Shown here: one piece after another, positions 1-64,000 of the stretch
Layout: each line of letters starts with the position of its first letter
Position numbering within the stretch: position 1 is the first letter of the stretch
Source: Sphingopyxis sp. LK2115
GTDB lineage: Bacteria > Pseudomonadota > Alphaproteobacteria > Sphingomonadales > Sphingomonadaceae
Direction of reading: 5' to 3'
Assembly: GCF_014595975.1 (NCBI RefSeq)
Contig: NZ_JABWGQ010000027.1
Coordinates: 1 to 64,000, forward strand
DNA length: 64,000 nt
Translations under genes and position numbers: made by a program
Notes under the pieces: model-generated
What the model saw: only the letters and a program-made list of their open reading frames with translations
What the model was told of the DNA's origin: nothing
Database searches by the model: none

Positions 1-155
1 CCCCCCCCCCCCCTTCAGGATGAGGGAGGATTAGTGATCGCTGACAGTGATGTAAATGGTTTGCGGTTGCCTGGGGTGGGCGGGTTCCGACCGGAAGCCG
101 GCGTGGCCGCGCGGCGGCCTGAACAAGGCCAAAGCCGCCGGTTCAGCATTCCGCG
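1..155. other. Window edge with C homopolymer, no gene
   Basis: The window opens with thirteen C residues, then about 140 bases with no coding frame that looks real before the end of ispG. A pure C run exactly at the edge looks like a contig end or sequencing artefact. No terminator with a T tract was found after ispG. Confidence 0.5.
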
Positions 156-1307
156 CTACGCCGCCTTGCCGTGCGCAACGTCCATGCTCACTGCGTTGCC
201 CGCCTCGATTTCGGCGGCCTTGGCTTCGACGAGCCTGACGATGTGCGCGATCATGTCGGCGTCCTCGACATGATGATCGGTGACGCCGGACAGGTAGACC
301 ATATGCCTGCCGTTGCCGCCGCCGGTGATGCCGATGTCGGTTTCGCGCGCTTCGCCGGGGCCGTTGACGACGCAGCCGAGGACCGAGAGCGACATCGGCG
401 TCTTGATGTGGCCGAGCGCGTCCTCCAGCGCCTGAACGGTGCGGATGACGTCGAAACCCTGCCGTGCGCAGCTGGGGCAGGAGACGACGCGCACGCCGCG
501 CGTTCTGAGGCCCAGCGATTTCAGAATCTCGTAGCCGACGCGCACTTCCTCTTCGGGTTCGGCCGACAGGCTGACGCGGATCGTGTCGCCGATCCCGGCC
601 CAGAGAAGATTGCCGATGCCGAGCGCGCTCTTGACCGTGCCGCCGATCAGCCCGCCGGCCTCGGTGATGCCGAGATGGAGCGGGCAGTCGACCGCGTCGG
701 CGAGCTGCGCATAGGCGGCGACCGCGAGGAAGACATCGCTCGCCTTCACCGCGACCTTGTAATCGTGGAAATCATGGTCCTGAAGCAGCTTGATATGGTC
801 GAGCGCGCTTTCGACGAGCGCCTCCGGGCAAGGCTCGCCATATTTTTCGAGCAGGTCTTTTTCGAGGCTGCCGGCGTTGACGCCGATGCGGATCGCGCAG
901 CCGTTCGCCTTGGCGGCGCGGACCACCTCGCCGACGCGCTCACTGCTGCCGATATTGCCGGGGTTGATGCGCAGGCAGGCGGCCCCCGCATCGGCGGCTT
1001 CGAGCGCCCGTTTGTAGTGGAAATGGATGTCGGCGATGACCGGGATCCGCGCCGCGCGGACGATCTTGCCAAGCGCGGCCGTGCTGTCGGTGTCGGGACA
1101 GGAGACGCGGATCAGGTCGGCGCCCGCCTCTTCGCAGCGGCGAATCTGGTCGATCGTCGCGACCGGGTCGCTCGTCGGCGTGTTGGTCATCGTCTGCACG
1201 GTGATCGGCGCGCCGCCACCGACGGGAACATTGCCGACCATGATCTGACGGCATTGGCGACGCGCAATGTCGCGCCAGGGGCGCAGGCCGGGATTGTGAT
1301 CGCTCAT
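156..1307 (-). CDS. ispG: 4-hydroxy-3-methylbut-2-en-1-yl diphosphate synthase (IspG/GcpE)
   Basis: Cytosolic [4Fe-4S] enzyme of the MEP isoprenoid pathway. It reduces 2-C-methyl-D-erythritol 2,4-cyclodiphosphate to HMBPP. The TIM-barrel part ([21 protein letters not shown]) is followed by the C-terminal iron-sulfur part, with cluster ligands Cys277 and Cys280 (CPSC) and Cys312 ([11 protein letters not shown]) when counted from the ATG at 1307. That start gives 383 aa, the usual length. A frame extending to 1394 adds 29 Pro/Arg-rich residues and is less likely. The stop is TAG. The gene is transcribed divergently from the porin at 1567, with about 260 bp between them. Confidence 0.95.
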
Positions 1308-1566
1308 GGTTGCAGGCTCGGTTGCAGGGGAGACAGGCGCTTCTTTAGCGGCCATGCGGCGGCTTGGCAAAGGCAAGCGTGGGCCGCACGACATGTTGCG
1401 TGAAAGTCACACTCTGCCAATGATTCGTCGTCCTGCGCAATTTTTGTTTGTGCGTCGCAGCAATATCGGCAATTTCGGAGCGTTCGTCGTCACGAGCCCG
1501 GATTGAAGAGGCGCGGACGCGCACGGCAGGCTGGGACGATCCATTGTATCAAAAGGGGGATCACCC

Positions 1567-2316
1567 ATGAAGTTTCTTACCAAAGCGTGTTTCGGCATGC
1601 TGCTCGCCGCGTCGACCCTGTCGACGCCTGCTTTCGCACAGGAAGAAGAAGCCAGCGGCCCGGTCTCGCTTTCGGGCGGCGTTTCGGTCGTGTCGGACTA
1701 TCGCTTCCGCGGCATTTCGCTGTCGAACGAAAAGGTCGCGCTCCAGTCGACGCTGACCGTCAGCCACGAAAGCGGCCTTTACGCCGGTGTCTGGGGATCG
1801 ACCCTTCCCGACAGCCCGCTTTACGGCAAATATGAGCTTGATCTCTACGCCGGGTTCGCGACCGAAATCGCGCCGGGCACCTCGGTCGATATCGGCGCAA
1901 CCTATTATGTCTATCCGGGCAACCAGGATTTTGCCGGACCCAGCGATTATGTCGAAATCATCGGCAAGCTGTCGCACGACATCGGCCCGGTGTCGGTGAC
2001 GGGCATGGTGGCCTATGCTCCCGACCAGAAATCGCTCGGCAGCGACGACAATATCTATCTGAACCTCGGTCTTGGCTATGGCATCCCGGATACGCCGGTC
2101 ACGCTGACCGCCGGGCTCGGCTATACCGACGGTTCGCTGGGCGCGGCGTCGGCCGACGGCAATTATCTCGACTGGTCGGTGGGCGCTTCCTTTGCCGCCG
2201 GGCCGGCCACCCTGTCGGTGCAATATATCGACACCGACATCAAAAAGACAGGCATCGGCGCCGTCGACACGCTGTACGACCCAACCGTGGTCTTTACGCT
2301 GGGCGTTTCGTTCTGA
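1567..2316 (+). CDS. TorF-family putative porin (outer membrane beta-barrel)
   Basis: A 249-aa protein with an N-terminal Sec signal (h-region GMLLAASTLSTPAFA, predicted cleavage before QEEE near residue 24). Alternating amphipathic strands rich in Gly/Tyr/Ser follow, ending in Phe (FTLGVSF), which is the outer-membrane insertion signature. The opening SGGVSVVSDYRFRGIS is typical of the TorF/Gcw_chp family found in sphingomonads. It is probably a small porin; the substrate is unknown. The start has a strong ribosome site (AAGGGGGA) about 6 bases upstream. A T-tailed hairpin just downstream makes this a single-gene transcript. Confidence 0.85.
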   Translation: MKFLTKACFGMLLAASTLSTPAFAQEEEASGPVSLSGGVSVVSDYRFRGISLSNEKVALQSTLTVSHESGLYAGVWGSTLPDSPLYGKYELDLYAGFATEIAPGTSVDIGATYYVYPGNQDFAGPSDYVEIIGKLSHDIGPVSVTGMVAYAPDQKSLGSDDNIYLNLGLGYGIPDTPVTLTAGLGYTDGSLGAASADGNYLDWSVGASFAAGPATLSVQYIDTDIKKTGIGAVDTLYDPTVVFTLGVSF

Positions 2317-2346
2317 TCGCCTAGCGGGTCTGCGACCACGCGCGAA

Positions 2347-2381
2347 GGGGGGCGGCTTCGGGGGAGGCCGCCCCCTTTTTT
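2347..2381 (+). terminator. Rho-independent terminator after the porin gene
   Basis: Perfect 9-bp stem GGGGGCGGC (2348-2356) / GCCGCCCCC (2367-2375), a 10-base loop and a run of six T (2376-2381). It lies 30 bases after the porin stop codon, between convergent genes, and points in the porin direction. Confidence 0.9.
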
Positions 2382-2411
2382 GCGTGCGTCCTTCGCGGTC
2401 GCGCCCGCGGA

Positions 2412-3560
2412 TCAGCGCCAGCGCAGATTCGCGCGCGACAGGTCGGCGAGCGATTTGGCGCCCATCAGCTTCATCCCGCGTTCGATCTCGGCGCGCAGCA
2501 GCGCGATCGCGCGGTTCACGCCAGCCTCGCCCGCCGCAGCAAGCGCATAGAGATAAAGGCGCCCACCCGAGCACGCCTTCGCGCCGACCGACAAGGCTTT
2601 GAGCACATGCGTGCCGCGGGTGATGCCGCCGTCGCAGATCACCTCGACCTTGTCGCCCACCGCATCGACAATGTCGGCAAGTGCGTCGAAGGGTGCGATG
2701 CTGCCGTCGAGCTGGCGCCCGCCATGGTTCGACACCATGATCGCGGTGGCGCCGATGTCGACGGCGCGCTTTGCATCCTCGACCGCGACGATCCCTTTCA
2801 GGCAGAAAGGGCCGTCCCATTGCCGGCGGATCGTCGCAGCGCGCCGCCAGTCGAGGCTCTGGTCGAGCATCGAGGTGAAATAGTCGGCGACCGATTTGGG
2901 GACGCTCGATCCTTCCGCCACATGTGCGCTAAGGTTGGGCAGGCTGAATTTTTCGCGAAGCAGATAGTTGAGCCCCCAGCCGGGCTTGATCGCATAGCTC
3001 AGCATGTTGCGCGCGGTGAAGCGCGGCGGCGATGTGAAGCCCGAACGCAGGCAGCGTTCGCGATTGCCGCCGACTATCGTATCGACCGTCAGTGCAACGG
3101 CGTCGAACTTCGCCGCGCGCGCCGCCTCCAGCATCGCGCGGTTGAGCCCTTCGTCCTTGTGGACATAGAGTTGGAACAGCTTGGGGCCGCCCGTCAGCGC
3201 GCCCGCTTCGGCAAGGCCGATCGTCGCGAGGCTCGAAATGCCCGCGACGGTGCCCGCGTCCGCGGCGGCGCGCAGCACCGCGCGCTCGCCCTGCCAGTGG
3301 AACAGGCGCTGCAGCGCGGTCGGCGAGAGAAAAAGCGGCATCGCGATGTCCCGCCCGAAGATCGTCGTTTTCATGTCGATGCGGTCGACACCCGCAAGCA
3401 CGCGCGGGATGAGGTCGCAGGCGTCGAAAGCGTCGCGGTTGCGGCGTCGGGTGACCTCGTCGTCGGCGGCGCCGTCGATATAGTCGAACACCGGCCAGGG
3501 CAGGCGGCGCCAGGCGAGTGCGCGGAAATCGTCGATATTGTGGCAGTCGGTGAGTTTCAT
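2412..3560 (-). CDS. FMN-dependent alpha-hydroxy-acid dehydrogenase, probable L-lactate dehydrogenase
   Basis: A 382-aa member of the flavin alpha-hydroxy-acid oxidase/dehydrogenase family (LldD, glycolate oxidase). It oxidises an alpha-hydroxy acid to the keto acid at FMN. Family residues visible: Tyr27 in FDYIDGAADDE, Lys255 in FCLKGIV, and catalytic His279 in SNHGGRQLDG with its Arg. The most likely substrate is L-lactate, but close relatives take mandelate or glycolate, so no symbol is given. The start at 3560 (MKLTDCHNIDDFRAL) fits the family; an upstream extension to 3905 reads through the next gene's end and is rejected. Confidence 0.85.
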   Translation of the reverse strand: MKLTDCHNIDDFRALAWRRLPWPVFDYIDGAADDEVTRRRNRDAFDACDLIPRVLAGVDRIDMKTTIFGRDIAMPLFLSPTALQRLFHWQGERAVLRAAADAGTVAGISSLATIGLAEAGALTGGPKLFQLYVHKDEGLNRAMLEAARAAKFDAVALTVDTIVGGNRERCLRSGFTSPPRFTARNMLSYAIKPGWGLNYLLREKFSLPNLSAHVAEGSSVPKSVADYFTSMLDQSLDWRRAATIRRQWDGPFCLKGIVAVEDAKRAVDIGATAIMVSNHGGRQLDGSIAPFDALADIVDAVGDKVEVICDGGITRGTHVLKALSVGAKACSGGRLYLYALAAAGEAGVNRAIALLRAEIERGMKLMGAKSLADLSRANLRWR

Positions 3561-3675
3561 GCTGGCCCTATTCCCTTCGCATCGAGCGAGGTGGAGGTGC
3601 CGCGAAGGGGCGCGCTGACGACCGGGGTCTCGACTTCGCCCCGGCATGAACCGGATCGGGGCGTCGCCTTGGCCA

Positions 3676-4944
3676 TCAGAACACCGTCCGGCCAGCCACC
3701 GTGCCCTTGCTCGCAAAGCTGAAGCGCGGTTCGATGGCCAGATCCTTGTCGAGAATATGGGCGGCGACGCGTTTGCCCACGGCGGGGCCGTTCTTGAACC
3801 CGTGCCCCGATCCGGCGCCGACGAGCCAGACGCGTTCCTGCCCCGGAAAGCGGTCGAGCAGATAATCGCCATTCGCGCTGTTTTCATATTGGCACACATG
3901 TGCACCGATCAGCGGCGCCCCCGCGAGCCCCGGAAAGCGCCGCGCGACATAGGCGCGCGCGGCGGCGATTCCGGCGGGGGTCGGATCGCGTTCCATCGTG
4001 TCGGGGTCGATCACCGGGCCATGCGTGTCGAAGGCAATCTTGAACCCCGCCCCTTCGAGATCGGGAATGCCATAGACGATGCGGCCGTTGTTGAAATCGG
4101 CCCAGACGGGCAGTTCAGGCGGCGCAAAGCGTGTGTCGCCCTGCTGCGCGCCGAAATGATAGACCTCCTGCCGCGTTGCGACGATCCGTCCCATCAACTG
4201 CTGCGGGAAAAGTTCGGCGAGCCAGGGGCCCGCGGCATAGACCAGATGGTCGGCGGTGCCGCCGTCGGGAAGCGTGTGGCGCCTGATCCGCCTTGAAAAA
4301 AGCGGTGCGGGCATCACGACGCGTTCCACCTCGATCTGGGCATCCGCGATCACTTCCTGCACGCCGCGCGCGGCGATCAGCGCGCCTGCCTCGGTTTCAA
4401 GGATGCCGGTTTCGCCCTGATAGAATTGGATCTGGCGATATTTGTTCTGGAGCCAGTTTACGTCGCCATGCTCATGCCCGACGCGATTCGCCTGGAGCCA
4501 AGCCAGCGACTGCGCCGTATAGGCCTCGCCCGCCGGCGCAAACCAGAGCACGCCGGTGTTGTAAAAGATCGGCGCGCTCGCGGTGTCGGACAGCGCTTTC
4601 CAATAGGGCAGCGATTCGCGCGCCAGATCCGAATAAATACTGTCCGCGCCATATCCCATGCGGATCACGCGGCTGGCGCCGCCCGATGAGGAGCGCGCAT
4701 TGCCCGCGCCATAGGCGTCGAACAGGCGCACGCTCTTTCCGGCGCGGACAAGGTGCCACGCGGTCCACGCGCCAAAGACGCCCGCGCCGATGATCGCGAC
4801 GTCGACATGCTGGATCTTTGGTCGCGGCGGCTTGCGCCTTTTCGATCGGCGTTGCTTGCGCTCGGCAGCCGCCGCGCTTGCCGCGACGGGCAACGCGGCA
4901 AGGCCGGTCAGCAGCGCGCGGCGCGAGGGCGTGTCAGCGGCCAA
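3676..4944 (-). CDS. Tat-exported FAD-dependent amine oxidase (sarcosine oxidase-like)
   Basis: A 422-aa flavoprotein of the DAO / monomeric sarcosine oxidase family. The N-terminus has a twin-arginine type leader (SRRALLTGLAALPVAASAAAAE), so a folded, FAD-loaded periplasmic enzyme is predicted. The Rossmann motif GAGVFGAWTAWHLVRAG lies near residue 53. The Ser/Gly-rich stretch NARSSSGGASRVIR matches the flavin-binding part, and GSGHGFKNGP near the C-terminus is the usual closing FAD motif. Substrate is unknown (N-methyl amino acid or related amine). It overlaps the upstream amidohydrolase gene by 11 bp, so the two are probably co-transcribed. Confidence 0.8.
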   Translation of the reverse strand: MAADTPSRRALLTGLAALPVAASAAAAERKQRRSKRRKPPRPKIQHVDVAIIGAGVFGAWTAWHLVRAGKSVRLFDAYGAGNARSSSGGASRVIRMGYGADSIYSDLARESLPYWKALSDTASAPIFYNTGVLWFAPAGEAYTAQSLAWLQANRVGHEHGDVNWLQNKYRQIQFYQGETGILETEAGALIAARGVQEVIADAQIEVERVVMPAPLFSRRIRRHTLPDGGTADHLVYAAGPWLAELFPQQLMGRIVATRQEVYHFGAQQGDTRFAPPELPVWADFNNGRIVYGIPDLEGAGFKIAFDTHGPVIDPDTMERDPTPAGIAAARAYVARRFPGLAGAPLIGAHVCQYENSANGDYLLDRFPGQERVWLVGAGSGHGFKNGPAVGKRVAAHILDKDLAIEPRFSFASKGTVAGRTVF

Positions 4945-6610
4945 TCGTCGCGCCTTCCTGTTGCTTGTAATAGCGATAGCCGCCGATCCAGGTTTCGAGC
5001 GGCGCCATGCGGCGAATCTCGTCGGGGCTGGCCAGCAGCGGGTCGGCGTCGACGATCAGGAAATCGGCGCGCATTCCGGGCATCAGCGTGCCGATGCGGT
5101 CCTCGGCAAATCCCGCGAAGGCCGCCGTGCGCGTGAAGCCGTCGAGCGCGGTTTCGCGGCCGACCGATTCCTGTGGCCGCCAGCCGCCGAAGGGTTCGCC
5201 CTTGGCATCGGTGCGCGAGATGGCGGCGGCGAGGCCCGCGAATGGATTGGCGCTTTCGACGGGCACGTCGGAGCCGAAGGCAAGGCGCACGCCCGCCTTT
5301 TCGAGGCTGCGCCACGCATAGGCGCCCGCCAGCCGGTCGGGGCCGAGCCGCGCTTCGGCCATCAGCCGGTCGCTCGTCTGATGCACCGGCTGCATCGAGG
5401 CGACGACTTTCAGGCTGGCGAAGCGCCCCATGTCGGCGGGGTCGATCACCTGCGCATGTTCGATGCGCCAGCGGCGCTCGCCCGGAACGTCGGTGGCCAG
5501 GTCGGCGTCGAGATCGGCGATGGCGGCGAGCGCTTCGGCATTGGCGGCGTCGCCGATCGCGTGGATCGCGACCTGGAACTTGTCCATCGACGCGCGCACC
5601 ATCTTGTTGCGAAGCTGCGCCGGGGTGAGGAGGGGCAGCCCTTTCTGCCCCGGCGCGTCGGCATAAGGCGCCTTCAGCCACGCGCCGCGCGAACCCAGCG
5701 CGCCGTCGAGATAGAGCTTTACCCCGACCATGCGCAGGCGGTCGTCATAAAGCCATGGCGTCGGTTCGGACCCGGCGATGATCGCCATATTGTCGATGTC
5801 GGCGCCGTAGGAAATGATGCGCACCGCAAGCTGTTTCTTGTCGCCCGCGCGGCGAAACGCCTGCCAGTCCTGAATGGTCGTGCCCATGTCGGCGATCGCG
5901 GTGATCCCCTGTTCGAGCAATTTCTGCTGCGCCAGATAGAGCGCGCGGTCGAGGTCGCGCGCAAGCGGCTTGGGCTTGGCGCTGTCGATCAGGCTCATCG
6001 CGGCATCGACGAATACGCCCGACGGCTTGCCGGCTGCCATTTCGATGCGTCCGCCTTCGGGCGACTTGCTCGCCGCCGTCACTTTCGCCGCCGCCATCGC
6101 GGCGCTGTTGGCCCAGCCCGCATGGCCGTCCACGCGCTCCAGCCAGACGGGACGGTTCGACACCGCAGCGTCGAGGTCGGCGGCGGTGGGGAAACGGCCG
6201 AGGCCCCACTTTTCCTGGTTCCAGCCGCGCCCGATGATCCACGGCATTTCGGGATTTTCCGCGGCATAGCGGCGGATCGCGGCCTGCGCTTCGGCCAGGC
6301 TGTTCGTGTCGCTGAGATCGAGCAGCATCAGCTGGAAGCCCAGCCCCATGACATGCCCGTGCGCGTCGATCAGGCCGGGGATCAGCGTGCGGCCCTTGCC
6401 ATCCTCCTTGAAATCGGGGCGTTCGGGGCGCTTGTCCTTGCGATCGAGCAGCTGTTTCACCTTGCCTTCGCGATCGATCACGAGACCGGTGAAGCGGACG
6501 AGTTTGCCCTGCTTGTCGAGCGTGATGCCGTTGACATTGTCGATCAGCGTGTCGGCGTGCGCGGGGGCGGCAAGGGCGAGCGCTGGCGCCGTGAGCAACA
6601 GCCGCTTCAT
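4934..6610 (-). CDS. Secreted metal-dependent amidohydrolase (YtcJ-like)
   Basis: A 558-aa protein of the amidohydrolase-3/YtcJ group. The start at 6610 yields a clean Sec signal peptide (MKRLLLTAPALALAAPAHA, cleavage near residue 19). The metal-binding HxH is His84/His86 in LIDAHGHVMGL. Later metal-site features include the HAIGDAANAEAL and EHAQVI segments and the FGSDVPVES aspartate region. It should hydrolyse an amide or cyclic C-N bond in the periplasm; the substrate is unknown. It shares ATGA (6607-6610) with the upstream dehydrogenase and 11 bp with the downstream oxidase: a tight three-gene operon. Confidence 0.85.
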   Translation of the reverse strand: MKRLLLTAPALALAAPAHADTLIDNVNGITLDKQGKLVRFTGLVIDREGKVKQLLDRKDKRPERPDFKEDGKGRTLIPGLIDAHGHVMGLGFQLMLLDLSDTNSLAEAQAAIRRYAAENPEMPWIIGRGWNQEKWGLGRFPTAADLDAAVSNRPVWLERVDGHAGWANSAAMAAAKVTAASKSPEGGRIEMAAGKPSGVFVDAAMSLIDSAKPKPLARDLDRALYLAQQKLLEQGITAIADMGTTIQDWQAFRRAGDKKQLAVRIISYGADIDNMAIIAGSEPTPWLYDDRLRMVGVKLYLDGALGSRGAWLKAPYADAPGQKGLPLLTPAQLRNKMVRASMDKFQVAIHAIGDAANAEALAAIADLDADLATDVPGERRWRIEHAQVIDPADMGRFASLKVVASMQPVHQTSDRLMAEARLGPDRLAGAYAWRSLEKAGVRLAFGSDVPVESANPFAGLAAAISRTDAKGEPFGGWRPQESVGRETALDGFTRTAAFAGFAEDRIGTLMPGMRADFLIVDADPLLASPDEIRRMAPLETWIGGYRYYKQQEGATIGR

Positions 6611-7485
6611 TTCGGCAACCGCGTCACGAGCGAGCTCGTGTCCTTGCGCCCGCCGCCCGCTTTCTGGACATCGGCGTAGAATTGGTCGACGAGGCTGGCG
6701 ACGGGCAAGGTCGCGCCGTTGACGCGCGCTTCGTCGATCGCAAGGCCCAGATCCTTGCGCATCCAGTCGACCGCGAAGCCAAAGTCGAACTCGCCTTTCG
6801 CCATCGTGGCCCAGCGGTTGAGCATCTGCCAGCTCGCCGCCGCGCCGCCCGACACCGCCTCGAACACCTTGTCGGTGTCGAGCCTTGACGCCTGCGCGAA
6901 ACGCAGCGCTTCGGACAGGCCCTGAAGCACGCCCGCGATCGCGATCTGGTTGACCATCTTGGTCGTCTGCCCCGCGCCGGGGCCGCCGATGTGGACCATG
7001 CGCGCGGCATAGGCCTGCATCACCGGCTCGGCCGCAGCGAACGCCGCCTTGCTGCCCCCGCACATGATCGACAGCGTGCCATTTTGCGCCCCCGCTTCGC
7101 CGCCCGACACGGGCGCATCGAGGCAGAGCAGGCCGAGGCTTTCGGCCTCGACCGACAGTTGCCGCGCGATGCGGGCGGAAACCGTGGTGTGGTCGATGAA
7201 CAGCGCGCCCTTGCGCATCGCCCGGAACGCGCCGTCACGGCCAAGCGTGACCTGCGCCAGATCATCGTCATTGCCAACGCAGGTCAGCACGACATCGGCG
7301 TCCTGCGCGGCATCGGCGGGGGTCGATGCCGCGGTGCCGCCATGTTGCGCCACCCACGCATCGGCCTTGGCGCGCGTGCGGTTATAAACGGTGAGCTGGT
7401 GGCCCGCTTTCGCAAGATGCCCTGCCATCGGGCCGCCCATGACGCCGGTGCCGATGAAGCTGATGCGCAATTTCTGTTCGCTCAT
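6607..7485 (-). CDS. NAD(P)-dependent beta-hydroxyacid dehydrogenase (3-hydroxyisobutyrate/tartronate semialdehyde reductase family)
   Basis: A 292-aa cytosolic oxidoreductase. The N-terminal Rossmann signature GTGVMGGPMAGHLAKAGH is at residues 12-29. The substrate-binding segment DAPVSGGEAGAQNGTLSIMCGG and the catalytic-lysine segment GAGQTTKMVNQ follow in the usual order. It is the first gene of the operon that continues into the amidohydrolase and the flavin oxidase. The family covers 3-hydroxyisobutyrate, tartronate semialdehyde and glyoxylate reductases; the sequence alone does not choose. It is divergent from the threonine ammonia-lyase at 7611. Confidence 0.85.
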   Translation of the reverse strand: MSEQKLRISFIGTGVMGGPMAGHLAKAGHQLTVYNRTRAKADAWVAQHGGTAASTPADAAQDADVVLTCVGNDDDLAQVTLGRDGAFRAMRKGALFIDHTTVSARIARQLSVEAESLGLLCLDAPVSGGEAGAQNGTLSIMCGGSKAAFAAAEPVMQAYAARMVHIGGPGAGQTTKMVNQIAIAGVLQGLSEALRFAQASRLDTDKVFEAVSGGAAASWQMLNRWATMAKGEFDFGFAVDWMRKDLGLAIDEARVNGATLPVASLVDQFYADVQKAGGGRKDTSSLVTRLPK

Positions 7486-7610
7486 GCCGGGTCCATAGCA
7501 TTGTTTTGGTGGGGTGCCAGAGCGAGCATCGCAATCAGGCCCCTCCCCTGAAGCGGTGGACGCAAGAAGGCCTTTCCCTTCGCTGCCCTTGCCGTTAGGG
7601 CCGCAACGCT

Positions 7611-8861
7611 ATGACCGATCACCTTACCCTGACCTCCGCCGCCGATTTGCCGGCGATCACATTGGACGATGTGCGCGCGGCGGCGGAACGAATTAACGGC
7701 GCGGTGGTGCGGACGCCGACGCTGAAATCGCAGACGCTTTCGGAGCTGGTCGGCGCCGAGGTGTGGTTGAAGTTCGAGAATCTGCAATTCACCGCGGCGT
7801 ATAAGGAACGCGGCGCATTGAACGCGCTGCTGCTGCTCGACGACGATGCGCGCGCGCGCGGCGTGATCGCGGCATCGGCGGGCAACCACGCGCAGGGCCT
7901 TGCCTATCATGGCAAGCGCCTCGGCGTGCCTGTCACCATCGTGATGCCGAGCACGACGCCGCAGGTAAAGGTGTCGCAGACCGCGGGCCATGGCGCGACG
8001 ATCGTGCTGCATGGCGAGAAGTTCGACGACGCCTATGCCCATGCGCGCGAGCTGGAAAAGGAGCGCGGCCTTACCTTCGTGCATCCCTTCGACCATCCGC
8101 ATGTCGCGGCGGGGCAGGGGACGGTGGCGCTCGAAATGCTCGACGACGTGCCCGATCTTGATACGCTCATCGTGCCGATAGGCGGTGGCGGGCTGCTTGC
8201 CGGCATGGGCACCGCGGCGCGCGGCATCAAGAACGACATGCGCCTTGTCGGCGTGCAGGCCGAACTTTATCCTTCGATGTACGCCGAACTCAACGGCGTC
8301 GACATGGCGTGCGAGGGCGACACGCTGGCCGAGGGCATCGCGGTGAAGGAGCCGGGAGCCTATACGCGCAAACTCGTCGCCGAACTCAACGACGACATCG
8401 TGCTGGTTGCCGAGCGGCATCTGGAACGCGCGGTGAGCCTGCTGCTCCAGATTGAAAAGACGGTCGTCGAGGGTGCGGGCGCGGCCGGTCTCGCCGCGAT
8501 GCTCGCGCATCCGGAAGAGTTTGCGGGCCGCAAGGTCGGGCTGGTGCTGACCGGCGGAAATATCGACACGCGGCTGCTCGCCAACGTGCTGCTGCGCGAC
8601 CTTGCGCGTTCGGGCCGCATCGCGCGGCTGCGCATCCGCTTGCAGGACCGCCCCGGCGCTCTGTTCAAGGTGATGAAACTGTTCGACGAGAAACAGGTCA
8701 ACATCATCGAAATCTATCACCAGCGCATCTTCACGACGCTGCCCGCCAAGGGGCTGATCACTGACATCGAATGCGAAGCGCGCGATCGCGAACATCTCGA
8801 CAGCCTCGTCGCGGCGCTGCGCGATGCGGGCTATATGGTGACGACGGTGGAGCTGGCCTAG
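7611..8861 (+). CDS. ilvA: Threonine ammonia-lyase with C-terminal ACT domain
   Basis: A 416-aa PLP enzyme that deaminates L-threonine to 2-oxobutanoate, feeding isoleucine synthesis. The PLP lysine is Lys65 in ENLQFTAAYKERGALN. The phosphate-binding glycine loop (SAGNHAQG) and PIGGGGLLAG follow. A single ACT domain starts near residue 330 (RLRIRLQDRPGALFKVMKL). One ACT domain marks the short ilvA form also called catabolic or TdcB-like, so the pathway role is less sure than the reaction. No other isoleucine gene is nearby. Confidence 0.9.
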   Translation: MTDHLTLTSAADLPAITLDDVRAAAERINGAVVRTPTLKSQTLSELVGAEVWLKFENLQFTAAYKERGALNALLLLDDDARARGVIAASAGNHAQGLAYHGKRLGVPVTIVMPSTTPQVKVSQTAGHGATIVLHGEKFDDAYAHARELEKERGLTFVHPFDHPHVAAGQGTVALEMLDDVPDLDTLIVPIGGGGLLAGMGTAARGIKNDMRLVGVQAELYPSMYAELNGVDMACEGDTLAEGIAVKEPGAYTRKLVAELNDDIVLVAERHLERAVSLLLQIEKTVVEGAGAAGLAAMLAHPEEFAGRKVGLVLTGGNIDTRLLANVLLRDLARSGRIARLRIRLQDRPGALFKVMKLFDEKQVNIIEIYHQRIFTTLPAKGLITDIECEARDREHLDSLVAALRDAGYMVTTVELA

Positions 8862-8900
8862 ACGGTATTCGCCCCTCTTTCAGCGAAGGGCGCAGAGGAT

Positions 8901-9302
8901 ATGACCGCGATGAAATCCTTCACCGTCTCCCTTACCGCGACCCCCGACAGCATCGACGAGCTTGGCCATGTCAACAATGCGGTCTGGGTCCAGTGGATCC
9001 AGCAGGTCGCGACGGGCCATTGGGATGCGGCGGCGCCGCAGGCGCACAAGGACGCCTATGTCTGGGTCGTCGTCCGGCACGAAATCGACTATCTGCGCGC
9101 GCTTGGTCCCGGCGAAACGGTAACTGCGCGCACCTGGGTCGCCGACAAGCCGCAGGGCGCGAAGTTCGACCGTTTCATGGAGTTCACCGGCGCCGACGGC
9201 AAGGTGCATGTGCGGGCACGGACGGTGTGGGCGCTGCTCGACAAGGCAAGCGGGCGGCCGCTGCGCGTGACTGCGGAAGTGGTGGCGCCGTTTGCGGGGT
9301 GA
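8901..9302 (+). CDS. Acyl-CoA thioesterase (4HBT/hotdog fold)
   Basis: A 133-aa hotdog-fold protein. The segment ELGHVNNAVWVQWIQQV near residues 21-37 is the 4-hydroxybenzoyl-CoA thioesterase type active-site helix (family form D-x-x-G-H-V-N-N, here with Glu in the acidic place). It is expected to hydrolyse an acyl-CoA in the cytosol. Two ATG starts nine bases apart (8901 and 8910) are both plausible, since AGAGGA at 8894-8899 suits the second and GAAGGG at 8885-8890 the first. It lies 39 bp after ilvA and may be co-transcribed with it. Confidence 0.75.
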   Translation: MTAMKSFTVSLTATPDSIDELGHVNNAVWVQWIQQVATGHWDAAAPQAHKDAYVWVVVRHEIDYLRALGPGETVTARTWVADKPQGAKFDRFMEFTGADGKVHVRARTVWALLDKASGRPLRVTAEVVAPFAG

Positions 9303-9353
9303 TGTTGCTGGTCGGGTGGAGCGCAATGCGCGCCTTATGGTCGCAACCCGTCG

Positions 9354-10049
9354 CTACGCATATCCCACCCAGCCGCGCCAGGTGAAGGCCGCATAAAATT
9401 GCTCGACGCCGGTAAAGCCCGCGTCGCGCAAGGCGGCTTCGTCGGCCTCCGGGCTCAGCATTGCGACGTGCGTGGCGACGGCGGCGCGGGCGGTGGCGGT
9501 CTGTTCGGGGGCGGCGCCCGAGGCGATGGCATAGGACGCATAGCGATCGAGCCAGCGGTCGCGTTCGTCCGGGCCTTGCGGGAAGCTGCCATGCGCGGCA
9601 ACGAACGGCGCGCCGGCTTTCAACCGCGCGCGGATCTGGGCAGCGGTGCGGATGCGTTCGTCGGCGGCGAGAAAATGCAAGGTGAGCAGGCAGACGGCGC
9701 CGTCGAAGGGACCAGGAGGCGCGTCATCGATATAACCTTCGATCAGTTCGGCGCGATGGGCGTTGGCGCCGAGCGTTTGCGCGGCAAGGCGCAGCATCAC
9801 GGCTGCGGGATCGACTCCGGTGAAGGTCCAGCCGGGATAGGCGTCGGCCATCGCCTTGAGTTCGAGCCCGCCGCCGGCTCCGAGCACCAGAATGCGCGCG
9901 TTATCGGGCACGCGTTCGGCAAGCAGCAGTCCCGTCATCCGGTGGAGCGCATCCAGGCCGGGAACGAAGCGCCGCGGCCCGTCGGCGTAACGCGCAATCG
10001 CATCGGCATCGTTGAAATGATCGAGGAAATGCCGGGCGCCTTCAGCCAT
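9354..10049 (-). CDS. SAM-dependent class I methyltransferase
   Basis: A 231-aa protein with the class I methyltransferase core: motif I VLGAGGGLELKAMADAYPGWTFTGVDPA near residues 55-82 and motif post-II around YIDDAPPGPFDGAVCLLTLHFL. The substrate is unknown. It overlaps the Rrf2-type regulator by 8 bp (10042-10049), so regulator and enzyme are one unit. The opening EGARHFLDHFNDADAIARYADGPRRFVPG resembles small-molecule methyltransferases in Rrf2-linked pairs rather than ubiquinone or rRNA enzymes. Confidence 0.75.
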   Translation of the reverse strand: MAEGARHFLDHFNDADAIARYADGPRRFVPGLDALHRMTGLLLAERVPDNARILVLGAGGGLELKAMADAYPGWTFTGVDPAAVMLRLAAQTLGANAHRAELIEGYIDDAPPGPFDGAVCLLTLHFLAADERIRTAAQIRARLKAGAPFVAAHGSFPQGPDERDRWLDRYASYAIASGAAPEQTATARAAVATHVAMLSPEADEAALRDAGFTGVEQFYAAFTWRGWVGYA

Positions 10050-10503
10050 GGCGATACTCCTGCCGGGTGGTGATCGCGCGCGCCGCCATGCGGGCGTGGA
10101 AGTCGGCGGCGAGTTCGGCCAGCGTCACCTGCGCGAACCGATCGAGCAGCAATGCCTCCGCCTCGCGAAAGCTGGTGTCGAGCGCGGCGTTGACCGCCTG
10201 TTCGACCACGCATCCCGGCGCGTCGGTGCGATGGCCCATCGCCATCAGCGCGGGACGGCCGATCGCATCATAGATGTCGCGCATCGTGATATCGCCAAGC
10301 GCGCGCTGGATCGTCCAGCCGCCGCCATGGCCTTTTTCGGACCGGACGAACCCCGCATCGCGCAGACCGCCGAGGATGCGGCGGATGACGACGGGATGGG
10401 TCTGCATCGCCTGCGCCAACTGATCCGACGTCATCGGATCGCGCTGCTCGGCCATATGGAGGAGGACGTGGAGCACGCCCGAAAGTCGGCTGTCGCGTTT
10501 CAT
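10042..10503 (-). CDS. Rrf2-family transcriptional regulator
   Basis: A 153-aa winged-helix regulator. The reading head is LAQAMQTHPVVIRRILGGLRDAGFVRSEKGHGGGWTI (residues about 29-65), with the family GxGGGW wing. Only one Cys (PGCVVEQ) is present in the sensor region, so the three-Cys iron-sulfur site of IscR/NsrR is absent. It is more like the YwnA/HypR branch that senses thiol stress. It is cotranscribed with the methyltransferase and divergent from the GNAT gene at 10556. A 14-bp palindrome sits on its own start codon, which suggests autorepression. Confidence 0.85.
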   Translation of the reverse strand: MKRDSRLSGVLHVLLHMAEQRDPMTSDQLAQAMQTHPVVIRRILGGLRDAGFVRSEKGHGGGWTIQRALGDITMRDIYDAIGRPALMAMGHRTDAPGCVVEQAVNAALDTSFREAEALLLDRFAQVTLAELAADFHARMAARAITTRQEYRHG

Positions 10504-10515
10504 GTAACTTTACAT
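10502..10515. promoter_or_regulatory. Palindrome overlapping the Rrf2 gene start, candidate operator
   Basis: ATGTAACTTTACAT has perfect 6-bp arms (ATGTAA/TTACAT) around CT. It overlaps the ATG of the Rrf2 gene (CAT at 10501-10503 on the plus strand) in an AT-rich island within GC-rich DNA, between divergent genes. Placement and symmetry fit an autoregulatory site. This is inferred, not shown. Confidence 0.5.
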
Positions 10516-10555
10516 AATACGTGAAATCGCTCTGTCAATTGATAGGGGCCGGCAA

Positions 10556-11056
10556 ATGCAGATACGTTCCGCAACGCCCGCCGATGCCCCCGCGATCTGG
10601 GCGATCATCGGCCCGACGATCCGTGCGGGCGAAACCTACGCGCTTGATCGCGACATGACCAAGTCAGAGGCGCTGGCATACTGGTTCGGGCCCGGCAAGG
10701 TGGTGTTCGTCGCCGAAGCCGACGGTGCGATCCTGGGCACCTATTATCTGCGCGCCAATCAGGCAGGCGGCGGCGCGCATGTCGCGAATTGCGGCTATAT
10801 GACCGCGGCATCGGCCACGGGACGCGGGGTCGCGCGGGCGATGGCCGAGCATAGCCTGGCCGAAGCGCGCGATCGCGGTTTCCGTGCGATGCAATTCAAC
10901 TTCGTCGTCGCAACCAATGATCGCGCGATACGCCTTTGGCAGTCGCTGGGGTTCAAGATCGTCGGGCGATTGCCGGGTGCCTTCGCGCATCCGGCGCACG
11001 GCTTTGTCGACGCGCTGGTCATGCACCGCGCGCTTGATCGCGTGACGGACGGCTGA
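10556..11056 (+). CDS. GNAT-family N-acetyltransferase
   Basis: A 166-aa acetyltransferase of the RimI/phosphinothricin-like type. Visible are the N-terminal IRSATPADAPAIWAI, the beta-4 strand VAEADGAILGTYYLR, and the acetyl-CoA pyrophosphate loop ASATGRGVARAMAEHSLAEARDRGF (Q/R-x-x-G-x-G/A pattern). NDRAIRLWQSLGFKIVGRLP forms the C-terminal part. Cytosolic; the acceptor is unknown. It is read divergently from the Rrf2/methyltransferase pair across 52 bp and may share its control. Confidence 0.8.
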   Translation: MQIRSATPADAPAIWAIIGPTIRAGETYALDRDMTKSEALAYWFGPGKVVFVAEADGAILGTYYLRANQAGGGAHVANCGYMTAASATGRGVARAMAEHSLAEARDRGFRAMQFNFVVATNDRAIRLWQSLGFKIVGRLPGAFAHPAHGFVDALVMHRALDRVTDG

Positions 11057-11108
11057 TAAATCGCCCGCGATGACCAACGACCGATTCACCCGTTTCAAGG
11101 CGTATTGG

Positions 11109-11128
11109 CGCTCCTTTACATAGGAGCG
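11109..11128 (+). promoter_or_regulatory. Hairpin that buries a Shine-Dalgarno sequence
   Basis: CGCTCCT (11109-11115) and AGGAGCG (11122-11128) form a perfect 7-bp stem with loop TTACAT. The right arm contains AGGAG, placed 4 bases before the ATG at 11131. The fold would hide that ribosome site. It could be a translational switch or a thermosensor-like element, or simply a stem at the end of the preceding GNAT transcript; it lacks a T tract. Confidence 0.35.
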
Positions 11129-11130
11129 GC

Positions 11131-11226
11131 ATGGCATCACCTGTGACCATCGCCGCCGTGTCCGGAATGGCGAATGGTTGTCATCACATCACCAAACCCA
11201 CTTTCGGTCGCGGCGCGCGCTTTTGA
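11131..11226 (+). CDS. Possible 31-aa leader peptide or small protein
   Basis: An ATG with AGGAG in good position opens a 31-codon frame (starts MASPVTIAAVSGMANGCHH, ends TFGRGARF, stop TGA). It ends 14 bases before the downstream GNAT start at 11241. Nothing recognisable is encoded. The case rests on the ribosome site, the hairpin over it and the position in front of a gene. It may be chance. Confidence 0.25.
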   Translation: MASPVTIAAVSGMANGCHHITKPTFGRGARF

Positions 11227-11240
11227 AGAGAAGACGCGAC

Positions 11241-11759
11241 ATGACCGATACGCTGCTTTCCCTGTCGACCGACCATTGCCGCATCGCGCCGCTCACCGCC
11301 GACGATGCGCGCGCTCTGACCGCGATCACGGACGAGACGGTGACGTCGCGCGTCCATTTTTTGCCCGCCCCCTTCACCGAGGCCGACGCGCGCGCGCTCA
11401 TCGCGCGGTCGGGCGGCGGGGACGTGTTCCATGCGGTGCGCGACAGGCACGGGATCGAGCTTTATGGCGTCGTCGGCGTGCACCGACGCGCACGCCATGA
11501 ATATGAGATCGGTTACTGGTTCGGGGCGCGGGCGCGGGGGAAGGGCATCGCGACCGAAGCGGTGCGCGCGGTGGTCGCGGCGCTCGGTGCGGCGCGGCCC
11601 GACTGTTCGATCGTTGCCGAATGCCACCCCGACAACGAGCGCTCGCGCGCGTTGCTGCGCCGCGTCGGCTTTGTGTCGACGGGGCGGCCGGGCCAGCGGC
11701 CCGGTCGGATGCTGATGGCATGGCGGGCAGCGCCGGCCGAGCGCATCGATGTTTGCTGA
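11241..11759 (+). CDS. GNAT-family N-acetyltransferase (RimJ/RimL-like)
   Basis: A 172-aa acetyltransferase of the ribosomal-protein-alanine type (DUF/Acetyltransf_3). It shows HCRIAPLTADDARALTAI at the N-terminus, EYEIGYWFGARARGKGIATEAVRAVV (acetyl-CoA loop RGKGIATEA), and ECHPDNERSRALLRRVGFVSTG. The start at 11241 has AAGAGAAGA upstream; an extension to 11178 adds a basic tail and is less likely. It is unrelated in sequence to the GNAT protein just upstream. Substrate is unknown. Confidence 0.8.
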   Translation: MTDTLLSLSTDHCRIAPLTADDARALTAITDETVTSRVHFLPAPFTEADARALIARSGGGDVFHAVRDRHGIELYGVVGVHRRARHEYEIGYWFGARARGKGIATEAVRAVVAALGAARPDCSIVAECHPDNERSRALLRRVGFVSTGRPGQRPGRMLMAWRAAPAERIDVC

Positions 11760-11856
11760 CCGCCGGCCCTCCCTCATCCGGCTGTTTCGGGGAGGATCAC
11801 ATGCTTGCATTGCCGATCCATTTGCCTGATTGGGAGCGCCGAGAAGGAGACCGCCC

Positions 11857-12969
11857 ATGAAGACCCGCGCCGCCGTTGCGTTCGAAGCGAAGAAGCCGCT
11901 CGAAATCGTCGAGCTCGATCTGGAAGGCCCGAAGGCGGGCGAGGTGCTGGTCGAGATCATGGCGACGGGCATCTGCCACACCGATGCTTACACGCTCGAC
12001 GGTTTCGACAGCGAGGGCATCTTTCCGAGCGTGCTGGGGCATGAAGGCGCGGGCGTGGTGCGCGAAGTCGGCGCGGGCGTCACCAGCGTGAAGCCGGGCG
12101 ATCATGTGATCCCGCTCTACACCCCCGAATGCCGCCAGTGCAAAAGCTGCCTGTCGGGCAAGACCAACCTCTGCACCGCGATCCGTGCGACGCAGGGCAA
12201 GGGGCTGATGCCCGACGGCACGACGCGCTTTTCGTACAAGGGTCAGCCGATCTTTCACTATATGGGCTGCTCGACCTTCTCCAACTTCACCGTGCTGCCG
12301 GAGATCGCGGTCGCGAAGATTCGCGAGGACGCGCCCTTCCAGTCGAGCTGTTACATCGGCTGCGGCGTGACCACCGGGGTGGGCGCGGTCATCAACACGG
12401 CAAAAGTGCAGGTCGGCGACAATGTCGTGGTCTTTGGCCTTGGCGGTATCGGGCTCAACGTGATCCAGGGCGCGCGCCTTGCCGGCGCGAACCAGATCAT
12501 CGGCGTCGACATCAATCCGGCGCGCGAGGATTGGGGCCGCAAGTTCGGCATGACCGATTTCCTGAACTCCAAGGGGATGAGTCGCGAGGATGTCGTCGCG
12601 GCGATCGTTACGATGACCGACGGCGGCGCGGACTATACGTTCGACGCGACGGGCAATACCGAAGTCATGCGCATCGCGCTCGAAGCCTGCCACCGCGGCT
12701 GGGGCACGTCGATCATCATTGGCGTGGCCGAGGCGGGCAAGGAGATTGCGACGCGCCCGTTCCAGCTCGTCACCGGGCGTAACTGGCGCGGCACCGCTTT
12801 CGGCGGCGCCAAGGGTCGCACCGACGTCCCGAAGATCGTCGATATGTATATGACGGGCAAGATCGAGATCGACCCGATGATCACCCACGTCATGGGTCTG
12901 GAAGAGATCAACAAGGGATTCGACCTGATGCACGCGGGGGAAAGCATCCGCAGCGTGGTGGTTTATTGA
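11857..12969 (+). CDS. frmA: S-(hydroxymethyl)glutathione dehydrogenase / class III alcohol dehydrogenase
   Basis: A 370-aa zinc enzyme that oxidises the formaldehyde-glutathione adduct to S-formylglutathione with NAD+. The catalytic zinc ligands include Cys40 (GICHTDAYT) and His62 (GHEGAG); the structural zinc site is Cys92, Cys95, Cys98 and Cys106. [15 protein letters not shown] and [14 protein letters not shown] (cofactor loop) are intact. ATG 11857 is preceded by GAAGGAGA; an upstream ATG at 11830 has no such support. It is the first gene of a formaldehyde-handling cluster that ends with fghA at 15768. Confidence 0.95.
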
Positions 12970-12998
12970 AGCGCGTGCAGCGAAGCGGCCATGGGCTG

Positions 12999-13088
12999 GT
13001 GTGTCCCCGCGAAGGCGGGCACCCAACTCCGGACGGTGCCGATTGGCACGGGCGGATGATGGACCCCCGCCTTTGCAAGGGTGCGCGG
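12999..13088. repeat. Dispersed imperfect palindrome, family A copy 1
   Basis: Outer arms GTGTCCCCGCGAAGGCGGG and CCCCCGCCTTTGCAAGGG face each other around about 45 bases containing GATGGACC. A second member of the same family lies at 41064-41157. It sits between frmA and purU and underlies an open extension of the purU frame, which supports the later purU start. Confidence 0.7.
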
Positions 13089-13114
13089 AATTGCCGAATG
13101 ATGGGGACAAGAAT

Positions 13115-13975
13115 GTGACCGGGCCTTATGTCCTGACCTTCAGCTGCGCCGACGCGGTGGGCATTGTCGCCGCCGTCACCGGACTGCTCGCGGAGCGCGA
13201 CGGCTTCATCCTCGACAGCCAGCAATATGCCGACCTCGATTCGGGGCGCTTCTTCATGCGCGTCGCGTTTCGCGGCGCGGGGCCACGCTTTCCGGGCGAC
13301 CTGGCCGGGGTGCAGGACGCCTTTGCACCTGTCGCCCACCGCTTTCAGATGGATGCGCGGATCAGCGATTGCAGCGCCAAGCCGCGGTTCGTGATCGCGG
13401 TGTCGCAGGGCAGCCATTGCCTCAACGATCTGCTCCACCGCTGGTCGACGGGCAATCTCGCGATCGACATCGTTGGCGTGGTGTCGAACCACGAACATCT
13501 TCGCCGCTTGACCGAATGGCACGGCGTGCCCTTTCACTATCTGCCCGTCAGCGACGCAAACCGCGCCGACCAGGAGGCGGCGATCCTCGACGTCATGGCG
13601 CGCGGCGGAGCGGAATATCTGGTGCTTGCGCGCTATATGCAGGTGCTGTCGGAGGATTTGGCAACGAAGCTCGCCGGGCGCTGCATCAACATTCACCACA
13701 GCTTCCTGCCGGGGTTCAAGGGCGCCAGGCCCTATCACCGCGCGCACGAACGCGGCGTCAAGCTGATCGGCGCGACCGCGCATTTCGTGACGAGCGATCT
13801 CGACGAAGGGCCGATCATCGAACAGGCGGTCGAACGCGTCGATCACCGCGACAGCGTCGACGACCTCATCCGCATCGGCCGCGATGTCGAGGCGCAGGTG
13901 CTTGCGAAAGCGGTGCGCTGGGTCGCCGAACAGCGGGTCTTGATCGACGGACGCAAGACTGTGGTCTTTCGTTAG
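13115..13975 (+). CDS. purU: Formyltetrahydrofolate deformylase
   Basis: A 286-aa enzyme that hydrolyses 10-formyl-THF to formate and THF. The N-terminal ACT domain (YVLTFSCADAVGIVAAVTGLLAERDGF) is followed by a GAR-transformylase-like catalytic domain with INIHHSFLPGFKGARPYHRAHERG and ATAHFVTSDLDEGPIIEQ (catalytic Asn-His-Asp set). A GTG start at 13115 after GGGGACAAG gives the normal length. The longer frame from 13001 would translate a dispersed repeat. Next to frmA and fghA it suggests recovery of formate or folate from the one-carbon load. Confidence 0.9.
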   Translation: MTGPYVLTFSCADAVGIVAAVTGLLAERDGFILDSQQYADLDSGRFFMRVAFRGAGPRFPGDLAGVQDAFAPVAHRFQMDARISDCSAKPRFVIAVSQGSHCLNDLLHRWSTGNLAIDIVGVVSNHEHLRRLTEWHGVPFHYLPVSDANRADQEAAILDVMARGGAEYLVLARYMQVLSEDLATKLAGRCINIHHSFLPGFKGARPYHRAHERGVKLIGATAHFVTSDLDEGPIIEQAVERVDHRDSVDDLIRIGRDVEAQVLAKAVRWVAEQRVLIDGRKTVVFR

Positions 13976-14029
13976 TCGCAAAGGGACGATAGGTAGCGAT
14001 TCGCAACCAAAATCAGCAGGAGCGGAAGC

Positions 14030-14410
14030 ATGTACAGCCACAATATGGTCGGATCGAACGATCTTGAGGCCTCGAAGAAATTCTATGACGCGACCTTTCA
14101 GGCGATCGGCGGCAAGCCGGGAATCGTCGATGACAAGGGGCGGCTGATCTATATGCACAAGGGCGGATTGTTCCTGGTGACCGCACCGATCGACGGCAAG
14201 CCGGCGACCGCTGGCAATGGCTGCACCGTCGGTTTCGCGATGGACACGCCCGAACAGGCCGATGCCTGGCACAAGGCAGGGGTCGAAAATGGCGGCACGT
14301 CGATCGAAGACCCGCCGGGCATCCGCGAAGGCGGCTTCGGCCAGCTCTATCTGGCCTATCTGCGCGACCCGTCGGGCAACAAGCTCTGCGCGCTGCATCG
14401 CGTTGCGTAA
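14030..14410 (+). CDS. VOC-family (glyoxalase fold) protein
   Basis: A 126-aa vicinal-oxygen-chelate protein: HNMVGSNDLEASKKFYDATFQAIGG at the N-terminus and FGQLYLAYLRDPSGNKLCALHRVA at the C-terminus, the two halves of a betaalphabetabetabeta fold. GGAGCGGAAGC gives a good ribosome site. It is shorter than true glyoxalase I and the substrate is unknown. Its place in a glutathione-dependent aldehyde cluster makes a glutathione-adduct substrate possible; that is inference only. Confidence 0.8.
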   Translation: MYSHNMVGSNDLEASKKFYDATFQAIGGKPGIVDDKGRLIYMHKGGLFLVTAPIDGKPATAGNGCTVGFAMDTPEQADAWHKAGVENGGTSIEDPPGIREGGFGQLYLAYLRDPSGNKLCALHRVA

Positions 14411-14416
14411 GGACTG

Positions 14417-14923
14417 GTGGTGCGCGGCGAAGCGGGATTGCTGGCGGACCTGAGTGCGCTCGCCATTCGCTTCACCGCGCACGAGCATGAAGCGGTGTTC
14501 ACCGTCGCCGAGAGCGAGGCGGTGAACGCTGCGATTCCCGGTGCACATACAAAGAATCTGTTCCTGAAGGACAAGGACGGCGCCTTCTGGCTCGTCACCG
14601 TGCCGTCGGACGCGCGCGTCGATCTGAAGGCGCTGCCCGCTGCGATCGGCAGCAAGCGGGTAAGTTTCGGCAACGCTGACCAGATGGAGCGCCTGCTTGG
14701 CATCGCGCCCGGATCGGTAACGCCGCTCGCCGCGATCAATGCCGCGCCGGGAAGCGTCACCGTGGTGCTCGATGAAGGGCTTGCGGCGGCGCCGGTCGTC
14801 AACGTCCACCCGCTCCGCAACACCGCGACGCTGGGGCTGTCGGGCGGATCGATCCTCGACCTGCTGCGTCATTGGGGACATGATCCCGTGATCGCTCCCA
14901 TTCCCGTTCAGGAAATCGCATGA
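14417..14923 (+). CDS. Prolyl-tRNA editing protein of the ProX/YbaK family (ProXp-ala-like)
   Basis: A 168-aa free-standing trans-editing domain that clears mischarged tRNA, most likely Ala-tRNA(Pro). Family signatures are AHEHEAVFTVAESEAV, GAHTKNLFLKDKDGAFWLVTV (the conserved K-N-L-F motif) and LGIAPGSVTPLAAINA. The start is GTG, either 14417 or 14420, after AAGGA. It lies 6 bp after the VOC gene and shares ATGA with fghA, so it is embedded in the formaldehyde cluster. That placement is odd for a translation-quality gene. Confidence 0.85.
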   Translation: MVRGEAGLLADLSALAIRFTAHEHEAVFTVAESEAVNAAIPGAHTKNLFLKDKDGAFWLVTVPSDARVDLKALPAAIGSKRVSFGNADQMERLLGIAPGSVTPLAAINAAPGSVTVVLDEGLAAAPVVNVHPLRNTATLGLSGGSILDLLRHWGHDPVIAPIPVQEIA

Positions 14924-15768
14924 CCCTCGAAACGATCTCCTCCACCCGCAGCCATGGCGGCACGCAGGGCGTCTACAAACACGCCAGCACGACCACCGGC
15001 ACCAGCATGAGCTTTGCGGTGTTCGTTCCCGACCATGCGCCGGGCGCGAAACTGCCCGTGCTGTGGTATCTGTCGGGGCTGACCTGTACCCACGCCAATG
15101 TGATGGAGAAGGGCGAATATCGCGCCGCCTGCGCCGAGCATGGCATCATCTTCGTCGCCCCCGACACGTCTCCGCGCGGCGACGATGTGCCCGACGATCC
15201 CGACGGGGCGTGGGATTTCGGGCTGGGCGCCGGTTTCTATGTCGATGCAACCGCCGATCCGTGGGCGAAACATTACCGGATGCGATCCTATATCGAGGAC
15301 GAACTGCCCTCGCTGGTCCTGCGCAATTTTGCGAGCGCCGACCTGACGCGGCAGGCGATCGCGGGGCATTCGATGGGCGGGCATGGCGCGCTTACCATTG
15401 GCCTTCGCAATCAGGACCGTTTCCGCTCCGTCTCGGCCTTTTCGCCGATCGTGTCGCCGATCCGCTGCCCCTGGGGTGAAAAGGCGCTCGGCCATTATCT
15501 TGGCGAGGATCGCGAGGCGTGGCGCGCCTATGATGCGTGCGCCTTGCTCGACGATGGCCTTCGCGTCCCGGACCTGCTGGTCGATCAGGGCGACGCCGAC
15601 AATTTCCTGGTCGAACAGCTCAAGACCGAATTGCTCGTCGAGGCGTGCGAGCGGAATGGGCAAAAGGCCGAAATCCGGATGCAACCGGGATATGACCACA
15701 GCTATTATTTCATCTCGACCTTCATGGCCGAGCATGTTGCGTGGCATGCGGAACGGTTGAAGGCGTAG
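14920..15768 (+). CDS. fghA: S-formylglutathione hydrolase
   Basis: A 282-aa serine hydrolase of the esterase D family. It splits S-formylglutathione to formate and glutathione, the step after frmA. The nucleophile elbow is GHSMGGHGAL, the Asp region is LVDQGDADNFL, and the His region is MQPGYDHSYYFISTF. An Asn-rich start (SRSHGGTQGVYKHAS) matches the family. The ATG overlaps the stop of the editing gene by 4 bp, so translation is probably coupled. Confidence 0.95.
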   Translation: MTLETISSTRSHGGTQGVYKHASTTTGTSMSFAVFVPDHAPGAKLPVLWYLSGLTCTHANVMEKGEYRAACAEHGIIFVAPDTSPRGDDVPDDPDGAWDFGLGAGFYVDATADPWAKHYRMRSYIEDELPSLVLRNFASADLTRQAIAGHSMGGHGALTIGLRNQDRFRSVSAFSPIVSPIRCPWGEKALGHYLGEDREAWRAYDACALLDDGLRVPDLLVDQGDADNFLVEQLKTELLVEACERNGQKAEIRMQPGYDHSYYFISTFMAEHVAWHAERLKA

Positions 15769-15861
15769 CGAGCCAAATAATCCCGTTCACATCGGGCGCG
15801 GCCGAGATGCCATGAAGGCGCGCAAAGGGCGGGCGTGTCGCCTTCGCTCGACGCGAACGGA

Positions 15862-16848
15862 TTAGGGGTGATCGGGAATCAGCAGGCTCGACCCCGTCGT
15901 CCGCCCGGCCTCCAGATCGGCGTGCGCCCTTGCCGCATCCTCCAGCGAATAGCGCTGCCCGATCGTGACCGCCACCGCGCCGCTTTCGATCATTTCGAAC
16001 ACGCGCGCGGCGCCTGCGGCGCGTTCGCCGGGCAGGTGATAATAATCGAACAGCGTGGGCCGCGTGACGAATTGCGATCCGTGCTGCGCAAGGATGCCAA
16101 GGTTGACGCCGGTGACGGGGCCGCCGACATTGCCATAGCTGACGATAAGCCCGCGTCGTGCGGTGGCCTTGAGCGACGTTTCCCACGTCGCCATGCCGAT
16201 GCCGTCGAAGGTGACCGGAACGCCTTGTCCGTCGGTGATTTCGCGGACGTGCGCGGCCACATCCACTTCCTTGTATCTGATGACATGGTCGGCGCCCGCT
16301 TCGCGCGCTATCCGCGCTTTCGCCTCGGTGCTGACAGTGCCGATGACCGTCGCGCCGATCGTTTTCAGCCATTGCACGAGGATGAGCCCCACCCCGCCGG
16401 CGGCCGCATGGACCAGAACCGGCCAGCCCGCCTCGACCTTGGCGCAGCGTTCGGCGAGCATTTCGACCGTGCATGCCTTGAGCAGCGCGGCGGCGGCGGT
16501 TTCATCATCGATGGCGGCGGGCAGCCTGAACAGCGAGGCCGCGCCGACCAGCCGCGCGCTGGCATAAGCATTACGTTCGGGGCCAAAGGTCGCGGCGCGG
16601 TCGCCGGGCTGAAACCCGTGGACGCCCTCGCCGACGGCCATCACTTCGCCCGCGGATTCAAGTCCGAGCCCGCCGGGCAGCTGCACCGGATATGTGCCGT
16701 TGCGGTGATAGATGTCGATGTAATTCAGCCCGATCGCGGTCTGGCGCAGCAGCACCTGGCCGGGGCCGGGCTTGTCCAGCGTCACCTCGCGCCAGTCGAT
16801 GACATCGGGTCCGCCCTGTTTTTCGATGATCGCTTGGATGGCTTTCAT
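15862..16848 (-). CDS. NADPH:quinone oxidoreductase (zinc-free MDR family)
   Basis: A 328-aa medium-chain reductase of the QorA type. The N-terminal half has IGLNYIDIYHRNGTYPVQLPGGLGLESAGEV without the zinc cysteines. The nucleotide-binding domain shows VLVHAAAGGVGLILVQWLKTIGATVIGTV. It should reduce quinones with NADPH in the cytosol. The start at 16848 matches the family; a longer frame to 17187 is antisense to the helicase and rejected. It is 157 bp downstream of the helicase gene on the same strand. Confidence 0.85.
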   Translation of the reverse strand: MKAIQAIIEKQGGPDVIDWREVTLDKPGPGQVLLRQTAIGLNYIDIYHRNGTYPVQLPGGLGLESAGEVMAVGEGVHGFQPGDRAATFGPERNAYASARLVGAASLFRLPAAIDDETAAAALLKACTVEMLAERCAKVEAGWPVLVHAAAGGVGLILVQWLKTIGATVIGTVSTEAKARIAREAGADHVIRYKEVDVAAHVREITDGQGVPVTFDGIGMATWETSLKATARRGLIVSYGNVGGPVTGVNLGILAQHGSQFVTRPTLFDYYHLPGERAAGAARVFEMIESGAVAVTIGQRYSLEDAARAHADLEAGRTTGSSLLIPDHP

Positions 16849-17005
16849 GGCGTGCACTCCTGCTGCCCGGCCCATCTGGGGCGCGGCAGAAAGCGGTGCA
16901 ACCCTCAACCGCCGATTTCCTGCGCGCGGTCGAGGCGGACCAGGTGACCGACCATCCCGCTTTGCTCGAACCGGCTCCTCGTCGTCGCTCCGGGATATGG
17001 GGGGT

Positions 17006-18778
17006 TTATTTTGCCGGACGGCGCGGGCTGCGCTGGCCATATGGTTTGGGCTTGTAGCGTTCGCTATTGCCGCCCGGAACGCGCGAGCCGCGCGGGCTGC
17101 CCTTGGAAGCGCCCTTGTCGCGGCGCGGCGGCCAGGTGGGGCCATCCGGCGCCGGGGTGATCGCGACGCCTGCATCATCCTCGCCATCCTGATTCGCGGT
17201 GCGCCGCACGGCTTCGGCGAAACGGTCGGCGATGGCGATGGGGATGTTGAACAAGGTTTCGGACGGGCCGATGCGGATCGCGCCGATCTCGTGCTTCGTC
17301 ACATGGCCGCGGCGGCAGAGCAGCGGCAGGATCCAGCGCGGGTCGGCGTTCTGGCGACGGCCGATGTTGAGGCGGAACCAGACGCTGTCGTCAAACTGGT
17401 CGCGGCGCTCGCCGCGCTCGCCGCGATCCGGGCGGTCTTTTCGGTCGCGCGCTTCGCCGCGCGGGCGCGGGCCGCTGTCAAGAAGCTCTTCGGGCGGCGG
17501 CATCAGCGCGCGGTGCGCGCGCACCAGGCTGGCGGCAATGTCTTCGGGGCTGCGCTCGGCCATCAACCGCCGCGCCAGCTCCAGATCCTCGGCCTCGTGC
17601 TCCTGCGGTTCGAGCAGCTTTTCGATCAGCCGTTGTTGATCCCTTTGCCGCACATCGGCGGCAGTCGGCGCGTCCTTCCATTCGGCGTTGATGCGTGCGC
17701 CGCGCAGCATCCCGTCGACGCGGCGGCGGCGCGGATAGGGGACGATGATCACCGCAGTGCCCTTTTTGCCCGCGCGTCCGGTGCGACCCGACCGATGCTG
17801 CAGCGTTTCGGCGTCGCGCGGGATTTCAACATGGATGACAAGGCTGAGGCCCGGCAGGTCGATACCGCGCGCCGCGACGTCGGTGGCGACGCACACTTTG
17901 GCCCGGCGGTCGCGCAGCGCCTGGAGCGCCTGGTTGCGCTCATTCTGGCTATGCTCGCCCGACAGCGCAACCGCAGCGAATCCGCGCTCGACGAGGCTGG
18001 CGTGGAGGCGGCGGACATTGTCGCGCGTCGCGCAGAAAAGCATGGCGGTTTCGGCGTCGTGAAGGCGGAGCAGGTTGACCACCGCTCCCTCGATGTCGGC
18101 GGGGGCGACGGTGACGGCCTGATAGGCGATGTCGCCATGGCCGCGGTCTTCACCGACGGTCGAGATGCGCAGGGCGCCCTGCTGGTAACGCCTGGCGAGC
18201 TGGACGATCGGCTTGGGAAGCGTCGCCGAAAAAAGAAGGGTGCGGCGCGTTCGCGGCGTCGCGTCAAGGATTTCCTCCAGATCCTCGCGAAAGCCCATGT
18301 CGAGCATTTCGTCGGCCTCGTCGAGCACCGCGACCCGGAGCGCCGAAAGGTCGAGAGCGCCGCGTTCAAGATGATCGCGCAGGCGTCCCGGCGTTCCGAC
18401 GACGATGTGGACTCCCTGGTTGAGGTTGCGGCGTTCGCGGCTGGCATCCATACCGCCGACGCAGGTCGCGATGCGCGCCCCGGCCTTGCCATAGAGCCAG
18501 CCGAGTTCGCGGCTGACCTGGAGTGCGAGTTCGCGCGTCGGCGCGACGATCAGCGCCAGCGGCGAAGTGGCGAAGGGCAGGCGACCGTCCTCGATCAGCT
18601 CGTCGGCCATGGCAAGGCCGAAGGCGACGGTCTTGCCCGATCCGGTCTGCGCCGAGACGAGCAGGTCGCGGCGTTTGGCCCCTTCTTCGGTGACCTGCGC
18701 CTGGACGGGGGTGAGCGCTTCATAGCCGCGCGCGGTGAGGGCGTCCGCAAGGACGGGCGAAAGATTGTCGAAAGGCAT
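17006..18778 (-). CDS. DEAD-box RNA helicase with DbpA-type RNA-binding domain
   Basis: A 590-aa ATP-dependent RNA helicase. Order of motifs: Q motif region (TPVQAQVT), Walker A AQTGSGKT (43-50), Ia APTRELA, DEAD (153-156), SAT (LLFSATLP), then domain 2 with VATDVAARGIDLP and HRSGRTGRAGKKGTA. A basic Arg/Asp linker rich in RGE repeats and a DbpA RNA-binding fold (WFRLNIGRRQNADPRWILPLLCRRG) follow, with an Arg/Lys/Gly tail. It is likely a ribosome-assembly or cold-shock helicase (DeaD/CsdA-like). No neighbour shares its task. Confidence 0.9.
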   Translation of the reverse strand: MPFDNLSPVLADALTARGYEALTPVQAQVTEEGAKRRDLLVSAQTGSGKTVAFGLAMADELIEDGRLPFATSPLALIVAPTRELALQVSRELGWLYGKAGARIATCVGGMDASRERRNLNQGVHIVVGTPGRLRDHLERGALDLSALRVAVLDEADEMLDMGFREDLEEILDATPRTRRTLLFSATLPKPIVQLARRYQQGALRISTVGEDRGHGDIAYQAVTVAPADIEGAVVNLLRLHDAETAMLFCATRDNVRRLHASLVERGFAAVALSGEHSQNERNQALQALRDRRAKVCVATDVAARGIDLPGLSLVIHVEIPRDAETLQHRSGRTGRAGKKGTAVIIVPYPRRRRVDGMLRGARINAEWKDAPTAADVRQRDQQRLIEKLLEPQEHEAEDLELARRLMAERSPEDIAASLVRAHRALMPPPEELLDSGPRPRGEARDRKDRPDRGERGERRDQFDDSVWFRLNIGRRQNADPRWILPLLCRRGHVTKHEIGAIRIGPSETLFNIPIAIADRFAEAVRRTANQDGEDDAGVAITPAPDGPTWPPRRDKGASKGSPRGSRVPGGNSERYKPKPYGQRSPRRPAK

Positions 18779-18822
18779 TGGTCTTCTTATCCTGTGCGGC
18801 GCTGCATTGCCGCCAAATATGT

Positions 18823-18903
18823 CGTCACCCTGAACTTGTTTCAGGGTCCATGGCCCAAGGTCGCAGCGTCAGGCCATGGATGCTGAAACAAGTTCAGCAT
18901 GAC
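18823..18903. repeat. Dispersed imperfect palindrome, family B
   Basis: An 81-bp palindrome with outer ends CGTCA/TGACG, then CCTGAACTTGTTTCAGG facing TGCTGAAACAAGTTCAGCA, and inner GGTCCATGG facing CCATGGATG. It lies between the helicase start and the next flavoprotein stop. This looks like a REP-type intergenic repeat, but no second copy with the same core was seen in this window. Confidence 0.65.
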
Positions 18904-18926
18904 GGGAATGATAGGTTGATCTTTTC

Positions 18927-20099
18927 CTAAAGCGCCTGGCCCGCGGCGTGTCCGCTGGCCCAGGCCCATTGAAAATTATAGCCGCCCAGCCACCCGGTGA
19001 CATCCACGGCTTCGCCGACCGCATACAGTCCCGGCATGCTTTTGGCCATCATTGTTTGCGAGGAGAGGTTCGCGGTCGCAATACCGCCGACGGTGACTTC
19101 GGCCTTGGCAAAGCCTTCGGTGCCGGTGGGATGGAATATCCAGCGCTTGAGGCGCGCCTCGGCGTCGGCGAGCTTGCGGTCGGTCTGCGCGCCGAGTTCG
19201 CCGGACAGCGCGAGTCGGTGGGCGAGCGTCTGCGCAAGGCGGTCGGGCAGGGGAAGCGCCGACGCCAGCGCCGCGCGCGGCCTTTTTCGCTTCGCATCGA
19301 GCAGCCAGCCTGGCGCGGCATCGGGCAGAAAGTCGATCGTCACCGGTTCGCCGTGCCGCCAATAGCTGCTGATCTGAAGGATTGCGGGCCCCGACAGGCC
19401 CTTGTGCGTGAACAGCGCGGCTTCGCGGAAGGCGGCCTTGCCCGCACGCGCATCGACGGGGGTTGCGACGCCCGACAGTTCGCGGAACAACACATCGTTA
19501 CCGCCGAGCGTCAGCGGGACGAGCGCGGGGCGCGGCTCGACGACCTTGAGGCCGAACTGACGCGCGAGGTCATAAGCAAAGCCGGTCGCGCCCATCTTCG
19601 GGATCGAGGGGCCGCCGGTGGCGATGACCAGATTGGGTGCGGCAAAGTCGGCGCTGCCGACGCGCACACGGAATCGCCCGTCGGCATGGTCGATTGTGTT
19701 CGCCGGCTGGCCGCAGCGAATTTCGACGCCCCCTTTGGCGCATTCGCCCAGCAGCATCGCGACGATCTGTTTGGCCGACCCGTCGCAGAAAAGCTGGCCC
19801 AGCGTCTTTTCGTGATAGGCGATGCCATATCTTTCGACGAGCGCGATGAAGTCGGCGGGGGTGTAACGCGCGAGCGCCGACTTCGCGAAATGAGGGTTGG
19901 CGGACAGGAAGCGGTCGGGGGCGGTATGGATATTGGTGAAGTTACAGCGCCCGCCGCCCGAAATCAGGATCTTCTTGCCCACCTGATCGGCGTGGTCGAG
20001 CAGCAGGATGCGCCGCCCCCGCTGCCCCGCCACAGCGGCGCACATCAGCCCGGCCGCGCCGCCGCCCAGCACGATGGCGTCATATCCGGAAAGGCCCAT
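18927..20099 (-). CDS. NAD(P)/FAD-dependent oxidoreductase (HI0933/YhiN/BaiN family)
   Basis: A 390-aa flavoprotein. The N-terminal dinucleotide loop is VLGGGAAGLMCAAVAGQRG (residues about 11-29), and the family marker KKILISGGGRCNFTN follows near residue 43. The C-terminus KSMPGLYAVGEAVDVTGWLGGYNFQWAWASGHAAG closes the FAD site. Substrate is unknown; homologues are annotated as aminoacetone oxidase-like or BaiN. It is followed 7 bp downstream in the map, but upstream in transcription, by a small HTH-like gene. Confidence 0.85.
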   Translation of the reverse strand: MGLSGYDAIVLGGGAAGLMCAAVAGQRGRRILLLDHADQVGKKILISGGGRCNFTNIHTAPDRFLSANPHFAKSALARYTPADFIALVERYGIAYHEKTLGQLFCDGSAKQIVAMLLGECAKGGVEIRCGQPANTIDHADGRFRVRVGSADFAAPNLVIATGGPSIPKMGATGFAYDLARQFGLKVVEPRPALVPLTLGGNDVLFRELSGVATPVDARAGKAAFREAALFTHKGLSGPAILQISSYWRHGEPVTIDFLPDAAPGWLLDAKRKRPRAALASALPLPDRLAQTLAHRLALSGELGAQTDRKLADAEARLKRWIFHPTGTEGFAKAEVTVGGIATANLSSQTMMAKSMPGLYAVGEAVDVTGWLGGYNFQWAWASGHAAGQAL

Positions 20100-20106
20100 C
20101 GACGTT

Positions 20107-20286
20107 TCAGCGCAGCTTTGCGATCGACAGCCCGTCGGCCTTGGCGCGAATTTTGACCGATTCCTCGCTGCGCGTCAGCGCCTTCGCGATCGCCTTGAGC
20201 GCCATGCCTTTTTTGGCAAGCGTATGCAGCCTGTCGATTTCGGCCGCGGTCCACGGCTGTTTGTGACGTTCGAACCGGTCTTTCAT
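20107..20286 (-). CDS. Small basic helix-turn-helix (SANT/Myb-like) protein
   Basis: A 59-aa protein (start MKDRFERHKQPWTAAEID). The pattern PWTAAEIDRLHTLAKKGMALKAIAKALTRSEESVKIRAKADGL is that of a SANT/Myb-like tri-helix: a Trp near the start, then a turn and a recognition helix. It may bind DNA. It could also begin 18 bases further upstream (20304). It is probably co-transcribed with the flavoprotein gene, 7 bp apart, and divergent from the GIN-domain lipoprotein. Confidence 0.65.
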   Translation of the reverse strand: MKDRFERHKQPWTAAEIDRLHTLAKKGMALKAIAKALTRSEESVKIRAKADGLSIAKLR

Positions 20287-20351
20287 GCCGCGGCTCTGCC
20301 GCACGAAGGTGGCGACAAGATGGCGGTGCCGCTGGACAGGTCGATCCTATG

Positions 20352-20373
20352 TGTGTTATGCAAATAATACACA
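20352..20373. promoter_or_regulatory. AT-rich inverted repeat before the GIN-domain lipoprotein gene
   Basis: TGTGTTAT (20352-20359) faces ATAATACACA (20364-20373), an inverted repeat with one unpaired base. It is the most AT-rich stretch in the local region and abuts the ribosome site of the gene at 20387, between divergent genes. A regulator site or a core promoter is plausible; the binding protein is unknown. Confidence 0.4.
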
Positions 20374-20386
20374 AAGGAGATTCGCG

Positions 20387-21133
20387 ATGCGGAACCGAAT
20401 GATGGCGGCGTTGCCGCTGATGCTTGCGATGACGGTGACGGCGTGCAGCGCCGAAATGACGAACGAGAGCAAGGACGGCAAGCGCACGGTCGAAGCGGGG
20501 CCGACGAAGTCACAGGCCTTTGACCTGACCGGTTTTACCGGCGTCAAGGTGACGGGCCCCGACGACGTGACGATCCGCCGCGGCGACGGTTTCTCGATCG
20601 TCGCACGCGGGCCGCAGGCGGCGATCGACGAACTGGAAATCAAGCTCGACGGCGACATGCTGTCGATCGGCCGCAAGGACTCGATGCTCCGTTTCGACGG
20701 GGACCAGGCGGTCGAGGTGACGGTCGTGATGCCCGCGCTTCGGGCTGTGCGCCTGACCGGTTCGGGCGCGATCGACGCCGATGCGGTCGAGGGCGACGCG
20801 GTCGAAGCGGTGGTGACCGGATCGGGCGACCTCAAGATCGCGACGATGAACGGCAAGCGCGCCAAGCTCGCCATCACCGGTTCGGGCGACCTGGAGGTCG
20901 GCGGCGGCACGATCGGCGCGGGGAATTATGACGTGACGGGATCGGGCAGCATCGCGGCGAGCGATCTTGCGGCTTCGACGCTCGACGTGTCGATCGCGGG
21001 GTCGGGCGACGTCGATGCGAAGGCGAGCGACAGCGCCGACATCAACATCCTGGGGTCGGGTGATGCGACGATCGGCGGCGGCGCCAAATGTTCGACGCGC
21101 TCGCTGGGATCGGGCGACGCAATCTGCACATGA
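20387..21133 (+). CDS. GIN-domain (DUF2807) lipoprotein
   Basis: A 248-aa predicted lipoprotein. The signal is MRNRMMAALPLMLAMTVTAC with a lipobox V-T-A-C at Cys20. The rest is a head-GIN/DUF2807 beta-solenoid-like domain with regularly spaced GSG/GSGD turns (LTGSGAID, VTGSGDLK, ITGSGDLE, VTGSGSIA, IAGSGDVD, ILGSGDAT). AAAGGAGA lies 6 bases before the ATG. These domains are common in envelope proteins; the ligand is unknown. A second GIN-domain gene follows 43 bp later. Confidence 0.8.
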   Translation: MRNRMMAALPLMLAMTVTACSAEMTNESKDGKRTVEAGPTKSQAFDLTGFTGVKVTGPDDVTIRRGDGFSIVARGPQAAIDELEIKLDGDMLSIGRKDSMLRFDGDQAVEVTVVMPALRAVRLTGSGAIDADAVEGDAVEAVVTGSGDLKIATMNGKRAKLAITGSGDLEVGGGTIGAGNYDVTGSGSIAASDLAASTLDVSIAGSGDVDAKASDSADINILGSGDATIGGGAKCSTRSLGSGDAICT

Positions 21134-21176
21134 CGTGGCTATGGCGCCGTCCCGCCCGACGCGATAGGATGGCGCC

Positions 21177-21887
21177 ATGACCAGCCCGCTCTATTGGGCC
21201 GCATGGGCGGCAAGCACCCTGTTTCTGGCCGCACCCGCATCGGGCGCCGAGAAACGCTATGGTCTCACCAGCTTCGAGGCGATCGAGGTGCAGGCCGATG
21301 TGGCGGTCGAGGTCGTCAGCCGCGCCCCGGTGAGCGCGGTCGCGACGGGGCCGCAGGATGCGCTCGACCGGCTGAGCGTCGAGGCGCGCGACGGTCGGCT
21401 GGTGATCAGCGAGCGGCAGTTTGCGGGCGATGCAAAGCGCGTGCGACCGCGCGGACCGGTGGTCGTGCGGGTCAATGCCGCCAATCTGCGGAGCGCAACG
21501 CTGGCGGGTGCGGGATCGCTTGCCATCGACCGGCTGGCGGGACAGCGTGTGACGGTCGGGCTGCGCGGGCCGGGGCGGCTGACGGTCGAGGCGGTGGCGG
21601 CCGACCGGCTACAGGTCGCCATGATCGGCAATGGCACGATGACACTCGGCGGCAAGGCAAAGAATGCACGAATGACGCTGTCGGGCGCGGGCATGGTCGA
21701 TGCGGGCGCGCTCGCGGTCGACGAACTGGTCAGCGACAGCGAAGGCGCTGGCGATCATCGGCTGCGCGCGGTCAAAAGCGCGGCCATTACGGCGCGCGGG
21801 ATCGGGCGGACGGTCGTGCTGGGGCGGCCGGTCTGCACGGTGCGCCATGTCGGCAGCGGATCGGTGTCCTGCGGGACGGGAGATTAA
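21177..21887 (+). CDS. Secreted GIN-domain (DUF2807) protein
   Basis: A 236-aa protein with a Sec signal (WAAWAASTLFLAAPASGAEK, cleavage near residue 23) and no lipobox. The body is again a DUF2807 repeat fold (FEAIEVQADVAVEVVSR, TLAGAGSLAIDRL, LSGAGMVDAG, HVGSGSVSCGTG), but the turns are less regular than in the neighbour at 20387. The two are probably an old tandem duplication in one transcript, one anchored by lipid and one free in the periplasm. Confidence 0.8.
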   Translation: MTSPLYWAAWAASTLFLAAPASGAEKRYGLTSFEAIEVQADVAVEVVSRAPVSAVATGPQDALDRLSVEARDGRLVISERQFAGDAKRVRPRGPVVVRVNAANLRSATLAGAGSLAIDRLAGQRVTVGLRGPGRLTVEAVAADRLQVAMIGNGTMTLGGKAKNARMTLSGAGMVDAGALAVDELVSDSEGAGDHRLRAVKSAAITARGIGRTVVLGRPVCTVRHVGSGSVSCGTGD

Positions 21888-22017
21888 AGCGTCGTGCGCC
21901 GGATCGGCGACGCGTCCATTCCGTTCGTGTCTCGACGTCGATCAAAGGTCGACGTTCATCCTGAACGCCTGCAAGGTTGCCGACGGCTGGCCGCGGCCGG
22001 AAGGCATGTCGCTGTTT

Positions 22018-22052
22018 CATCGTCATCGCCGGCTTGATCCGGGATGACGATG
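22018..22052. repeat. Imperfect palindrome between convergent genes, family C copy 1
   Basis: CATCGTCATCGCCGG faces CCGGGATGACGATG around TTGAT. It lies between the convergent GIN-domain and L,D-transpeptidase genes. The GTCATC...GATGAC ends match the hairpin at 26823-26848. It may end transcription from either side, but no T tract follows. Confidence 0.55.
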
Positions 22053-22083
22053 GTTGGTGAACGGCGCCTGGTTCGGCCTTCGT

Positions 22084-22821
22084 TCAATCGGCCGTCGTCG
22101 GCAGCGGTCCGTTCACCGAATTCGCGCGGCGCAGATTTTCCATGCCGGGCAGCGGATCGGCGGGAAGGTCGAACGGCGCAGGCAGCGGCGGCGGCGCGCT
22201 CAGCCGGTCGGCAAAGAGCAGCCGTCCGGGGCCGAGCTTGTAGAGGATCATCGGCAACAGTTCTTCGCCGAATACGAAGCAACCCTCGCTCCGCCCCAGC
22301 TTGCCCTGCGTTGCGATGAGCGCCGGGTCGGCATACCAGGCGCCATGGACAACGATGGCGCGGACGTCGGCATTGCTGTTGTCGGGTTCCAGCCCCGCGA
22401 GCCGCATCGACGACCCGTTGGCGCCCCAATAATAGTCGCCCGTGCGATAGGCACCCCGCGAGGTCGCGAGGCTGCCGACGCGGTTCGAGAAGCTTTTCAG
22501 CCAGCCGTCATGCTGTGGGTCCGAACCGCGGCCGTGCGTCACCGGAAACAGGTCGACCCTGCCGGCGACCATATCGACCAGCGCAAAGCGGGGGCGTGAC
22601 GAGGGCAGGCCGAAATCGACCACCCCGACGCGGTCGGTCTGCGGGATGTTGCGCGCCTGCATCGCAAGCTGCTTTTTTGCCACGGACAGATAGTCGACCG
22701 GCGGCGCCGCCACTGGCTGCTGGACCCAGTTCGGAAGCTGCGCGCGCGTCGGCAGGGCGGCCAGTGCCCCCGCACCCGCGAGCCCGGCCAGCAATGCCCT
22801 GCGATCGATCAATTCACTCAC
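22084..22821 (-). CDS. Murein L,D-transpeptidase catalytic-domain protein (YkuD_2 type)
   Basis: A 245-aa exported protein. The leader IDRRALLAGLAGAGALAALPTRAQ is Tat-like (RR followed by a hydrophobic run). The catalytic region shows VVHGAWYADP and LGRSEGCFVFGEELLP, the His and Ser-x-Gly-Cys arrangement of L,D-transpeptidases, with the Cys as nucleophile. It belongs to the YkuD_2/DUF4105-neighbour group rather than the ErfK group. A periplasmic role in cell-wall cross-linking is inferred. It is divergent from the ArsC-family gene. Confidence 0.8.
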   Translation of the reverse strand: MSELIDRRALLAGLAGAGALAALPTRAQLPNWVQQPVAAPPVDYLSVAKKQLAMQARNIPQTDRVGVVDFGLPSSRPRFALVDMVAGRVDLFPVTHGRGSDPQHDGWLKSFSNRVGSLATSRGAYRTGDYYWGANGSSMRLAGLEPDNSNADVRAIVVHGAWYADPALIATQGKLGRSEGCFVFGEELLPMILYKLGPGRLLFADRLSAPPPLPAPFDLPADPLPGMENLRRANSVNGPLPTTAD

Positions 22822-22850
22822 TTTGACAGCAACCCCGCATCGGCCGCCCT

Positions 22851-22878
22851 TTGACGGTCCTTCGACCTTGCATAAATC
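22851..22878 (+). promoter_or_regulatory. Possible promoter before the ArsC-family gene
   Basis: TTGACG (22851-22856) and TAAATC (22873-22878) are 16 bases apart in the divergent intergenic region. The fit to sigma-70 boxes is fair only (five and four matches). Confidence 0.3.
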
Positions 22879-22991
22879 GTGGTTGTGCCGTGAAAGGCAA
22901 GCTGGTGGTTCCCCTTCATGCGGGCAAATGTGCCATATATGCCATGAATAGCGGGTTTACGCTGCGGTCAGGCGGCATTAGGACGCGGCCC

Positions 22992-23342
22992 ATGACCATC
23001 AAAGCGACCATCTGGCACAACCCCGCCTGCGGCACCTCGCGCAAGACGCTGGCGATCCTTCAGGAGACGCCGGGCGTCGAACTGACCGTAGTTGAATATC
23101 TTAAAAATCCCTATGACGCGGCGAAGCTGCGCCAGCTGTTCGCCGACGCCGGGCTGGCCCCGCGCGACGCGCTGCGCCTGCGCGGCACCGACGCGATCGA
23201 ACGCGGCCTGCCCGATGCCGACCCCGACGCGATCATCGCGGCGATGGCGGCGAACCCCGCCTATGTCGAACGCCCCCTTGTCGAAACCGGCAAGGGCGTG
23301 CGGCTGTGCCGTCCGCAGGACAGGGTGCGCGAAATCCTCTGA
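22992..23342 (+). CDS. ArsC-family reductase (glutaredoxin-linked arsenate reductase type)
   Basis: A 116-aa thioredoxin-fold protein. Cys13 in WHNPACGTSRKTL is the ArsC catalytic cysteine. VEYLKNPYDAAKLRQLF and NPAYVERPLVETGKGVRLCRP are the later family segments with the Arg residues used by ArsC. Chemistry is arsenate to arsenite with glutathione/glutaredoxin. No arsR, arsB or acr3 lies nearby, so it may be a YffB/Spx-like relative with another job. ATG 22992 fits the family; the frame extends upstream without similarity. Confidence 0.8.
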   Translation: MTIKATIWHNPACGTSRKTLAILQETPGVELTVVEYLKNPYDAAKLRQLFADAGLAPRDALRLRGTDAIERGLPDADPDAIIAAMAANPAYVERPLVETGKGVRLCRPQDRVREIL

Positions 23343-23349
23343 GCCAGGC

Positions 23350-23637
23350 TCAGAGCAGCGCTTCGATCGCTTCGGCGAGCTTTGCGTCGCGCTCTGAAAG
23401 TCCGTTCGCATCATGCGTCGTCAGCAGGATGTCGACGCGATTATAGACGTTCGACCATTCGGGGTGATGATCCATCTTTTCGGCGATGATCGCGACGCTC
23501 GCCATGAAGCCGAACGCCTGTGCGAAATCGGCGAACTTGAACTGGCGCATGATCGCGTCGCGGACCGGCTCGTGGGTCCATTCGGGAAAGCGGGCGAGCA
23601 GCGCGCCGCGCTGCGCGTCGTCGAGTTTCTGGACCAT
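23350..23637 (-). CDS. phhB: 4a-hydroxytetrahydrobiopterin dehydratase
   Basis: A 95-aa pterin-4a-carbinolamine dehydratase. The family signature is complete: [17 protein letters not shown] with His57, His58 and Pro59, then His75 and Asp84 in [12 protein letters not shown]. It regenerates the pterin cofactor for phenylalanine hydroxylase, or salvages the pterin for molybdopterin-related use. No phhA lies in this window. It converges on the ArsC-family gene, 7 bp apart. Confidence 0.9.
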
Positions 23638-23689
23638 TTGTCTTTCTCCCGCTGGTCAATATCGTGACCGGGCCATAAGGAAGGGCGCG

Positions 23690-24109
23690 ATGAGCGACAA
23701 GAACAACCTGCCCGCGGGATGGACCGGCGCCGCGCCCGATGCCGACGCGCTGTTCGCGATGGCCGAGGCGGCGCTTGCCGCGATGCCCGATATGTTCAAG
23801 CCGCATATCCGCAATCTGGTCATTACGATCGAGGAGTTCGCCAGCGACGAGATTCTCGCCTCGCTGGACATCGAGCATCCTTACGATCTCACCGGGCTGT
23901 ACGAAGGTCGCCCGCTCACCGAACGCAGCATTGGCGAAAGCGGCGGGATGCCCGACCGCGTGACGCTCTATCGCATTCCCATCCTCGTCGAATGGATCGA
24001 GCGCGGCGAGCGGCTCGACTGGCTGGTGCGTCATGTGCTGATCCACGAAATCGGCCATCATTTCGGCTTTTCGGACGACGATATGCACGCGCTCGAGGAT
24101 ATGGCGTGA
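23690..24109 (+). CDS. Zinc metallopeptidase-family protein (DUF1025/zincin type)
   Basis: A 139-aa cytosolic zincin. The HExxH is His119-Glu120-His123 (LIHEIGHHFGFSDDDMHALE), with Asp residues placed as the third ligand. The family is found widely in alphaproteobacteria; the substrate is unknown. The ATG at 23690 follows AAGG. Its stop overlaps the GTG of ccmA by 4 bp, so it is the first gene of a three-gene set with the haem exporter genes. Confidence 0.8.
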   Translation: MSDKNNLPAGWTGAAPDADALFAMAEAALAAMPDMFKPHIRNLVITIEEFASDEILASLDIEHPYDLTGLYEGRPLTERSIGESGGMPDRVTLYRIPILVEWIERGERLDWLVRHVLIHEIGHHFGFSDDDMHALEDMA

Positions 24110-24690
24110 CGAGTCTGCTCGCGCTCGACGGCGTGACGTGCATCCGCGGCGACCGGCTGTTGTTTGAAGGTCTGTCATTCGCGCTCAGCCGCAGCGACGC
24201 GCTGTGGCTGCGCGGGCCCAATGGCGCGGGCAAGTCGAGCCTGATCCGCCTCGCCGCCGGGCTGCTGCGCCCTGCCGCGGGAACGGTCGTGCGCCGTGGG
24301 CGGGTGGCGCTGATCGACGAGGCGGCGGCGCTCGATCCCGAACTCCCCTTGCGTCGCGCGCTCGATTTCTGGGCGCGGGTCGATACGGTCGACGGCCACG
24401 CGGTTGATCGGGCGATGGCGGCGATGGCGCTCGATCCCCTGGCCGATGTGCCGGTGGCGATGCTGTCGACGGGGCAACGCAAGCGCGCCGCGATGGCGCG
24501 CGTGATGGCCGGCGGCGCGCCGATCTGGCTGCTCGACGAGCCGGCAAACGGGATGGACGAAGCCGCGGCGGCCCAGCTGGCTGCCGCGATTGCGACGCAT
24601 CGGGCGAATGGCGGGGCAGTGCTGCTCGCGTCGCATTTTGCGCTGGGGCTGCCGGATCTGGCCGAACTCGACATGGGGGCACTCGCTTGA
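24106..24690 (+). CDS. ccmA: Haem exporter ATP-binding protein CcmA
   Basis: A 194-aa ABC ATPase, the short CcmA form used in cytochrome c maturation. Walker A is GPNGAGKS (37-44), the signature is LSTGQ (120-124) and Walker B is LLDEP (142-146). A GTG start overlaps the metallopeptidase stop (GTGA). It partners CcmB, encoded next, to energise CcmE release of haem in the periplasm. ccmC to ccmI are not in this window. Confidence 0.9.
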   Translation: MTSLLALDGVTCIRGDRLLFEGLSFALSRSDALWLRGPNGAGKSSLIRLAAGLLRPAAGTVVRRGRVALIDEAAALDPELPLRRALDFWARVDTVDGHAVDRAMAAMALDPLADVPVAMLSTGQRKRAAMARVMAGGAPIWLLDEPANGMDEAAAAQLAAAIATHRANGGAVLLASHFALGLPDLAELDMGALA

Positions 24691-25334
24691 CCGCGCTGAT
24701 CGCCCTTTTCTGGCGCGACCTGCGCCGCGCGTGGGGCAGCGGGGCGCTGTGGCTGCCGGTCCTGTTCTTCCTGCTCGTCGCGACCGCCTTTCCCTTTGCG
24801 GTCGGCCCCGATGCGCCGCTGCTGCGGCGTGCGGGGGGCGGCATGGTGTGGGTCGCGGCGCTGCTCGCCGCGCTGCTGCCGATCGACCGCCTGGTGAAGC
24901 CCGACAAGGAAGCGGGCGTGCTCGACCAGCTCGCCGTGCGTGGCTTCGCCGACGAGGTAATCGCGGCCGTGAAGATCGGCGCCCATGCCATTGGTTTCGG
25001 GCTGCCTTTGCTGATCGCGCTGCTCCCCGCATCGGCATTGCTCGCGCAGGATGGCGCGCGCGTCGAAACGCTCGCCGCGGGCATCGCCGTCGCGGTTCCG
25101 GCGCTCGCCTCGCTTGCCGTGCTCAGCGCCGCGCTGACCGCCGGTCACAAGGGCGGCAGCGCCATCGGCGGGCTGCTTGTGCTGCCGCTCGCGGTGCCAT
25201 TGCTGATCTTTGGCGCCGGGATGCTCGACCCGTCGGGGCGCGGCGCGGCGAAGTTGCTGTCGGCGACGAGCCTGCTGCTTACCGTGATCGGGCCTTTCGC
25301 GGCGGGGGCGGCGTTGCGGGGGCTGCGCGAATGA
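24687..25334 (+). CDS. ccmB: Haem exporter permease CcmB
   Basis: A 215-aa inner-membrane protein with six hydrophobic segments (for example LWLPVLFFLLVATAFPFAV, GGMVWVAALLAALLPIDRL, VAVPALASLAVLSAAL, GGLLVLPLAVPLLIFGAGML). The start MTALIALFWRDLRRAWGSGALWLP is typical of CcmB. The initiator is TTG at 24687, overlapping the ccmA stop (TTGA), so translation is likely coupled to ccmA. Confidence 0.9.
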   Translation: MTALIALFWRDLRRAWGSGALWLPVLFFLLVATAFPFAVGPDAPLLRRAGGGMVWVAALLAALLPIDRLVKPDKEAGVLDQLAVRGFADEVIAAVKIGAHAIGFGLPLLIALLPASALLAQDGARVETLAAGIAVAVPALASLAVLSAALTAGHKGGSAIGGLLVLPLAVPLLIFGAGMLDPSGRGAAKLLSATSLLLTVIGPFAAGAALRGLRE

Positions 25335-25369
25335 CCAGCCAGTCGCTCGCGCAGTCGCGCCGTCCGCCA

Positions 25370-26173
25370 TCAATGTCCTGCCGTGCCCAGTCCGTCGATC
25401 TTCTTTGACTGGCGCGCGATCAGACCGGGGAACCAGCGGGCAAGGCGCGACAGGCGGCGCGCCATCTTGCCGACAGGCACATGCACCCGGTCGCCATGGA
25501 CCGCATCCCATGCGGCGCGCGCGACATCCTCGACCGGCGAAATCTCGAACCCGCTTGCTTCCAGCCGGTTGCGCGCGGGTTCGTTGCTGTCGGCGCTCAC
25601 CTGGTCGAGCAGCGGCGTGTCGATGAAGCCCGGCATCAGCGAACGCACCTTGATCCCATGCTTGGCGAACTCGATTTCGAGTGCTTCGGTAAGCCCGCGC
25701 ACGGCGAATTTGGTCGCCGAATAGACGGCGAGCCCGCCGACGCCATAGAATCCCGACGCCGACCCGGTGTTCAGGATCGCCGATCCCGGCGTCGCGCGCA
25801 GAAGCGGCAGCGCCATATAGATGCCATTCACCACGCCGCCGAAATTGATCGCGATCAGCCGGTCGGCCTCTTCGGGCGCCATGTCGATGAACTGGCCGCC
25901 CGATCCGATGCCGGCGTTGTTGAACAGCACGTCGAGGCGGTCACCGCTGGCGCGCGCAAAGTCGGCGAGCGCGGCCTTCCACTGGTCGCGATCGCGAACG
26001 TCCATGACATGCCGCGACGAGGCACCGTCGGGAAGCAGCGCCGCGGTTTCGTCGATCCCCTGCGCATTGATGTCGGCGATGCCGACGAACCAGCCCTTGC
26101 CCGCGAAATGACGCGCGACCGCGCGGCCGATGCCCGAACCCCCGCCGGTGATGAAAATCGCCTTCCGCGTCAT
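25370..26173 (-). CDS. SDR-family oxidoreductase
   Basis: A 267-aa classical short-chain dehydrogenase. TGGGSGIG (8-15) binds NAD(P), LFNNAGIGSGG is the NAG motif, and VYSATKFAVRGLTEAL carries the catalytic Tyr and Lys. The ATG at 26173 follows GGAGGGAGCGG, a strong ribosome site. The substrate is unknown. An inverted repeat just upstream may bind a regulator. Confidence 0.85.
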   Translation of the reverse strand: MTRKAIFITGGGSGIGRAVARHFAGKGWFVGIADINAQGIDETAALLPDGASSRHVMDVRDRDQWKAALADFARASGDRLDVLFNNAGIGSGGQFIDMAPEEADRLIAINFGGVVNGIYMALPLLRATPGSAILNTGSASGFYGVGGLAVYSATKFAVRGLTEALEIEFAKHGIKVRSLMPGFIDTPLLDQVSADSNEPARNRLEASGFEISPVEDVARAAWDAVHGDRVHVPVGKMARRLSRLARWFPGLIARQSKKIDGLGTAGH

Positions 26174-26184
26174 CCGCTCCCTCC

Positions 26185-26198
26185 TGACATTTGTGTCA
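26185..26198. promoter_or_regulatory. Inverted repeat upstream of the SDR gene
   Basis: TGACATTTGTGTCA has 5-bp arms TGACA/TGTCA. It is 12 bases before the SDR start codon on the minus strand, next to the ribosome site. TetR-family repressors often control such SDR genes through similar sites; no regulator gene is adjacent. Confidence 0.35.
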
Positions 26199-26282
26199 GT
26201 TTCACAAGATGCGAAGTTGACGGGGCCGTCAAGCGGCAATCGCGGCTTGGCGGAGCGCTGCGCGGCCGGTATCAGCCTCAGG

Positions 26283-26786
26283 ATGCTGCGCTTTCCCCTG
26301 ATGCTCGCCTCGCTATGGCTGCTCTGTTTCGTGTCGGCGCAGGCCGCGGTGACGGTCAGTTTCTACAGCCATGATTTCGGCGACCGCTTTCCGCACGCCT
26401 TCATCGTGATGAAGGGCAAGCTGGATGCGACGGGCGAGGCGGTCGATGCCAATTACGGCTTTACCGCAGTGTCGGTCAGCCCGGCGATCCTGTTCGGGGC
26501 GGTGAAAGGCAAGGTCGAATCGTCGAAACCCGATTACATCGCCAGAAGCGACCGCCAGTTCGATGTCGTCGTCGATGACGCAACCTATATGCGGATATTG
26601 GCGAAGGTCGCCGAATGGCGCGACCGCAAGCAGCCGAGCTACAGCCTGAACAAACGCAACTGCGTCCATTTCGTGATGGAACTGGCCGAGGTCGTGGGGC
26701 TGAAGGTGAATCGGAAAAGCAAGTTGTTCAAGAAACCGAAAAGTTTTTTGCAGGAGGTGAAGGGGCTGAATCCGGAGCTGAAGTGA
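26283..26786 (+). CDS. Secreted protein of unknown function, possibly a permuted papain-like fold
   Basis: A 167-aa protein with a Sec signal (LRFPLMLASLWLLCFVSAQAA, cleavage near residue 21). Two segments stand out: FPHAFIVMKGK with a His, and, about 90 residues later, YSLNKRNCVHFVMELAEVVGL with a Cys. A His-first, Cys-later order next to a helix is what permuted NlpC/P60 (LRAT/YiiX-like) proteins show. The tail is basic. The fold is inferred, and the gene is otherwise not recognised. Confidence 0.6.
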   Translation: MLRFPLMLASLWLLCFVSAQAAVTVSFYSHDFGDRFPHAFIVMKGKLDATGEAVDANYGFTAVSVSPAILFGAVKGKVESSKPDYIARSDRQFDVVVDDATYMRILAKVAEWRDRKQPSYSLNKRNCVHFVMELAEVVGLKVNRKSKLFKKPKSFLQEVKGLNPELK

Positions 26787-26822
26787 GAGCGGTTTTCAAG
26801 TGGTTGCGGCCATATCGCCATC

Positions 26823-26848
26823 GTCATCCCGGCCTTCGCCGGGATGAC
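26823..26848 (+). repeat. Perfect hairpin, family C copy 2
   Basis: GTCATCCCGGC and GCCGGGATGAC form an 11-bp perfect stem with loop CTTC, 36 bases after the secreted protein's stop. It could act as a transcript end or stabiliser (no T tract), or be a REP-like unit. The stem matches the ends of the palindrome at 22018-22052. Confidence 0.65.
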
Positions 26849-27006
26849 AGAGGGGAAAGTCGGGAATCCGCACCATAGCTGACCCCACGGCGCATCGGGG
26901 CGATTCTTTGTCGACCGCTCACCCCTAGACGCCATCCCGCTTTCACCCTATGTTCAGCGAACGGGGCGCAGAGCTTTCCGCTTCGTTACGAAATGAGGGG
27001 CAATTC

Positions 27007-27273
27007 TTGCGGTTTTTGCTGACCCTTTTGGCGTTGCTGACCGGTCTGGCGAGTGCCGACCGGGCGGTTGCCGCGCCCGCCATGCCGGCGGCGATGGGGT
27101 CGCTCGTGCTGCTTGCCGAAAGCTCGGCCAAGGTCGAGGCGGACGACAGCGTCCGTCGTCCCGCGACCAATGCGCCGACGCGGCGCAGCTCGGCGAGTTG
27201 CACCAGGCCGCGCAAGGCGCCGCCGCCGCATCTTCCCGGATTGCTCACCCGAAGCGATCGCGCGCTCGAATAG
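27007..27273 (+). CDS. Signal-peptide leader upstream of secA, candidate secretion-monitor arrest peptide
   Basis: An 88-aa frame opening with TTG at 27007 and a good ribosome site (TGAGGGG, 6 bases upstream); an ATG at 26950 is in frame but lacks one. Residues 1-22 are a clear Sec signal (LLTLLALLTGLASADRAVAA). The rest is low-complexity and basic, ending RPRKAPPPHLPGLLTRSDRALE with three consecutive prolines. The stop is 111 bases before secA. Signal peptide, short length, Pro-rich end and position match the layout of SecM-like monitors. No homologue is recognised. Confidence 0.5.
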   Translation: MRFLLTLLALLTGLASADRAVAAPAMPAAMGSLVLLAESSAKVEADDSVRRPATNAPTRRSSASCTRPRKAPPPHLPGLLTRSDRALE

Positions 27274-27384
27274 CGCCCCGTTCCTCGTCCCCGACCTGGG
27301 GCAGTCCCGCCACGGGCGTTCCTTATTCGACATGCGCGCGTCTGTCGGCGCCGCACATCCAAATGATATTTCAAGGATATTTCC
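27274..27384 (+). promoter_or_regulatory. secA translational leader with nested stems and repeated ribosome-site context
   Basis: Short stems can form in the gap after the leader ORF: CCCC (27289-27292) with GGGG (27298-27301), inside CGCCC (27274-27278) with GGGCG (27314-27318). The secA ribosome site AAGGA (27373-27377) lies between two copies of GATATTTC (27365-27372 and 27376-27383). Whether this folds with the leader ORF is unknown. Confidence 0.35.
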
Positions 27385-30120
27385 ATGTTCTCCGGCCTTG
27401 CCAAGAGCCTTTTCGGCTCGTCCAATGACCGTTACGTCAATTCGATCCGCAAGATCGTCGACAAGATCAACGCCTTCGAGCCTGCGATGCAGGCGCTCGA
27501 TGACGCGGGATTGCAGGCGCAGACGGCAAAGTTCCGCGAGCGGTTGGCCGCGGGCGAGACGCTCGACGACCTTTTGCCCGAAGCCTTCGCCACGGTGCGC
27601 GAGGCGGCGGTGCGCACGCTGGGCATGCGCCATTTCGACGTCCAGATGATCGGCGGCGTCGTGCTGCACCGCGGCGAGATCGCCGAGATGGCGACGGGCG
27701 AGGGCAAGACACTGATGGCGACGCTGCCCTGCTATCTGAACGCGCTTGAGGGCAAGGGCGTTCATGTCGTGACCGTCAACGACTATCTGGCGCGCCGCGA
27801 CGCCGAATGGATGGGGGCCGTCTATGGCTTCCTGGGGCTGTCGACCGGGGTGATCGTCCCCAATCTCAACGAGACGCAGCGGCGCGAGGCTTATAACAGC
27901 GACATCACCTATGCCACGAACAACGAGCTGGGGTTCGATTATCTGCGCGACAATATGAAGTTCGACCGCGCGCAGATGGTCCACCGCCCGTTCAATTTCG
28001 GTATCGTCGACGAGGTCGATTCGATCCTGATCGACGAAGCGCGCACCCCGCTGATCATCTCCGGCCCGACCGACGACAAATCCGAACTCTATGTGCGCGT
28101 CAACGAGGTCGTGCTCCAGCTTACCGATCAGGATTATGAGAAGGATGAAAAGTCCAAGTCGATCAGCCTGACCGAAGAGGGCACCGAGCATGTCGAGCGG
28201 CTGCTCGAAGCCGCGGGGCTGCTCCAGGGCAGCAACCTCTATGACATCGAGAACACCCAGATCGTCCATCACGTCAATCAGGCGCTGAAGGCGATCCAGA
28301 TGTTCCGCATCGACACCGACTATATCGTCAAGGACGGCAAGGTCGTCATCATCGACGAGTTCACCGGCCGGATGATGGAGGGGCGCCGCTGGTCCGACGG
28401 CCTGCACCAGGCGGTCGAAGCGAAGGAAGGCGTGCGGATCGAGCCAGAGAATCAGACGCTCGCTTCGATCACTTTCCAGAATTATTTTCGCATGTATCCG
28501 AAACTTGCGGGCATGACCGGCACCGCGGCGACCGAGGCGGCCGAGTTTTTCGACATCTACAAGATGAACGTCGTCACCATCCCGACCAACCGCCCGATCG
28601 CGCGGATCGACGAGGAAGACGAGTTCTACAAGAATATCACCGACAAGTTCGGCGCAATCGCGCGCACCATCCGCGAAGCGCAGGAGCGCGGCCAGCCGGT
28701 GCTCGTTGGCACCGTGTCGATCGAAAAGTCCGAACTGCTCTCCTCCTTCCTCGAAAAGGAAGGCGTCGCGCACAGCGTTTTGAACGCGCGCTTCCATGAA
28801 AGCGAGGCGCATATCGTCGCGCAGGCGGGGCGTCGCGGCGCGGTGACCATCGCGACGAACATGGCGGGTCGCGGCACCGACATCAAACTGGGCGGCAACG
28901 AAGAGTTCCGCATCGAGGATGAGCTCAAAGACATGCCCGCGGGCCCCGAGCGCGACGCCGCCGAGGCGCGCATCCGCGAGGAAGTCGCCGCCGAGCGCGA
29001 GGCGGTGAAGGCTGCGGGCGGGCTGTTCGTGCTCGCGACCGAGCGTCACGAAAGCCGCCGCATCGACAATCAGTTGCGCGGCCGTTCGGGGCGCCAGGGC
29101 GACCCCGGCCTCAGCAAATTCTATCTCTGCCTCGACGACGACCTGTTGCGCATCTTTGGCCCCGACACGCTGTTCGCCAAGATGATGAACAAGAATCTGG
29201 AAGATGGCGAGGCGATCGGGTCGAAATGGCTGTCGAAGGCGATCGAGACCGCGCAGAAGAAGGTGGAGGCGCGCAATTACGACATCCGCAAGCAGGTCGT
29301 CGAATATGACAATGTGATGAACGACCAGCGCAAGGTCATCTATGAACAGCGCGGCGAGATCATCGACAGCGAAACCGTCGGCGACGTGATGGCGGCGATG
29401 CGCGCCGAGACGGTCAATGCGATCGTCGGCGACGCCTGCCCGCCGGGCAGCTATCCCGAACAATGGAATGTCGAGGCGATGAAGGAGCGGGTGGCAAATA
29501 TCCTGAACCTCAACCCGCCGATCGACGACTGGATGCAGGAGGACGCCGTCGATCCGGAAGTGTTCGAGGAACGGCTTCAGCAGATGGCCGACGCAGCCGC
29601 AGCCGAAAAGGCGGCGCTGGTCGATGCCGAAACCTGGAAGGGGATCGAAAAGTCGATCCTGCTCCAGACGCTCGACCATCACTGGAAGGACCATCTCGCG
29701 ACGCTCGACGCGCTGCGTCAGGCCATCTTCCTGCGCGCCTATGCGCAGAAACAGCCGATCAACGAATATAAGCAGGAGGCGTTCGCGCTGTTCGAGCGGA
29801 TGCTGTCGAACATCCGTGAAGATGTGACGCGCACCGTCGCCCGCCTCGACCTGCGCTTCGAAGAGCCCGCGCCGCTCCCGCTTCCCGAGCTTCCCGATTT
29901 CCTGACGACGCACATCGACCCCTTCACCGGTGAGGATAACAGCGCCGACGTCGATGCGGGATCGCTGGGCGTGATCGCGAACACCCTGCCGCCGATGCAG
30001 GTGCCCAAGCACGACATCGCCAAGGGCGAGAACCCCTATGCCGCGCTGGAAATCAGCCGCAACGCGCCGTGCCCGTGCGGTTCGGGGCGCAAATACAAAC
30101 ATTGCCACGGCGCGATCTGA
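27385..30120 (+). CDS. secA: Preprotein translocase ATPase SecA
   Basis: A 911-aa motor that drives unfolded preproteins through SecYEG. NBD1 carries Walker A GEGKT (105-109) and DEVD (209-212). The preprotein-crosslinking and scaffold domains follow, with [17 protein letters not shown] in NBD2. The C-terminal zinc tail [14 protein letters not shown] has ligands Cys896, Cys898, Cys907 and His908 and binds SecB. The start has AAGGA 7 bases upstream. Full length, no defect. A secretion-type leader ORF precedes it. Confidence 0.98.
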
Positions 30121-30135
30121 TCTGTCGCTGACCTG

Positions 30136-30870
30136 ATGACCGGCCTTGCCGCGCTCTTCGGCCTGACCGCGCTTCTCTATGCCGCGGTCGGGTTTGGCGG
30201 CGGTTCGACTTACACCGCGCTGCTGCTCCTCGGAGGCGTGGCGGTGGGGCTGGTTCCGGCGATCAGCCTGGCGTGCAACATTATCGTTGTCAGCGGCGGG
30301 ACGATCCGCTTTGCGCGCGCTGGGGTGATGCCGTGGGCAAAGGCGCTGCCGCTGATCGCGGTCGCCGCGCCGCTGGCCTTTCTGGGCGGGCTGACCCCGG
30401 TGAAGCAGGGCGTGCTCGTTACGCTGCTGGGATTGTCGCTGCTCGCGTCGGCGCTGGCGCTGCTGATCCAGCCGCGAACCGCCAAGCCCGTGCTGCTGCG
30501 GCCCGCGCTCTTGCTGTCAATCGCCGCGGCGCTCGGCTATCTTGCGGGCGTGGTCGGCATTGGCGGGGGGATTTTTCTCGCGCCGATCCTGCACCTGATC
30601 CGCTGGGCCGAGGAACGGTCGGTGGCGGCGACCGCGAGCCTGTTCATCCTGGTCAACAGCCTGTTCGGGCTCACCGGCCAGCTGATCAAGGGGCAGGGCG
30701 ACGCGATGGCCGGCGCGGTCGCCAGCCACTGGCCGTTGCTGGCTGCGGTGTTGATCGGTGGCGCGGTCGGAACCCAGCTTGCGGTCAAAAGCGGACCCGC
30801 GGCGCTCATCTGCCGGTTGACGGCCGTGCTCGTCGGTGCCGCTGCGATCCGTTTGTTATTTGGTTTCTAA
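30136..30870 (+). CDS. TauE/SafE-family sulfite or organo-anion exporter
   Basis: A 244-aa inner-membrane protein with about eight hydrophobic segments. The duplicated family signature is visible as AAVGFGGGSTYTALLLLGG near the start and AGVVGIGGGIFLAPILHL in the middle. The family moves sulfite, sulfoacetate and related anions; the substrate here is unknown. It begins 15 bp after secA and may be read through from it, but no functional tie to secretion is known. Confidence 0.8.
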   Translation: MTGLAALFGLTALLYAAVGFGGGSTYTALLLLGGVAVGLVPAISLACNIIVVSGGTIRFARAGVMPWAKALPLIAVAAPLAFLGGLTPVKQGVLVTLLGLSLLASALALLIQPRTAKPVLLRPALLLSIAAALGYLAGVVGIGGGIFLAPILHLIRWAEERSVAATASLFILVNSLFGLTGQLIKGQGDAMAGAVASHWPLLAAVLIGGAVGTQLAVKSGPAALICRLTAVLVGAAAIRLLFGF

Positions 30871-31003
30871 CGCTTTTTTTGGCCTCTTGCCTTCGCGAAC
30901 GGCGGTGCTAGCATCGCCGAACAAGCCCGGTGGCCATGTAGTCGGCGGGCGACGCAGCAGTTGGAACAACAACGGCCGTATCGTGGGTGCGGCACCGACC
31001 TTC

Positions 31004-32443
31004 ATGTTGCGTGGAAAGGGCAGGCGCATTTCCTTTTTCGACGAGATGACGGGACAGGATGGCGCGGTCCGGGCGCCCTATCGCGACTATGCGGACTGGT
31101 TCGACCGCGAAGACGCAGCGCGCATCCAGCGCAAGGCCCAGCAGGCCGAGGCGTTTTTCCGCACCACGGGCATCACCTTCAACGTCTATGGCCAGGACGA
31201 GGCGGACGAGCGGCTGATCCCCTTCGACGTCGTCCCGCGGATCATCTCGGCGAGCGAATGGCGGCGGCTGTCGCGCGGCATCGAGCAGCGCGTGCGCGCG
31301 CTCAACGCCTTCCTTCACGACATTTATCACCGGCAGGAGATTTTGCGCGCCGGGCGCCTTCCCGTCGAACTCATCGAGCGCAACGAGGCCTTCCTGCCGA
31401 TGATGATGGGCATGGACCCGCCGGGCGGCGTTTATACGCATATCAGCGGCATCGACATCGTGCGCACCGGCGCCGACGAATTTTATGTGCTCGAGGATAA
31501 TGCCCGCACGCCGTCGGGCGTCTCCTACATGCTGGAAAATCGCGAAACGATGCTTCAGATGTTTCCTGAACTGTTCGCGAGGATTTCGGTTCGCGAGGTC
31601 GGCGATTATCCGCTCAACCTTTTGAAATCGCTTGCTGCTTGCGCGCCGCCCGCGTGCGGTGGCACGCCGACGGTTGCGGTGCTGACGCCGGGCATCCACA
31701 ACAGCGCCTATTTCGAGCATAGTTTCCTTGCCGACCAGATGGGCGCCGAGCTGGTCGAGGGACATGATTTGCGCGTCGTCGATGGTCGGGTGGCGATGCG
31801 CACGACGCAGGGCTATACGCCGATCGACGTCCTGTATCGCCGCGTCGACGACGACTTCCTCGACCCGCTCAATTTCCGGCCCGACTCGCTGCTCGGCGTG
31901 CCCGGTATCTGGGATGTCTATCGCGCCGGGGGGATCACCATCGCCAATGCGCCGGGCACCGGCATCGCCGACGACAAGGCGCTGTACAGCTATATGCCCG
32001 ACATCATAGAATTTTACACGGGCGAAAAGGCGTTGCTGCCCAATGTGCCGACCTGGCGCTGTTCGGAACCGGAACATCTGCGCGAAGTGCTCGACCGCCT
32101 GCCCGAACTGGTGGTCAAGGAAGTGCACGGGTCGGGCGGATACGGGATGCTGGTCGGACCCGCAGCGACGAAAAAGGCGATTGCGGCCTTTCGCGCCAAG
32201 CTGGAAGCCAATCCGCGGGGTTATATCGCGCAGCCGACGCTGTCGCTGTCGACCGTGCCGATCTTTACCAAGACGGGGCTGGCGCCGCGTCACGTCGACC
32301 TGCGCCCCTTTGTGCTGATGTCGCCGCAGGGCATTCGCATAACGCCGGGCGGGCTGACGCGCGTTGCAATGACCAGGGGATCGCTGGTGGTCAATTCGAG
32401 CCAGGGCGGCGGGACCAAGGATACATGGGTGCTGGAGGATTGA
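31004..32443 (+). CDS. Circularly permuted type 2 ATP-grasp protein
   Basis: A roughly 479-aa ATP-grasp enzyme of the COG2308 type, predicted to ligate a carboxylate to an amine. Landmarks are PYRDYADWFDRED near the start, GVYTHISGIDIVRTGADEFYVLEDNARTPSGVSYMLENR, NSAYFEHSFLADQMGAELVEG, VVKEVHGSGGYGMLVGP and the closing SSQGGGTKDTWVL. The exact start is unsure: ATG 31004 and ATG 31046 are both in frame, and homologues begin near ISFFDEMTG. It leads the alpha-E, transglutaminase and Anbu genes, the standard cluster. Confidence 0.85.
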   Translation: MLRGKGRRISFFDEMTGQDGAVRAPYRDYADWFDREDAARIQRKAQQAEAFFRTTGITFNVYGQDEADERLIPFDVVPRIISASEWRRLSRGIEQRVRALNAFLHDIYHRQEILRAGRLPVELIERNEAFLPMMMGMDPPGGVYTHISGIDIVRTGADEFYVLEDNARTPSGVSYMLENRETMLQMFPELFARISVREVGDYPLNLLKSLAACAPPACGGTPTVAVLTPGIHNSAYFEHSFLADQMGAELVEGHDLRVVDGRVAMRTTQGYTPIDVLYRRVDDDFLDPLNFRPDSLLGVPGIWDVYRAGGITIANAPGTGIADDKALYSYMPDIIEFYTGEKALLPNVPTWRCSEPEHLREVLDRLPELVVKEVHGSGGYGMLVGPAATKKAIAAFRAKLEANPRGYIAQPTLSLSTVPIFTKTGLAPRHVDLRPFVLMSPQGIRITPGGLTRVAMTRGSLVVNSSQGGGTKDTWVLED

Positions 32444-32503
32444 TGGGGACTGTGTCGATCCTGCACGGTTATGACCCCTCCCCCGAAGGGGAGAGGCTTT
32501 AGA

Positions 32504-33445
32504 ATGCTGGGAAAGACCGCCGGGGCGCTTTACTGGATGGCGCGTTATCTGGAACGCAGCGAAAACAATGCGCGGCTGATCGACGCAGGCTTTCGCATCG
32601 CGCTGACGCGGTCGAATACCGCGGCCGACGAATGGCGGTCGGTGCTGGTGACCGCGGGACAGGATTACGCCTTTCGGCAGGCGCATCAGGATTATCATTC
32701 GCAGCGCGTCGTCGATTTCATGCTGCGCGATCCCGCCAATCCGTCGAGCATCCTGTCGGTGATCAAGCAAGCGCGCGACAATGCCCGCACCGCGCGCACC
32801 TATCTGACCCGCGAAGCGTGGGAGGCGGTGAATACCAGCTGGATGACGCTGGGCAGCCTGCTGAGGCGGCAGGTGCGCGAGGACGATCTGCCCGATGTGC
32901 TTGCGGCGATCCGCCAGCAGAGCGGGCTGGTGCGCGGGGCTTTCGCGGGCACGATGCTGCGCAACGATGGCTATAATTTCTCGCGCCTCGGCACCTTCCT
33001 CGAACGCGCCGACAACACCGCGCGCATCCTCGACGTCAAATATTATCTCCTGCTGCCGTCAGTCGCGCATATCGGCACCTCGATCGACAATGTGCAGTGG
33101 GAGACGATCCTGCGGTCGGTGTCGGCGCACCGCGCCTATCACTGGCTGTACGGCACCGAAATCAGCGCGCTCAAGATCGCCGAGTTCCTGATCCTCTACA
33201 AACAGATGCCGCGCAGCCTGGCCTTTTGCTGCGACAAGATGAACGACAATCTCGGCTGGCTGGCGCGCGCCTATGGGGAAGAAACCGAGGCGGTGCGGAT
33301 GGGCGCGTCCCTCTGCCACGACCGGCTTTCGCGCCCGATCGCGTCGATTTTCGACGGCGGGCTGCACGAGTTCATCACCGACTTCCTTCGCGCCAACGCC
33401 GCGCTCGCGCGGCAGATCGAGCGCGATTACCGCTTTGTGGAGTGA
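32504..33445 (+). CDS. Alpha-E domain-containing protein
   Basis: A 313-aa all-helical protein. The start MLGKTAGALYWMARYLERSENNARLIDAGFRIAL is characteristic of alpha-E, and YNFSRLGTFLERADNTARILDVKYYLLLPS repeats the same pattern mid-protein, with two conserved E-R residues. The family always sits beside the permuted ATP-grasp protein, probably forming a complex with it. GGGGAGAGG is the ribosome site, and the transglutaminase gene starts 3 bases after the stop. Confidence 0.85.
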   Translation: MLGKTAGALYWMARYLERSENNARLIDAGFRIALTRSNTAADEWRSVLVTAGQDYAFRQAHQDYHSQRVVDFMLRDPANPSSILSVIKQARDNARTARTYLTREAWEAVNTSWMTLGSLLRRQVREDDLPDVLAAIRQQSGLVRGAFAGTMLRNDGYNFSRLGTFLERADNTARILDVKYYLLLPSVAHIGTSIDNVQWETILRSVSAHRAYHWLYGTEISALKIAEFLILYKQMPRSLAFCCDKMNDNLGWLARAYGEETEAVRMGASLCHDRLSRPIASIFDGGLHEFITDFLRANAALARQIERDYRFVE

Positions 33446-33447
33446 AG

Positions 33448-34251
33448 ATGCGGCTGCGCGTCGAACATATCACCCATTATCAATATGACAGTCCGGTTCG
33501 CTATGCGCTCCAGCAGATCAAGCTGACGCCGAAGGAGCGGCCGGGGCAGCAATTGATCCACGACTGGCGGATCGAAATCGAGGGCGGCGCACAGCAGCTT
33601 CACTACACCGACCATCATGGCAATGGCGTCGACCTCGTGGCGGTCGATGGCGGTGCGCGCGAGCTTGTCATTCGCTGCACCGGCGAGGTCGAACTCATCA
33701 CCTGGGACGGGGTGATCGGACCGCACCGGGGACCGATGCCGCTTTGGACCTTCCTGCGTCCGACACCGCTGACGCGCGCGGGCCGCGGCGTGCGGTCGCT
33801 GACCGCCGAACTCGGCCGCGATCATGCCAATGACATCGAACGCGCGCATGCGCTGTCGGCGCTTATCCTGGACAAGCTGCCCTATCGCATCGGCGTCACC
33901 GACCCCGAAACGAGCGCCGAACAGGCGCTGGGCGGCGAGGGCGGAGTGTGCCAGGATCATGCCCATATCTTCATCGCCGCGATGCGTCATCTGGGGCATC
34001 CGGCGCGCTATGTATCGGGCTATCTGATGATGGACGACCGCACGCACCAGGATGCGACCCATGGCTGGGCGGAGGCGCATTTCGACCATATCGGCTGGAT
34101 CGGTTTCGACGTCAGCAACGGACACTCGCCCGACCGACGCTATATCCGCGTCGCGACGGGGCTCGACTATCGGGATGCCGCGCCGGTGCGCGGGATGCGC
34201 TATGGCGCGGGGCAGGAAAATCTGGTTGTCCAGTTGCAGGTCCAGCAATAA
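33448..34251 (+). CDS. Transglutaminase-family cysteine peptidase (Anbu-cluster type)
   Basis: A 267-aa papain-fold protein with the N-terminal beta region of bacterial transglutaminase-like proteins (MRLRVEHITHYQYDSPVRYALQQIKLTP). The catalytic triad is Cys168 (EGGVCQDHAH), His205 (DATHGWAEAHF) and Asp221 (WIGFDVSN). No signal peptide is visible, so it is cytosolic and may remove or swap peptide bonds or gamma-glutamyl groups. It is downstream of the ATP-grasp ligase and upstream of the Anbu protease. Confidence 0.85.
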   Translation: MRLRVEHITHYQYDSPVRYALQQIKLTPKERPGQQLIHDWRIEIEGGAQQLHYTDHHGNGVDLVAVDGGARELVIRCTGEVELITWDGVIGPHRGPMPLWTFLRPTPLTRAGRGVRSLTAELGRDHANDIERAHALSALILDKLPYRIGVTDPETSAEQALGGEGGVCQDHAHIFIAAMRHLGHPARYVSGYLMMDDRTHQDATHGWAEAHFDHIGWIGFDVSNGHSPDRRYIRVATGLDYRDAAPVRGMRYGAGQENLVVQLQVQQ

Positions 34252-34299
34252 GCGGGCGGGGACGATTCAGGACGACCGGGGCGGGGATTACGGGACGAA

Positions 34300-35031
34300 A
34301 TGACCTATTGCGTGGGAATGCGGCTGAACAAGGGGCTGGTGTTCATGTCGGACACCCGCACCAACGCCGGCGTCGACGATATCTCTCAGGTGCGCAAGAT
34401 GCGCAGCTGGCATGTGCCGGGCGAGCGCGTCATCACCTTGATGTCGGCGGGCAATCTTGCGACGACGCAGGCGGTCGTCAGCCTGCTCGACGAGCGCACC
34501 AAGGCACCCGAGGACCGGCATCCCTCGATCCTTGAGGCGCCGTCGATGTTCCAGGTCGCGACGATCGTTGGCGAAACGTTGCGCAGCGTCGTGATGCGCC
34601 ACAGCGAGGAGGGCCCCGCAGCGGAGTCATTGTTTCGCGCCTCGCTGATCGTCGGCGGCCAGATCAAGGGTTCCGAACCGCGGCTGTTCCTCATTTATCC
34701 TGAGGGCAATTTTATCGAGGCGGGCGAGGACAATCCCTTTTTCCAGATCGGCGAGACCAAATATGGCCGCCCGATCATCGTCAGGTCGTACGATCCCGCG
34801 ATGTCGTTCGAGGATGCGGTGAAATTGCTCTGCGTCTCGTTCGATTCGACGATCCGCGCGAATGCGGGGGTCGATTTGCCGATCGACCTCAAGGTCCACG
34901 AGCGCGACGACTTCACCTCCGTGCGCGAGCGCCGGTTCGAACGCGACGACCCCTATTTCCGCCGTGTGTCGGAAGGCTGGGCCGAAGCGCTGGGGATCGC
35001 GCTGGCGGAATTGCCGGACTTTCGGTTCTGA
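34300..35031 (+). CDS. Anbu-type proteasome-fold protease
   Basis: A 243-aa Ntn-hydrolase, the bacterial ancestral beta-subunit homologue (Anbu). After Met removal, Thr2 (MTYCVGMRLNKGLVFMSDTRTN) would be the N-terminal nucleophile. RASLIVGGQIKGSEPRLFLIYPEGNF is the proteasome-type central strand region. Anbu forms open helical or ring assemblies without a known unfoldase; its substrate is not known. It closes the ATP-grasp/alpha-E/transglutaminase cluster, which points to a peptide-conjugation and removal system. The RBS is weak. Confidence 0.9.
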   Translation: MTYCVGMRLNKGLVFMSDTRTNAGVDDISQVRKMRSWHVPGERVITLMSAGNLATTQAVVSLLDERTKAPEDRHPSILEAPSMFQVATIVGETLRSVVMRHSEEGPAAESLFRASLIVGGQIKGSEPRLFLIYPEGNFIEAGEDNPFFQIGETKYGRPIIVRSYDPAMSFEDAVKLLCVSFDSTIRANAGVDLPIDLKVHERDDFTSVRERRFERDDPYFRRVSEGWAEALGIALAELPDFRF

Positions 35032-35062
35032 GTCCCCTTCCCGCTTGGGGGAGGAGAGAGGA

Positions 35063-37027
35063 TCACCGATTGCGTCGCCCCTCGATCAGCCCGTCGACCA
35101 GGCTTGGATCGGCGAGCGTCGATGTATCGCCCAGCGAAGCAAAGTCATTCTCGGCGATCTTGCGCAAAATGCGGCGCATGATCTTGCCGCTCCGCGTCTT
35201 GGGCAGCGCGGGGGTCAGGTGGATATGGTCGGGGGTCGCGATCGGGCCGATTTCCTTGCGGACCTGTTGTTTCAGTGCGGCGACGATGGCGTCGGTGGGT
35301 TCGACCCCGGCGTTCAGGGTGACATAGGCGTAGATGCCCTGGCCCTTGATGTCGTGCGGGAAGCCGACGACTGCCGCTTCCGCGACATCCTCGTGCAGCA
35401 CCAGCGCGCTTTCGATCTCGGCGGTGCCCATGCGGTGCCCCGACACGTTGATGACATCGTCGACGCGCCCGGTGATCCGCCAATAACCGTCGGCATCACG
35501 GCGACAGCCATCGCCGGTGAAATATTTGCCCTTATAGGTCGAAAAATAAGTGTCGGCGAAGCGGGCGTGATCGCCGTAGATCGTCCGCGCCTGCCCCGGC
35601 CAGCTGTGCGTGATGCACAGGTTGCCCTCGGCCGCGCCGCCGGTCTGTTCGCACACCAGGGTCTTGCCGTCGGCATCGACGAGTTCGGGACGGATACCAA
35701 AGAAAGGCTTGCCCGCGCTCCCCGGTTGCATCGCGTGCGCGCCGGGCAGGGTGGTGATCATGATCCCGCCGGTTTCGGTCTGCCACCAGGTGTCGATCAC
35801 CGGCACGCGGCCCTTGCCAACGACCTGATGATACCAGCGCCATGCTTCCGGGTTGATCGGTTCGCCGACGCTGCCGAGCAGGCGAAGCGTCGAAAGGTCA
35901 TGCCGTGCCACATAATCGTCGCCTTCGCGCATCAGCGCGCGGATCGCGGTCGGCGCGGTGTAGAGGATGTTCACCCGATGCTTGTCGACGACCTGCCAGA
36001 AGCGGTCGTGGTCGGGATAGTTCGGCACGCCCTCGAACATCAAGGTCGTCGCGCCATTCTGGAGCGGGCCGTAAACGACATAGCTGTGCCCCGTGACCCA
36101 GCCGATGTCGGCGGTGCACCAGAAGATTTCGCCCGGCCGATAGTCGAACCCGTACCAGAAGGTGGAGGCGGTCCACACACTATAGCCGCCGACGGTGTGC
36201 AGCACGCCCTTGGGCTTGCCCGTCGAGCCTGAGGTGTAGAGGATGAACAGCGGATCTTCGGCGCCCATTGGCTCGCACGGGCAGTCGGCGTCGACATCGG
36301 CCGACAGCGCATCGTACCAATGGTCGCGGCCTTCCTGCATTGCGACATCGCCGCCGGTGTGCGCGATGACGAGCACGCCCTTTACCTCGACTCGCTCGAG
36401 CGCCTTGTCGACATTGGCCTTCAACGGGATCGTCTTGCCGCCGCGCAACCCTTCGTCGGCGCAAATCACCCAGTCGCTGCCGCAATCCTCGATTCGGCCC
36501 AGGATCGCTTCCGGCGAAAAACCCCCGAAGACGACGCTGTGCACCGCGCCGATGCGCGCGCAGGCGAGCATCGCCACCGCGCCTTCGGGGACCATCGGCA
36601 TATAGATGGTGACGCGGTCGCCCTTCTGCACGCCCATCTTCTTGAGCGTGTTCGCAAAACGCACGACGTCGGCGAGCAGTGCGGCATAGCTGATATGCCG
36701 CGTCTCGCCGTCGGGGGCGTCGGGTTCGAAGATGATCGCGGTGCTCTCGCCGTGTCCCGCGGCGACATGGCGGTCGACGGCGTTGTGGCAGAGGTTGAGG
36801 ACGCCGTCTTCAAACCATTTGATTTCGACAGGATCGTAGGACCAGTTCGCGATTCGGGTCGGCGGGGTAATCCAGTCGATGCGCTTCGCCTGTTCGGCCC
36901 AGAAACGATCGGGATCCTCGACGCTCTGCCGGTAGAGCCGGTCATAATCGGCGGCGGTGCAATGGGTGTTCGCGGCGGCGTCGGCGGGGACGGGGACGAG
37001 AGGTTCGGAGGGGGGTAGTTCGGACAC
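35063..37027 (-). CDS. acsA: Acetyl-CoA synthetase
   Basis: A 654-aa ligase making acetyl-CoA from acetate, ATP and CoA. The adenylation motif is [11 protein letters not shown], followed by WWQTETGG and [20 protein letters not shown]. Lys615 in [11 protein letters not shown] is the lysine that acetylation switches off in this family. The start is GTG at 37027 with GGGAGAAGC upstream; longer frames have no support. It is divergent from the aldehyde dehydrogenase at 37124 over 96 bp. Confidence 0.95.
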
Positions 37028-37123
37028 GTCTGCTTCTCCCGCTTTCGATTTGACTCGGTCGCCGGCTGCGATAACCCGCGATCCATAAACTGCAAGGGCG
37101 CGAACGCCCCGACGAAGGGACAG

Positions 37124-38626
37124 ATGATGACAGAGATGGGCCAGCAGGTCGCGGCGCTGCTCGATGCGCTGGGCGTCGACCGGCGCGCGTGGACCGACGG
37201 GTCGATGCCCGCGGTGACTCCGCTGACCGGTGAACAGCTCGGCATGGTGCGGGTCGCCGACGCGGCGGCGATCGACGCGACTCTGGACAAGGCGACTGCG
37301 GCCTTTCGCGCGTGGCGCCATGTCCCTGCGCCGCGGCGCGGTGAACTCGTGCGACTGTTCGGCGAGGAGCTGCGCGCCGCGAAGGATGAGCTGGCCAGGC
37401 TGGTGACGATCGAGGCGGGCAAGATCCGCTCCGAAGGCGCGGGCGAGGTGCAGGAGATGATCGACATCTGCGACTTTGCCGTCGGGCTGTCGCGACAATT
37501 ATACGGCCTGACGATCGCGACCGAGCGGCCGGGGCACCGGATGATGGAGGTTTGGCATCCGCTGGGCGTCGTCGGCGTGATTTCGGCGTTCAATTTCCCG
37601 GTCGCGGTATGGGCATGGAACGCCGCGCTGGCGCTTGTATGCGGCAACAGCGTTGTTTGGAAACCGTCGGAAAAGACGCCGCTGACGGCGCTTGCGACAC
37701 AGGCTGTTTTCCTGCGCGCGGCGGCGCGTTTCGGCGATGCGCCGGAAGGGTTGTCGCAACTGCTGATCGGTGGGCGAGAGGCGGGCGAGGCGCTGGTCGA
37801 CGACGCGCGCGTGGCGCTGGTCTCGGCGACCGGATCGACGCGCATGGGCCGCGCGGTCGCGCCGCGCCTCGCGCAGCGTTTCGCGCGCGCGATCCTCGAA
37901 CTCGGCGGCAACAACGGCGTGATCGTCGCGCCCTCGGCCGACCTCGACCTTGCTCTGCGCGGTGTGGCGTTCGGTGCGATGGGAACAGCGGGGCAGCGTT
38001 GCACGACGACGCGGCGCCTGTTCGTCCATGACAGCATTTATGCTGGCTTTGTCGCACGGCTGAAGGCCACCTATGCCAGCGTCGCGGTCGGCAATCCGTT
38101 GACGCGCGAGGTGCTCGTCGGGCCGCTGATCGACCGCGCAGCCTTTGAGTCGATGCAGTCCGCGCTGGCGGCTGCCCGCGCGGCAGGCGGGGTCGTCGAG
38201 GGCGGCGAACGGGTCGGCGGGGGAACGAGCTATTATGTCCGCCCCGCGCTTGTCGAGATGCCGGGACAGGTCGGGCCGGTGCTCGAAGAAACCTTCGCGC
38301 CGATTCTTTATGTGATGCGCTACGACGATCTCGACGCCGCGATCCGGCTGCACAATGATGTCGCCGCGGGGCTGTCGTCGGCGATCTTCACCACCGACAT
38401 GCGCGAGGCCGAACGCTTCCTTGCTGCAAGCGATTGCGGCATCGCCAACGTCAATCTGGGCACCAGCGGCGCCGAGATCGGCGGGGCGTTCGGCGGCGAG
38501 AAGGAGACTGGCGGCGGGCGCGAAAGCGGGTCGGATTCGTGGCGACAATATATGCGGCGCGCGACGAATACGGTAAATTATTCGGACATGTTGCCGCTGG
38601 CGCAGGGGGTGTCGTTCGATATTTAG
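37124..38626 (+). CDS. L-piperidine-6-carboxylate / alpha-aminoadipate semialdehyde dehydrogenase (ALDH7 family)
   Basis: A 500-aa NAD-dependent aldehyde dehydrogenase. Asn157 ([13 protein letters not shown]), Glu259 (LELGGNNG) and the catalytic Cys293 ([12 protein letters not shown]) are in place. The long C-terminal segment ([27 protein letters not shown] then [19 protein letters not shown]) is diagnostic of antiquitin/ALDH7. It acts late in lysine breakdown. The upstream lysine steps are not in this window. A stem-loop follows at 38647-38673. Confidence 0.85.
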
Positions 38627-38646
38627 GCCGGCGAGCCCGCCGCCCG

Positions 38647-38673
38647 TTCCCGTTCGCATCGAGCGAACGGGAA
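38647..38673. repeat. Perfect 11-bp hairpin between convergent genes
   Basis: TTCCCGTTCGC (38647-38657) and GCGAACGGGAA (38663-38673) form a perfect stem with loop ATCGA, between the convergent ALDH7 and thiolase genes. It probably marks transcript ends, without a T tract. The core TTCGCATCGAGCGA recurs at 3576-3589 upstream of the lactate dehydrogenase gene. Confidence 0.6.
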
Positions 38674-38686
38674 AAAGAGGGGGGCG

Positions 38687-40189
38687 TCAGGCCGTCCGCC
38701 AGCCGCACCCATCTTCAAGCTGCACCACCTGCCCGTCGGTCCCCACCGGCTCCCGCGACCCATCGGTCAAGAACGCCAGCATTGCCGCATCGGCCACATC
38801 GACATGCGCGAGCGTGCGCTTGCCTTCGGGCGTGCGCGCCACGACGACGCCGGCCCGCGGCGCGCCGTCGCGGCCATAAAACACCGTATAGCTCTCGATC
38901 GTCGCCGGCCCGGCATAATCCTCGATCAGTTCGGGCACCGGTCCGCGCTTCGCCTCGGCTTCGGCCTGATAGTCGAAATCCTGCGGGAAGCGGGCGGCAG
39001 CGATCGGTTCCTTTCCCAGCACAATGCAATGATTGTCGGTCGCGAAGCCGCCGTTGGCGAAAAGGAAGCCATGGCGGCCCCCGCTCCGCAGCTTCTGAAC
39101 CATCGAAACGATGGCATGACTCATATAATTGGCGATCGGCCCGCCGCCGAAGGTCAGCCCGCCGAATACCGTGGCGGGGCGATCGCATGGCCAGCCGAGG
39201 ATGCGTCGCGCCATCTTGGGCACGCAGGGAAAGCAGCTGTAGAGTTCGACGCAGTCGAAATCGTCGACGGTCATGCCATTGAGCGCCAGCGTGCGCGTGA
39301 TCGACGTTTCCATGCTGACGCTGTGATCGTAGCGGTCGCGCGCGAGGATGCCGGGCGGCTCTTTCGCCGCGGCGCCCATGCCGACATGGATGAGGCGGCT
39401 GTCGGCGATGCCGCGCCGCCGTGCTTCGGCAAGGCTGGCGACGATAAAGGCTGCGCCCTGATTTACCGAAGAGTTCGCGACCATCAGTTTTGAGTAAGGG
39501 AAGGCGATCGGGCGATTGCGTTCATTGACGTCCAGAATGTCGTCGGGCGAAGCGGGTTTGCGAATCCATGCGCCGTCGTTCGCGGCGGCGACCCTGGAAA
39601 AATGCGACCAGATTTCGGCGCTCTCGAACTGCGCCTCGGCAAGGCTTTGTCCCCACGCGGCGCGGGTCGCGTTTTCGTAGAGCGGATAGACATCGACCGG
39701 TGCGGCAAGGCCATGTTTCTGGGCATAGTTGGGCTCGCGCCGCGTCGCGACCTGACGCACCGCGTTATAGCTTTTGTCCTCGCCGCTGGCGGCCTTGGCG
39801 GCGCGCCCGGCGGCGGTGCGCAGCGCCTCGCCGCCGACGATGGCCGCGAGCTTGACCTCGCCTGCGCCGATGCGGTTGGCGGCCTCGTTCAGCAGGCGGA
39901 CGGGCGTGTCGCCGTGCGGCGCGGCGGACTGGTAATTGATCGCCGGCGTGGCGCCGATTGCGGCGGCGAGCGGCTCGCAGAGCTTGCCGAGATGGTGAAA
40001 GCTGATCTGGTCGACGATCGCGAGGCTGTCGATGTCGGCAAGCGGGATGCCACCGTCCTCGGCGGCCAGTTTCAGCGCTGCAACCATCAGGCCAAGCGAA
40101 TCCAGCCCGTCGTCGGGGTCGGTGGGCCGATCGTTCACCTGGCCGACCCCGATGATAACGGGGATGCGTTCCGGGTCGGTCATCGTCAT
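38687..40189 (-). CDS. Thiolase-like protein type 1 (acetyl-CoA acetyltransferase-like)
   Basis: A roughly 500-aa thiolase-fold protein. It opens RIPVIIGVGQVNDRPTDPDDGLDSLGLM and has a trailing extra domain (ESYTVFYGRDGAPRAGVVVARTPEGKRTLAHVD), as in thiolase-like type 1 proteins of mycobacteria and sphingomonads. The FGGLTFGGGPIANYMSHAI segment is the CoA-binding half. Whether it cleaves or only binds acyl-CoA is not clear. The start is 40189 or 40183. It lies 2 bases after the crotonase stop, so the two are co-transcribed behind the palindrome at 41023. Confidence 0.75.
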   Translation of the reverse strand: MTMTDPERIPVIIGVGQVNDRPTDPDDGLDSLGLMVAALKLAAEDGGIPLADIDSLAIVDQISFHHLGKLCEPLAAAIGATPAINYQSAAPHGDTPVRLLNEAANRIGAGEVKLAAIVGGEALRTAAGRAAKAASGEDKSYNAVRQVATRREPNYAQKHGLAAPVDVYPLYENATRAAWGQSLAEAQFESAEIWSHFSRVAAANDGAWIRKPASPDDILDVNERNRPIAFPYSKLMVANSSVNQGAAFIVASLAEARRRGIADSRLIHVGMGAAAKEPPGILARDRYDHSVSMETSITRTLALNGMTVDDFDCVELYSCFPCVPKMARRILGWPCDRPATVFGGLTFGGGPIANYMSHAIVSMVQKLRSGGRHGFLFANGGFATDNHCIVLGKEPIAAARFPQDFDYQAEAEAKRGPVPELIEDYAGPATIESYTVFYGRDGAPRAGVVVARTPEGKRTLAHVDVADAAMLAFLTDGSREPVGTDGQVVQLEDGCGWRTA

Positions 40190-40191
40190 CA

Positions 40192-40986
40192 CTAGCGCGC
40201 TTTCCATTCGGGCTTGCGTTTCTCTGCAAAGGCGCGCGGGCCTTCGCGCGCATCCTCGCTCTGCATCAGCGCGCTGCGTTCCAGCCTGTTATGTTCCCAA
40301 TAGGGTGCGTCCGCCGCGATCCGCCCGTTCTGGATGCCAAGCGCCACGCGCTTCGACGCCTGCACTGACAAAGGCGCGTTGCCCGCGATCTTTTCGGCGA
40401 GCGCGAGCGCGGTGGGCATCAGCTCGCCGAGCGGCACGACGTGGTTGACCAGCCCGAACTCGGCGGCGCGCGCGGCGGGGATCGGGTCGCCGGTGAGCAT
40501 ATGTTCCATCGCGAGCTTCTTTGGCAGCTGCTGCGCGAGGCGAAAGGCGCCGCCCGCCGCCGCGAACAGCCCGACCTTGACCTCGGGCAGGCCGAATTGC
40601 GCGTGGGTTGCGGCAATGATGATGTCGCTCATCAGCGCGATCTCGCACCCGCCGCCAAAGGCAATGCCATTGACCGCGGCGATAATCGGTTTCGAGATGG
40701 GGTGCGCCACCATGCCCGCAAAGCCCCACGCCTGCTGCGCCGCATCGTCGGGATAAAGGCTTTCGCCGCGCGACAGGGCGACCAGATCCGCTCCCGCGCA
40801 AAAAGCCTTGTCGCCCGCGCCGGTAATGACGACCACGCGGATTTCGGGGTCGGCTTCGGCCTTTTCCAGCGCCGTACCTATGCCGACATGAACCGCGGCG
40901 TTGACCGCGTTGCGCGCTTCGGGGCGATTGATCGTCACGATCAATATGTGACCGTGACGTTCGGTGAGGATGGTGGTGTCGGTCAT
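40192..40986 (-). CDS. Crotonase / enoyl-CoA hydratase family protein
   Basis: A 264-aa crotonase-fold enzyme. The CoA and oxyanion-hole segments are DKAFCAGADLVAL and NGIAFGGGCEIALMSDIIIA, and PEVKVGLFAAAGGAFRL follows. A Glu/Asp pair at the active site of hydratases is not clearly retained (AAGG and LPKKL in that area), so isomerase or hydrolase chemistry is possible. It leads the short operon with the thiolase-like gene, with an 18-bp palindrome 36 bases upstream. Confidence 0.8.
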   Translation of the reverse strand: MTDTTILTERHGHILIVTINRPEARNAVNAAVHVGIGTALEKAEADPEIRVVVITGAGDKAFCAGADLVALSRGESLYPDDAAQQAWGFAGMVAHPISKPIIAAVNGIAFGGGCEIALMSDIIIAATHAQFGLPEVKVGLFAAAGGAFRLAQQLPKKLAMEHMLTGDPIPAARAAEFGLVNHVVPLGELMPTALALAEKIAGNAPLSVQASKRVALGIQNGRIAADAPYWEHNRLERSALMQSEDAREGPRAFAEKRKPEWKAR

Positions 40987-41022
40987 CGCGAATCTCTCCC
41001 TTTCGGGCGATTATCGCGGGCG

Positions 41023-41040
41023 GTTGACGTTTACGTCAAC
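41023..41040. promoter_or_regulatory. 18-bp palindrome upstream of the crotonase-thiolase operon
   Basis: GTTGACGTTTACGTCAAC has perfect 8-bp arms GTTGACGT/ACGTCAAC around TT. It sits 37-54 bases before the crotonase start. The shape is like sites reported for MerR-family LiuR-type regulators of branched-chain and fatty acid breakdown; that match is from memory and inferred. No regulator gene adjoins it. Confidence 0.6.
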
Positions 41041-41063
41041 TGTAAAGGGTGGAGAATGACAAT

Positions 41064-41157
41064 GCGGCGCGCTCCCGCGAAGGCGGGCGCCCATCTGCGA
41101 AAGGGGCAAGCTTGATCCGGCGGACGATGGGTCCCCGCCTTTGCGGGGACACGCCGC
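41064..41157. repeat. Dispersed imperfect palindrome, family A copy 2
   Basis: Outer arms GCGGCGCGCTCCCGCGAAGG and CCTTTGCGGGGACACGCCGC, and inner GCCCATC/GATGGGT, around AGGGGCAAGCTTGATCC. The CGCGAAGGCGGG and CCCCGCCTTTGC segments match the copy at 12999-13088. It lies between the crotonase and transaldolase genes. Confidence 0.7.
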
Positions 41158-41177
41158 AATTCCATGTTCGGCGCGGG

Positions 41178-41828
41178 TCAGATCGACTGCCCGGTCTTCG
41201 CCCAATCGGCGAGGAAGCCCTCGATGCCCTTGTCGGTCAGGACATGCTTGAACAGCCCCTTGATGACGGCGGGCGGCGCGGTCATCACGTCGGCACCGAT
41301 CTGCGCGGCCTGAAGGACGTGGATGCCGTGGCGGACGCTCGCGACCAGGATTTCGGTCTTGAAATCATAATTGTCGTAGATCAGTTTGATGTCGCCGATC
41401 AGTTGCATCCCGTCGAAGCCATTGTCGTCATGGCGCCCGACGAAGGGCGAGACGAACGTCGCCCCAGCCTTGGCGGCGAGCAGCGCCTGCGCCGCCGAAA
41501 AACAGAGCGTCACGTTGACCATCGTGCCGTCGCCGGTCAGCGCCTTGCATGTCTTGAGGCCGTCGATCGTCAGCGGCACCTTGATGCAGACATTGTCGGC
41601 GATCTTGCGGAGGATTTCGGCCTCCTTCATCATCGTTTCATGATCGAGCGCGACGACTTCGGCCGAAACGGGGCCATCGACGATGCCGCAGATTTCCCTG
41701 GTCACTTCCTTGAAGTCGCGGCCCGACTTGGCGATCAGCGACGGGTTGGTGGTGACGCCGTCGAGCAGGCCGGTCGCGGCGAGCTCCTGAATGGCGTCAA
41801 TTTCGGCGGTGTCGACAAAGAATTTCAT
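41178..41828 (-). CDS. Fructose-6-phosphate aldolase / transaldolase (FSA-TalC type)
   Basis: A 216-aa TIM-barrel aldolase. The Schiff-base lysine is Lys83 in VCIKVPLT. It starts [36 protein letters not shown], the family signature, and has [12 protein letters not shown] and [10 protein letters not shown]. The short length matches the FSA/TalC group rather than long transaldolases. In many bacteria this form is the working transaldolase of the pentose-phosphate pathway. The gene stands alone. Confidence 0.85.
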
Positions 41829-41916
41829 GGGATGGGCTTTCTGGTGGGCAGATGATTCGGGTTGCCCATCGCCCTAGAGCAACGCGCACGAAATATGAAC
41901 CTTCCGCTCCCAGTTT

Positions 41917-42011
41917 CGTCATGCCGGACCCTTCGGCAAGCGCAGGACAGGGTTGATCCGGCATCCATTCCGCCGTTGCCGCACGGACCCCGGATCAAGT
42001 CCGGGGTGACG
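41917..42011. repeat. Imperfect palindrome between transaldolase and radA, family D
   Basis: CGTCATGCCGGACCCTTCGG at one end and CCGGATCAAGTCCGGGGTGA at the other, with CGTCA/TGACG termini and an internal GGTTGATCCGGCATCC. It is about 95 bp, close to the radA start. The CGTCA/TGACG ends are shared with family B and family C units. Confidence 0.6.
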
Positions 42012-42061
42012 AAGCTTGAAAAGCGCTGGAGTTCTTTCTTTGTTCCCATTAAGCCTGCGTG

Positions 42062-43423
42062 ATGGCCAAAGCGAAACGTCAATATATCTGCCAGAATTGC
42101 GGGTCCGCCACCTATCGCTGGCAGGGGCAGTGCGGCGATTGCGGTGAATGGAACACGCTGGTCGAAGAGGCGCCCGCAACCGCCTTTTCCGCGAAGCACG
42201 ACCTGAGCAAAGGCGGACGGCCGCTGACGCTCGAAACGCTCGACGCCGCGAGTTTGATGCCCGAACGGATGCTGTGCGGGATCGCCGAGTTCGACCGCGC
42301 GCTGGGCGGCGGGTTCGTTGCGGGGTCGGCGACGCTGATCGGCGGCGATCCGGGGATCGGCAAATCGACGCTGCTGTTGCAGGCGGCGGGGCAACTCGCG
42401 AAGGCGGGCAGGTCGGTCGTCTATATCAGCGGCGAGGAAGCCGCGGCGCAGGTGCGGCTGCGCGCGCAGCGGCTGGGGCTGGGCGATGCGCCGGTCGCGC
42501 TCGCCAGCGCGACATCGGTGCGCGACATCCTCGCGACGCTCGACCGCCAGGCCGCCGACTTCGTCGTGATCGATTCGATCCAGACGATGCACAGCGACCT
42601 GATCGACAGCGCACCGGGGACGGTGAGCCAGGTGCGCGCGAGCGCGCAGGAACTGATCCGCCATGCCAAGGACAGCGGCGCAGCGATCGTGCTCGTCGGC
42701 CATGTGACGAAGGACGGGACGATCGCGGGGCCGCGCGTGCTCGAACATATGGTCGACACGGTGCTCGCGTTCGAGGGCGAGCGCAGCCACCAGTATCGCA
42801 TCCTTCGCGCGGTCAAGAACCGTTTCGGCGGCACCGACGAGATCGGCGTGTTCGCGATGGGCGAGGAAGGGCTGGGCGAGGTATCGAATCCGTCGAGCCT
42901 GTTCCTGACCGACCGCAGCCGCGACGTGCCGGGATCGGTGGTGTTCCCCGCACTGGAAGGCACGCGCCCGGTGCTGGTCGAGGTGCAGGCGCTGACCGTG
43001 CGGCTGGCGAGTGGGGCGACCCCGCGGCGCGCGGTGGTCGGTTGGGACAGCGGGCGACTCGCAATGGTGCTCGCGGTGCTGGAGGCGCGCTGCGGGCTGC
43101 AAATGGGAGCAGCCGAAGTCTATCTCAACATCGCGGGCGGATACCGGCTCACCGATCCCGCCGCGGACCTCGCCGTTGCCGCCGCGCTGATCTCGGCGTT
43201 CAGCGAGCGGCCGGTGCCCGCCGATGCAATCGTGTTCGGCGAGCTGTCGCTGTCGGGCGAAGTGCGCCCTGTCGCGCACGATGCGCTGCGGCTTCGCGAA
43301 GCGGCAAAGCTTGGGTTTTCAACGGGATGGGGGCCAAAGGGAATGAAGCGCGTGAACGGCATCGGCGTCACCGGCTTTGCGCGGCTCGGCGAACTCGTTG
43401 ACCTGATGCTCGGGCGCGACTAG
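42062..43423 (+). CDS. radA: DNA repair protein RadA
   Basis: A 453-aa recombination factor that speeds branch migration. Domains in order: four-Cys zinc finger (Cys10, Cys13, Cys24, Cys27), RecA-like ATPase with Walker A GDPGIGKST (95-103), the KNRFG motif (KNRFGGTDEIGVF) and a C-terminal Lon-like domain (GAAEVYLNIAGGYRLTDPAADLAVAAALIS). The ATG at 42062 is preferred to the GTG just before. cvpA follows 10 bp later. Confidence 0.95.
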   Translation: MAKAKRQYICQNCGSATYRWQGQCGDCGEWNTLVEEAPATAFSAKHDLSKGGRPLTLETLDAASLMPERMLCGIAEFDRALGGGFVAGSATLIGGDPGIGKSTLLLQAAGQLAKAGRSVVYISGEEAAAQVRLRAQRLGLGDAPVALASATSVRDILATLDRQAADFVVIDSIQTMHSDLIDSAPGTVSQVRASAQELIRHAKDSGAAIVLVGHVTKDGTIAGPRVLEHMVDTVLAFEGERSHQYRILRAVKNRFGGTDEIGVFAMGEEGLGEVSNPSSLFLTDRSRDVPGSVVFPALEGTRPVLVEVQALTVRLASGATPRRAVVGWDSGRLAMVLAVLEARCGLQMGAAEVYLNIAGGYRLTDPAADLAVAAALISAFSERPVPADAIVFGELSLSGEVRPVAHDALRLREAAKLGFSTGWGPKGMKRVNGIGVTGFARLGELVDLMLGRD

Positions 43424-43433
43424 CCCGGCGAGC

Positions 43434-43970
43434 ATGGGAAGTTTGACGGCTCTGGATATGATCGTGCTGACGCTCGTCGGCGGCAGCGCGGTGCTCGGTT
43501 TCATGCGCGGTCTCGTGCAGGAAGTGACGACGCTGCTCGCGTGGGTGCTGGCGATCGCGGCGGTGTATTTTTTTCACGCGCCGGTGACGGATTTGACGAG
43601 CGGCTGGGTCGGCACCGGCGGCGCGGCGGCGGTGCTCGCCTTTGTCCTGCTGTTCGGCGGAATCTTTGCGCTGGCCAAATGGGGATCGCGCGCGATGGGG
43701 CGGCGCAGCCGCGCCTCGATCGTCGGCGGGTTCGACCGCGGGCTGGGGGCCGGGTTCGGCGCGATCAAGGGGTTATTGATCGCCACCATCGGCTTCATGC
43801 TGCTGACGATGCTTTACGACATCGGCTATGGCACCGCACCGCGCCCCGAATGGATGACGGCCAGCCGCACCTACCCCGCGCTCAGCGCGAGTGGCGCGGC
43901 GATGAGCAAGGTGATCGCCGAACGCCGCGCCGAGGCGCGCGATGCCGAAGCGAAGGCGGACGCGCCATGA
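43434..43970 (+). CDS. CvpA-family inner membrane protein
   Basis: A 178-aa protein with four hydrophobic segments (DMIVLTLVGGSAVLGFMRGLVQE, TTLLAWVLAIAAVYFF, GGAAAVLAFVLLFGGIFAL, GAIKGLLIATIGFMLLTML). The conserved loop DRGLGAGFGAIKG precedes TM4. CvpA is tied to colicin V production and to stress resistance of the envelope; the exact role is unclear. Its stop overlaps the next start (ATGA). Confidence 0.8.
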   Translation: MGSLTALDMIVLTLVGGSAVLGFMRGLVQEVTTLLAWVLAIAAVYFFHAPVTDLTSGWVGTGGAAAVLAFVLLFGGIFALAKWGSRAMGRRSRASIVGGFDRGLGAGFGAIKGLLIATIGFMLLTMLYDIGYGTAPRPEWMTASRTYPALSASGAAMSKVIAERRAEARDAEAKADAP

Positions 43971-44395
43971 GCGCCGCGCTTTATAACCGCGACATATTGG
44001 CGCTGGCGATCGCCACCGCCGACTATCTGCCCAACCCCGACGCGCGATACCGGGCGAGCAAGCGTGCACCGCTGTGCGGCAGCGCGATCATCCTTGATCT
44101 CGATACCGACGGGGGCGGGCGGGTGACGCGCGTCGGGCTGCATGTCGAGGCGTGCGCGCTGGGGCAGGCATCGGCGGCGCTGCTCGCGCGCCATGCGCCC
44201 GGCCGCGGCCTCGCCGACCTGCGCCGCGCGCGCGACGGCATCGCGGGCTGGTTTGCGGGCACCGGCGCGCAACCCGATTGGCCGGGGTTCGACCTGCTGG
44301 CCCCCGCGCGCGACTATCCGGCGCGCCATGGTGCGATTCTGCTGCCCTTTGACGCCGCGATCGCCGCGCTCGATGAACGGGTCGCTGCGGCATGA
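43967..44395 (+). CDS. NifU/IscU-like iron-sulfur scaffold protein, alphaproteobacterial form
   Basis: A 142-aa protein similar to the NifU N-terminal scaffold. SAALYNRDILALAIATADYL and APLCGSAIILDLDTDGGGRVTRVGLHVEACALGQASAALL carry two of the three scaffold cysteines (LCGS and ACALGQ). A third cysteine is not obvious, so cluster binding may be altered. It overlaps cvpA and the antiporter gene by 4 bp each, which places it in one operon with radA. Confidence 0.7.
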   Translation: MSAALYNRDILALAIATADYLPNPDARYRASKRAPLCGSAIILDLDTDGGGRVTRVGLHVEACALGQASAALLARHAPGRGLADLRRARDGIAGWFAGTGAQPDWPGFDLLAPARDYPARHGAILLPFDAAIAALDERVAAA

Positions 44396-46290
44396 CTTTG
44401 CTTGCGCTGTCGGCCGCGGCCTCCGAAGCGGCAGAAAAAGCCGCCGAAGCCGCCACCGATACCGCGCTGCTTGAAGGCGCGATCCTGCTGGGTGTCGCGA
44501 CGCTGTTCGTGCTGATCTTTCGCCGACTCGGCCTTGGCGCCGTGCTCGGCTATCTGATCGCCGGGGCGATCGTCGGACCGCACGGGCTGGCACTGGTGGG
44601 CGGCGGCGAATCGAAACTGGCGATCGCCGAACTCGGCATTGCCTTCCTCCTCTTCCTCGTCGGGCTTGAACTGCATCCGCGGCGGCTGTGGCAGCTTCGC
44701 CGCGCGATCTTTGGACTCGGCATGACGCAGGTGGTGGTTACCGGGCTGGTGCTCACCGGCCTCATCTACCTCGTCCTCGGGTTCAGCCCCGCCGCAGCGA
44801 TCGCGCTGGGCCTGCCGCTGGCGCTTTCGTCGACCGCGCAGGTGCTCCCCGGCCTCAAAAGTTCGGGTCGCATCAATTCGCCCTTTGGCGAGAAAGCCTT
44901 TTCGATCCTGTTGTTTCAGGATCTGGCGATCGTGCCGATGATTACCATCGTTGCCGCGCTGTCGCGCGCGCCTGCCGATCCGTCGGCACCGCCGGGCGCG
45001 ATGCTTGCGCTCTATACGGTCGGCGCGATCATCGGGCTGGTGCTCGCGGGGCGGTTCATCCTCAATCCGCTGCTCAGGCTCATCGGCCGCTATGGCGAGC
45101 GCGAATTGTTCGTGGTGGTCGGGCTGCTCGCGGTGCTGGCGAGCGCGGCGCTGATGCACAGCCTGCACCTGTCGACCGCACTCGGCGCCTTTGTCGCGGG
45201 CGTGATGCTCGCCGACTCGCCCTATCGGCACGAGATCGAGGCCGATGTCGAACCCTTCCGCCTGATCCTGCTCGGTCTTTTTTTCCTTGCGGTGGGGATG
45301 GTGCTCGACATCAATGTAGTGCTTGCCGACCCGCTGCGCGTCGTCGGGCTCGCGGCCGCGCTGGTCGTGGTCAAGGTCGCGGTGCTCACCCTGATCGTCC
45401 GCGCGTTCGGCAAATCGTGGAACACCGCGCTCGGCCTGGGGTTGCTTCTGAGCCAGGGCGGCGAGTTCGGTTTTCTGCTGTTCACGCAGGCGCAGCAGGC
45501 GCTGCTCATCGCGCCCGAGGCGGCGAGCCTGTTCAGCGCCGTGGTCACGCTGTCGATGATCTCGACGCCCTTCCTGATGCTGTTCGCGCGCAATCTGGAG
45601 TTTGCACCCGACCGCGACGGCCCCGCGATGGACGGTCCCGAACATGCGCCGCGCGGTTCGGCGCTGGTGATCGGTTATGGCCGGTTCGGACAGACGGTGG
45701 CGCAGATGCTGCACGCGGTCGATTGTTCGGTGACGCTTATCGACAAGAAGCCGAGCCAGATCGAACGATCGGGGCGGTTCGATACCAAAGTCTATTATGG
45801 CGACGGGTTGCGGCTCGATCTGCTGCGGCGCGCGGGCGCCGATGATGCAAGGCTCATCATCTATTGCATCGACGACGCCGCGTTCGACGCCGCGACGATG
45901 CGCCCGATCGTCGAGGCCTTTCCACAGGCGCGTGTGCTGGCGCGCGTGTTTGATCGCCGCCAGCTGATCGCGATCGACGGCGCGGGCGTGTCGGCTGCGG
46001 TGCGCGAGGTGTTCGAAAGCTCGGTCGCGCTCGGAATCAAGGCGCTGGAGGAACTCGATGTCGACCCGCGCGAAATCGAAGACGTCGAAGCGGCGTTTCG
46101 CCAGCTCGACGAAACGCGGCTGGCGGCGCAGATCGACGAGGGGGATCTGACCGCGGGCATGGAACATCGTTTCAAACCCGGCGGCGGCCGCGAGGCCGAC
46201 AGCGTGATCGAAACCTTCCGCCAGCGCCGCCGCGCGGCAAAGGCGGCGCGAGAAGAGGGCGATGCGGCAAGACTGACCGCCGAAACCTGA
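44392..46290 (+). CDS. CPA2-family monovalent cation:proton antiporter (KefB/KefC-like)
   Basis: A 632-aa protein with about twelve membrane segments (for example LLGVATLFVLIFRRLGLG and GYLIAGAIVGPHGLAL), including the conserved FLLFLVGLEL and ALSSTAQVLP. A TrkA-N/RCK domain follows near residue 420, with the nucleotide loop VIGYGRFGQTVAQML. The tail is Arg/Ala-rich and charged. The KefB type is gated by glutathione adducts; here the gating ligand is unknown. ATGA overlap with the preceding gene. Confidence 0.85.
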   Translation: MTLLALSAAASEAAEKAAEAATDTALLEGAILLGVATLFVLIFRRLGLGAVLGYLIAGAIVGPHGLALVGGGESKLAIAELGIAFLLFLVGLELHPRRLWQLRRAIFGLGMTQVVVTGLVLTGLIYLVLGFSPAAAIALGLPLALSSTAQVLPGLKSSGRINSPFGEKAFSILLFQDLAIVPMITIVAALSRAPADPSAPPGAMLALYTVGAIIGLVLAGRFILNPLLRLIGRYGERELFVVVGLLAVLASAALMHSLHLSTALGAFVAGVMLADSPYRHEIEADVEPFRLILLGLFFLAVGMVLDINVVLADPLRVVGLAAALVVVKVAVLTLIVRAFGKSWNTALGLGLLLSQGGEFGFLLFTQAQQALLIAPEAASLFSAVVTLSMISTPFLMLFARNLEFAPDRDGPAMDGPEHAPRGSALVIGYGRFGQTVAQMLHAVDCSVTLIDKKPSQIERSGRFDTKVYYGDGLRLDLLRRAGADDARLIIYCIDDAAFDAATMRPIVEAFPQARVLARVFDRRQLIAIDGAGVSAAVREVFESSVALGIKALEELDVDPREIEDVEAAFRQLDETRLAAQIDEGDLTAGMEHRFKPGGGREADSVIETFRQRRRAAKAAREEGDAARLTAET

Positions 46291-46372
46291 TCGCTATGGC
46301 GATCCTTCCCTGATCGTAATCGAGGTGCGCGGCGGATTGCGCCGCGCTTTCGCTGGGGCAGGTCCGACTTTT

Positions 46373-46436
46373 AATAGTCAATTATTCTCTTGACTATTAT
46401 CCTATTGCGTTTTTAGTAAAGCATATGCTTGACTAT
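46373..46436. promoter_or_regulatory. Three half-site operator of the ArsR-family gene
   Basis: AATAGTCAA (46373-46381) and TTGACTATT (46390-46398) form a perfect 9-bp inverted repeat in an AT-rich stretch. A third copy, TTGACTAT (46429-46436), lies over codons 2-4 of the ArsR gene. The arrangement fits autorepression of the ArsR/SRPBCC operon. Confidence 0.65.
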
Positions 46437-46775
46437 CAAACTGCACTCGGCCCGATCCTGCACGCCATCGCCGATCCGACGCGGCGCGTCATGGTCGAAC
46501 AGCTTGCCAAGGGACCGGCCTCGGTCAGCGCGCTCGCCGGGCGGCTACCGATGTCGCTCCAGGCGGCGATGCAGCATCTCGCGGTGCTTGAAGCCGCGGA
46601 GGTGGTGCGCAGCGAAAAGATCGGGCGGGTACGGACCGTGTCTCTGAACCCCACCGCGCTCCGCCAGGTCGAACGCTGGGTAGCCGAGCAGAAAACGGCC
46701 TGGGAGCGCCGCCTCGACCGGCTTGGCGACTATCTGGGCGAATCCCCCGACGATGAAAGGAAAGACCATGACTGA
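46425..46775 (+). CDS. ArsR-family winged-helix regulator
   Basis: A 116-aa DNA-binding protein: AIADPTRRVMVEQLAKGPASVSALAGRLPMSLQAAMQHLAVLEAAEVVRSEKIGRVRTVSLN. No Cys pair that would bind metal is present, so it belongs to the non-metal group usually paired with SRPBCC proteins. The operator lies just upstream. Its stop overlaps the SRPBCC start by 8 bp. Confidence 0.9.
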   Translation: MLDYQTALGPILHAIADPTRRVMVEQLAKGPASVSALAGRLPMSLQAAMQHLAVLEAAEVVRSEKIGRVRTVSLNPTALRQVERWVAEQKTAWERRLDRLGDYLGESPDDERKDHD

Positions 46776-47232
46776 CAGTCTGATCCATCACGCCAGCTTT
46801 ACCGTTGAACGCGCCTATCGTTCGCCGCGCGAGCGCGTTTTCGCGGCTTTCACCAGTGCCGAGGCACGGCGTCGCTGGCTTGTCGAATCCGACGGCTGGA
46901 CGGTTCATGCCTATGACCCGCCCGCCGAAGTCGTACCGGGCGCGGTCGAGGCCAGCCGCTTCAGCCCGCCCGGCGCCGATGTTGTCCTTACCAACGATAC
47001 GACCTTCCTCGACGTCGCTGCGCAGGAGCGGCTGATCTTTGCCTATGCGATGACGGTCGACGGCAAACCCTTGTCCTCATCGCTTTCGACGGTCGAATTT
47101 TTCGACGATGGTGACGGCACGCGCCTCCTGTTCACCGAACAGGGCGCCTATCACGACCGCGATGTCGCCGGCCGCGAGGCTGGGACGCGCGGTTTGCTCG
47201 ATGAGTTGGCGAAAGAACTGGGAGAGGCCTGA
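46768..47232 (+). CDS. SRPBCC (AHSA1-like) protein
   Basis: A 154-aa START-like ligand-binding protein of the AHSA1/CalC type: HASFTVERAYRSPRERVFAAFTSAEARRRW near the start, and FDDGDGTRLLFTEQGAYHDRDVAGREAGTRGLLDELAKEL at the end. AAGGAAAG precedes the ATG at 46768. The ArsR/SRPBCC pair is a frequent two-gene unit; the ligand is unknown. Confidence 0.8.
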   Translation: MTDSLIHHASFTVERAYRSPRERVFAAFTSAEARRRWLVESDGWTVHAYDPPAEVVPGAVEASRFSPPGADVVLTNDTTFLDVAAQERLIFAYAMTVDGKPLSSSLSTVEFFDDGDGTRLLFTEQGAYHDRDVAGREAGTRGLLDELAKELGEA

Positions 47233-47279
47233 TCGATGATAGCAACCAGGGCGGCGTTCCGTTGGCACGCCGCCCCTTG

Positions 47280-48386
47280 TTATGCGCCGCGCTGTTCGTC
47301 GAGGAAGGAGGCCACCGCATCCAAACCATATTCGTCGGTGACGAAGCTTTTCCCGATCCCGCGCGACAGGATGAGGGGCAGCTTGCCCCCGCGCACCTTC
47401 TTGTCGTGTGCCATATGCGCGGCGAGTTCGGCGCCGCCGCTGTTGATGCCCGCGCTGGCGAGGCTGTGCGGCAGGCCAACGCTCGCCAGATGGCCCTGCA
47501 CGCGCGCCGCGTCCGCGGCGGGGCAGAGCCCGTTGGCGGCCGAAAACTGGTGCGCGAGCACCATGCCCGCCGCGACCGCCTCGCCGTGGAGCAGCCGGTC
47601 CGAATAGCCGGTTTCGGCCTCTAGCGCGTGGCCGAAGCTGTGGCCGAGGTTGAGCAGCGCGCGAATATCCTGTGTCTCGCGCTCGTCGGCGGCGACGATC
47701 CGCGCCTTGGCGGCGACGCTGTGCGCAATGGCATGCGCGCGCGCCGCGCTGTCGCCCGCGAGCAGCGCAGCGCCATTCGCCTCGCACCAGGCAAAGAAGC
47801 CCGCGTCGTCGATCAGCCCGTATTTGACGACCTCGGCATATCCCGCGCCGAGTTCGCGGCGCGGCAGGGTGTCGAGCGTCGTCGGGTCGATCACGACCAT
47901 CGCTGGCTGGTGAAAGGCGCCGATGAGGTTCTTGCCCGCGGGCACGTTGATCGCGGTCTTGCCGCCGACGCTGCTGTCGACCTGCGCGAGCAGGGTGGTC
48001 GGTATCTGGATGAAGGGGCAGCCGCGCTTGACGATGCTGCACGCGAACCCAACAAGATCGCCGATCACGCCGCCCCCAAGCGCGATGACATGATCGCTGC
48101 GCTCGATGCCTTCGCCGATCAGCCATTCGGTGAGGCGCGCGAGGCCTGCCCAACTCTTGGTTCCCTCGCCGGGGTCGAGGACGAAGGAGGAGAAGGAGAT
48201 ATTCTCTGTCGCCAGCGCGGTGCCGAGCCGGGCGAGATAATGGTCGGCGACGTGCGCATCGGTGACGATCATCGTCCGCGCGCGATTCAAAAGCGGCGCG
48301 ACATGCGCGCCAATGTCGCCGATCAACCCTTCGCCGATCAGGATCGGATAGCTGCGGGCGCCCAGTTCGACGATCAGCTTTTCCAT
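47280..48386 (-). CDS. aroB: 3-Dehydroquinate synthase
   Basis: A 368-aa NAD- and metal-dependent enzyme converting DAHP to 3-dehydroquinate in the shikimate pathway. Typical segments are [47 protein letters not shown] and the metal-binding [13 protein letters not shown] and [12 protein letters not shown]. Its start overlaps the end of aroK by 13 bp, so translation is probably coupled in the order aroK-aroB. Confidence 0.95.
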
Positions 48387-48949
48387 TTCTTGAGGGCCTC
48401 CAGAATCGCGCGCACCGCATGTTCGTGCGGCGTGCTCGCCGAGCTGACGCGGATATGCGCTTCGGCATAGATGGGATTGCGCACCGCGGCCAGTTCGCGG
48501 AGCACCTCGCCGGGATCGCGATCCTTGAGCAGCGGACGGTGGCTGCGACGGGCAACGCGATCGACCAGCGTTGGGATGTCGGCGTCGAGCCAGATGCTGA
48601 GGCTGTCCTTCAGGATCAGCGCGCGCGTGTCGTCATTGATGAAGGCGCCGCCGCCCGTCGCGAGCACCATCGGCTTGCCGCGGAGCAGGCGCGCGATGAC
48701 GCGGCGCTCGCCGTCGCGGAAATGCGCTTCGCCGAACCGCGCGAAAATATCTGAAATCGTCATGCCCGCGGCGCGCTCGATCTCGTCGTCGGCGTCGGCG
48801 AAGCGCATTCCCAGCCGCTGCGCGAGGCGGCGGCCGACGGTCGATTTTCCCGACCCCATCAGCCCGACGAGCACGATCGACCGGTCGCGGATCGACGCGG
48901 GGACGGCGTCGGGCGACGAACGCGCCGGGCTTTTCGGGTTTCGCGACAT
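48374..48949 (-). CDS. aroK: Shikimate kinase
   Basis: A 191-aa kinase. Walker A is GLMGSGKS (29-36), and [11 protein letters not shown] carries the shikimate-binding Asp. The glycine-rich ATGGGAF and the lid LKDRDPGE follow. ATG 48949 is the natural start; a longer frame to 49069 runs antisense to nothing useful and is rejected. It is first of two genes with aroB and divergent from the gene at 49091 over 141 bp. Confidence 0.9.
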
Positions 48950-49090
48950 GGTGCGCGCGGCTATACCGCCCGAACGGCAGGGGACAATGGTTTTGCTGCG
49001 CGGCAACCGGGATGAAGCGAACTGGCGCGCGATGGCGCGCCCGACGATCGAGGTGGATGGGAACGACAAGATGGCCGAAAGCGCCGCAGT

Positions 49091-50884
49091 ATGAAGCGAA
49101 CGACCTTGTCCTTGGCGCTGGGCCTGTCGGCTGCGGCGCTGGTCCTGCCCGCGATTGCGCAGGAATCGCTGCTGCCCGAAGGGTTTGGCACCCCCGCCGA
49201 CACGCCTGCGCCGCGGCCCGCCCCGACGCCGGGTTCACCGCCGCCGACGTCGCCGCCGACGAACGGCAGCGCGCCGCCCGCCGCCGCCCCGTCGATCAGC
49301 GGCAGCGCAAGCGATGCGGACGCCGACGAAGGCGAAGATGCGGACGAGGAAGCGGTTGAATCGGGCGGGCTCAAATATGACCTGCCGCCCGGCGCGCGCC
49401 GGCTGCTGACGCGGATCGGCCCACTCACTCCGGAAACCGGCGGGTTGGCGGCGGACGCCTTTGGCGTGCGCGGCCAATATGCCGCGGCGATCATGCGCAA
49501 GACGAATGGCCAGCTTGCCTCGCGCTGGGGCCAGATATTGCTGCGCCGCGCGCTCGCCTCGGCCATTGACACGCCCCCGACGATCAACGGCGCCGACCTC
49601 GCCGCCGAGCGCGTGTCGCTGCTGCTCCGCATGGGCGAATCGACGACGGCGCGGCGAATCGTGCAGTCGGTCGATTATGATCGCGCGAGCCCGCGCCTCG
49701 TCGCTGCGGCACAGCAGGTCTATCTTGCCACGGCCGACCCGGCGGGCCTCTGCCCCTATGTGCCTGCGGGGCTGGCGCATGGCGACGAGCACAGCTGGCG
49801 GCTCGCGTCGGCGATCTGTGCGGGCCTGTCGGGCGAAGCGGGGCCGGCGGGCTGGGCGATCGGCCGCGTGCGGTCGAGCGGCCGGCTGTCGAACTTCGAC
49901 ATTCTGCTCGCCGAACGTGTGCTGGGCGCGACGGGCGCCGGGCGGCGTTCGACGACAATCGAATGGGATAATGTCGGGCGGCTGACGAGCTGGCGCTTTG
50001 GCATGGCGACCGCGACCGCCATTCCGGTGCCAGAGACGCTGCGTGACGCCGCACCCGGCTATATGAAAGGCTGGACCGTGCTCGCGCCGATGACCGATAT
50101 GGCACAGCGCGTCGCCGCAGCGCCCGAAGCCGCGACGCGCGGCGTGTTGTCGAGCGAAGCCTATGTGTCGCTGCTGAGCGCTGCGGCGGGTGAGGAAGAA
50201 CCCGGCGAGGAGCTGGTGGCGCAGACCGACCGACTGCGCGGGGCGTTCGGCGCGGCGGCCGGGGCTGATCGCTATGCCGCGATGGTGGCGCTGTGGGGCG
50301 CGGCGAACACGCCTGCGGAGGCTTATGCGGCGATGATCGCGACCGCGCGCGCTGCCGCCGCGCTGCCGCCGGGCACCGACGTCGGCGAGGATCCGTGGCA
50401 GCTCGTGGGTTCGATGCTCGCGGCAGGCTATGATGCCAATGCGCTGGCATGGGTGCCCCGTGTCGAGGTGGGCAGCCGCGCCTGGGGCGTGCTTGCGGTC
50501 GGGTCGCCGCGCGCGCTTGGCGACATGAGCGCAAGCGCGGTCGAACGGTTTTCGGACGATGACGACAGCGCCGATTATCTGCGCTCGAAGTTCCTGCTTG
50601 CGGGGCTGGCCGGGCTGGGGCGGCTCGACGCCAATGCCACGGCCGCGGCGGCGCGCGACCTTGACGTCGATCTGGGACGACAGACGCGCTGGACGCGCGC
50701 GATGATGACCGCGGCCGAGCGGCGCGAGCCCGGCATGGTCGCGCTGCTCGCGGCGGCGGGGATGCAGGGCGACTGGTCGAAGGTGCCGCCCTATCATCTC
50801 TATCATATCGTCCGCGCGCTGCGCGATGTGGGGTTGTCCGCCGAAGCCCGGATGATCGCCGCCGAAGCTTTGGTGCGTGTCTGA
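49091..50884 (+). CDS. Periplasmic alanine-rich helical-repeat protein of unknown function
   Basis: A 597-aa protein with a Sec signal ([21 protein letters not shown], cleavage near residue 23). A Pro/Ser/Thr-rich stretch ([21 protein letters not shown]) and an acidic run ([14 protein letters not shown]) follow. The rest is Ala- and Leu-rich helical repeats ([39 protein letters not shown]) that look like TPR hairpins. No enzyme motif is seen. Its last codons overlap the GTG of xerD by 8 bp. The role is unknown. Confidence 0.65.
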
Positions 50885-51788
50885 CGCGGCCTTAATCGAC
50901 CGTTTTCTGGAGATGATGGCGGCCGAGCGTGGCGCGTCGCGCAATACGCTCGCCGCCTATCGCCGCGATCTGGAGCAGGCGGCCGAGCGGGCCAGGGGGC
51001 CGCTGGCCGAGGCCGATTCCGCGGTGCTGCGGCACCTGATGGCCGAATATCGCGCGTTGGCGGCGAGCAGCGCGGCGCGCAAGCTGTCGGCGCTGCGGCA
51101 ATTCTTTGCCTTCCTGCTCGACGAAGGCGAACGCGCGGACAATCCGGCGCTCGACATTGCGCGGCCGACCACGCGGCGCCCGCTGCCGCGCATATTGAAT
51201 CACGACGATGTCGAACGCCTGTTCGCGCAGGCGGCTACCGAGGCCGCAGGCGAAGCGCCCCCGCTTGCGGCGGTGCGGATGCTGCTGTTCCTCGAACTCC
51301 TTTATGGATCGGGGCTGCGCGCCAGTGAGTTGGTGTCGCTGCCGCGGCGGGCCATGGCGGGCGAGCGTGACTATCTGATCGTCCGCGGCAAGGGTGACAA
51401 GGAGCGGCTGGTGCCGTTGTCGGCGCGCGCGCGGGCGGCGTTCGATCGCTGGTTGCCTTTGCTTGGCGACGGATCGCCATGGTTGTTTCCATCGGGCAAG
51501 GCGCATATCTCGCGCGTCCGGCTGTTCCAGATGCTGCGCGAACTTGCCGCGCGCGCGGGCGTCGATCCGGCTGCGGTCAGCCCGCACGTCCTGCGCCACG
51601 CCTTTGCGACGCACCTGCTCGAAGGCGGCGCCGACCTGCGCGCGCTGCAACTGATGCTCGGCCACGCCGATATCGCGACGACCGAGATTTACACGCATGT
51701 CGACAGTCGGCGCCTTGTCGAACTGGTCAACCGTCGGCACCCGCTGGCGCGGATGGATGACGTTGACCTGAAGGCGCCTTCGGCCTAG
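50877..51788 (+). CDS. xerD: Site-specific tyrosine recombinase XerD
   Basis: A 303-aa tyrosine recombinase. The SAM-like N-terminal domain (LIDRFLEMMAAERGASRNTLAAYRRDL) is followed by the catalytic set Arg148, Lys172, His237, Arg240, His263 and Tyr272 (DIATTEIYTHV). It resolves chromosome dimers with XerC and FtsK. The initiator is GTG at 50877, inside the end of the preceding gene. Confidence 0.9.
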   Translation: MSDAALIDRFLEMMAAERGASRNTLAAYRRDLEQAAERARGPLAEADSAVLRHLMAEYRALAASSAARKLSALRQFFAFLLDEGERADNPALDIARPTTRRPLPRILNHDDVERLFAQAATEAAGEAPPLAAVRMLLFLELLYGSGLRASELVSLPRRAMAGERDYLIVRGKGDKERLVPLSARARAAFDRWLPLLGDGSPWLFPSGKAHISRVRLFQMLRELAARAGVDPAAVSPHVLRHAFATHLLEGGADLRALQLMLGHADIATTEIYTHVDSRRLVELVNRRHPLARMDDVDLKAPSA

Positions 51789-51797
51789 CGACGGCGC

Positions 51798-52745
51798 ATG
51801 ACAGCCTTTCTGGACTTCGAAAAACAGGTCGCCGCGCTCGATCGACAGATTGCCGAACTGCGCGAAATGGGGGACGATCCCACGCTCGATATCGAGGGCG
51901 ATATCGCCCGGCTGGAGGACAAGTCCGCCAGGCTGCTCCGCGATATCTATGCCAGGCTGACGCCGTGGCAGAAAACGCAGGTGGCGCGCCACCCCGACCG
52001 GCCGCATTTCAAACATTATGTCGCGGGCCTGTTCGACGACTGGATGCCGCTTGCGGGTGACCGCAACTTCGGCGACGACCAGGCGATCCTGGGCGGGTTG
52101 GCCCGGTTCCGGGGTCGCCGCGTCATGGTGATCGGCCATGAAAAGGGCGACGACATCCCGTCGCGGATGAAACATAATTTCGGGATGGCGAAGCCCGAGG
52201 GTTATCGCAAGGCGATCCGCTTGATGCAGCTTGCCGACCGTTTCGGCCTGCCGGTGGTGACTCTGGTCGACACGTCGGGCGCCTTTCCCGGCATCCAGGC
52301 CGAAGAGCGCGGGCAGGCCGAGGCGATTGCGCGATCGACCGAACAATGTCTGGCGTTGGGCGTGCCGATGGTCGCGGCGATCGTCGGCGAGGGCGGTTCG
52401 GGCGGCGCGATCGCGCTTGCCGCGGCGAACCGCGTGCTGATGTTCGAACACGCCGTCTATTCGGTGATCTCGCCCGAAGGCTGCGCTTCGATCCTGTGGC
52501 GCACGTCGGACAAGGCGGCGGAGGCAGCGGCGGCGATGAAGATGTCGGCGCAGGATCTGCTGGCGTTGAAGGTCATCGACCGGATCGTTCCCGAACCGGT
52601 CGGGGGCGCACATCGCGCGCCCGAAGTCGCAATCGCCGCGCTGGGCGATGCGATCGAACAGGAACTGAACGGTCTGTCGGGCCTTCCCCGCGACACTTTG
52701 CTCGCCGCGCGCGAGGAAAAGTTTCTCGCGATGGGCCGCGCCTGA
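51798..52745 (+). CDS. accA: Acetyl-CoA carboxylase carboxyltransferase subunit alpha
   Basis: A 315-aa protein that moves the carboxyl group from carboxybiotin to acetyl-CoA in fatty-acid synthesis. It begins with the coiled segment [23 protein letters not shown], then [41 protein letters not shown], the family core. It starts 9 bp after xerD. accD is not in this window. Confidence 0.95.
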
Positions 52746-52881
52746 CGGGTGCGGAACCCGATCCACCCCGCCAGCGTTCCCCACATTGCCTAACGGGCAA
52801 GCGACGGTCCCTGGCCCCCGCTTGTCCGATGGAATGATAGGGATATTCTGAACGATGACAGCAAAGGTGGGAGGCGCGATC

Positions 52882-54393
52882 ATGGGCCGGTTGACGACAG
52901 TGACAGCGATTGCCGCGATTCTGGCGGGCTGTGCGGCAGCAGGCGGCGGCGGGTTAAACGGCACGGCCGGCGCTCAGACGAAACCGGTCAAGACCGCGAC
53001 GAGCATTTCGCCGGCCGAACGCAAGCAGGGCGACGAGGCGCATCCGCAGCTGTTGCAGGAGTTCGGCGGCGCCTATAGCGGGCCGCAGGCGTCCTATGTG
53101 AACCGCGTCGGACAGAATATCGCCGTCCAGTCGGGCCTGTCGCGGTCGCCGAGCGACTTTACTGTCACTTTGCTCAACTCGCCGGTGAACAATGCCTTCG
53201 CGATCCCCGGCGGCTATGTCTATGTGACGCGGCAGTTGATGGCGCTGATGAACGACGAGGCCGAACTGGCAGGCGTGCTGGGGCACGAGGTCGGCCACGT
53301 CGCCGCGCAGCACAGCAAGAAGCGCCAGTCGGCGGCGACGCGCAACTCGATCCTTGGCATTCTTGGCGCCGTGCTTGGGAGCGCGATCGGCGACAATGGC
53401 GGGCTGCTTGGCGGGCTTGGCGGACTGCTCCAGAATAATTCGATGCGGATCGCGCAGCTTGCAACACTGGGCTTTTCGCGCAGCCAGGAATTGGAGGCCG
53501 ACCAGCTGGGCGTCCAGTATCTGCGCGGCGCGGGCTATGATCCGATGGCCTTGTCGACGATGCTCGCGAGTCTTGCCAACCAGACCAGCCTCGACGCCCG
53601 CCTTGCAGGCGGCAATGCCCGCTCGCTGCCCGAATGGGCAAGCACGCACCCCGACCCTGCGTCGCGCGTGCGCAACGCGCAATCGCTCGCCAATCGCGTC
53701 GGCGCTGGCGGTATGCGCAACGCCGATGCCTTTCTGGCGTCGGTCGATGGCGTGCTTTACGGCGACGATCCCGCGCAAGGCGTGGTCGAAGGGCGCAATT
53801 TCCTGCACCCTGATCTTCGCCTGCGTTTTACCGTCCCCAGCGGTTATGTGATGCAGAATGGCACGACCGCGGTGTCGATCAGCGGCAATGGCGGCCAGGG
53901 GCAGTTTTCGACCGCCCCCTATAGCGGTGACATGAACGCCTATATCGCGTCGGTGTTTCGCGCCGTGGCGGGCAATGCGGCGATCAGCCCGGGGACGATC
54001 CAGCGCACGACGGTGAACGGGATTCCGGCCTATTATTCGACCGCGCGCGTCAACAGCCAGTCGGGGCAGGTCGACGTCACCGTTTTCGCCTATGAGTTTT
54101 CGCCCAGCCAGGCGTTTCATTTCGTCACGTTGACGCAAGCGGGACGCAGCAGCGTCTTTGACCCGATGTTCGCCAGCGTGCAGCGCTTGAGCACGTCCGA
54201 AGCCGCCGCGATCCGGCCGCGTCGCGTCGATGTCGTCACCGTGGGGCGCGGCGACACGGTGGCCAGCCTCGCGCGACGGATGGCCTATAATGATTATCAG
54301 ACCGAACGGTTTCAAGTCCTCAACCGGCTGACCGCATCGAGTCGCCTGACGCCGGGGCAGAAAGTGAAAATCGTCGTTTATTCGGGCCGCTAG
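52882..54393 (+). CDS. M48-family metallopeptidase lipoprotein with LysM-like C-terminus
   Basis: A 503-aa predicted outer-membrane or periplasmic lipoprotein: signal TVTAIAAILAGC with Cys17 as lipid site. The protease core has HEVGH (135-139) and the third ligand Glu203 in SQELEADQLG, as in BepA/LoiP. The C-terminus (VVTVGRGDTVASLARRMAYNDYQTERFQVLNRL) resembles a LysM repeat. It should clear misfolded outer-membrane proteins. A start at 52882 with GGGAGG upstream is preferred to 52855. Confidence 0.9.
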   Translation: MGRLTTVTAIAAILAGCAAAGGGGLNGTAGAQTKPVKTATSISPAERKQGDEAHPQLLQEFGGAYSGPQASYVNRVGQNIAVQSGLSRSPSDFTVTLLNSPVNNAFAIPGGYVYVTRQLMALMNDEAELAGVLGHEVGHVAAQHSKKRQSAATRNSILGILGAVLGSAIGDNGGLLGGLGGLLQNNSMRIAQLATLGFSRSQELEADQLGVQYLRGAGYDPMALSTMLASLANQTSLDARLAGGNARSLPEWASTHPDPASRVRNAQSLANRVGAGGMRNADAFLASVDGVLYGDDPAQGVVEGRNFLHPDLRLRFTVPSGYVMQNGTTAVSISGNGGQGQFSTAPYSGDMNAYIASVFRAVAGNAAISPGTIQRTTVNGIPAYYSTARVNSQSGQVDVTVFAYEFSPSQAFHFVTLTQAGRSSVFDPMFASVQRLSTSEAAAIRPRRVDVVTVGRGDTVASLARRMAYNDYQTERFQVLNRLTASSRLTPGQKVKIVVYSGR

Positions 54394-54407
54394 GCGCGGC
54401 GCATAAG

Positions 54408-54443
54408 AAAGGGCGGTGGGATTGCCCACCGCCCTTTCCTGTT
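54408..54443. terminator. Bidirectional terminator between M48 and Flp pilin genes
   Basis: AAAGGGCGGTGGG (54408-54420) and CCCACCGCCCTTT (54425-54437) form a 13-bp stem with loop ATTG, followed by TTTCCTGTTT on the plus strand and TTTCTTAT on the minus strand. A further 8-bp stem at 54448-54467 lies on the Flp side. It serves both convergent genes. Confidence 0.85.
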
Positions 54444-54479
54444 TCGCTGCGCGCCGAACGGCGCGCAAGACATCGACGA

Positions 54480-54644
54480 TTAGGCGTCGAGGTTTTCCGA
54501 AACTTCGTTGAAGGTGTTGCTGACGCTGTTGCCGACGAGGCCCATGGCCGAGATACCGGCGACGGCGATGAGGGCCGCGATCAGGCCATATTCGATGGCG
54601 GTGGCGGCTTTGGTGTCGCGAACGAACTTCTTGATGAACTTCAT
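54480..54644 (-). CDS. Flp-family type IVb pilin (small)
   Basis: A 54-aa pilin: MKFIKKFVRDTKAATAIEYGLIAALIAV, with the Flp signature of a basic head, the prepilin-like hydrophobic helix and a Glu at position 5 after the cleavage region (IEYGLIAALI). The tail is short and Ser/Asn-rich. No tad/cpa assembly genes lie in this window. Two pilin genes here, both on the minus strand, 147 bp apart. Confidence 0.85.
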   Translation of the reverse strand: MKFIKKFVRDTKAATAIEYGLIAALIAVAGISAMGLVGNSVSNTFNEVSENLDA

Positions 54645-54791
54645 GACTGGTCTCCTGATATCACTTACCCTGTTGACGGTCTGGTCTGGGTCAACATGAA
54701 CGGTGTAGGTCGAATAGGTTTTGAAAATCTTAATGGGCCTTATGCGATCCGGTCGGTGTTCCGGCCGAAAACGGGACAGTCGATCACCTCC

Positions 54792-54962
54792 CTACATATT
54801 GGCGTCGGCGGCGTTGGAAACATTGCCCCACATGCTGTTGGTTGAATTGGCGACATTGCCTACGGCGACGACGGCCGCCAGAAAGATAAGGGCCAGGATC
54901 AGCCCATATTCCACGGCTGTGGCGGCTCTGGTCGACCGCATCAGCCTGTAAAGGTTGCGCAT
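54792..54962 (-). CDS. Flp-family type IVb pilin (small), second copy
   Basis: A 56-aa pilin: LYRLMRSTRAATAVEYGLILALIFLAAVVAVGN, with the same Flp signature (AATAVEYGLI) and a tail NSTNSMWGNVSNAADANM. It differs from the neighbour at 54480 in the tail and in the hydrophobic helix, so it is a diverged paralogue, not a recent copy. Confidence 0.85.
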   Translation of the reverse strand: MRNLYRLMRSTRAATAVEYGLILALIFLAAVVAVGNVANSTNSMWGNVSNAADANM

Positions 54963-55027
54963 TGTTCCACCCCTGCTTGAAGTGTAGTTCCCGAGGATGC
55001 CGAGGATCGCACAGGAAGGTTAACAAT

Positions 55028-55456
55028 TTGTCCGTCGCCAGCCCCGGAAAACCGCCAAAAACCTCGCTTGTCGTCGTCGCCGCGGCGCTCGTCGATCGCG
55101 ACGGCCGACTGCTTGTCCAGCAGCGGCCCGAGGGACTGGCGATGGCCGGGCTGTGGGAGTTTCCGGGGGGCAAGATCGAAGCCGGCGAGACGCCCGAAGC
55201 GGGCTTGATCCGCGAGCTCGACGAGGAACTGGGTATCGACGTGGATCAGGCGTGCCTCGCGCCCGCCTGCTTCGCGAGCGACATGCTCGGTGACCGACAT
55301 TTGCTCCTGTTGCTTTATGTTTGCCGCAAATGGCGCGGAACGCCGGTGGCGCGACACGCAAGCGCGCTGCGCTGGGTGCGTCCGGTCGAGCTTCACGGCC
55401 TTGCGATGCCGCCCGCCGACAAGCCGCTGATCGGATTGCTGGAGGCGTTGATCTGA
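55028..55456 (+). CDS. mutT: NUDIX hydrolase of the MutT type
   Basis: A 142-aa NUDIX pyrophosphohydrolase; it most likely removes 8-oxo-dGTP. The NUDIX box GGKIEAGETPEAGLIRELDEELGI fits the pattern GX5EX7REUXEEXGU. ASALRWVRPVELHGLAMPPADKPLI is the usual MutT C-terminal part. The start is TTG at 55028 after AGGAAGG (55013-55019); extending to 54962 overlaps a pilin start antisense. Confidence 0.85.
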   Translation: MSVASPGKPPKTSLVVVAAALVDRDGRLLVQQRPEGLAMAGLWEFPGGKIEAGETPEAGLIRELDEELGIDVDQACLAPACFASDMLGDRHLLLLLYVCRKWRGTPVARHASALRWVRPVELHGLAMPPADKPLIGLLEALI

Positions 55457-55465
55457 GCGTTCACC

Positions 55466-55481
55466 CCCCGCGAAAGCGGGG
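55466..55481 (+). repeat. GAAA-loop hairpin after mutT
   Basis: CCCCGC/GCGGGG, 6-bp stem closed by the stable tetraloop GAAA, 9 bases after the mutT stop. It converges with the methyltransferase gene and may stabilise or end the mutT transcript. It resembles the CCCCGCGAA...GCGGG core of family A repeats. Confidence 0.5.
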
Positions 55482-55538
55482 ACCGCAGGGCGCCCGGCGC
55501 AAGGCCGATAGCGGCTCCGGCCTCCACGGCGGAGACGG

Positions 55539-56390
55539 TCATTTCTTCGGCTTCAACGCTTCTGCCAGCGACGCGGTGCCGCTGCCCCGCCGCGCGGGCT
55601 GCGGCTGGTCGGGGTGCGGCGCCCAGCCGCTGAAATGGACGATGCGAAAGGCTTCGGCGATGCGGCCATCGGGGTCGGCGGCGGCGGCGAAGGCGGCGGC
55701 GATGCGCGCCGCCTCGTCGCGTGTCAGCGGCGGCGGCGCGGGATACAGGCGGCTCGACAGACCCGCGGCGCGCAGGTCGCGCACCAGTGCGAACCAGTCG
55801 CCGTAGCGCACGCTCAGGGCCTCGACATCGACCACTGGCAAGGCAAAGCCGATGCGCTGGAGCAGATTGCCCATCGCGGCTAGGTCGATCTGTGGGTGCA
55901 TTCGCGCGATCGGGCGCACACCGTCGGCCATCACCGCGCGGCGCAGCCGCGGGAGGCTGCCGTCGCCGACGAAGGCGCCGAGAAGCAGCCCGTCGGGCGC
56001 GAGCAGCGCGCGCAGACGCAACAGCGCGCCGGGGACGTCGTTGACGCTGTCGAGCCCGCCCGGCCAGACGATCAGGTCGAAGTGTCCGAAAGGCAGGTCG
56101 ATCGCGTCGGCCTCGACCGGAATGGCACCCATCCGCGCGGCGAGCCGCGGCGCGGCTTCGACGATGCAAATGTCGGTGCCGGTCGCGCGCAGCCGGTCGA
56201 TGAGCGCCGCATCGTGCGCGCCGACGACCAGCGTGCGCGGAAACACGCGCGTCACCATCGCCAGCCGGTCGAGCAGCGTTTCGGCGATGATCGGCGCAAG
56301 GAAATTGGCGTGGGCGGGCAGGCGCGCAAGGCGGTCGCGCTGTGCGCGGTGACGGGCAGAGGAAAAGAGCGGGCGGGGCGGCTGCGACAT
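55539..56390 (-). CDS. BioC/NDUFAF5-like SAM-dependent methyltransferase
   Basis: A 283-aa methyltransferase of the BioC-NDUFAF5 type common in alphaproteobacteria. ARHRAQRDRLARLPAHANFLAPIIAETLLDRL opens the domain, with LVVGAHDAALIDRLRATGTDICIVEAAPRLAARM (SAM loop) and FDLIVWPGGLDSVNDVPGALLRLRALLAPDGLLLGAF. It may aid complex I assembly or act on an acyl carrier. It is divergent from comF, 24 bp apart. Confidence 0.8.
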   Translation of the reverse strand: MSQPPRPLFSSARHRAQRDRLARLPAHANFLAPIIAETLLDRLAMVTRVFPRTLVVGAHDAALIDRLRATGTDICIVEAAPRLAARMGAIPVEADAIDLPFGHFDLIVWPGGLDSVNDVPGALLRLRALLAPDGLLLGAFVGDGSLPRLRRAVMADGVRPIARMHPQIDLAAMGNLLQRIGFALPVVDVEALSVRYGDWFALVRDLRAAGLSSRLYPAPPPLTRDEAARIAAAFAAAADPDGRIAEAFRIVHFSGWAPHPDQPQPARRGSGTASLAEALKPKK

Positions 56391-56414
56391 GCGTCGCTTG
56401 TGCCGTTCCCGGCG

Positions 56415-57290
56415 ATGCTTCACAAGCGGACGATGACGAATGCGACGGGGGATGGGACAATATCGGACGTCGGCAATGGCGCCGCGTGGCAGCTTTTTCG
56501 CGTGACCGCGCGCGCGATCGTCGATTATGCCCTGCCGCCCCGTTGCGCCGGCTGCGGCGCAATCGTTGGCGAGGATCACCAATTTTGCCTCGCCTGCTGG
56601 TCGTCGCTCGATTTTCTGGGCGATCCCTGCTGCGCCTCCTGTTCGCTGCCGCTTCCATTGGCGCTGCCCGGCGATCGGATGATGTGCGGCGCCTGCCTGG
56701 CCGACGCGCCGCCGTTCGCGGGGGCGCCGGCCGCCGTTGCTTATGGCCCGGTGGCGCGGACGGTGGCGCTGCGGCTTAAATATGGTCGGCGGACGGGGCA
56801 CGCCCGCCTGATGGCGCGTCTGATGGCGCGGTCGCTCGCCACGCTGGGACCGATCGACGCGATGCTGCTCGTCCCGGTGCCGCTGCATCGCTGGCGGCTC
56901 TGGTCGCGCGGGTTCAACCAGGCGGCGCTTATCGCCGACGAACTGACGCGATTGACCGGAGTGCCGCACGATCATCACTTATTGCGGCGCGTCAAGGCGA
57001 CGGCTTCGCTCCGCGGCAAGGGGCGGCGCGAACGCGAGCGCGTCGTTGCAGGGGCCTTTGCGCTCGCCGATGGTGCCAGCGCGCGGGCGGCGGGCCGCCA
57101 CCTGATATTGGTCGACGATGTTCATGCCAGCGGCGCAACGCTGCGCGCCGCCGCACGAGTGCTGCGGCGAAGCGGTGCGGCACGCGTGTCGGCGCTGACC
57201 TGGGCGCGTGTGCTGCCCGATGCGGCAACGGGCAACGAAATTGACATTGCCTCGTTGGATTCCGATATGGACCGCAGGATGACAGGATAG
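56415..57290 (+). CDS. comF: ComF-family phosphoribosyltransferase-like protein
   Basis: A roughly 291-aa protein. Zinc-finger cysteines at the N-terminus (CAGCG, CLAC, CCASC, CGAC) precede a PRTase domain with VPVPLHRWRLWSRGFNQAALIADEL and the PRPP-like loop LILVDDVHASGATL. In naturally competent bacteria it is needed for transformation. The start may be ATG 56415 or 56433. It precedes grxC by 4 bp. Confidence 0.85.
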   Translation: MLHKRTMTNATGDGTISDVGNGAAWQLFRVTARAIVDYALPPRCAGCGAIVGEDHQFCLACWSSLDFLGDPCCASCSLPLPLALPGDRMMCGACLADAPPFAGAPAAVAYGPVARTVALRLKYGRRTGHARLMARLMARSLATLGPIDAMLLVPVPLHRWRLWSRGFNQAALIADELTRLTGVPHDHHLLRRVKATASLRGKGRRERERVVAGAFALADGASARAAGRHLILVDDVHASGATLRAAARVLRRSGAARVSALTWARVLPDAATGNEIDIASLDSDMDRRMTG

Positions 57291-57294
57291 GCAC

Positions 57295-57555
57295 ATGGCC
57301 AGGATCGAAGTATATACAAAGGCTTTCTGCCCCTATTGCACGCGGGCCAAGCAGTTGCTCGATGCCAAGGGCGCCGATTTCAGCGAAATCGACGTGACGA
57401 TGGACCGCGCGGGTTTCGAGGCCATGGTCGCACGCGCCGGCGGGCGGCGCACGGTGCCGCAGGTGTTTATCGACGACCGCCACGTTGGCGGCAGCGACGA
57501 CCTCGCAGCGCTCGATGCGAAGGGCGAACTCGACGCGTTGATCGGACGCGCCTAG
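57295..57555 (+). CDS. grxC: Glutaredoxin 3
   Basis: An 86-aa glutaredoxin. The active site is Cys12-Pro-Tyr-Cys15, with TVPQVFIDDRHVGGSDDL holding the cis-Pro and glutathione groove. It reduces disulfides and glutathione mixed disulfides. It lies between comF and the DUF1178 gene in one transcript. Confidence 0.95.
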   Translation: MARIEVYTKAFCPYCTRAKQLLDAKGADFSEIDVTMDRAGFEAMVARAGGRRTVPQVFIDDRHVGGSDDLAALDAKGELDALIGRA

Positions 57556-57566
57556 GAGACGCAGCC

Positions 57567-58034
57567 ATGATCGTGTTCGATCTTTGTTGCGCCGCTGGCG
57601 ATCATCGGTTCGAAGCCTGGTTCGCGAGCAGCGACAGCTTTGTCGATCAGCAGGCGCGCAGGCTGATCGCTTGCCCGGTTTGCGGCGACAGCGACGTTCG
57701 AAAGGCGGTGATGGCGCCGCGCGTCGGGGTAAAGTCGAACCAGCAGATTGTATCGAAACCCCCGGCGGCGGAACCCGTCGACGGCGAACCGTCACCCGCG
57801 CTTATGCGCCGCGTGATTGCCGAAATCGCCGCCCGACAGGCCGAGATGCTGCCGCACTCGCGCTGGGTCGGCCGCGATTTCGCGGCCGCGGCGCGCGCGA
57901 TGCACGAAGGACGTGTGGCGGAAAAACCGATCCACGGCCAGGCGTCGCCTGAGGAGGCCGAGGCGTTGCGCGAAGACGGCATCGCCGCCATGCCTTTGCT
58001 TGTTCCCATCGTGCCGCCCGACGCCGTTAATTGA
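57567..58034 (+). CDS. DUF1178-family protein
   Basis: A 155-aa protein of unknown function common in alphaproteobacteria. It begins MIVFDLCCAAGDHRFEAWFASSDSF with CPVCGDSDV, a zinc-ribbon-like CxxC pair; the earlier cysteines (LCCA) could complete it. The C-terminal half is helical (RRVIAEIAARQAEMLPHSRWVGRDFAAAARAMHEG). It is the last gene before the tRNA. Confidence 0.8.
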   Translation: MIVFDLCCAAGDHRFEAWFASSDSFVDQQARRLIACPVCGDSDVRKAVMAPRVGVKSNQQIVSKPPAAEPVDGEPSPALMRRVIAEIAARQAEMLPHSRWVGRDFAAAARAMHEGRVAEKPIHGQASPEEAEALREDGIAAMPLLVPIVPPDAVN

Positions 58035-58044
58035 TCCAAGTTGA

Positions 58045-58074
58045 TTGACGCTGAACGCGCGGCCCCGCTACACG
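58045..58074 (+). promoter_or_regulatory. Probable promoter of the tRNA-Arg gene
   Basis: TTGACG (58045-58050) and GCTACA (58067-58072) are 16 bases apart, 11 bases before the tRNA. This matches the strong TTGAC / CTACA pattern often seen at alphaproteobacterial tRNA genes. Confidence 0.6.
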
Positions 58075-58083
58075 GGCCCCGAC

Positions 58084-58160
58084 GCGCCCGTAGCTCAGCA
58101 GGATAGAGCATCAGATTCCTAATCTGGGGGCCACAGGTTCGAATCCTGTCGGGCGCGCCA
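58084..58160 (+). tRNA. tRNA-Arg (anticodon CCT)
   Basis: A 77-nt cloverleaf. Acceptor GCGCCCG pairs with CGGGCGC; D stem GCTC/GAGC; anticodon stem TCAGA/TCTGG with loop TTCCTAA and anticodon CCT (reads AGG); T arm ACAGG TTCGAAT CCTGT; encoded CCA at the end. The 3' half doubles as the end of an integrated element. Confidence 0.95.
58119..58160. other. Candidate attachment-site core in the tRNA 3' half
   Basis: The recombinase gene on the minus strand ends inside the tRNA: codons 553-565 and the stop TAG (58119-58121) are the antisense of tRNA bases 36-77. Elements that integrate here keep the tRNA intact by carrying its 3' end. The exact crossover is not known. Confidence 0.6.
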
Positions 58161-59816
58161 TTTCGGTTCAAAGGCACGAACGCCTAGCACCGCCGCCTCT
58201 ACGCCAGAGGCGGCGGTTAGGGCTCGGAGCAGCTCGCTCCGCAGCCCACGGATGCGGACCTCCTTCCGGCTCACCACTTCAACCCGCTGCGCCACGGCGC
58301 GAACCTGATCGCGGGCGAACGTGCCGTCGCCCTGCCGCAGCTTCTTTTTGAGGGCGGCCGCGAAGGCGCGCAGGCTCTCCGGCGTGATCGCCGGGCCGAT
58401 CTTCGCGATATGGGCCAAGGCGCGCTCGGAATCGCCCTTGGCCTGGTCGCGCGTCGCGGTGAGCTCGGCGATACGATCCTTGAGCGATGGATCGCTCACG
58501 TCGATGACGCCGTTCTCAATCGCATCATAGAGGCGCTTGAGCTTCGCTTCCGCCTCGGTCGCACGCCGCTCAAGGTCGGCGACATGCTCGCGGCGCTGGT
58601 TAACCCACTCGTCGCGGCGTTCGAGGATCTGATCCATCAGAGCTTCGAGCCGCACCGGGTCGAGCAGCCGGGCTTCGAGATGATCGACCACGGCCTCGTT
58701 GAGCCGGTCCATCGGCACCGTGATGCCGGGACAGCCGGTCGCACCCTGCCGCGCCTTCGTCGAGCAGGTATAATAGCGATATTCCCGCCCGACGCTGCTG
58801 GTGCCCGTGCGCAGCGTCATCGCGCCGCCGCAGCACGCGCAGAAGCAGATGCCGGTGAGCAGCGTCGGACCGCCCACCGCCATTGGCGCCATCATCTTCG
58901 GGCTGCGCGCCTTGAGCGAGCGCTGGACCGCCTCGAACTCGGCTTCCGAGACGATCGCCGGCACTTCCATGATGGCGTGCTCGCTCTCCGGCTTCGGCGT
59001 TTTCGTCTTGTGGTCGCGGGTGTTGAAGCGGTGCTGGCCGATATAGGTCGTGCGCGTGAGAACCTGATGCACCGCGCCCAAGCCCCAGCGCCCGCCATCG
59101 CGGGTGCGGATGTTGTTTTCGTTGAGCCAGGTGGCGATCGACTTGAGGCCCATGGGGCCGCGGTTATCGACGCCATTGAGCGCCATGCGGTAGATGCGGC
59201 GCACCGTCTCGGCCTGGATCGGGTCGATCTCCAGCTTCTTCTTGATCTTCGCGCCGCGCTCGCCGGCCGCGATCACGCGATAGCCGATCGGCGCGCGTGC
59301 GCCGTTCCAGAAGCCTTGCCGGGCATTCTCCTTCATCGCCCGCAAAGTGTGCTTGCCGTTCTCCTTTGACTGATACTCGTCGAACAGCGTCATGATCTGA
59401 CGCATCATCACGCTCATTGGATCGTCGCCCAGATCTTGCGTGATCGAGATGAGTCGCACCCCGTTCTTAGCCAGCTTGCGGACGTAGAACTCGAACTGGA
59501 ACTGGTCGCGGAAGAAGCGCGAGAAGCTGTGAACGAGAATGACGTTGAACGTCGGCGGCTTGACCATCGCCGCGTCGATCATCGCTTGGAAGGCTGGGCG
59601 ACGATCATCGGTCGCGGTGTTGCCCGGTTCGACGAACTCGGCCGCGACCTCCCAACCGCGCGACAGGCAGTAGTCTTCGATCTGACGACGCTGGTCGGGA
59701 ATCGACAAGTCGCTGTCGGCCTGCCGGCCTGTCGAAACGCGCAGGTAAAGAGCAGCGCGGGCGGTCGCGACGACCGGCGCCTCATCCTCGTGTCGTCGCA
59801 AGACGGCCTTGGTCAT
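58119..59816 (-). CDS. Large serine recombinase/integrase
   Basis: A 565-aa site-specific recombinase. The resolvase domain has the catalytic Ser28 in AALYLRVSTGRQADSDLS and the Arg set in VHSFSRFFRDQ. The recombinase domain (YRVIAAGERGAKIKKKLEIDPIQAETVRRIYRM) follows. A zinc ribbon has Cys326, Cys328/329, Cys351 and Cys362, and a coiled coil spans about 400-470. The last 13 residues (WRARQDSNLWPPD) are read from the antisense of the tRNA, so the natural C-terminus depends on the site. GAGGAGTG is the ribosome site. Confidence 0.9.
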   Translation of the reverse strand: MTKAVLRRHEDEAPVVATARAALYLRVSTGRQADSDLSIPDQRRQIEDYCLSRGWEVAAEFVEPGNTATDDRRPAFQAMIDAAMVKPPTFNVILVHSFSRFFRDQFQFEFYVRKLAKNGVRLISITQDLGDDPMSVMMRQIMTLFDEYQSKENGKHTLRAMKENARQGFWNGARAPIGYRVIAAGERGAKIKKKLEIDPIQAETVRRIYRMALNGVDNRGPMGLKSIATWLNENNIRTRDGGRWGLGAVHQVLTRTTYIGQHRFNTRDHKTKTPKPESEHAIMEVPAIVSEAEFEAVQRSLKARSPKMMAPMAVGGPTLLTGICFCACCGGAMTLRTGTSSVGREYRYYTCSTKARQGATGCPGITVPMDRLNEAVVDHLEARLLDPVRLEALMDQILERRDEWVNQRREHVADLERRATEAEAKLKRLYDAIENGVIDVSDPSLKDRIAELTATRDQAKGDSERALAHIAKIGPAITPESLRAFAAALKKKLRQGDGTFARDQVRAVAQRVEVVSRKEVRIRGLRSELLRALTAASGVEAAVLGVRAFEPKWRARQDSNLWPPD

Positions 59817-59834
59817 GACGCTTCACTCCTCACT

Positions 59835-60080
59835 TCACGGTAGCGGCCCCAACAGCTTGTCCAGCTCCTGCCGCATGTGGCCTTCGATCGCGCGCAATTC
59901 CGCGTCGCCGATCGGAACTTGCTCGGGCCAATCGTCGGTGACGACGATCTGCCCATCATCCTCGCGCGCTCGGCGCGAAGCCCGGCGTGGCGCGACGCGG
60001 TTGGTGTAGTCATGCAGGTCATCCGGGCACTCGGCCCAGCGGCGAGGCGTGCGACGGCGGAGCTTGCGAGGAAGGGCCAT
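59835..60080 (-). CDS. Small element-borne protein of unknown function
   Basis: An 81-aa protein: basic head (MALPRKLRRRTPRRWAECPDDLHDYTNRVAPRRASRR) and acidic helical tail (DDGQIVVTDDWPEQVPIGDAELRAIEGHMRQELDKLLGPLP). The frame has normal codon use. No SD is clear. It lies between the toxin and the recombinase, 18 bp before the latter, and may assist recombination; that is only inferred from position. Confidence 0.55.
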   Translation of the reverse strand: MALPRKLRRRTPRRWAECPDDLHDYTNRVAPRRASRRAREDDGQIVVTDDWPEQVPIGDAELRAIEGHMRQELDKLLGPLP

Positions 60081-60162
60081 CGCGGCAGGCTGCCGCGCGA
60101 CCGCATCCCGCGCAAAGCCTCTCGCGGGGCGAAGCGCAGATAGGGGCGCGCGACGGCGGGCG

Positions 60163-60585
60163 TCATGCTTCGCCCCACGGATCGACGACTGTGATCCCAC
60201 ATTCGGCAAAGTCGCGCACATTACGAGTCGCCAGCCGCGCGCCGCGCGAGCGCACGATCGCCGCGATTTGCGCGTCAATCTGGCTGATCGGCTTGCCGCC
60301 CTGTTTCCGCCTGGCGGCGATCTCGGGATATGCAAGCGCCGCTTCGGTATCGAACGGCAGCACGCGGCCTGCCAAATCGACCTCGAACATCGGACGCGCA
60401 GCCGCCAGCAGATCATCGCGGCGGCGTCCCTCGGGAAGCAGCGCCAAGCCATAGAAGATTTCCGCCTGTGTCAGCGTCGTCGTGAACACGCCTGCCATCG
60501 GCTGCTCGGCGATCCACGCCATGACTGTCGGGTCAGGCTCGCGCCGCATCAGCTCCGAAATGACGTTGGTGTCGAGGACGATCAT
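60163..60585 (-). CDS. PIN-domain toxin (VapC/FitB type)
   Basis: A 140-aa ribonuclease-type toxin. The acid residues of the PIN site are Asp5 (VLDTNVISEL), Glu42 (TQAEIFYGLALL), Asp104 (ISQIDAQIAAI) and Asp125 (TRNVRDFAECGI). FitB/VapC toxins cut tRNA or rRNA, and the start overlaps the antitoxin stop by 4 bp. It probably stabilises the element. Confidence 0.9.
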   Translation of the reverse strand: MIVLDTNVISELMRREPDPTVMAWIAEQPMAGVFTTTLTQAEIFYGLALLPEGRRRDDLLAAARPMFEVDLAGRVLPFDTEAALAYPEIAARRKQGGKPISQIDAQIAAIVRSRGARLATRNVRDFAECGITVVDPWGEA

Positions 60586-60827
60586 TCGCCGAAGTCCACC
60601 GGCCGGATCGCCTCACGGGGCAGGTCAGGCAGATCGACGCCGCCCAGCGCGCCGAAGCGCTCATTGATGGCCTGGCCCAGATTGCGAGGGCGCGGGATTT
60701 CGGTCGAGAGCGCCGAGCGCAGGATGTCGCGCGCCTCGTCTTCCATAGAACGGCCGTGCATTGCCGCGCGCAGGCGCAGGCGATTTTTGATCGCATCGTC
60801 GATGTTTCGGATCGTCATGACCGCCAT
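60582..60827 (-). CDS. Ribbon-helix-helix antitoxin (FitA/VapB type)
   Basis: An 81-aa RHH protein: MTIRNIDDAIKNRLRLRAAMHGRSMEDEARDILRSAL is the FitA-like DNA-binding half, and the C-terminal tail (GGVDLPDLPREAIRPVDFG) would wrap the toxin. GGAGGT precedes the ATG at 60827. It represses its own operon with the toxin. A palindrome at 60841-60851 is the likely site. Confidence 0.85.
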   Translation of the reverse strand: MAVMTIRNIDDAIKNRLRLRAAMHGRSMEDEARDILRSALSTEIPRPRNLGQAINERFGALGGVDLPDLPREAIRPVDFGE

Positions 60828-60840
60828 GCTGACCTCCATA

Positions 60841-60851
60841 AGTCAATGACT
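60841..60851. promoter_or_regulatory. Palindrome upstream of the FitA-type antitoxin
   Basis: AGTCAATGACT is a perfect 11-bp palindrome, 14 bases before the antitoxin start. A related AGTCGATGA follows at 60860-60868. Spaced half-sites are normal for RHH repressors. Confidence 0.55.
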
Positions 60852-60868
60852 GCATGTTAGTCGATGAA

Positions 60869-61280
60869 GGTATAAATTGCAAGATGGGGTTGGCGCCTCC
60901 CTGCGGGACCGCCGCTCTATCTCCGCTGCGCTGCGACCGAACCCCTGACGGGTTTCGGCCCTGCCGGGTGACGATCAGCATGGCGGGCGGCGCTGGTGCG
61001 CCGGTCGGTCAATCCGCCCCGCGGATTGAGGTTCTTCCAGGCTGCGGAGATCGGCCAAGGCTGCGCCGGCCGATCGCATTGGCGGTCGTTGCACTCCCCG
61101 AGATGGGGTGGGCGTCGCTTCCCTCTAGGCCCGCCGCGCCGGGCCGCAACGCGCGTGCCGCGCTTACCTCCTCTGCGTTCCGGCCCTGCGGGTGCTGCCC
61201 GGCTCCGCCGGCGGGCCTGCCGGTCGCTCTTTCGCCGCCCACCCCATTCCGGGGTGAGTGCGGTTTGAAGGAGAAGTGTG
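60869..61280. other. 412-bp GC-rich gene-free leader before the ParB-like gene
   Basis: No coding frame looks real. Repeats are visible: GATGGGGT at 60883-60890 and again at 61102-61109 (as GATGGGGTTGGCG and GATGGGGTGGGCG), and a perfect 12-bp inverted repeat ATGGGGTGGGCG (61103-61114) / CGCCCACCCCAT (61236-61247). A short hairpin CACCCC/GGGGTG (61240-61256) lies near the ribosome site. It could be a promoter-operator region or a partition site for the ParB-like protein. Confidence 0.4.
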
Positions 61281-63362
61281 ATGAACGCTGTTACCGAAAC
61301 CGTTGCCGCCGAGCCTGTGTCGGGCGTCGAGATTTTCGTGCCGCTCGCAAAGCTCAAGAAGTCCCCGCGCAATGCCCGCAAGGTGCCGCACGGAGAAGCC
61401 GCTATCGAGGCGCTGGCCGCTTCGATCCAGCACAAGGGGCTGATCCAGAACCTTGTCGTGGAGCCGGAAGTCAAAGAGGACGGGACGCCGACCGGCTATT
61501 ACCTCGTCACCGCTGGCGAGGGCCGAAGGCTGGCGATGCTGCTGCGCGCCAAGCGCAAGCAGATCAGGAAGTCCGAGCCTGTCCGGTGCTGGCTCGATAC
61601 GCAGAACGATCCCGCCGAGATCAGTCTGGACGAGAACGTCACCCGGACCCCGATGCACCCCGCCGACCAGTTCGAGCGGTTCCGCGAGCTTGCGGACGGC
61701 AAGGGCTGGGGCGCGCAGGAGATCGGCGCGCGGTTCGGCGTATCGGCTGGCGTGGTGAAGCAGCGGCTTCGCCTTGGCGCTGTCTCGCCCAAGCTATTGC
61801 AGGTCTATCGTGAGGATGGCCTTACGCTGGACCAGCTTATGGCCTTCGCGATCACCGAGGACCATGCCCGGCAGGAGCAGGTGTTCGAGAACCTGCATCA
61901 CAATCGCGAGCCGTGGATCATCCGTCGCGATATGACCGCCGCCAACGTGCCCGCCGATGATCGCCGCGCGGTGTTCGTCGGAGCCGACGCCTATATCGAG
62001 GCTGGCGGCAACATAATCCGCGACCTGTTCAGCGAGGACCGGGGCGGGTTCTTCGAGGATGCGGGCTTGCTCGACATGCTCGCCGCCGAGAAGCTGCACG
62101 AGATCGCGGACGAGGTTCAGGCCGAGGGCTGGAAATGGGCCGAGGCGCATATCGACTATCCCCATGCGCACGGGATGCGGCGTTTCTATCCGCAGACCGT
62201 TCCCCTGTCCGATGAGGACGAGGCCCGGCTGGAGGCGCTGTCGATCCAGCATGACGAATTGGCCGAAGGCTATTCGTCCTATGACGAGATGCCCGAGGAC
62301 CTGGCGGCGAGGCTGGAGGTGGTGTCCGACGAGATCGACGCCATTTCGGCCAAGCGTTCCGCCTACGACGCCAACGTGATCGCGCATGGCGGCGCGTTCG
62401 TCGTGCTTCACCATGACGGTACGGTCAGGATCGAGCGCGGTTTCGTCCGAGCCGAGGACGAGGCGCTGGCGGACCCGCAGCCCGAGCCGGAAGCCGAGGG
62501 CGACCCGACCGACCCGGAGGCCGTGGAGGACGAGCAGGCCGAGGACGGCGACGAGGACGTGCAGGAGATCGAGGAAGAGGACGAGGAACCGGGCAAGCCG
62601 ATTTCCGACAGCCTCACCCGCGACCTGTCCGCCTATCGGACGCTGGCCTTACGCGTCGCCCTTGGCGAACGGCCCGATCTGGCGCTGATCGCCTTAACCC
62701 ACACGCTCACGGCGCAGTTGTTCTACAGCTACGCCGAAGCCGGTTGCCTTGAGGTCCGCCCGACCGTGACGCCGCTTGGCAGCCATGCGGATGGGATCGA
62801 GGACACGCCGCTTGCCGCCAAGGCGAACGAGGCCCGCGAGGCGTGGGCCGAGCGGATGCCGCGTGACGTGGCCGACCTGTGGGGCTTCGTGGTCGCGCTG
62901 GACGACGAGAAGCGGCTGGCGCTGCTGGCGCATTGCGCGTCCCGCACCGTCAATGCGCTGCGCCTGCCGTGGGACCGCAAGCCTCGTTCGCTGCAAACGG
63001 CGGACAGGCTGGCGACGGCGCTGGCGCTGGACGTGGCGAAGGACTGGACGCCGACCGTGGACAGCTACCTTGGCCGCATCACCAAGGCGCATATCGTGGA
63101 GGCTGTGACCGAAGGCGTGTCGGAGGACGCCGCCCGCCGTATCGCGGACATGAAGAAGCCGGACATGGCGCAGGCCGCCGAGCAGCTTCTGGCCGGGACC
63201 GGCTGGTTGCCTGCGATCCTGCGGACCTCGGAGCCGGAGGCGGAGCAGTCCGCAACCGTCGTGGCCGAGGACGTGGGAAGCGTGGAGCAGCCGTCCGAAG
63301 CGGAGGCTCCCGATACCGAAGCGGAGGACGGCGAAGCGTCCTTCGCCGTCGCCGCCGAATAG
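61281..63362 (+). CDS. ParB/RepB/Spo0J-family protein, long form
   Basis: A 693-aa protein. The N-terminal ParB domain shows VPLAKLKKSPRNARKV, LAASIQHKGLIQNLVVE and YYLVTAGEGRRLAMLLRAK, followed by the helix-turn-helix WGAQEIGARFGVSAGVVKQRLRLGAVSPKLL. A long C-terminal extension of about 450 residues has an acidic stretch (near 390-430) and an Ala-rich helical end. Such long ParB-like proteins occur on integrative elements, with no ParA partner here. AAGGAGAAG precedes the ATG. Confidence 0.85.
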   Translation: MNAVTETVAAEPVSGVEIFVPLAKLKKSPRNARKVPHGEAAIEALAASIQHKGLIQNLVVEPEVKEDGTPTGYYLVTAGEGRRLAMLLRAKRKQIRKSEPVRCWLDTQNDPAEISLDENVTRTPMHPADQFERFRELADGKGWGAQEIGARFGVSAGVVKQRLRLGAVSPKLLQVYREDGLTLDQLMAFAITEDHARQEQVFENLHHNREPWIIRRDMTAANVPADDRRAVFVGADAYIEAGGNIIRDLFSEDRGGFFEDAGLLDMLAAEKLHEIADEVQAEGWKWAEAHIDYPHAHGMRRFYPQTVPLSDEDEARLEALSIQHDELAEGYSSYDEMPEDLAARLEVVSDEIDAISAKRSAYDANVIAHGGAFVVLHHDGTVRIERGFVRAEDEALADPQPEPEAEGDPTDPEAVEDEQAEDGDEDVQEIEEEDEEPGKPISDSLTRDLSAYRTLALRVALGERPDLALIALTHTLTAQLFYSYAEAGCLEVRPTVTPLGSHADGIEDTPLAAKANEAREAWAERMPRDVADLWGFVVALDDEKRLALLAHCASRTVNALRLPWDRKPRSLQTADRLATALALDVAKDWTPTVDSYLGRITKAHIVEAVTEGVSEDAARRIADMKKPDMAQAAEQLLAGTGWLPAILRTSEPEAEQSATVVAEDVGSVEQPSEAEAPDTEAEDGEASFAVAAE

Positions 63363-63370
63363 CGGCATCG

Positions 63371-63403
63371 GGCCGGGGCCGCGCGAGCGGTCCCGGCCTT
63401 TCA
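63371..63403 (+). terminator. Terminator after the ParB-like gene
   Basis: GGCCGGGGCCG (63371-63381) and CGGTCCCGGCC (63388-63398) form an 11-bp stem with one G-T pair, then TTTCATT. It lies 9 bases after the stop. Confidence 0.7.
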
Positions 63404-63473
63404 TTCGCTGCCGCTTTTGCTGTTTGAGGAGCGTCGTCGCTCGCCGGGCCAAGGCCCGGCTCGCGAATGCAGG

Positions 63474-63803
63474 TCAGGCCGGGCGCGGCCCGAACAGGAT
63501 CACGGTCGCGCCGACAAGGCAGATGACCGCGCCGGTCACGTCCCAGCGGTCGGGGCGCAGCCCTTCGACCGCCCACAACCAGCCGAGCGAGGCCGCGATA
63601 TAAACGCCGCCATAGGCAGCATAGGCGCGTCCCGCCGCATCGCTGTCCACCAGCGTCAGCAGCCAGGCGAACAGCGCCAGCGAGATCATGCCCGGCACGA
63701 TCCACAACGGCGACTTGCCGAGGCGGAGCCATGCCCAGAACGAATAGCATCCGGCGATCTCGGCCAGGGCCGCGCCGACATAGGCAAAGGGCGTGAACGT
63801 CAT
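63474..63803 (-). CDS. ynfA: YnfA-family small membrane protein
   Basis: A 109-aa inner-membrane protein with four hydrophobic segments: [67 protein letters not shown] and [22 protein letters not shown]. This is the YnfA/UPF0060 family, related to small multidrug transporters. The start at 63803 fits. It is 7 bp after a MerR-type gene, so the two share a transcript and perhaps an effector such as a metal or cation. Confidence 0.85.
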
Positions 63804-63810
63804 AGGCTCC

Positions 63811-64000
63811 CTATCCGTTGTGGGGCGCAAGCGCCTCGATGATGCGGCAGTCCGCGACCGTGCCGCCCCCGCATGAGGTGATGAGCGCGGCCAGCTCCCG
63901 GCGCAACGCCGTCAGATCGGCGATCTTGCGCTCGACTTCGCTGAGATGGTCGCGGGCGAGCGCATCGACCGTTGCACAGTCCCGGCCGCGATCGTCCGAC
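63811..64000 (-). CDS. MerR-family regulator, C-terminal part (truncated by window edge)
   Basis: Only the last 62 codons are present: [55 protein letters not shown]. The helix and a Cys pair eight residues apart ([10 protein letters not shown]) resemble CueR/ZntR metal sites; an upstream Cys aligns roughly with the first MerR mercury cysteine. The DNA-binding half is off the map. A metal- or cation-responsive role for the YnfA operon is inferred. Confidence 0.75.

Follow-up and report, generated by a model that had tools for sequence, protein, structure and literature searches.

At the locus level, the window (the whole 64,000-nt stretch of Sphingopyxis sp. LK2115 DNA analysed here) carries a short reading frame upstream of secA. 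The first-pass annotation had described it as an 88-aa frame with a TTG start and a ribosome site, opening with a signal peptide, holding no recognisable domain and stopping 111 nt before secA, and this description stands: the TTG lies at 27007, the TAG at 27271-27273 and GAGGGG at 26995-27000, the N-terminus is hydrophobic and signal-peptide-like, and 111 nt separate the stop codon from the secA ATG at 27385. The 88-aa frame has no Pfam match (DUF6234 appears below threshold, and for a longer 107-aa reading) and nothing near a cut-off in NCBIfam, while Rfam gives at the locus only a sub-threshold match to sX6, on the other strand. The leader is present in a single copy in the LK2115 genome. 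Its features are the following:

26925..26954, forward strand: promoter-like pair CTAGAC (26925-26930), 18 nt, TATGTT (26949-26954), near-invariant in 69 aligned Sphingopyxis upstream regions
26995..27000, forward strand: leader-frame Shine-Dalgarno GAGGGG; AGGGG lies at most 18 nt from the start in 68/70 loci
27007..27273, forward strand: leader frame, 88 codons plus TAG, with a TTG start
27007..27075, forward strand: signal-peptide-like segment, residues 1-23, the best-modelled helix
27127..27213, forward strand: linker that drifts (about residues 41-69) and varies in length without losing frame
27214..27228, forward strand: K-A-P-P-P, variable and outside the conserved core
27226..27273, forward strand: conserved C-terminal 15-residue end plus TAG, shared by Sphingopyxis and other leaders
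27274..27384, forward strand: spacer to secA, with three small hairpins at about 27289-27301, 27306-27316 and 27338-27354 (Sphingopyxis alignment, folding)
27373..27377, forward strand: secA Shine-Dalgarno AAGGA
27385..30120, forward strand: secA, 911 aa

Conservation of the frame was followed within the genus. From 72 matching Sphingopyxis genomes, 70 were taken, leaving aside G184 (split across contigs) and G191 (partial match). Frame, TTG and TAG are intact beside secA in 70/71 loci, corresponding to 69/70 genomes since G223 is represented twice by identical sequences (L045 and L156), and TTG and TAG occur in all 70 intact loci. Frameshifts and free drift of the C-terminal residues, which the first-pass annotation had regarded as fatal to its proposal, are not seen for the true C-terminus; the exception is locus L181, which matches from residue 23 onward only and was not scored as intact. 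The TTG at 27007 is a better start than the in-frame ATG at 26950 because this ATG falls inside the conserved -10-like TATGTT. The frame measures 88-91 codons in the genus and varies by whole codons, whereas the gap to secA occurs in all three phases. The ratio pN/pS is lowest over the signal peptide (0.16), highest over the linker (0.52) and 0.29 over the last 20 codons, the latter bearing out the codon-level C-terminal conservation proposed as a check. Taken as evolutionary signatures, these data indicate that the leader frame is real, coding and conserved, and that purifying selection acts at both of its ends with drift in the middle. Structure prediction, made from a shallow alignment of 13 sequences, returned no fold except the signal helix, and the linker has low pLDDT. 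Three well-covered Sphingopyxis genomes have no leader match, and one of these has a second leader type.

The site of the putative arrest had been placed at K-A-P-P-P, and the frame had been said to end in RKAPPPHLPGLL. Both statements have to be revised: TRSDRALE comes after it and contains those residues that are conserved best. In favour of elongation arrest at K-A-P-P-P, polyproline slows ribosomes, RAPP-like motifs are common in leaders of this kind, and a RAPP-like word is found in the last 30 residues of 2/85 leaders outside Sphingopyxis (L083 and L138). Nevertheless, K-A-P-P-P occurs in only 9/70 Sphingopyxis loci and in 0/85 other leaders, whose C-terminal ends stay conserved, and this rival, ruled out on conservation, is left with a very low probability. 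R/Q/H-A-P-P, R-G-P-P or R-A-G-P type motifs in the last 30 residues are likewise absent from the 70 Sphingopyxis loci, the two leaders just named being the only cases among the 85 others. What is conserved instead is the last 15 residues, which end in [DE]-R-[AR]-x-E directly at the stop codon. The ending [DE][RL][ASR]x[EDQTKN] is found in 63/64 leader-matched loci outside Sphingopyxis. Positions -6 to -15, which are independent of how the set was selected, hold 1.4 to 2.9 bits; at positions -1 to -5 the information is inflated by the choice of the 52 sequences according to their ending. Two related C-terminal codes can be distinguished, DRAxE and ERRxE, with about 150 sequences in all.

The leader extends well beyond the genus. 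In GTDB Sphingomonadaceae, a first profile finds matches in 124/298 genomes and 45/96 sampled genera, a count that includes a few weak matches not adjoining secA, and a second profile finds them in 19/199 genomes and 14/96 genera. A hand-picked set outside Sphingopyxis, which omits several weak profile matches, some of them not beside secA (G230, G232), shows the secA pattern in 64/65 leader-matched loci at a gap of 81-141 nt; the remaining locus, L141, lies about 90 nt from secA by match coordinates. Locus L009 does not adjoin secA, L076, L081 and L141 failed the secA pattern, and L004-L008, being the same places as L037-L041, were counted once. In some related loci a TonB_C domain protein precedes secA. 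Absence of the frame before other sphingomonad secA genes, which had been named as evidence against the idea, is seen in part: among 40 secA loci from genomes with no credible profile match, 17 have no leader candidate, and the three Sphingopyxis genomes mentioned above add to these. The same 40 loci yielded 21 candidates, 10 of them with unrelated ends, and 3 of these 10 end in TGA. A leader in other families of the order was also considered; the search covered 246 genomes, in part from these families (107 with a match), and the three weak matches concerned (E 9.5e-5 to 8.9e-4), which are among the matches listed, were taken as chance, no secA N-terminus being found in the fetched stretches.

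Termination codons show a marked bias. Outside Sphingopyxis, the conserved-end class comprises 65 leaders ending in TAG, 13 in TAA and none in TGA (78 leaders from 46 genera, with L081 entered by hand); intact Sphingopyxis genomes have TAG in 69/69, giving TGA in 0/147 for the class, against a crude background of 147/231 (64%), with the caveats that these leaders share ancestry and are not independent and that passing from TAG to TGA takes two base changes. The last Glu codon is GAA in 67/69 and 54/62 cases, compared with 33/85 Glu codons of LK2115 secA, a background drawn from one gene of one species. The strong conservation of the last fifteen amino acids and the stop codon suggests that the ribosome pauses at the very end of the leader, and the use of TAG or TAA, never TGA, in the conserved-end class suggests arrest at RF1-dependent termination. 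A different reading is a small exported protein or peptide whose role begins once it has been secreted, for example that of a periplasmic Sec partner or an envelope quality-control substrate; its C-terminus would serve as a tag for binding or for a protease, and it would merely share the secA operon. The signal peptide and the conserved free C-terminus fit it, as does the TonB_C domain protein found before secA in some related loci. Against it stand the missing confident fold (from a shallow alignment), the drifting linker and the position before secA, and both the lack of TGA and the preference for GAA would matter to a ribosome, not to a released peptide; we consider this explanation improbable.

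In Sphingopyxis, the transcript is predicted to start about 45 nt upstream of the TTG, although a scan with the sigma-70 consensus did not report the CTAGAC/TATGTT pair. Outside this genus, a promoter-like pair ends 6-10 nt upstream of the start codon in 57/68 leaders, which mostly have no Shine-Dalgarno sequence, and the leader mRNA there consequently looks leaderless.

Several known systems offer points of comparison. In SecM, elongation halts at the sequence FxxxxWIxxxxGIRAGP, and the stall exposes the ribosome site of secA (PMC10987492). Like SecM of E. coli, the sphingomonad leader combines a signal peptide with a conserved C-terminal stretch and lies directly upstream of secA; unlike SecM, it has no FxxxxWIxxxxGIRAGP (absent from the LK2115 peptide and its aligned relatives) and no predicted unmasking, and its conserved end abuts the stop codon. 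Some Sec-linked leader peptides do carry a conserved end at the stop and need the termination codon for arrest (PMC10987492); the sphingomonad leader resembles them in this respect but differs in motif and phylum, uA_NSP-stop belonging to Sphingobacteriaceae of Bacteroidota, and the available text of PMC10987492 describes no Sphingomonadales group among such leaders. ApdP, encoded upstream of secDF2 in Alphaproteobacteria, is likewise an alphaproteobacterial Sec-linked leader with a localisation signal, but its arrest motif is R-A-P-P and it targets a different gene (PMC10987492). The proposed termination arrest would liken the leader to TnaC and SpeFL, which block RF2 or RF1; the TnaC stall denies Rho access to the RNA downstream of the stop codon (PMC8429421). 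These two sense small molecules, TnaC being a 24-aa peptide, and neither is described as exported in the available text of PMC8429421. CliM of C. difficile differs in lying upstream of yidC, in its UAA stop and other motif, and in belonging to Clostridia. In the excerpts of the literature examined, the leader motif resembles no published arrest code and the sphingomonad secA leader was not found described.

How the leader might act on secA was approached through the spacer. Terminator-like elements are present in 55/69 Sphingopyxis spacers (8.6 in shuffles), at several places and not only at the second hairpin, although the LK2115 spacer has none by the same criteria; other loci are somewhat enriched (12/65; shuffles 4.7, largest 8). 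Outside Sphingopyxis, overall folding of the gap does not stand out (mean z -0.44, against -0.43 and -0.18 in the controls); within the genus its mean z of -1.03 is no lower than that of the secA start (-1.11). The three-hairpin structure of the Sphingopyxis spacer has moderate support only. In an unfitted alignment of 52 sequences (50 distinct), 86.4% of cells pair compared with 41-54% in slid versions; covariation scores 0.163, above both the shuffles (0.132) and every slid version (0.097 or less). In 19 cells both sides have changed, against 7.2 in shuffles, but two slid versions reach 19 and 23; the 6 pairs with changes on both sides are within the range of shuffles (92 of 500), and RNAalifold gave a poor structure for the first alignment of the spacer. 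An RNA model built from the 52 sequences recovers 17/17 held-out Sphingopyxis loci, which also share sequence, while none of its matches among 59 other loci is convincing (three have E 0.044 to 0.43). A long-range pairing of the DRALE codons with the third hairpin was dropped, since hairpin variants break it (by eye).

Leader frames can work through translation alone. If only the act of translating mattered here, by coupling, Rho shielding or spacing, the peptide sequence would be incidental; C outnumbers G over the 40 nt that follow the leader stop (65/68 leaders versus 75/133 other genes), which is compatible with this, but the secA start is just as C-rich (68/68) and the C-terminal amino acids are strongly conserved alongside synonymous change, which makes this reading highly unlikely. 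The first-pass annotation had also envisaged a switch at the secA ribosome site built from short stems and a repeated GATATTTC. The exact repeat is found in LK2115, with variants or nothing alike at the other aligned loci. Short inverted repeats do overlap the secA Shine-Dalgarno in several genera (by eye). Accessibility of the secA site was predicted twice, once with a ribosome covering the leader stop and once with the RNA free, taking shifted footprints as controls. Under this purely thermodynamic model the mean change is -0.07 kcal/mol in 69 Sphingopyxis loci and +0.21 kcal/mol in 65 others (controls -0.12 to +0.09), and folding thus predicts no SecM-style unmasking. A mechanism in which the same arrest peptide works on the ribosome-binding site of secA, after the classic E. 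coli secM-secA precedent, overlaps with our preferred explanation and could draw on the inverted repeats, yet the unchanged accessibility in both sets renders it rather unlikely.

Four of the hallmarks used in PMC10987492 to recognise monitoring substrates are found together at this locus: an unannotated small protein upstream of secA, an N-terminal secretion signal (hydrophobicity scan, conservation and modelled helix), C-terminal conservation among homologues, and more than 30 residues separating the signal from the conserved end (about 65 when counted from residue 24 to the stop codon). This anatomy (signal peptide, drifting linker, conserved end of fixed length, then secA), together with position and conservation, lends good support to the SecM-like secA leader originally proposed for sphingomonads. 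The frame is probably a secretion-monitor leader peptide of secA, and that of LK2115 is a strong candidate. In the secretion-monitor model, the ribosome would stall at the end of the leader and thereby report secretion efficiency. At the stall, with about 65 residues between the end of the signal peptide and the stop codon, the signal peptide would already be outside the tunnel, a working Sec translocon would pull on the chain and release the stall, and weak secretion would prolong it and raise secA expression. The least certain step is how the stall raises secA. The terminator-like hairpins in many Sphingopyxis spacers and the C-rich RNA after the stop weakly favour a tna-like mechanism, in which the stall would relieve premature termination of transcription, over one that unmasks the secA site. 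The fuller proposal of a family-wide monitor, in which a new code [DE]-R-[AR]-x-E plus UAG/UAA blocks release factor 1, on mostly leaderless mRNA and through attenuation instead of unmasking, is tentative.

A leaderless message would begin at the leader's own AUG, and the first ribosome on every secA transcript from that promoter would be translating the sensor; no secretion sensor on a leaderless message is apparent in the excerpts examined on leaderless messages and arrest peptides. The absence of UGA leads to a direct prediction of RF1 dependence, and the roughly 150 natural sequences with both codes would provide material for asking how termination arrest evolves. If the proposal is true, a large and ecologically important family would control its essential secretion motor via a nascent-chain sensor, with a stall code unlike those in the literature excerpts examined.

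The short frame in front of secA proved to be as the first-pass annotation had described it: it starts at a TTG behind GAGGGG, spans 88 codons, opens with the signal-peptide-like segment MRFLLTLLALLTGLASADRAVAA and stops 111 nt before the secA ATG. The lack of any recognizable domain was upheld by Pfam, which gave no match, and by NCBIfam, where none came close to any cut-off. Its end had been misplaced at RKAPPPHLPGLL; the C-terminal residues are SDRALE. The genome of the window holds a single copy. The features of the locus are as follows:

26130-26786, upstream frame that looks exported if read from an internal start
26823-26848, palindrome GTCATCCCGGCCTTCGCCGGGATGAC, lying after the upstream gene and before the leader
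26925-26954, + strand, promoter-like block CTAGAC-18 nt-TATGTT, from the upstream alignment
26995-27000, + strand, GAGGGG 5' of the leader TTG
27007-27273, + strand, leader frame with TTG start, 88 codons and TAG stop
26986-30108, - strand, open frame of 1040 codons antisense to the leader and secA

The palindrome is a REP-like element, with 37 genome sites at two or fewer mismatches and none for a reversed control. The antisense frame seems to be a side effect of high GC. The upstream frame found no match in Pfam or NCBIfam; its NCVHF motif gives the impression of a cysteine-peptidase-type centre.

Conservation of the frame, of its TTG start and of the C-terminal codons had been put forward as the check on this reading, and all were found within Sphingopyxis. 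A search of the genus matched 72 of 80 genomes, and among the eight lacking a match G160, G204 and G220 are 99% complete. Loci were taken from 70 of the 72 (71 loci, G223 having entered twice), and in 70 of them, from 69 genomes, an intact frame of 88 to 91 codons adjoins secA, with TTG and TAG in each. The sole exception, L181, whose genome is 87% complete, matches from residue 23 only. The 69 distinct sequences give a pN/pS of 0.52 for the linker and lower values for the signal peptide (0.16) and the last 20 codons (0.29). Each of the last five residues, DRALE, is 99-100% invariant, and their codons show reduced synonymous change as well. Unlike the frame, the gap to secA varies from 99 to 124 nt, with all three phases represented. 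Relatives in named public genomes number 42 and belong mostly to Sphingopyxis, three carrying names of Erythrobacter-like genera.

In the family (GTDB Sphingomonadaceae), a first profile built from 13 sequences found matches in 124 of the 298 genomes and 45 of 96 genera, a few matches being weak and away from secA; secA itself was detected in 290 of the 298. A 76-sequence profile run on 246 genomes of the order matched 107, including three weak matches outside the family. Two sets of 40 stretches were then fetched, one from upstream of secA in genomes that had no credible match and one around hand-picked matches; together with loci from the 13-sequence search, leader-matched loci outside the genus number 65. 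The secA pattern lies 81-141 nt downstream in 64 of these, 63 of which end in [DE][RL][ASR]x[EDQTKN], position -4 being R in 60 and L in 3. Absence of the frame before other sphingomonad secA genes had been named as evidence against the leader, and this applies in part: 17 of the 40 unmatched stretches have no signal-peptide frame before secA by the criteria used. In two further unmatched stretches the secA pattern failed, and 21 hold a signal-peptide frame 50-200 nt 5' of secA, five with the same end pattern, six with other arginine-rich ends and ten with unrelated ones. Leaders with ERRxE, RRRE or similar ends form a second type (L077, L083, L085, L089, L096, L251-L253, L256-L258), whose own profile, for ERRxE or RRRE ends, matches 19 of 199 genomes and 14 of 96 genera, with further members beyond these matches. 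G220 (L257), of the window's genus, carries such a leader before secA in place of DRALE; to judge from members such as L083, this type seems to combine a longer leader with TTG starts. A signal-peptide protein of TonB_C-like appearance precedes secA in L066, L073, L075 and L086, and Pfam confirms TonB_C in L073 and L075, the two run. The end of L073, GDKHELEEGAP, is nearly that of the short domain-less leaders L072, L097 and L100 from another genus (GDKLEHEEGAP), possibly another stop-proximal code.

Among 52 non-redundant leaders, which were selected by their ending at positions -1 to -5, those five positions hold between 1.8 and 4.1 bits (47 E, 44 A, 49 R and 49 D). Positions -6 to -15 hold between 1.4 and 2.9 bits apiece, with G in 31 leaders at -7, V in 43 at -10 and P in 42 at -12; from -16 to -30 the range is 0.2 to 1.2. 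K70, P77, D84, R85, A86 and E88 are invariant in the 13-sequence alignment, which was unselected for ending. The motif thus keeps a fixed distance from the stop codon. Modelling of the 13 sequences with AlphaFold2 (mean pLDDT 58.7) gave nothing confident past the signal helix, weak evidence given the shallow alignment. The stop itself is biased: 78 pattern-ending leaders from 46 genera use TAG (65) or TAA (13), and with the 69 intact Sphingopyxis genomes, all TAG, TGA occurs in none of 147, against 147 of 231 in a crude background set (the window and twenty 20-kb family-genome stretches); because the counts share ancestry, the Fisher value, in which G223 also entered twice, is not to be read literally, and a change from TAG to TGA takes two base substitutions. 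TAA is found alone in seven genera and beside TAG in six, and therefore the stop has changed several times, never to TGA. TGA is also absent from twelve leaders with other arginine-rich ends, and present in 3 of 13 with unrelated ends. RF1 recognizes UAG and UAA, and RF2 UGA and UAA; the stop bias hence suggests that leader termination would be RF1-dependent. GAA encodes the last Glu in 67 of 69 leaders of Sphingopyxis and 54 of 62 elsewhere; in the window's secA, a yardstick of one gene, it makes up 33 of the 85 Glu codons.

The block CTAGAC, 18 nt, TATGTT is near-invariant 5' of Sphingopyxis leaders, and its position in the window places the expected transcript start about 45 nt 5' of the TTG; a consensus promoter scan did not return it. 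Outside the genus, a TGGAC-like box and, after 17-20 nt, a second one starting TA are present upstream of 62 of 68 leaders. For 57 of the 68 (loci L037-L142, such as L041 and L046; where an ATG stood shortly upstream, a script took it as the start) the end of this -10-like box is 6-10 nt 5' of the start codon, and shuffled sequences gave 1.7 on average and 5 at most in a 5-11 nt range. Transcription generally starts 6-9 nt past a -10 box, which would place the 5' end at or adjoining the AUG. Four-base Shine-Dalgarno words stand before 3 of the 68 leaders and 41 of the 68 secA genes (13 and 67 with looser words). In most non-Sphingopyxis genera the leader mRNA thus appears to be leaderless.

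As to how secA would be controlled, a switch at its ribosome site had been proposed, which computed folding does not support: masking a ribosome stalled at the stop left the predicted accessibility unchanged. By the criteria used, 55 of the 69 Sphingopyxis spacers hold a terminator-like element (shuffles 8.6), the window's own spacer not among them; of the 65 leaders outside the genus, 12 have one (shuffles 4.7). Three small hairpins lie 3' of the stop in Sphingopyxis; their pairing is moderately supported, and the covariation controls are mixed. Gap folding z-scores, at -1.03 in the genus (controls -0.16 and -1.11) and -0.44 outside it (controls -0.43 and -0.18), contribute little. Over the 40 nt past the stop, C outnumbers G in 65 of 68 leaders of the family and in 67 of 69 from Sphingopyxis, compared with 75 of 133 background genes, the start of secA being equally C-rich (68 of 68). 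From the spacer evidence we lean weakly towards attenuation, the stall-dependent relief of premature transcription termination, rather than SecM-type unmasking of the ribosome site. By eye, short inverted repeats of differing sequence (such as GTCC...GGAC, CCC...GGG and GTCTT...AAGAC) overlap the secA Shine-Dalgarno in several genera (L041, L046, L048, L051, L052, L054, L060, L111).

Among the papers listed on arrest peptides, secA leaders, sphingomonads and leaderless messages, none describes the leader as far as the listings show. The groups named in the available text of PMC10987492 (Fujiwara et al. 2024) include RAPP-like, uA_LPPP (Planctomycetota) and uA_NSP-stop (Sphingobacteriaceae), and a word starting in 'sphingo' occurs once in its main text. 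Two of its features, the absence of UGA stops from its class and the apparently leaderless message in most genera beyond Sphingopyxis, were not seen in the portions available of PMC10987492, PMC7897499, PMC13183943, PMC12992588 and PMC8429421. The leader differs from SecM and from RAPP-like peptides in lacking their motifs; K-A-P-P-P, taken by the first-pass annotation for a RAPP-like arrest site, is present in only 9 of the 70 Sphingopyxis loci. The leader has the four sequence characters by which monitoring-substrate arrest peptides were found, and the frame is, on this evidence, probably a secretion-monitor leader peptide of secA.
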